In this document: positions 1-22,902 of the stretch, in pieces
Layout: each line of letters starts with the position of its first letter
How positions within the stretch are numbered: position 1 is the stretch's first letter
Virus record (IMG/VR): IMGVR_UViG_3300024518_002027
Span: 1-22,902 of that record
Origin: a virus
Direction: 5' to 3' (one strand)
Length of the DNA stretch: 22,902 nt
Notes under the pieces: generated by a model
What the model was told of the DNA's origin: nothing
Database searches by the model: none
Seen by the model: only the letters and a program-made list of their open reading frames with translations
Translations under genes and position numbers: made by a program

Positions 1-2685
1 AGCATGACTAAGATCAAATTTTCGATCTAATATAGCATATTCACCTATACCTTGTTGTCCTAAATATATAATTTGTTCTTCTATTGTTTCTAAAGCAAGT
101 CTTCCGGTATAATCTTTAAAATATACCCCTAATTGTCCTCCAAAACTTCTACCCCAAAGCTTAGTAATATCTGGAGAACCTTTAAAATCTTTTAATATTT
201 TCATAGTATTTGGGGCACCTGCTACAAATCTTGTAACAGTTCCCTCTACTATACCATTTGCTACAGAAGACCCTAGTATTTGAAGATCACTTATATCAGC
301 AAATGCCATAGTTTTATTTATATCCGCCATAGCATTAGCATAATCAAATTCACTTATTTGTCCATTCTCAAAAGCCTGCGTTAATAAACGCCCTTGGTCT
401 TCAGCCATTTTATAAAGCTCTTGTTGAATATTTAGTTGTCTATATTTTTCTGTTCCTGAAGTAACCCCAAAAGTACTAGCAATTGCCCACTTGGTATAGG
501 GATCAGACCATTGTAATCCTTTACCTAAAGCACCTGTTCCGATAGCCATAATTACATTAGGGCCTTGCTGTCCTAATGTTCTTAAAACATATTCGCCACT
601 TAATTCAGGAGCAACCATAGTTTTATAATACTCATTTCTTTGATTCATTAACTTTTGCTCATTTTGAGCCCAGTCCGAGCCTAGCAATGTTGGTACACTA
701 AGCGCAATACTTTTAGTTGCATCATAAAAATCTTTAACAAATAATGCCCCTAAATCATATTCTTTAAAAGACAAATCAATCAGCGAATGATCTCTATCTT
801 TACTATAGTCTTTTAATGCTTTTACCTCTTCTAATACTTGTCGTATATAATTTTGTTTTTCTTCTTGTAATGTTGATGTAAGCGCTTGAAGTTTATAAAA
901 TTCTGCATTTTGAGTAATAAAATTTTCTTCTTCTGAAGATGTTAATTTTCTATCTTTAGGCCTAATTAATTCTGCTGTAATTTGTCCATTAGTATCTATA
1001 TAGCTTAAAGTAGATCCTTTTGGTAATTCATTATATATTTTATTTAATTGATAATCTATCAAATTTGAAATATTATTAGTAGCCTGTCTAATAGTCTTCA
1101 TTTTTTTATCTATACTATTTTCTAATAAATCCGCAGGTATTCCTTCCCAGCGCGCTGCCATATCAAACAATGTTTTATCATCACCTAAATCTGCTATAAT
1201 ATTCTCGAATAAAGGTTTTGTAGCTTCATCTAATAATTTTTCTTCAGCATTCTTTAAACCTGAGTTTATGTGTTGAGATAACCACCCTCCTGTTAATAAT
1301 TTTTTTACTAATTCCGGCGGTAGAGCAGGTATAGGATCTTGGTCAAAACCTATGATATTAAATCTATCAATAACCTCAGGGGATTCTCCGTTTAAATAAG
1401 CTTCAAATATATTTTTATATTGAGTTTCACTTATAGCATTCTTCAGTTTACTAAACCCAGGACCAGCACCCCCTATTTTAGTATTTAATAAATAATCTTT
1501 TAATTCAGATAAATTAGTTTTAAGAAGTTCTATTTCTTCTGTAGTAAATAAAGGCTCTTGTGTAATTGGATCTTTTTGTAATCCAGCAGCAATAGGAATT
1601 TGAATATTAAAATCTTCATTTAGATAAGCTGCATAAGTTTTTGTAGGATTGTTTTTTATAATAGCCGTTTGTTCCTTTAAAGTTCTTTCTTTATTCTGCC
1701 TTACTTGGCTATATACATCAAAAGCGTCTTTCATTAAAATATCCTCTTCTTCTGGTTTTAACCTCTTTCTTAAATAACTTTGTATATTGCTTTCTAAATT
1801 TTGATCTTTAAAGGCAAGAGTTCTATCATCTTTTGTATCATCTTCACTATAACCTTGGTCTGTAGCTAAAACATCACCTGTTTCTGTATCAGTTAATATT
1901 TGACCATCTTCTGTATAGGTAATATTCATACCCATTTTATTTAACTGTTGGTTTACATAATCAAGACCTATTCTTTTATTTTCGAAGTCCCTATACAATG
2001 CCATGCTGATTCCACTTAACCGTTCTTGGCCATTTAATTGGGCATCATAGTTTTTTAATTTTTCCAACACTTCTTTAGCCTCTGCTTCCCCTGCGTCTGT
2101 ATTAGGTTGTAAATCTAGTATTACAACTTCTTTTCCTAAATGAATACGAACAGCATCACCAGTCTCTGCTTTTTCAATATTAATACTTTTATATTTTTGT
2201 GACAAAAAATCTACAACTGATTCCTCCCCTTTATATATAATAGTTTCAGGAACTTCAAGATTCATTTCGGAATCGGCACTATATAGTTTATTTTTTTCTG
2301 TAGCGACTCTATCTTTAGCTGCTTTAATTCTTCCGGCTAATGCAAATATTGAAGACGGTAAATTCTTAGGGTTACTAATTCTTTCTAATTCCTTTTCAGC
2401 ATCTCTTAGGGGCTGATATATAGGACTTTCTACATCTGTTGTTAAGTCTTCTAAAGTACCAGTATCTAAATTAAAATCTACAATACTTTCATCAACATCA
2501 GTATCAATACTCTTTACAGGATCTATTTTAAGCTCTGGTATTTCATTTGGCCCGCGTGAATCAGGAATCATTTGCAAATTATATTTAGCAATATATTCAT
2601 CGGTACCAATGTTTTCACTAGCCGCGGCTTCTTCTAATCCTAATTGATCAAAGACTTCGTCTGTTTCAACATTTTTATATAACAT
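1..2685 (-). CDS. Large internal virion (ejection/cargo) protein, 3' end outside window
   Basis: The frame is open from an ATG at 2685 to the window edge without a stop, giving at least 895 residues. The protein looks soluble, charged and mostly helical, rich in K, E, N and Q. I recognise no catalytic motif in the visible part. A more hydrophobic, glycine-containing stretch at about residues 705-740 includes W726-SDPYTKWAIASTFG and could touch a membrane. It is the third of three consecutive helical genes after the muzzle genes. In crAss-like and T7-like podoviruses this position holds the large proteins stored in the head or core and ejected with the DNA, so I infer that role. The start follows an A/T-only leader like its neighbours and lies 5 bases past the stop of the upstream gene. 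The C-terminal part, where lytic or other enzyme domains may occur, cannot be seen. The gene itself is certain; its function is an inference from size and position. Confidence 0.7.
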   Translation of the reverse strand, partial: MLYKNVETDEVFDQLGLEEAAASENIGTDEYIAKYNLQMIPDSRGPNEIPELKIDPVKSIDTDVDESIVDFNLDTGTLEDLTTDVESPIYQPLRDAEKELERISNPKNLPSSIFALAGRIKAAKDRVATEKNKLYSADSEMNLEVPETIIYKGEESVVDFLSQKYKSINIEKAETGDAVRIHLGKEVVILDLQPNTDAGEAEAKEVLEKLKNYDAQLNGQERLSGISMALYRDFENKRIGLDYVNQQLNKMGMNITYTEDGQILTDTETGDVLATDQGYSEDDTKDDRTLAFKDQNLESNIQSYLRKRLKPEEEDILMKDAFDVYSQVRQNKERTLKEQTAIIKNNPTKTYAAYLNEDFNIQIPIAAGLQKDPITQEPLFTTEEIELLKTNLSELKDYLLNTKIGGAGPGFSKLKNAISETQYKNIFEAYLNGESPEVIDRFNIIGFDQDPIPALPPELVKKLLTGGWLSQHINSGLKNAEEKLLDEATKPLFENIIADLGDDKTLFDMAARWEGIPADLLENSIDKKMKTIRQATNNISNLIDYQLNKIYNELPKGSTLSYIDTNGQITAELIRPKDRKLTSSEEENFITQNAEFYKLQALTSTLQEEKQNYIRQVLEEVKALKDYSKDRDHSLIDLSFKEYDLGALFVKDFYDATKSIALSVPTLLGSDWAQNEQKLMNQRNEYYKTMVAPELSGEYVLRTLGQQGPNVIMAIGTGALGKGLQWSDPYTKWAIASTFGVTSGTEKYRQLNIQQELYKMAEDQGRLLTQAFENGQISEFDYANAMADINKTMAFADISDLQILGSSVANGIVEGTVTRFVAGAPNTMKILKDFKGSPDITKLWGRSFGGQLGVYFKDYTGRLALETIEEQIIYLGQQGIGEYAILDRKFDLSHA

Positions 2686-2690
2686 AAATA

Positions 2691-4400
2691 TTATTTTTTA
2701 AATTTTCTCTCCGGGAAAAGCCATAGCTGAAATAAATTTTTGTTGCTATTAGGTTCCATACCGCCGGTCAAACTAGTCTCACCACGCCAAGAAATTACAC
2801 CATCCCCTAGGTTGACAAGTACTTGAGGTTCAAATTTATTTGATTGATTATTCCAAAAAATTCTTCTTTTCTGATTCTCATTATTCCTACCACCTATCAA
2901 TACAGTTCCTGCTTTATAACCTCCTCCTTTAATTTCTTTTGTATTTAAGAAATTATTATAAATAGTATTAAGACGATATTGTGCTGAGTCTTTTGATACA
3001 TAATTTGGATTCGACGTTAAGTTTCCTATATTTTCAATAGAGAAATATGCATAAGCATTTGGGTTTTCATTTTCTGTCATTCCTTTTTCCCATGCCACCA
3101 TTTTTGTAACATTTACTCCTTTTTTCCTTAAAGCTTCTATATCTGCAGCAGTTAATTTATTATATTCTAAATTAAAACCAGGCTGGCCAGCATATTCATT
3201 TTTCCCTAGTTTAATACCCATGTCATTAGAATAAGCATTTAATTCAAATTCTGCAAGTGCAGCTTCTTGTTCTTTCGGTGATAATTTTAAAAATTCATTA
3301 ATTTTAAATTCAGCACCCATTTTTAGCCTTTGTTCTATATACGCTTGCAGCTCACCGGGTTGCATTGTTTTTAATGCAGCCAAGCGCCCTTTAAAAGCTA
3401 CGCTATTCACAAAACTATTTTCTATTCTATCTTTATCTATCCAAATTTTATTTTTGTATTGTAGTTTTATACCATCTGGAGTAGGTTCACTATACATTCC
3501 CAAATCAACTTCAACATCGTTACTTAATTCCCCATTTGGTTTTGTAATTTTAGTTTGCTCATTTATTTCATCATAATTAGTTCCAGCAGTCAGTTCTTCT
3601 AGTACTCCACCTTCCCATCGATTTAAATCTCTTTCCCAGTGTATCGTAATATATCCATTTTCATCTTCCTTATAGTCATCTGAGTTTTGAAAAGCAGCTA
3701 TATTTTTAATCAAATCATGATTTCTTTTTATTTTAGTGTCTACAGTTAAAATATTCTGATAACGCCCATCAGCGCCTTTTTTATGGTTTAATGTTTTTGT
3801 ACTTGTTACTCCTTCTATACGTTTTTCTGCTAGTGCAATCCCGGCAAACTGAGAGCCTGTTTTATCTGCCATAGTCTCTCCTTGCCAAAAATAGTTTTCT
3901 ATTTCCGCAGGATTCATTCCTTTAATAACCTCCACATCTGCCCCAATAACACCTGCTGCATTTTTCATTCTTGATTGAAAATTATCTGAAATATTTACAA
4001 TATTTTGTAATTCTTCCCTTTCTTTTCTAGTTAAACCAGTCTCAGTACGTAATAATGTTTTCGCTTCAATTGCTCCCATTCCAAATGCTTCACTACCATT
4101 TAATAATCCTTCACCAATAACCCTAGCTTGCTCAATTATAGTTTGATTTTTACCTAGATTTTTTGAGGCATATGTATCTAAAGCTGTATTGAGATCTTCA
4201 TTTTCAGTCAATGCAGTTTCATTCCATGCTAAAGCTCTAAGATTAGCCGCTTCTTCTGCTTCTTCTTGTAATTTATCGAACCTTTTCCTTCTTTCAGCCA
4301 TTTGTTGAACAACTGTTTGAGTTACCCCAGCGGCAGCTTCAGCCCATGCTTTTGCCCCGTATAAATCTTGTATTATTGTTGGATTATCGTATGCTCCCAT
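2691..4400 (-). CDS. Probable internal virion / ejection protein (569 aa)
   Basis: A complete 569-residue gene. The N-terminal 60 residues (MGAYDNPTIIQDLYGAKAW, then a K/E/A-rich helix with QQMAERRKRFDKLQEEAEEA) look like an amphipathic or coiled-coil segment. The middle is helical and charged. The last third (about residues 440-569) is richer in aromatic, N and G residues and may be a beta domain. No enzyme motif is recognised. It sits between a small Ala/Gln-rich protein and a protein of more than 895 residues, the arrangement of the three ejection or cargo proteins of podoviruses. The 24-base gap upstream (4401-4425) is A/T-rich with no ribosome binding site. It could instead be a tail-associated structural protein. 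A virion role is likely; the exact one is inferred. Confidence 0.65.
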   Translation of the reverse strand: MGAYDNPTIIQDLYGAKAWAEAAAGVTQTVVQQMAERRKRFDKLQEEAEEAANLRALAWNETALTENEDLNTALDTYASKNLGKNQTIIEQARVIGEGLLNGSEAFGMGAIEAKTLLRTETGLTRKEREELQNIVNISDNFQSRMKNAAGVIGADVEVIKGMNPAEIENYFWQGETMADKTGSQFAGIALAEKRIEGVTSTKTLNHKKGADGRYQNILTVDTKIKRNHDLIKNIAAFQNSDDYKEDENGYITIHWERDLNRWEGGVLEELTAGTNYDEINEQTKITKPNGELSNDVEVDLGMYSEPTPDGIKLQYKNKIWIDKDRIENSFVNSVAFKGRLAALKTMQPGELQAYIEQRLKMGAEFKINEFLKLSPKEQEAALAEFELNAYSNDMGIKLGKNEYAGQPGFNLEYNKLTAADIEALRKKGVNVTKMVAWEKGMTENENPNAYAYFSIENIGNLTSNPNYVSKDSAQYRLNTIYNNFLNTKEIKGGGYKAGTVLIGGRNNENQKRRIFWNNQSNKFEPQVLVNLGDGVISWRGETSLTGGMEPNSNKNLFQLWLFPERKFKK

Positions 4401-4425
4401 TTTATATTTATTTAAATTTTTATCA

Positions 4426-5130
4426 TTAACCGGCGCCGCCTATAGCACTAGTAACTCCAGAGGCAGCTTGCCCCCAAGCAGCAGCTTGTGCTTGTGCTGC
4501 TGAAGCTTGATTAGCCATAGCTTGTTGTTGTTGACCCGCTGCATGATTTAAATCTGCCATACTCCTTTGATCTCTCATTTGCATAACAAATTGATCCCCT
4601 GCGGCTTCTTGTGTTTGCAGTCTTTGTCCCTCTTGTACCATCATTTGATCATACATTTGTTGGGTACTTATTTTCATTTTTTGCGCATTTTGTTCTCCTT
4701 GCGCTCTTAATTGTGCATTCTTAGCTTCTTGCTGTTCTATATTTGCAGAAATTCCCTTTTTACTTTGTAAGGCTGCTTGTGCTAAAGCTGTTGCACCACC
4801 TGCACTAGCTCCTGTTGCTGCTAAATTATCTAAAGCATTAGCTAAAGCAATATCAGCTTGTTGAGCTTGCATTTCTGCTGCCATAGTAGCAACACCTAAA
4901 TTAGCAAACGGATTAGTTGCCATGTCGGTTAAGTTATTAATCATACCTGACAAATCCTGATTATTAGCATAAGGGTTTATAATAGGTACCCTTTGTGATT
5001 TAATTCTAGCCATACTAGCGGTGGCTGCTGCTTTAGCTCTATCAGCCTTACGTTCTGCTTTTTTAGCTTTACCCGCGGCTACTGCGCCACCTACTACGGC
5101 TACTGCCGCCATTGCTGTTACTGCTCCCAT
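4426..5130 (-). CDS. Small Ala/Gln-rich internal virion protein with N-terminal hydrophobic segment
   Basis: A 234-residue protein. Residues 3-20 form a small-residue hydrophobic segment (AVTAMAAVAVVGGAVAAG), followed by a basic helix (KAKKAERKADRAKAAA). The rest is Ala/Gln/Met-rich and helical, with QSKKGISANIEQQEAKNAQL near residue 130 and a Gln/Ala-rich C-terminus. This pattern of a glycine/alanine membrane-active N-terminus and a long helical, Gln-rich body is typical of the small ejected proteins of short-tailed phages, which are thought to line a channel across the cell envelope. It starts 2 bases after the acetyltransferase stop, so translational coupling is likely. Family membership is inferred from composition, size and position; low-complexity sequence makes homology calls weak. 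Confidence 0.65.
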   Translation of the reverse strand: MGAVTAMAAVAVVGGAVAAGKAKKAERKADRAKAAATASMARIKSQRVPIINPYANNQDLSGMINNLTDMATNPFANLGVATMAAEMQAQQADIALANALDNLAATGASAGGATALAQAALQSKKGISANIEQQEAKNAQLRAQGEQNAQKMKISTQQMYDQMMVQEGQRLQTQEAAGDQFVMQMRDQRSMADLNHAAGQQQQAMANQASAAQAQAAAWGQAASGVTSAIGGAG

Positions 5131-5132
5131 GT

Positions 5133-5543
5133 TTATATTTGTTTTGCTATTTCATATGATGGTTTTGAATCCACCGTATATCCCAATTGTTTATGGGAAT
5201 TAATTAAGTTTTTATTTCTACCAATGCTTAAGATTATTTTACACCCGCTATTACGAGCAACATGCTCCATACCAGTTATTAATAATTCTATAGCATCTTT
5301 TTTATCTTTATTTTTATAGTTTTTATCAGAGACAATCCATTCCATCCAACCCACCTTGGAGTTAGTAGTGTATAAAAATCCCGCTACTATTGGAGTCTTG
5401 TTTTTTTCAACGATAAAACCTCCTGTGCCATTATTAGGCAACATGTCTTTTGTAGGGTGTTGTTTCCATTCTGAATACATTCCCCACCATTTTACTAACA
5501 AATCCCAATCCGATTCGGTTAGTTTTCTAATATTTAATTCCAT
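5133..5543 (-). CDS. GNAT-family N-acetyltransferase-like protein
   Basis: A 136-residue protein with the N-terminus MELNIRKLTESDWDLLVKWW, the usual first strand and helix of a GNAT fold. The central sheet is visible as GGFIVEKNKTPIVAGFLY (41-58) and GWMEWIVSD (65-73). A helix (DAIELLITGMEHVARNSG) and a strand (KIILSIG) follow, then N110 with INSHKQLGYTVDSKPSYE, the normal end of such enzymes. The acetyl-CoA loop is degenerate: YKNKDKKDA stands where a Q/R-x-x-G-x-G/A motif is expected. The substrate is unknown. The gene is embedded between muzzle and ejection-protein genes with gaps of 2 and 10 bases, so it is expressed late with virion parts. It may modify a virion or host protein, or be a catalytically weak structural relative. 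The fold is fairly certain; the activity is not. Confidence 0.78.
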   Translation of the reverse strand: MELNIRKLTESDWDLLVKWWGMYSEWKQHPTKDMLPNNGTGGFIVEKNKTPIVAGFLYTTNSKVGWMEWIVSDKNYKNKDKKDAIELLITGMEHVARNSGCKIILSIGRNKNLINSHKQLGYTVDSKPSYEIAKQI

Positions 5544-5553
5544 ATAATTTTAT

Positions 5554-6834
5554 TTAATAAGATGATTCTGCAAATTCTGTAGAAACTGCGAATAATTCAT
5601 TTGTTCCTGATGTTGCTGTATTTGTAGCGCTAAAAGTTGCTGTTGCAAAAAACCCTTTAACACCAGATATTGAGCTACCATATATAACTTCACCCGCCGC
5701 TATTGCAGTAGTATTTATAATATTAGCAAAATATTTATCTTCTTTTGGTTTAAAAGTATTTTTTAAATAATTATTTTCAAAATCAGTTAAGCTAGTTGGC
5801 AATGTAAATACATCTACAGGGTTAGCGGTATCTTGGTTGGTGGTTAAAGAAGCTAAGCCCCAGTTATTTCCACCTTCATAGTTTATAGTTTTAAAAGATT
5901 TAACTAGTGAAGGATTTGTATTAAAAATAGTAGTTACACTGGAAGCATTATCTGTATTATAAAAATAAGCTCTATTAACATTGTTAGAATAATGTTGATA
6001 TATGTCTCCTTCAAATATACTATAAAAATTATTAGCTAAGCTAAATATAAAATCAGGAGTATAACTAAAAAAGCTAGGCCACCCAAGTACACTTTCATCA
6101 AATGTTAATGTTCGTGAATCTGCCGCTGTATTAACACCTGGCTGAGTGGAAAGTGTATAAACTTTGTTATGAATATCCCATCCACCAGCAATTCTACCTC
6201 CATTCAATGAAGATAGAGAATCTCTAAAATAATCATACATACCATAATTAGATATTTCTGTAAGACCATCTTGGGATAGTCTCATTATAGACCCTTTGGT
6301 TGCATCAGAAAAATATTTTCTATATCCATATACAGCAAATGATTCTGGATTGGTACCGATACCAAATTCCCCAGCATAAGGCTGAACTTGTCCTATTACT
6401 AAATTTGTACTTGTTGTTATAGGTTGACCTTCAGCTGAATAAATAGCATCTTTATCTATTAATGCTCTATTAACTTTTCGCTCTTGGAATATAACTAAAT
6501 TTGTATCTTCGGCATAAAGTTTTTGTATAGTACCTTTAGCAGGGTCTACAGTTCTAGTTATATCGTTGGCTATAGAAAATTGATTAGTTTCATTAACACC
6601 AGTTCTTGAATTAAGTATACCAGAATAAATTATACTATTGCCTAAATATTGTTGTCCAGGTAAATCTGCAACTATATAAGCACGCGGAGCAATACCTGCA
6701 AAAGGTTTGTTAAAATCTCCTTTTATACGAGACTCTTCTACATACCAGTTATAAGCAGCAGCAGCAGCTGATACTAAATTGACTTTCTTTAGAATGTATG
6801 TATTAAAATATTGTATTTGTATAGTCGCTGCCAT
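5554..6834 (-). CDS. C-terminal muzzle / tail stabilization protein encoded as a separate gene
   Basis: A complete 426-residue gene. It contains WYVEESRIKGDFN (about 30-42), SGILNSRTGVNETNQFS, KLYAEDTNLVIFQERKVNRA, LIDKDAIYSAEGQP, NPESFAVYGYRKYFSD, RLSQDGLTEISNYGMYDYFR and GGWDIHNKVYTLS. As I know the family, these blocks form the C-terminal part of the large muzzle (stabilization) protein that closes the tail tip in crAss-like and related marine podoviruses. Here they are a separate gene 28 bases after the stop of the 1688-residue muzzle gene. The gene has its own strong leader (5' AATTATAAATT before ATG), identical to that of the capsid gene, so it is not a sequencing frameshift. The last 60 residues are Thr/Ala/Ser-rich and variable. 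The protein probably assembles on the partner gene's product at the tail. The family call is good; the split is inferred from remembered homologs. Confidence 0.75.
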   Translation of the reverse strand: MAATIQIQYFNTYILKKVNLVSAAAAAYNWYVEESRIKGDFNKPFAGIAPRAYIVADLPGQQYLGNSIIYSGILNSRTGVNETNQFSIANDITRTVDPAKGTIQKLYAEDTNLVIFQERKVNRALIDKDAIYSAEGQPITTSTNLVIGQVQPYAGEFGIGTNPESFAVYGYRKYFSDATKGSIMRLSQDGLTEISNYGMYDYFRDSLSSLNGGRIAGGWDIHNKVYTLSTQPGVNTAADSRTLTFDESVLGWPSFFSYTPDFIFSLANNFYSIFEGDIYQHYSNNVNRAYFYNTDNASSVTTIFNTNPSLVKSFKTINYEGGNNWGLASLTTNQDTANPVDVFTLPTSLTDFENNYLKNTFKPKEDKYFANIINTTAIAAGEVIYGSSISGVKGFFATATFSATNTATSGTNELFAVSTEFAESSY

Positions 6835-6862
6835 AATTTATAATTACGTGTTTTTTAATTAA

Positions 6863-9800
6863 TTACGCCCCAGGCCAAGGCCCGCTAAATGGATACGATG
6901 TTCCAATTACTGGCGGCGTTGTAGGATTTATTTGTTGTACATTATTATAAGCTACCGGAGGGGTATTCCCAGGAGAATATTTTAATGTAAGTGTTTGTCC
7001 TTCACCACATTCTATGGGGTCTACTGGTAAACTTAAATTAACCATTACACATTTACTCCAATCATAATCTACTCCATCAAGATTCCCTTTATCTCCAGGT
7101 GTTACACCAGCATTTATTTGTGCTGGAGGAGGGTTAAATGCCTCTAATTTAGCAAGTTCTACATAAGCGCCAGCCCAAGGATTTGTAGCATCATAAACAT
7201 TAACATTAGGAAAAGATCCTGATAACCAACCTACGGCTCCAGACCCATTTGCCGGAGAATTAGTAGCGCCAGTATTAGTACCACCCGCTGTCCAACTTAA
7301 TGTAGTAGAACCTGTAGTTGCTGTAGAATTAGTATATATCCATATATGTTGAGCTGTACTTTTCCAATTTTGTACTTCACCAACAAAATGAGGTTTTACA
7401 GGTACACCAGGGTTTTGACAACCTGGCCCCATTTGAGTTAAACTAGTGGATTGTTCAAATCCAGCAGCAGCACTATAATTAGGATAATAAGAATAAACTA
7501 CACTACCATCATATCTTATATCTGTAGGGGTAAATATTATTTCTAAATCCTTATATGCTTCAGAGCCATTAGTATCATAAAGTCTTAAATTTAAAGTATG
7601 CTGAACTGGATTCCAATTATAAGTACTTCTCCTTCGCAATTCTACTCCCCAATAATTATCTGGAGGAACATTAGCACAATCAAATCCAGCAGGTATAACT
7701 CCGTCGTTAGCTGTATGAAAATAATAATCAATATCACTTGCTGTCGCAGCATTACCTGTGGCGCCACCGCTTATTGTTGCCCCACCATCTACGTCTGCAA
7801 TATTAATAGAAAAAATAACCCATTTTAAATTACTTGTAGACTCACAATCATTACAACTCCCATTCCATCCTTTAACAAACCCTGCATTAGTACCGAGCCC
7901 ATTAAAAGTTGAATGAGGTCTTAAAATTACTGTATCAGTAACGTCTACATTAGGGGACAGCCCTAATTCTACTAAAGGATCTTTATTCCTTAATTCAGTT
8001 GAACTATTTCCAATAGTATGAATAGCTACTGTGCTATCAGCCTGTGTAAATGTTATTTCAAACCAATAATGTTGTGTCCAAGGATAAGTATCAGGGGTAC
8101 AAGATTGAGGATTATCTAATCTTAAATAATATCCACCTTGATTTGCCCCAACAGTAACTTGCACTAAACTAAAATCTGCACTTCTATCTGAGCCTGTATT
8201 TATAGATCCATTTTGATTATATTCTTTTACTGCTAAAGTTGCAGTAGTAGTCAAATCATTTCCTCCTGGGGTTGTTGGGAAAAATACACTTGATATTTGT
8301 GTGCCTGCACAATCATCTTCTTCTATTGAAATATCTGTATCAGTTATTCCATTTATTTTAGTACCTTCAGTTACAACAGCAGTATTTAAATCTGATATTA
8401 ATCCTGAGGTAGACGATTCCCAGAATAATTCCAATTGACTTATTGTAGGACTAGTTTCATATACTGATAATCCCATAGCCCTTGGATATTCACTGCCTGC
8501 AACTGGAGCCACAAAAGTGCCTTCTACCAACCCTATTGTATTTTGTGTATCTATTTTCGCCATTACTGGTCTTTGATCTACATCAAATACAGCATATGGA
8601 TTTACATTTCCAGCTTGACCATCATAATCCATTTCAGGGAATAAATTAGTAGAAGTACCAAGTAATGAAACACTGTCTGGATTAGTAGTAGGAATATATT
8701 GGGTATTATATGAATTTGCTCGATCATTATTTTCTACTCTTCCAAACCAAGTAACCCCACTATTATATTGAACATCTTGTGCGGCTACATCTGATAAATC
8801 TCGGGGTACTTTATTAATATTGTCATGAACTAAAACACAAAAAGCTACTTCATCTAATTCAAGTGGGGGTGGGAGACTTGATGGCGGTGAAGAAGGATAT
8901 CCATTTATTATGCCTGGTAAATATACATTATAATATTCTTGTTCTTGTTGTTTTATTACTACTCTATAAGAATACCACCCTAATTGATTTAAATCATATG
9001 TAGAATTATTTACATTTTCATCCGTGAAAGGTTCGGTTCTTACAGATGGATTTGAAGTAACAGTAGTATCTCCTTGCCACATATAGTTATCTGCAATTTC
9101 TTTATTAGTATAAAAATAATACTTATTAACAACACCAATCTGAGATAACGATTGTATTTTTACATAGTCAGTATATTTTCCTCTTAAAAATTTTCCTGTA
9201 TTAAATATACCCGATGCAACAAATCCCATATCGGATTCAACTAAAGTTACTACTACATCAGTAACACCACCTATAAGGGTTTGACTTATCGTTATAGTAT
9301 CACCTATAGCAAATCCTTTCCCAGGAGTCACTACAGTTATTACACTTACTTTACCAGCACTAACAGTTACATTAATTACTAAGTCTACTCCATCACCACT
9401 AGTTGTCCATGCCGCAGCATTGTAAGTAGTAGCGGGGGTTGCAGTTGTAGTTTGAGTAGTTATAGAGGGTTTTAAATCTGTAACACCAATAGCAGTGCCA
9501 AGAACAGAAGCTGCTGGAATATAATCTATTTCATATCTATATTGTGCATTATATAATACCCTACCTCTTAATTTATATCCTGTAGTAGCAGGTGCCCCAG
9601 AAGTAAAAGTTACTATTATTCCATCTGCACCACTAGCAGTTACACCATATGTGGTGGCATCTACTAAACTCCATCCTGTTCCCGTATTTAACCAAAGTGT
9701 AAATAGTGTAGTAGCATCTAAATCGGACTGTGAGAGATTTGTAAAAGTATAAGCAGCTTGGGCCGCTACAGTAGCAATTTCTTGTGTACTCCAATTTAAA

Positions 9801-11929
9801 AATCCAGGCCAAGGAGATGAATAAGGTTCTTCTACTATATAATTATTAGGATTAGCATATAATCCATCACTTGTAGGGGATGTAATTATACTATCAAATA
9901 TTAAGTTTAATTCTTGCCCATTCCAACTATCTACACTACCTGCAAACGAAATAGGTTTATATGTAGTAAAATAATTAGAACCTTCTATAGGTTGCCCACC
10001 AGCTACTAACACATTATCTTTTGAAGATAAAATTACATCACTTTGTCTTCCCCATTTATCTGCTAATACAATACCTACTTGATAATTTCTATTTTGTTTT
10101 ACAGAATGTTGAGGATATTCTTCTTGAATTTGAACATCTTTATCGGATTTTTCTACATAATAATCTAGACCAATTGGTTCATCATAACTTTGTGTAAAAT
10201 TAGCATACATAACCCGGTTAGCTACAATTTCTTGAGCTAATGCCCTAACTGGTACTTTATCATATACTCTAGTAGTTTCATCTACTGGTAAGGTTTTATA
10301 AGGAAGTATTGATTGATAAGTATATTGATATATAGTAGTATTATTAAGATTAGCTATAAAACTAGCATTTACCGGAACATTTTGTAGTATTTTATAATCT
10401 AAAGCATCTGATTCTTTAAATACTATTTCTATTTCTTTTACTTTATAATCAGTTATAATATCTAATGAAGGAAGCTCAATATTTAATATAATATTATTTA
10501 TACTATTTTGCATAAACTCTACAATAGTAGTTCTAAAAGCATCTTCTTCGTCTTTATTGACAAACTGCCCATCCTGCTGTGGTATAAAACATTCTTGTGT
10601 AAAAGGAGCTATTAATGAATATTCATCATCATCAAATTTAAATCTATAACTAAATCTTACAAATTTATCTTTTAATAATTCTGGATCACCCTGCCATCCT
10701 TTAAAAGTAGCATTTCGCGTTAATCTTATTGATCTGCCTACTCCCATATCAGCAGCAGTAGATCCTCCGTTTGTTAATACCGCTCCAGTAGCATTAACTG
10801 TAGGTAAAGTTAAATAATCATCGCTAGTATCACTAGTCCAAAAAGTAGCAGTATCAACAGCATCTGCACCAATATTACTAAAAATACCTGCAGCGCTTAC
10901 TTCTCCCGCGGGTAATCCATCAAAACCACTTGAATTATTTCCTGGGTTAGTCCATAAATTAATCGATTTTAAGGCTAAAGCTGAATCTACATCCCCACTA
11001 CCACCATTTCCTAAAAGAAGAGCTGTATAATCCGCATCAGTAGCTAAACTATATCCATAAGGAGCTAAGTTCCTTGCATCTTCAACTGCATATTTATTAT
11101 ATAATTTTCCATATGTTACACCATTTGCTAATTCAAAATCATAATAACACCAAGCACCTGTTCCTGCTGCATTAAAATCAGTCCATTGAGATGGGGTAAT
11201 AGCTTGTGATATTTCATCTCCATTTCTGTAACGTGCTACACTTAAGTTTTCTGTAGTCCAATCAATTAAATCAATTCTTACATAAGGCTGATCCTCAGCA
11301 TCGCTCATTGTGGAAGGGCTAATTACACTGCTAGGTAAATCATATTGCACTGCTTGAACTCTTAAATCGATAACAGCTGGTGCTAAAAATGGAGAGTATT
11401 TACATACTGATATACTTTGCTCAGTTTGATAATATCCAGCAGCTCCTGGATTACTTGAAGCAGTTCTAACATTTATTTTTCTCGGTTGATTTAAGTTATC
11501 TGTCCAGAATAATAATTCTTCAATTAAATTTATACCATATATATGTGAAGCAGTAGAAAAATTTAAAAATCTTCCATCGCCCGCAGTAGGCCCACCTACT
11601 AATATAAGATGAGAATTACTACTAGGACTATATCTACATATTTGGCATATAGCTGTAGATGGAATTTCTCCAGCCCCATCCCAATTTGTAAGCATATAAT
11701 AAACATATCCATTAGTTTCATCCACATAAAATCCTATAGCTTCTAACCCTGCGGCATTTTGATATATTCTTTCATTACCTAAAATAGCCTCTAATGCCCC
11801 TACATCACTGCCTTCTGACCTAGATATAGCAATATTATGTGCATCTCTATATTCATTATTAGGGATTAATCTTTCATCAAGATCCTTATTCATTTTGGAT
11901 CTTATGAAACTATTTTTAGATTCTGCCAT
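6863..11929 (-). CDS. Muzzle / tail stabilization protein with inserted FISUMP domain (1688 aa)
   Basis: The N-terminus NSFIRSKMNKDLDERLIPNN followed by EYRDAHNIAISRSEGSDVGA (to about residue 45) is the hallmark I associate with the large stabilization or muzzle proteins of crAss-like and marine podoviruses. Residues 219-405 form an inserted FISUMP-like domain (separate entry). The core resumes at KFVRFSYRFKFDDDEYSLIA (422-441) followed by PFTQECFIPQQDGQF. Residues 725-792 form a small beta module. A proline linker (PSSPPSSLPPP, 1012-1022) precedes DEVAFCVLVHDNINKVPRDL (1026-1044), another core block. About residues 1160-1688 are an extra beta-rich, Thr/Gly/Asn-rich region with scattered cysteines, including SCNDC at 1358-1362. 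The protein should sit at the distal end of the short tail, binding receptors and closing the tube. Its usual C-terminal part is in the next gene. It is the longest gene here, starting 13 bases after the small basic protein gene. Confidence 0.78.
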   Translation of the reverse strand: MAESKNSFIRSKMNKDLDERLIPNNEYRDAHNIAISRSEGSDVGALEAILGNERIYQNAAGLEAIGFYVDETNGYVYYMLTNWDGAGEIPSTAICQICRYSPSSNSHLILVGGPTAGDGRFLNFSTASHIYGINLIEELLFWTDNLNQPRKINVRTASSNPGAAGYYQTEQSISVCKYSPFLAPAVIDLRVQAVQYDLPSSVISPSTMSDAEDQPYVRIDLIDWTTENLSVARYRNGDEISQAITPSQWTDFNAAGTGAWCYYDFELANGVTYGKLYNKYAVEDARNLAPYGYSLATDADYTALLLGNGGSGDVDSALALKSINLWTNPGNNSSGFDGLPAGEVSAAGIFSNIGADAVDTATFWTSDTSDDYLTLPTVNATGAVLTNGGSTAADMGVGRSIRLTRNATFKGWQGDPELLKDKFVRFSYRFKFDDDEYSLIAPFTQECFIPQQDGQFVNKDEEDAFRTTIVEFMQNSINNIILNIELPSLDIITDYKVKEIEIVFKESDALDYKILQNVPVNASFIANLNNTTIYQYTYQSILPYKTLPVDETTRVYDKVPVRALAQEIVANRVMYANFTQSYDEPIGLDYYVEKSDKDVQIQEEYPQHSVKQNRNYQVGIVLADKWGRQSDVILSSKDNVLVAGGQPIEGSNYFTTYKPISFAGSVDSWNGQELNLIFDSIITSPTSDGLYANPNNYIVEEPYSSPWPGFLNWSTQEIATVAAQAAYTFTNLSQSDLDATTLFTLWLNTGTGWSLVDATTYGVTASGADGIIVTFTSGAPATTGYKLRGRVLYNAQYRYEIDYIPAASVLGTAIGVTDLKPSITTQTTTATPATTYNAAAWTTSGDGVDLVINVTVSAGKVSVITVVTPGKGFAIGDTITISQTLIGGVTDVVVTLVESDMGFVASGIFNTGKFLRGKYTDYVKIQSLSQIGVVNKYYFYTNKEIADNYMWQGDTTVTSNPSVRTEPFTDENVNNSTYDLNQLGWYSYRVVIKQQEQEYYNVYLPGIINGYPSSPPSSLPPPLELDEVAFCVLVHDNINKVPRDLSDVAAQDVQYNSGVTWFGRVENNDRANSYNTQYIPTTNPDSVSLLGTSTNLFPEMDYDGQAGNVNPYAVFDVDQRPVMAKIDTQNTIGLVEGTFVAPVAGSEYPRAMGLSVYETSPTISQLELFWESSTSGLISDLNTAVVTEGTKINGITDTDISIEEDDCAGTQISSVFFPTTPGGNDLTTTATLAVKEYNQNGSINTGSDRSADFSLVQVTVGANQGGYYLRLDNPQSCTPDTYPWTQHYWFEITFTQADSTVAIHTIGNSSTELRNKDPLVELGLSPNVDVTDTVILRPHSTFNGLGTNAGFVKGWNGSCNDCESTSNLKWVIFSINIADVDGGATISGGATGNAATASDIDYYFHTANDGVIPAGFDCANVPPDNYWGVELRRRSTYNWNPVQHTLNLRLYDTNGSEAYKDLEIIFTPTDIRYDGSVVYSYYPNYSAAAGFEQSTSLTQMGPGCQNPGVPVKPHFVGEVQNWKSTAQHIWIYTNSTATTGSTTLSWTAGGTNTGATNSPANGSGAVGWLSGSFPNVNVYDATNPWAGAYVELAKLEAFNPPPAQINAGVTPGDKGNLDGVDYDWSKCVMVNLSLPVDPIECGEGQTLTLKYSPGNTPPVAYNNVQQINPTTPPVIGTSYPFSGPWPGA
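10715..11275 (-). other. FISUMP (Fibrobacter succinogenes major paralogous) domain within muzzle protein
   Basis: Residues 219-405 of the muzzle protein match the order of FISUMP landmarks as I know them: W224 with ENL (227-229), YRNGDEI (234-240), W260 with CYYD, YGKLYNKYAVEDARNLAPYG (273-292), ATDADYTAL (296-304), LKS (320-322), GFDGLPAG (335-342), FWTSD (363-367) and a closing RSIRLTR (399-405). FISUMP domains are frequent in surface proteins of Bacteroidota and Fibrobacterota and are thought to have a C-type-lectin-like fold. Their job in a phage tail would most simply be receptor or glycan binding, which is inferred. The flanks look like uninterrupted muzzle core, so this is a domain insertion. 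Confidence 0.82.
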
Positions 11930-11942
11930 TTAATTTAATGTT

Positions 11943-12266
11943 TTATTGTTTCCAGCTGCCTCCTCTTGCAAAATCAACCATTCGATCTTTTGCTTTTTTT
12001 CCATGGAATTTATATACTTCTTTTCTTTCTAAGGCCTGATTATAAGTTTGATTTGACCAATTACCGCCCTCGTCCCTATATATAGATGCCCAAGCTTGGT
12101 TTGTATTATCATCTGCCATTAAGTGACTAGATTGTTTATGACCTTCATATTGGGGAGTATTATGAAATTGATAATCCCCAAGAGTACCGGTTACATAAGT
12201 TGTATAGCCATCTCTAGATCTTCTAGCATGTCGTTTTTTAAATAAAGGTGGGAAAAGTTTTGACAT
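11943..12266 (-). CDS. Small basic virion-associated protein of unknown function (107 aa)
   Basis: A 107-residue basic protein: MSKLFPPLFKKRHARRSRDG at the start, an aromatic and Asn/Gln-rich middle (GNWSNQTYNQALERKEVYKF) and a C-terminus HGKKAKDRMVDFARGGSWK. I chose ATG at 12266 rather than the upstream in-frame ATG at 12284. The 12266 start has the common leader (ATTAATT before ATG) and lies 2 bases past the upstream stop, while the longer form would begin inside the last codons of the upstream gene. The EVYKF...GSWK ending is familiar to me from small proteins in structural operons of marine phages, but no function is known to me. Position between a ring protein and the muzzle suggests a head-tail junction component. 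No enzyme motif is visible. Confidence 0.7.
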   Translation of the reverse strand: MSKLFPPLFKKRHARRSRDGYTTYVTGTLGDYQFHNTPQYEGHKQSSHLMADDNTNQAWASIYRDEGGNWSNQTYNQALERKEVYKFHGKKAKDRMVDFARGGSWKQ

Positions 12267-12268
12267 AA

Positions 12269-13531
12269 TTAATGTTTTATCCATTTAGATTTTCCACGCA
12301 TCACTTGTACTATTTCATCAAGTTTTATATTAGATAATCTTATTTTTGCGTTTCTTAATTTAGCGCTTTTTTCTTGTCTTAATCTTCTTACAACATATTC
12401 TGGCTGGTTTATTCTAGTAGAGATAAGAGCATGTAGTATATAAGCATACATTGCATCTTCAGCTAATTTTGGTACCCTACTATCTAAATCATAGGCTAAA
12501 CCATCAGATAAATATTCAAATACTATTAATTTATTTACTAAGTTGCTAGAAAAAGATAATAAACCATCCCTTTCGTTTAAGTTAAACCAACCATTAGCCT
12601 GTGCATATTGTGCATCTTGACCATATAATTGTCCCCAACTAGCACCTAGCCAATTACCTGTGTAATCCCAGTTATATGCCCACAAATCATTTGTAAAATC
12701 ATTTAATACAAATGCACCATTAATCATTTTATCATTAGCAGTATGCCATCTTTCTTGAGTAATAGAGGTTCCTTCAACCTCATTTCCAAAATTATCTTGA
12801 GTAGGTATACCTGCTGAATCTTGAGCCGGAGTATAATAAGGACTAGTAGTTAAATTATTAGTAGGATAAATAATATGTTGAACACCTAAGAAATCTACCC
12901 ATGAACACCTAACGTAATTTACAAAATCTTGAGGTAAAACTAAAGTCAAACTTTCAGGAATAGTTAACTCTGAGGATTTAATTGATTTTAAAGTATCATA
13001 ACTAAATTCTTGCATTGCCCTTTTAGCAAAAAATATAACATCAGTTCTTTTTGCATTAGGTAATAATTTATTTTGACCAACATATCCTACTAAAAAATTA
13101 TTAACTACATCATTTAATTTAATATATTGATATCCGCCATAGTTATCTTCTACTGTTTCACCATAAGCTTTTTCTGCTTCTGTTGCTCCATATTTCCCAC
13201 CACTTAAAATAGTTAATTGAACTACTATATATAATCCATTAGCGGGCTCAGCACCTGGGGGGAATGTTATAATATTATTTGCTACAGAAAAGGCAGTCAA
13301 ATACTCAGTATAAGACCCTTGGGTTCCACTAGTACTAGTATAAATTTTAAAGTTATTTAAAGAATAATCAACATTAGTAGGATCCCAGCTGCCTAAATAC
13401 AAATCTGTATTAAATGTAGTTGTAAAGGTTCTTTGAACACCATCGCCCCTAAATCCTTGAGCACCTGCATAATACTGTTGAGCAGTCTCAGTTATTAATC
13501 CATTGTTTGGTGGTTGTACTACACTAGCCAT
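12269..13531 (-). CDS. Neck / ring (tail tube-like) structural protein, 420 aa
   Basis: The N-terminus has NGLITETAQQYYAGAQGFRG, then a small beta module (about 25-108). The core runs YGGYQYIKLNDVVNNFLVGY (131-150), KRTDVIFFAKRAMQEFSYDT (161-180), LKSIKSSELTIPESLTLVLP and QDFVNYVRCSWVDFLGVQH. The C-terminal helical part has KLAEDAMYAYILHALISTR and ends in GKSKWIKH. I recognise this order from ring or neck proteins of crAss-like and marine podoviruses, which stack below the portal and continue the DNA channel. The gene starts 6 bases after the stop of the upstream neck gene and has the shared TAAATTATGGC start context. Function is inferred from family pattern and position; which ring it forms is not resolved. 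Confidence 0.72.
   Translation of the reverse strand: MASVVQPPNNGLITETAQQYYAGAQGFRGDGVQRTFTTTFNTDLYLGSWDPTNVDYSLNNFKIYTSTSGTQGSYTEYLTAFSVANNIITFPPGAEPANGLYIVVQLTILSGGKYGATEAEKAYGETVEDNYGGYQYIKLNDVVNNFLVGYVGQNKLLPNAKRTDVIFFAKRAMQEFSYDTLKSIKSSELTIPESLTLVLPQDFVNYVRCSWVDFLGVQHIIYPTNNLTTSPYYTPAQDSAGIPTQDNFGNEVEGTSITQERWHTANDKMINGAFVLNDFTNDLWAYNWDYTGNWLGASWGQLYGQDAQYAQANGWFNLNERDGLLSFSSNLVNKLIVFEYLSDGLAYDLDSRVPKLAEDAMYAYILHALISTRINQPEYVVRRLRQEKSAKLRNAKIRLSNIKLDEIVQVMRGKSKWIKH
13208..13459 (-). other. Inserted beta module in the 420-aa neck protein
   Basis: Residues about 25-108 read as strands with short turns: TFTTTFNTDLYLGSWDP, NNFKIYTSTSG, YTEYLTAFSVANNIITFPPG and LYIVVQL. It lies between the conserved N-terminal segment and the conserved neck core. 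The pattern of a strand pair, NxxITF, then an (A/P)-N-G turn and I/V strand recurs in other structural proteins here. Its exact limits are estimated by eye. Confidence 0.5.
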
Positions 13532-13537
13532 AATTTA

Positions 13538-14476
13538 TTATTGTTTTTCGTTTATTTCGTTAGCAGCTAATTCCTGTCCAGCTGCTTGTACTACTGAAGG
13601 GTCTTTAATAGTTACCCCTGCATATTTTAATATTTCTAATATAACTATAGTTGTTTCAGATATATCTAATTCAAAATCTACAGAAGTGGTACCATCATAT
13701 ACATATTGACCATCGCCCCCAGAAGTAAAATCCCATATTACATCAACTGGTTGTCTTAAATAAGATAAAGTTACTTCTGATGTTATAGCCTGAGGATATA
13801 TTATTATTCTTCTATTCTCATATACATATACCGGGAAAAAGTTACTAGGTTTAGTAATAGTAGACATATTCATTTGAGCTAATTCATTTCTTTGAACTGC
13901 TTGAACTTCTTTATCAGTTTTATAAAACACTGTACCTAATTTATAAAAATCTTGAGGTGTTACATTAATTTGAATATTATTTGCTGCACCTGTAGCAATA
14001 GCCGTAACCAAATTCAAGCTTCCACCTGTAATAGTATAGTCTACAGCTGGTGTTAAAGCAACACCGGCATTAGTAACTTCTACAACACCTGAATTAACTT
14101 GTGCTTGCGTTATTGTTGTTAATGGATATACTAATTGAAGTGAAACACTAGAAAATAATTGAGTTAGTGTTACAGCACCCGAAGTAGATGGGATATCAAA
14201 ATAGTCTTCTCCCGTGGCGGGATTGACATAGGTAGCAGTTCCTGTAGTTTTAAAAATATCTAATTTTTCTTCTACAGTTTTATAACGATCTCCATATTCA
14301 CTTTCGTTTTGAGGTACACGTAATTGTTGATTTAATGTCTCAAAATAGGTTTCAAATATTTCTAATTGAACTTGAGTTGCTATTTTATTAAACTCATAGG
14401 GAGTTAAATAACCTCGTTGTTCTTTATTAAATATCAATAAGACTGTTTTATAAACCTTATCTACGTTTATCGCCAT
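13538..14476 (-). CDS. Head-tail connector / first ring protein, 312 aa
   Basis: The first 55 residues (KVYKTVLLIFNKEQRGYLTP, then YEFNKIATQVQLEIFETYFE) are a conserved helical block that I associate with the adaptor protein docking to the portal in crAss-like and marine podoviruses. The core continues at PQDFYKLGTVFYKTDKEVQA (174-193) and ends the conserved part with FFPVYVYENRRIIIYP. Residues about 97-173 are a Thr/Val/Ala-rich beta module that interrupts FDIP and PQDFYKLG, which would otherwise be adjacent. The C-terminus is helical (ETTIVILEILKYAGVTIKDP). It is the first gene after a hairpin-bearing gap and precedes a second ring gene by 6 bases. The role as connector is inferred; the exact ring position is unknown. 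Confidence 0.72.
   Translation of the reverse strand: MAINVDKVYKTVLLIFNKEQRGYLTPYEFNKIATQVQLEIFETYFETLNQQLRVPQNESEYGDRYKTVEEKLDIFKTTGTATYVNPATGEDYFDIPSTSGAVTLTQLFSSVSLQLVYPLTTITQAQVNSGVVEVTNAGVALTPAVDYTITGGSLNLVTAIATGAANNIQINVTPQDFYKLGTVFYKTDKEVQAVQRNELAQMNMSTITKPSNFFPVYVYENRRIIIYPQAITSEVTLSYLRQPVDVIWDFTSGGDGQYVYDGTTSVDFELDISETTIVILEILKYAGVTIKDPSVVQAAGQELAANEINEKQ
13958..14188 (-). other. Inserted beta module in the 312-aa neck protein
   Basis: Residues about 97-173 interrupt FDIP and PQDFYKLG, which read as one continuous segment when the insert is removed. The insert is Val/Thr/Ala-rich with a repeated strand pattern (GVVEVTNAGVALTP, VDYTITGGSLNLV, NNIQINVT), typical of a small beta domain, perhaps surface exposed. 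Confidence 0.5.
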
Positions 14477-14492
14477 GTTATTTATATTATGT

Positions 14493-14531
14493 TAATAATG
14501 AAGTAGCCACCAAAGTGACTACTTATTATTA
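14493..14531 (-). terminator. Long hairpin after the 258-aa gene (terminator or RNA stabiliser)
   Basis: In the 62-base gap, arms of 7 A/T pairs, a one-base bulge, 6 pairs, one further position and 3 pairs enclose a 4-base loop. On the plus strand the odd position is a C/A mismatch. In minus-strand RNA it becomes a U-G wobble, giving AAGUAGUCAC over GUGGCUACUU. The structure therefore suits the sense transcript of these genes. No clear U-run follows, so it may be an attenuator or an mRNA-end stabiliser, and a full terminator is less certain. Confidence 0.55.
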
Positions 14532-14538
14532 GTATTTA

Positions 14539-15315
14539 TTATTTCATTTTCTTTTGAATAGACTTATAAACCTCTACTCCTTCATCAGTTTTTAAATATG
14601 CAGCAAAAGCAGCATATGGATTTTCATCAAAAGGAACTGTCATCAGTTTTTTATCATTAGTTCTCCAATGAAAACTACGTTGATCTTGAGATAAATATAT
14701 GATATCTGCTTCTGTAGCTTTAATACCAAAATTTCTCAATTGAACATTATCATCCTTGGCTAATTCAATAAATAATTTAGGGTTTCTTTTAGCAAATAAT
14801 AAAATGTCTCTTTTTATTTCTTTAGATTCCATTTCACTTACTTTAGTTCCTTTTTCTACTCTTAAAATAGCTTCAGCATGTTCAATTTCCATTCCTTTAG
14901 CAGCATTTAATGCCATAATTTCTAACTCTAAATCTATTAATTCATCCTTAGCAACTTCAACAGCATCATGTTCTAAATATTTATGCCCTTTTAATGGGTG
15001 ATATAAAGATAAGATTTTTTGTAAGTTTTGTTGCGCTTTTGGCACATGCATTACACCATCACGAAATGTGATATGCCCCATTGTTGATTCTCCTTTTTGT
15101 TCATCTACAAATACAGAGCCTTGATTAGTAGCATATCTTAATTCTCTTTGTGACCCTAACTCTTCATCAAACCATAATAAAGGATGCTTCCTAGTATGTT
15201 TAGAAGGAATAGTTAATGTCAAAGGTCTACTCTTGCCTGTTAAAAAGTAATGTCTATCTTTTATTTCCCATCCTTTTTCTGAAGATGGGACATGTTTTTC
15301 TTTTGTTTTTACCAT
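14539..15315 (-). CDS. Probable capsid-associated protein of unknown function (258 aa)
   Basis: A 258-residue protein. The N-terminal half is beta-like with GWEIKDRHYFLTGKSRPLTL, HPLLWFDEELGSQRELRYAT, NQGSVFVDEQ and HITFRDGVMHVPKAQQNLQK. A helical middle (VEVAKDELIDLELEIMALNA) follows, then a C-terminal block YLSQDQRSFHWRTNDKKLMT with ENPYAAFAAYLKTDEGVEVY. I have the impression of similar proteins next to capsid genes in marine phages but know no established function. It directly follows the major capsid gene, separated by a 67-base gap with a UUCG hairpin, and is followed by another hairpin, so it may be made in its own amount. A head decoration, head-completion or assembly role is possible. 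Confidence 0.6.
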   Translation of the reverse strand: MVKTKEKHVPSSEKGWEIKDRHYFLTGKSRPLTLTIPSKHTRKHPLLWFDEELGSQRELRYATNQGSVFVDEQKGESTMGHITFRDGVMHVPKAQQNLQKILSLYHPLKGHKYLEHDAVEVAKDELIDLELEIMALNAAKGMEIEHAEAILRVEKGTKVSEMESKEIKRDILLFAKRNPKLFIELAKDDNVQLRNFGIKATEADIIYLSQDQRSFHWRTNDKKLMTVPFDENPYAAFAAYLKTDEGVEVYKSIQKKMK

Positions 15316-15340
15316 AATATAATATAATTAAATAATTAAA

Positions 15341-15376
15341 TAAAGATACTGGGTGCCGAAGCACCCTATATCTTTA
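15341..15376 (-). terminator. UUCG-tetraloop hairpin after the major capsid gene
   Basis: Seven bases past the capsid stop, minus-strand RNA folds as GGGUGC-UUCG-GCACCC, a perfect 6-pair stem closed by the very stable C(UUCG)G loop. Below it is a short internal loop and then an 8-pair A/U-rich lower stem (UAAAGAUA over UAUCUUUA). The downstream sequence is T- and A-rich (TATCTTTATTTAATTATTT). This fits an intrinsic, perhaps partial, terminator, or an end that protects capsid mRNA. The loop is UUCG only on the coding strand. Confidence 0.7.
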
Positions 15377-15382
15377 AAGTGA

Positions 15383-16834
15383 TTAAATACCTCTGAATAA
15401 TACAAAGTTATTTCTAGCTTGAGTAACTAAACATCTTTCAGATAAGAAGTTAACCTCCATTGCATCTAAAGACGAAGTGAAAGCACCACCAACTGAACCA
15501 GTTAACCAAGATTTCATACGTCTGTCATCAGCCTGTGAAGCTCTATAACGAACGTGTAAAAATGGTCTTCGGATGTTAGTACCTAAGATTTGATCATAAA
15601 CAGTAGAAGTACCTGCAGGGACCATAACTCCTTCAATAGAAGCAGGACCAACCATAGCGCCTCTTGTAGAAGCGTCATTTAAGTATTTCCAATCTGTTTT
15701 ATAAAAGTCATATGAACCTCTTCTGAAACCACTAAAACCTAAGTTTAAAGCCATTTCTTCTGAGTTTTCAAATAACCCATAAGCTACTCCACCTGCTACA
15801 CCCGAAGATATAGAAGCTAACATATCATCAAAATCAAGAGCAGTATTTCTGTTCAAGAATAACATGTTTTCTTCAATAGCCCCTTGAGTATCAAGGTTTT
15901 TAAGAATAGCATCAAAAGCATCGATTCCAGCCGCAGCTGTGAATCCAACTTCTACGTTACCACCATTGCTGATAGCAGCAAAGAGACCTTCAGTACCAAG
16001 CATGTTGGCAGTTATAGGACTCGTGGCACCTACTAATTCTCCTTCTACTACAGCCATTTCTAGGTAATCTTCAAACCTAAGTCTTGTTTCAGACTCAGCT
16101 TTTAAGAACCATAGATAACCACCTGTACCATCTTCAGTAGCAACTTCTACCCAACCGATCTGAGCTGTGTCAGAGCCGTTGACAGTATATTGACTTCGGA
16201 TAATAATAGGTGAATTAGTAAATGTAGTAAAAGCAGGATCAACGCTAACCATAGGGTTATTTACTTGTGCTAGAGCATTTGCTCCAACCACAGCGTTACC
16301 TGTAGATGTTCCTTTTTGGAATTCAGAACCGTAAACAAATATTTTGTTATTAGCACCATCAGCGATACCAGCAAGCACTAAAGTAGCAGCCGCATAAGGC
16401 TGTACAGTAAGTACACCAGTAGTAGTATTACTAGCAGTAACTAAACATTTGCATTCATTTCCAAAATCATCCATAACAACAATTGTTGAAGATGGAGAAA
16501 CAACGTTTACGATAGCTGGAGGACCAGCAGCAACAGGAATTGTAATTGTTCCTGCCCCTGAGGCAGTTGTACAGTTATCGTAAGATATATGTAATCTATT
16601 TTGTTCGGACCAGACTACTTGGTCACTTGTCATAGGCATTTCTGCACCAACCATTCTTAAGAATCCAGATAAAGTTCTATTACCATATCTTTCAACTTCT
16701 TGCTCGTATAACTCAGGTAAATATTGTTGAGAAAAATTTACCCCTGCTGCACCAGCAAAGTTAATGTAGTTGGTTTGAAGCGCCAATTGTGATTGACTCG
16801 GTACGATCGAGCCAAATTGAGGACTTAAAGCCAT
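15383..16834 (-). CDS. Major capsid protein (HK97-fold), 483 aa
   Basis: The N-terminal region has QQYLPELYEQEVERYGNRTL (36-55), SGFLRMVGAEMPMTSDQVVW and SEQNRLH, which I recognise as the capsid pattern of crAss-like and marine podoviruses. About residues 88-165 form a beta-rich, Ala/Thr/Val-rich segment that could be an inserted surface domain. The remaining core includes YLWFLKAESETRLRFEDYLE, an acidic helix-rich middle, GFRRGSYDFYKTDWKYLNDA and a C-terminus VTQARNNFVLFRGI. Length is usual for the family. It lies between the scaffold and a capsid-associated gene. The leader before ATG (AATTATAAATT) is identical to that of one other structural gene. The gene is visibly richer in G+C than its neighbours, as expected for a very highly expressed gene. 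HK97 fold is assumed from the family. Confidence 0.82.
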   Translation of the reverse strand: MALSPQFGSIVPSQSQLALQTNYINFAGAAGVNFSQQYLPELYEQEVERYGNRTLSGFLRMVGAEMPMTSDQVVWSEQNRLHISYDNCTTASGAGTITIPVAAGPPAIVNVVSPSSTIVVMDDFGNECKCLVTASNTTTGVLTVQPYAAATLVLAGIADGANNKIFVYGSEFQKGTSTGNAVVGANALAQVNNPMVSVDPAFTTFTNSPIIIRSQYTVNGSDTAQIGWVEVATEDGTGGYLWFLKAESETRLRFEDYLEMAVVEGELVGATSPITANMLGTEGLFAAISNGGNVEVGFTAAAGIDAFDAILKNLDTQGAIEENMLFLNRNTALDFDDMLASISSGVAGGVAYGLFENSEEMALNLGFSGFRRGSYDFYKTDWKYLNDASTRGAMVGPASIEGVMVPAGTSTVYDQILGTNIRRPFLHVRYRASQADDRRMKSWLTGSVGGAFTSSLDAMEVNFLSERCLVTQARNNFVLFRGI

Positions 16835-16850
16835 AATTTATAATTTTTAA

Positions 16851-18104
16851 TTAGTTAAATTTTCTTGTTTTTATTTTTAATTTAGTTGAATCTAATCCAC
16901 TAATCGATTTTACTTTCAATCCGCCTATAAAAACGTTTCCATCGGCAACCTGCCTCGGTTCGTCAGTTGATGGGTTTTTGGAAGTTTCAATAACATTTTT
17001 AATGCCATCGGCCTTCCCTTGTTCATAAAAATGATGAGCAATTTTATCAGTATTCATTGCAGCATACATAGCCTTGTGATAACCATTCGCATCGACCATA
17101 TTACCATCTTTATCTAAAAATTTAGAAACAAAGTTGTTAACATCGATTTGAGCATCACTTACCTTACCAGGATCATTAATCTTATATCTAAATTTCTTTT
17201 CCCCTACATTGAAATCAAAACCTTTGAATTCATTAGAAAAAAGATTTTTAGTATTAGATCTAAAATCCTCATGCTGTTTAGTAGCTATTTCTTGCTGCGC
17301 GTTGTAGCGGTCAAAAAAGTCTAGGGCTTTTTGTTGTTCTTGAGTTACGCCGGGTCTCAACTTGATTTCGTCGTAATATTTTGCTTTAGAACTTTCTAAA
17401 TAACCTTTGGCTTTTGCAACCTCTTCTTTAAAAGCAAGCTTTTTCTTTTTGATCGTTCTTGCTTCATCCTCATCTTCATCAAAATTAAAATTATCTTCTA
17501 TTAAAAAAGCAATTTCATCTTTATCAAGATGTGGTTTCGTATTGGAGTAATATTCATATAAAACATTCGTATCATTTAATTTAGAATAATCTTTATTTAA
17601 TGCTACGTAGTCTTCTACGCTACCCCCAGTTTCTTTCATAAAAGAAACTAATTTTTCTATATTTTCCGGTAAAACAACTTCTGGAACTAATTCAGATTTT
17701 GGTTGTTCTACTGTTTTTTCTTTCGATTCTTTAACCTCAATCTCTCCTTTAACTTCTTCAGTTATTTCTTCAATTGGGTTTTCTGGAGATTTAACAACTT
17801 CTTTGGATTCTTGAACTTCCACGTTTTCGCTGGTCCGTACAACTTCATCCACCGGTTGTATATCTCTGGTTCGTTTATCCTCAGGTAATTCTCCTGAGCT
17901 TCGCTTTGGAACGGCATCTCCTAGTGTTTTTAAATCTTCTGTTTTAACCTTTACTTTTATGTTATCAGGCACAACCTTTCCTTGTGCATCTGGATCATTA
18001 AGATCTACTTTTAAAGGTTCATTTTTTTCTTTTCCTAAATTTTTAGGTTTTCGGGGTTTCGACTTTAACTTAAAGTCGCCCTCTTGTCTTACTTCTGTTG
18101 GCAT
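16851..18104 (-). CDS. Probable capsid scaffold protein, 417 aa
   Basis: Residues 1-140 are low-complexity K/E/P/V sequence without aromatic residues beyond a few positions, likely disordered. From about 148 it becomes ordered: KLVSFMKETGGSVEDYVALN, TKPHLDKDEIAFLIEDNFNF and an acidic run DEDEDE (about 189-194). A Lys/Glu helix (KKKKLAFKEEVAKAKGYLES) follows, with an aromatic-containing C-terminal half. The last 30 residues (GNVFIGGLKVKSISGLDSTK and KLKIKTRKFN) are short, basic and probably the capsid-binding end. Position between portal and major capsid genes, high charge and disorder fit a scaffolding protein that guides head assembly and is then removed. No protease motif is seen in it, and no separate head-maturation protease gene was found in the window. 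The 24-base gap upstream is A/T only. Confidence 0.65.
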   Translation of the reverse strand: MPTEVRQEGDFKLKSKPRKPKNLGKEKNEPLKVDLNDPDAQGKVVPDNIKVKVKTEDLKTLGDAVPKRSSGELPEDKRTRDIQPVDEVVRTSENVEVQESKEVVKSPENPIEEITEEVKGEIEVKESKEKTVEQPKSELVPEVVLPENIEKLVSFMKETGGSVEDYVALNKDYSKLNDTNVLYEYYSNTKPHLDKDEIAFLIEDNFNFDEDEDEARTIKKKKLAFKEEVAKAKGYLESSKAKYYDEIKLRPGVTQEQQKALDFFDRYNAQQEIATKQHEDFRSNTKNLFSNEFKGFDFNVGEKKFRYKINDPGKVSDAQIDVNNFVSKFLDKDGNMVDANGYHKAMYAAMNTDKIAHHFYEQGKADGIKNVIETSKNPSTDEPRQVADGNVFIGGLKVKSISGLDSTKLKIKTRKFN

Positions 18105-18128
18105 AATATAATATTATAAAATTAATAA

Positions 18129-20555
18129 TTAATTAGGTGGAATTACTTGATTTATATCTTCTTGGTATTCACCTAAATTTATGTCTAATCCTCCACCTTG
18201 CTCAAAATCTTGTGGAAGACCAGCATTTTGTCTTTGTGTAATCAATTCACTTTGTTGAGTTCCTTGTATTCTTACTCTTTTGTCTTTTCTATCTTCTATA
18301 TCTTTTTCTTTAGACAATTCTACATTAGCTTTAATTTGAGCTAATTGTTTATTGTATTCAAATTCCTGAGCTAATAATTGTTGTTTTACCTCAAGTTCTG
18401 TTTGCATGCGTTGTATTTCAAATTGAGATTTCGCTTGCTCTACACTTACTTTTTGTTCAGTTAAAGCTTGTTGTTTTTGAACCTCAGCCATTGCTAATTC
18501 TTGCTGTGATCGAGTATTAGCCTCTGCTTGGGCTTGTATTAATTGTTGTTGTTGAGCCTGATCTCTTTCAATTTTTTGTCTACGTTTTTGCTTTAATAAT
18601 TGATTGGCTAATTTAAGATTTTTTATTTGTCTTATATCTATAGCGTCTTCTAAATCAATACCCTGTTGTTGTAAAGCTACTTGAATGTTTTGTTCTAATA
18701 ATGCTTGCGCTTCTTCTTCAGGTTCTAATTCTAAATAAATACCAAAATCATGTGTGCTTAAATTAGATATTTCAGCCAATGTTTGTGCATTAAATAAAGA
18801 TATACTTTCTATTAATGCATTATGGGTTAAAGGAAAACTTAGTACATCTACTAATTTTTTAGAAATATTTTCACAAATTCTTAAGGCAATATATTGACTA
18901 GCTTGATTAATATGTTTAGTTGCAATATTAGATGCGTTAGCTGCCATTTTTTGTAAACCTACTAAAGCATCTTTGTCAGGCATACTCCCGTCTCTTGCTT
19001 CATTAAGTCCGGTGACATCTCTTATTAACTGTAAATAGTATTGATAAGTTTGTACTAATGCTGCTAATTTCTGGCCTCCTGATGAAGATTTAAGCTCTTG
19101 AATAGGGACTTTACCTCTATTTAATTCTCCATCTTGAGTTAAAGATCTACCAACTATACTACCAGTTTGAAAATACATATTTAATGCTTCAGCTGGATTA
19201 TAATTTGTACCATTACCAAGATCAACTTCTGCTAAACCATCCATATCTAAGAAAACTCCGTCTGGGACCATCCTAGCTAATACTTGTTGCATTTTTAAAT
19301 GCGTTAATTGGATCATATCAGCAAACCCAGTTATCTTACCTACTAAAGATTCAATTTTACCTTTATACATTCTAGGCGCACATATACCATAATTCATTTC
19401 CACCTTCGTAGTATCAGCTAAAGGTCTAGTCATATTTTCAGCAAGCTGCCATTTAAGCATTGTATTTGTTCCTAGAACTTTAACTCCTTCATATAATACT
19501 TCTATACTTCTAGAAACTCTATTATAATTATCACTTGGCGGAGGATTAAACTCATCAGTTTTTTGAATTATTTTATCTAACCCATTGTCTGTATGTTTTA
19601 ATTTAAATACTTGATTCATGTAAGTTTTATATTCAAAATATAATATTTGAACCGTATTATTATCATAATTACCCCATCCTGTTATATATTGTCTATTTCC
19701 AGGCATTTCTTGAATTCTTTGTAATTCTTCATTAGAAATACTAGGAAATTGTTTTTTAAGCTCTGGTATTGTAATAGATTTAACTTCCCCTACATAATAT
19801 ATATCTTCAAAATTTGGATCTTCTGTATAAGAATATATCATATAAGCAGGATCTACATAGTCTACAGTTATTCCATTTGATTTATTAAAATTTGTTTTAC
19901 AAGAAGCAATTCCACATACTACTAAATCCTGGTTTATTCTGCGTTTTGTTAACTCCCATTTATTTTGAGTTAAAGTTTGTGTTATAGCCTCTTCTTCAGC
20001 AATTTCTATAGCTTGCTTATAAGATAATTGCATATGAAGTTCTAATTCCTCTTTTGTTTGAGGTAATTCTAATGCAGATAAATTAGACTGTTGAACATCA
20101 ACCCCTAGGTTTTCTCTAGCTTGTTGAATAAGATCTGCAGCATATATATCTTGAGCGATTGCAGTAGCGTAATCTGTTCTTTGTTTTACTGATTGAGGAT
20201 CTTGAGAATAAGCTTTAATATCATATTCTTTATTAGATATACCATTTACAACTATGTCTACAAACTTAGAAATAACTGGTACTGGTTTCCAATCTAAATT
20301 TAAATATGATAAATCTCCATTAATTGCTAATTCGTCTTTATATTTTTGTACAGGTTGTTCTCCTCTTGCGTATAATCTTAAATAATGATAGTTATTCCAA
20401 TTTGTTAAATATCTATTACCATTAGTTCTGCCTTGATTAAACCACTCTGTCTCAATAGCAGATGCTACTTGGGAACCATATTCAATTGAAGCTTTTTCTG
20501 CATCTGGTACTACCTGACTTGGAAAAGCGCTATTAGAATTAGTGTATATTTTCAT
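18129..20555 (-). CDS. Portal protein, 808 aa, with Gln-rich C-terminal coiled coil
   Basis: The gene begins with ATG directly after the terminase stop (TAAATG), so translation is likely coupled. The body has a portal-like organisation: an N-terminal wing region (NHYHLRLYARGEQP-like segment near residues 55-70), a middle beta region, and a crown or clip helix with DVTGLNEARDGSMPDKDALV (about 513-532) followed by GLQKMAANASNIATKHINQA, a block familiar from crAss-like portals. From about residue 640 to 765 the sequence is a long Gln/Glu/Ala-rich coiled coil, ending in a Gly/Asp/Asn-rich tail. Twelve copies would form the vertex ring through which the terminase pumps DNA and to which the neck proteins attach. 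Length is in the usual range for this group. Confidence 0.85.
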   Translation of the reverse strand: MKIYTNSNSAFPSQVVPDAEKASIEYGSQVASAIETEWFNQGRTNGNRYLTNWNNYHYLRLYARGEQPVQKYKDELAINGDLSYLNLDWKPVPVISKFVDIVVNGISNKEYDIKAYSQDPQSVKQRTDYATAIAQDIYAADLIQQARENLGVDVQQSNLSALELPQTKEELELHMQLSYKQAIEIAEEEAITQTLTQNKWELTKRRINQDLVVCGIASCKTNFNKSNGITVDYVDPAYMIYSYTEDPNFEDIYYVGEVKSITIPELKKQFPSISNEELQRIQEMPGNRQYITGWGNYDNNTVQILYFEYKTYMNQVFKLKHTDNGLDKIIQKTDEFNPPPSDNYNRVSRSIEVLYEGVKVLGTNTMLKWQLAENMTRPLADTTKVEMNYGICAPRMYKGKIESLVGKITGFADMIQLTHLKMQQVLARMVPDGVFLDMDGLAEVDLGNGTNYNPAEALNMYFQTGSIVGRSLTQDGELNRGKVPIQELKSSSGGQKLAALVQTYQYYLQLIRDVTGLNEARDGSMPDKDALVGLQKMAANASNIATKHINQASQYIALRICENISKKLVDVLSFPLTHNALIESISLFNAQTLAEISNLSTHDFGIYLELEPEEEAQALLEQNIQVALQQQGIDLEDAIDIRQIKNLKLANQLLKQKRRQKIERDQAQQQQLIQAQAEANTRSQQELAMAEVQKQQALTEQKVSVEQAKSQFEIQRMQTELEVKQQLLAQEFEYNKQLAQIKANVELSKEKDIEDRKDKRVRIQGTQQSELITQRQNAGLPQDFEQGGGLDINLGEYQEDINQVIPPN

Positions 20556-22772
20556 TTATTCAATTATTTTTGAAGTAACTCCGGTGTTTGTGTATTTTTT
20601 AATCCCTAAATCATAAATTTTTCTATCAATTATAGGGTTGGGTCTATATTTATGTTTATTACAAGCCATTATAGCAAGTCCAGAACTTATAGAAGCATCA
20701 TGCGAAGTTCTATTATTTATATCAAATTTAGCCCAATCTTGTAATGTTCTTAGGAAGTACAAATCCCCGTGTGTACCGTCTTGCCTTAATCCTATATAGT
20801 CTTCTATATATGATTCTATTGCCGCTGCATGTGCCTGCTTTATATCTTCAGATGAGTTAGGTATACCACCTATTTCTCTTTCTGTTACTGATAATTTAGT
20901 ATATTTTTTATCTGGCCTATTTATAGAGTATCCTCTATATCCTCTTCTTTTAAAATAATATAAAAGTCTTGGTTTATTATTTTCTGCAAGTATAGGCATT
21001 CCATAAAATATGCATGCCATTAATACATCTTCAAAAAATATCTCAGCTGTTTGTGGTCTAGCTATGTATTCTAAGAAAAAATGATTAATAGGATGGTTTT
21101 CCATGCTAAACTTAGTTAAGCCATGTAATGATCCATTTGAACCTCTTTTATCTACTGTTCCTGAAATATCATAAGGATCACACCCAAAAGCCCCTATATG
21201 TTCATTGCCAGGATATTTAAATCCATTTTTACTTACTATTTTATTTTGTAAATGATATGGTGGTACCCAAGAAGCAAAAAATCTTCCTTTATTATTGGGA
21301 GCAAAGACCACTTTACTATCTTTTATACCATCAACCCAATGGAAATTTCCCTGAGTTATTAATCCACTATTTTTAGTATCAGAATTCCAATCAATTTGCT
21401 CATATATTTTAACTAAATTAAATAAGCTATTTTGAGCTTCATCCCTAAAAGCATGCTCTTCTGTTCGTGGGAATTGTCTATAAAATTCATTTAAAGCATC
21501 ATGATCTCCTTTTAAACCATCAACTTCATTTTGCCAATAATTTATAACCCCTATTTTTATTTCTGTCCCACGGGCATCAGTCGTTTTGGTTTTCGGTGTG
21601 TCGAATACAGGTAATCCATAAGAATCAATGTATCCCTCGTAATTCCATTCCATAGGAATGAACAGATTATAGAGTCCTGAGCGAGTCTGTCCGTTGGCAT
21701 TTCTTTTTGTAACATCTGAATCATAATATAATTTTTTAAAATTATCACCACCTTTGTCTAATGCATTAGAGGTACTTCCCATCATACATTTTCCAATAAT
21801 TCTGCTACCAAGTCTTAATGTTGTTTTTGTAACCCTCCAATTATTTAATATATTGTTAGGTCTTTCCCATTTACCACTTTCATCATGTACTAATAGTTTT
21901 AATTTTTCACCATCATAACTATTATCGCCAGTATTTTTCCAATCAATTGTAGTATCTAGCCCTTGTAAGTCAATTGCCATTTCCCCACTTATAATCTTTC
22001 TTCTAGTAAATTTAGAAGCTGGTACTCTATATGCTAATTCCGTTTTAGGTCGATCCATACCATCTTGAATCGGTTTAAAAAAGAAAGGATAATTAACTGA
22101 AATAGGTACGACCTTATCAGTAAACATTGTTTTAGCATCTTGTCCAGTTTTAGATAATATTCCATATCTGGAATCACTTGATATTGTAGCTAAATTAATT
22201 ACTTCTCCAGATCCCATAAAAGAGAATCCTGATCTACGATTTTTAAGGTAACAAATTCCGTAGCATCTTGTGTCTGCTTTACAGGCTTCCCAGAATATAA
22301 AGAATAATCTATTGGCCTCTCTAAAGTCTGGTGGCCCAATATCAATCTTACTCCACTGCAAGTACATATAATGAGTCCCAGTAATATAAGTAGGAACATT
22401 TTTATTATAAAACCAAAAACCCAATTCTCTTTTATTGAATTCTTCATCAATATAATCATACCATTTTTCTTTAAAATCATCTGGATATTGCTCCCAATCA
22501 AATATAGTTTTTATTCTATTTAAAACTTTAGGTATAAGAGTCTTTTCCCATGTATTATTACTAAACTTCGTTATATCTTTAACAGGTTTAGGTAAAGCTA
22601 TTTTAAGATTTTGTATTTCATATACTTCACCAATTTCACCAGTCTTACTAATAACTATAAAATCATGGTCTTCATTATACCCATACTTCCATTTTTTATA
22701 CCTATTTTTTTGTTTAAGAATTTTAGGTTTAATATAATTAGGTAATATTTTATATAAAGTTTGTATATACAT
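20556..22772 (-). CDS. terL: Terminase large subunit (packaging ATPase-nuclease), 738 aa
   Basis: The ATPase half shows a variant Walker A region at 176-184 (LKNRRSGFS, with arginines in place of the usual GK), a Walker B at 292-298 (KLLVHDE, D297 and E298) and a coupling motif GSTSN at 332-336. The RNase H-like nuclease half shows the expected acidic residues: D532 in FGCDPYD, E597 in ILAEN, and D692 in SHDAS. The enzyme translocates genome DNA into the prohead at the portal and cuts it. The start overlaps the upstream stop by one base (TAATG) and has a GGGAGG at 8 bases spacing, unlike all other genes here. The 3' end abuts the portal start. About 150 bases near residues 355-405 have higher G+C than their flanks. 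Lineage is consistent with crAss-like or marine podoviruses. Confidence 0.9.
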   Translation of the reverse strand: MYIQTLYKILPNYIKPKILKQKNRYKKWKYGYNEDHDFIVISKTGEIGEVYEIQNLKIALPKPVKDITKFSNNTWEKTLIPKVLNRIKTIFDWEQYPDDFKEKWYDYIDEEFNKRELGFWFYNKNVPTYITGTHYMYLQWSKIDIGPPDFREANRLFFIFWEACKADTRCYGICYLKNRRSGFSFMGSGEVINLATISSDSRYGILSKTGQDAKTMFTDKVVPISVNYPFFFKPIQDGMDRPKTELAYRVPASKFTRRKIISGEMAIDLQGLDTTIDWKNTGDNSYDGEKLKLLVHDESGKWERPNNILNNWRVTKTTLRLGSRIIGKCMMGSTSNALDKGGDNFKKLYYDSDVTKRNANGQTRSGLYNLFIPMEWNYEGYIDSYGLPVFDTPKTKTTDARGTEIKIGVINYWQNEVDGLKGDHDALNEFYRQFPRTEEHAFRDEAQNSLFNLVKIYEQIDWNSDTKNSGLITQGNFHWVDGIKDSKVVFAPNNKGRFFASWVPPYHLQNKIVSKNGFKYPGNEHIGAFGCDPYDISGTVDKRGSNGSLHGLTKFSMENHPINHFFLEYIARPQTAEIFFEDVLMACIFYGMPILAENNKPRLLYYFKRRGYRGYSINRPDKKYTKLSVTEREIGGIPNSSEDIKQAHAAAIESYIEDYIGLRQDGTHGDLYFLRTLQDWAKFDINNRTSHDASISSGLAIMACNKHKYRPNPIIDRKIYDLGIKKYTNTGVTSKIIE

Positions 22773-22902
22773 TATTTAGACCTCCCTTCTGCAAAACCTT
22801 TAAATTTATTTGGTTTTTTTTCATTAACTTTAGGTTTTTCATCTAATACATTCTTTTCTTCTTCGATTCTATTTAAAATTTCAAAAGCATCAAATATAGC
22901 TA
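22772..22902 (-). CDS. C-terminal end of a small gene upstream of terL (5' part outside window)
   Basis: The last 42 residues of an open frame run off the right edge: AIFDAFEILNRIEEEKNVLD, then a Lys/Glu/Pro-rich stretch, ending KFKGFAEGRSK. The stop TAA shares its final A with the terL ATG. The visible part is hydrophilic and probably helical then disordered. A small gene directly before the large terminase is often the small terminase subunit, but the visible tail has no diagnostic feature and I do not assign it. Confidence 0.6.
   Translation of the reverse strand, partial: AIFDAFEILNRIEEEKNVLDEKPKVNEKKPNKFKGFAEGRSK
22780..22786 (-). promoter_or_regulatory. Shine-Dalgarno-like GGGAGGT before terL
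   Basis: GGGAGGT ends 7-8 bases before the terL ATG, an ideal spacing. It lies within the codons for the last residues (GRS) of the upstream gene, so it could be a by-product of coding. No other gene in the window has a comparable purine-rich site; all the others have A/T-rich leaders. Confidence 0.4.

Follow-up and report, generated by a model that had tools for sequence, protein, structure and literature searches.

How does a domain of a family that is common in bacterial surface proteins, and frequent in Bacteroidota, come to lie inside the tail-tip protein of a phage, and what might it do there? The question is raised by a 22,902-base IMG/VR virus record (here called the window, meaning the whole stretch of DNA analysed), which carries on its minus strand a crass-like structural block comprising terminase, portal, major capsid protein, two ring-position genes and muzzle genes. 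A preliminary description of the window had read a FISUMP domain within the muzzle protein, and had proposed that the phage acquired a host-type domain for use at the tail tip, which would also indicate the host phylum.

Muzzle genes of the window

The gene that carries the domain (6863..11929, minus strand) encodes a protein of 1688 aa that contains the start of the propeller, the Ig-like domain IG1 with the FISUMP insert, and the IG2/crass region. The ORF matched PHROG 14478 with an E value of 1.7e-50, the best stretch being residues 5-187, and hhalign aligned it to gp44, the muzzle protein of crAss001, with a probability of 95.5. In addition, the AlphaFold2 model of residues 1-560 found its best match in the crAss001 muzzle (7qol, Z 11.3; 7qok, Z 10.9). 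The preliminary description had called this protein a tail stabilization protein, and these results bear out that identity; what it had missed is that the protein is incomplete, its second part lying in the adjoining ORF (5554..6834, minus strand; 426 aa), which supplies the rest of the propeller and the C-terminal domain. This ORF contains crAss_MUZ_C (PF25729, E 1.9e-8), matches positions 954-1240 of PHROG 14478 and is aligned by hhalign to gp44 1035-1308. Since PHROG 14478 and the gp44 alignment are shared between the two ORFs, the muzzle is encoded here by two genes, and the propeller would therefore consist of two chains. The split falls after the region matching IG2 and the crass domain, which in gp44 occupy 318-1021 (PMC10172136). 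Close relatives in which both genes are readable have the same split, with intergenic gaps of -1 to 41 bases, whereas the muzzle is a single gene in L219, ctfjg026 (L031), phi38:1, elemoA and crAss001. As regards the scaffold, gp44 (PDB 7qok, 7qol, 8ckb) is organised in the same way, having IG1 and domains downstream of it besides the propeller blades at the N-terminus; it differs in forming a single chain, whose loop measures 9 aa at the place where the two-gene muzzle of the window has the FISUMP domain. PDB searches by sequence returned nothing relevant, whether the query was the entire protein, the domain or the muzzle alignment A3.

Upstream of the muzzle are two structural genes on the minus strand, 12269..13531 (420 aa; phrog_13977, virion structural protein) and 13538..14476 (312 aa; phrog_14543, virion structural protein), the latter also with a weak SU10_adaptor match below the cutoff. 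We infer that both encode ring proteins. On the other side, a 136-aa ORF next to the C-terminal muzzle gene (5133-5543) has a weak likeness to GNAT acetyltransferases, below the cutoff (E 0.012), and ctfjg026 carries a gene of similar size, annotated as acetyltransferase, nearby. In one relative (L033:7397-11441) the frame of the N-terminal muzzle gene is broken between 7936 and 7980, possibly by a sequencing error.

The FISUMP domain and its place in IG1

A profile search found Fib_succ_major (Pfam PF09603) at residues 217-373 of the N-terminal muzzle protein with an E value of 9.5e-22 and a score of 78.6 bits, above the curated cutoff of 33.9. The match stops at position 160 of 187, but aligned relatives carry the domain on to a last strand, GRSIRLTR, so that the terminal GxSVRL strand of the family is present and the domain is full-length. 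Because the alignment reaches this strand, we set the domain limits to residues 214-405 (10715..11290, minus strand). The preliminary description had placed the domain at residues 219-405, and its coordinates (11275-10715, minus strand) are correct; the FISUMP landmarks it quoted are all there, in the order given, and with a profile match of this significance its assignment to the family holds. The NCBIfam model for FISUMP, TIGR02145, scored 39.5 bits (E 9.3e-10) in the window, under its cutoff of 41.65, so the domain is assigned to PF09603 and not to TIGR02145; relatives with the same architecture do exceed that cutoff (L155, 53.0 bits; L172, 73.0 bits).

AlphaFold2 folded the domain on its own (50 sequences) with a pLDDT of 91.3 and a pTM of 0.88. 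A Foldseek search of this model against the PDB gave no significant match, and the models it resembled in BFVD are phage proteins named for FISUMP (top TMq 0.75). Structural re-alignment to 99 PDB chains gave moderate scores, 7.6 at most, with 8 of the 99 at Z >= 2: the best neighbour was CalU17 (Z 7.6 over 156 residues), followed by EgtB, the DGR variable protein TaqVP and invasin (Z 5.4 each), the others being the Bacteroides fimbrial protein 4eps, NKR-P1B, LYVE-1 and CEL-IV. All eight have what we take to be C-type-lectin or related folds, and the model thus supports a C-type-lectin-like fold for the domain, as had been anticipated.

Where does the domain enter the muzzle? We bracketed the insertion-site loop by motifs conserved on either side and found it to be 9 residues long in gp44 (177-185), 15 in phi38:1 (179-193) and 235 in the window (186-420). 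The published domain map of gp44 gives IG1 as 163-292, between propeller blades 2 and 3 (PMC10172136), which places the insert in IG1. IG1 before the insert (residues 171-187; 11369..11419, minus strand) aligns with the pre-loop segments of gp44 and phi38:1, and IG1 after it (residues about 421-530, the end being approximate; 10340..10669, minus strand) contains the DKFVRFSYRFKFDDDEYSL motif common to the relatives. Between these parts and the domain lie two linkers, at residues 189-212 (11294..11365, minus strand) and 412-422 (10664..10696, minus strand), both with pLDDT < 50 in the 1-560 model. To judge from the order of the sequence, the loop would be the one that joins the first two strands of IG1, and the strand labels are putative in the same sense. 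A first whole-protein scan of 24 loci found FISUMP in L002 and L003 only; its absence from the other 22, and from crAss001 gp44, phi38:1 and elemoA, confirmed that it is an insertion and not a part of the core fold. In the window, a loop of IG1 in the crassviral muzzle protein accommodates a FISUMP domain that folds autonomously.

Distribution and history of the insert

Scans with FISUMP alignments identified about 50 IMG/VR contigs, some of them nearly identical, that have FISUMP at the IG1 site. To avoid the sampling bias of a FISUMP query, we also sampled contigs by their capsid protein, taking the best 80, of which 39 had a readable slot at this site. FISUMP occupied the slot in 8 of the 39 and lay elsewhere in the muzzle in one (L285); the remaining 30 slots consist of 40-225 aa without FISUMP, holding either a shorter loop or another insert. 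A Pfam search of the slots of FISUMP-less relatives found no named domain. Some of these slots are large (209-225 aa in L253, L255, L242, L295 and L300), those of L253, L295 and L300 having no named Pfam domain. In the capsid-protein tree FISUMP presence requires at least five changes, and the window falls within a clade of 19, all of which have the domain. Moreover, 14 contigs of 40-68 kb had one FISUMP per record, every time in the muzzle. Other muzzle positions were seen in L219 (7980-8534, at the C-terminus) and L285 (11353-12000, residues 1127-1338).

Other modules occur in and around the slot. A 71-aa module is nested inside the FISUMP of L043 (residues 319-389) and of L044, and its relatives occupy the slot in L006, L007 and L008, which lack FISUMP. 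Modules of this GTGY-GD type are found in further structural proteins as well, and the N-terminal muzzle protein of the window has a small one in its distal part, at residues 830-889 (9263..9442, minus strand; phmmer E 9.8e-4 to the L043 module). L002 and L003 have a different insert, of 70 aa, in the last FISUMP loop, for which (L002 as query) no relatives were detected within the sequence set. We tentatively suggest that the IG1 loop might be a general socket for exchangeable, partly nested modules (FISUMP, GTGY-GD, unnamed), the clade changing the way it recognises hosts through exchange of tail-tip cassettes or of entire tail modules, although we hold this with less than even confidence.

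The FISUMPs of the slot form one clade (SH-aLRT 98 in a tree of 166 rows; 100/99 in one of 68 rows), separate from a mixed group in which bacterial FISUMPs stand together with others from phages. Because the copies of about 50 contigs make up this single clade, one old acquisition at the IG1 site is likely, with losses, replacements or exchange thereafter. The FISUMPs of L219 and L285 fall in the mixed group, outside the slot clade, which would suggest several independent captures in muzzles; a single clade of all muzzle FISUMPs was compatible with the AU test (p 0.40), and for this reason we put it no more strongly. The tree is unrooted and gives no direction of transfer; with the slot copies in a clade of their own, apart from the mixed set, the direct uptake from the host that had been proposed does not follow from it. 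One contig points to exchange on a larger scale: L192, which has FISUMP, is 96.2% identical to L016/L018, which do not, over 5.2 kb of the head region, but from the ring-protein genes onward this identity drops to 76% and lower, while over 9 kb of the tail region L192 is about 87% identical to L177. This pattern suggests that L192 may have exchanged its whole tail module; an assembly chimera is a possible alternative.

Among isolated phages, the nearest ones infect Cellulophaga, Flavobacterium, Tenacibaculum and Maribacter, and by this kinship a Bacteroidota host is likely. The domain itself, which had been read as a pointer to the host phylum, is a weak marker, since Microcystis phage Mel-JY01 carries a FISUMP and others turn up in the genome records of bacteria from several phyla (with titles including Geobacter and Desulfobulbus). 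That FISUMPs are frequent in the likely host phylum would fit a capture made recently from the host of today, of a domain that might have no function. Three lines of evidence contradict this and point to an old, retained domain: base composition, in that the GC3 of the insert (0.126) is near that of its flanks (0.130 and 0.164); the tree, in which the slot copies form a single clade over about 50 contigs; and the purifying selection described below. In the bacterial genomes, a scan with the single window sequence found no FISUMP and one with a FISUMP alignment found 549, the top matches being no more than 37-50% identical. We therefore reject a recent capture as highly improbable. As for an artefact of assembly, metagenomic contigs can be chimeric, and L192 shows how abruptly identity can change at the tail module; the same junctions recur, however, in about 50 contigs from many datasets, and the frame of 1688 codons is intact. 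This recurrence refutes an artefactual origin, to which we give practically no weight.

Candidate roles at the tail tip

The FISUMP domain evolves faster than its flanks and yet is under purifying selection. Its dN/dS is mostly 0.1-0.4 and mostly above that of the flanking IG and propeller parts, with values below 1 in all regions and all pairs measured. Among FISUMP muzzles, mean pairwise identity is lowest in residues 363-398 (0.26), a figure that may partly reflect alignment error; it is 0.61 in blades 1-2 and reaches 0.77 in residues 412-450, after the insert, the most conserved stretch measured. In the comparison of the window with L002, residues 701-1000 and 1301-1688 of the muzzle evolve as fast as FISUMP, which is therefore not the sole candidate contact site.

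In crAss001 the muzzle protein is a hexamer at the tail tip, with a proposed role in cell contact (PMC10172136). We consider it fairly probable that FISUMP is a receptor- or glycan-contacting module displayed round the tail tip. If the muzzle of the window is likewise hexameric, and assuming that the loop points outwards, six copies would be held there on flexible linkers; the C-terminal part of the lectin fold, which is variable, would let each copy bind a ligand on the host surface, a glycan or an outer-membrane protein, and would in this way add affinity or specificity at the contact between tail tip and cell, when the muzzle gate opens. Against such a role we count that many relatives manage without FISUMP.

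The constraint on the domain (dN/dS mostly 0.1-0.4), its retention throughout a large clade and the occupation of the same loop by inserts of unrelated sequence would also suit a structural decoration, in which the insert would bind no host receptor but would stabilise adjacent muzzle subunits, hold them apart, or act as a shield for the muzzle. The lectin-like fold and the peak of variability in the C-terminal segment fit ligand binding better than subunit contacts, and the low-confidence linkers on either side speak against rigid packing, so that we regard a decoration as unlikely, though deserving of some weight. FISUMP/DUF1566 proteins are known targets of diversity-generating retroelements (DGRs) and putative phage adhesins (PMC8143477, PMC4159848), and residues 363-398 are variable, which raises the possibility that a DGR actively mutates the muzzle domain too. 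A search for RVT_1 covered 23 distinct records with a FISUMP muzzle, among them the window and seven records of 59-68 kb; it found none in these records, which may be incomplete, and a DGR was rejected on this account. Moreover, every pair measured gave a dN/dS below 1, residues 363-398 show ordinary synonymous change, and the domain is internal, not at the protein end. We thus deem a DGR very improbable, and prefer the contacting module.

Both FISUMP and C-type-lectin domains are known from phage tails, including crassviral fibres (PMC8143477, PMC4159848, PMC12386605). Bacterial and phage FISUMPs (PF09603/TIGR02145) share a sequence and fold family with the window domain, but most of the other phage FISUMPs that we saw are close to an end of a fibre-like protein or belong to a small protein, whereas this one is internal, within an Ig-like domain of a tail-tip protein. 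The adhesins of the Bacuni phages of Bacteroides uniformis are likewise Fib_succ_major/DUF1566 proteins with a C-type-lectin fold and a link to host tropism (PMC8143477); in their case a DGR diversifies the gene at its 3' end, while no reverse transcriptase was seen in the window clade. In Zeta crAss-like phages the tail fibres terminate in C-type-lectin domains, again on a crassvirus tail, although there the case is a predicted trimeric fibre C-terminus with a DGR and not the muzzle (PMC12386605). The BACON repeats of crAss-like tail proteins are likewise a Bacteroidota-type surface domain, suggested to aid host binding (PMC6949934); unlike the muzzle FISUMP, they are Ig-like and lie in another tail-associated protein. 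Variation in crassviral muzzle length has been reported from insertions in the crass and IG2 region, not in IG1 (PMC10172136). What appears to be new is the placement of FISUMP in the IG1 loop of the muzzle, of which a literature search that took in few subscription journals found no earlier description.

The insert bears on host recognition at the tail tip of crass-like phages. A lectin-fold domain that folds on its own and sits in a known loop offers a direct handle on this problem, being expressible alone, and natural relatives with and without FISUMP provide matched comparisons.
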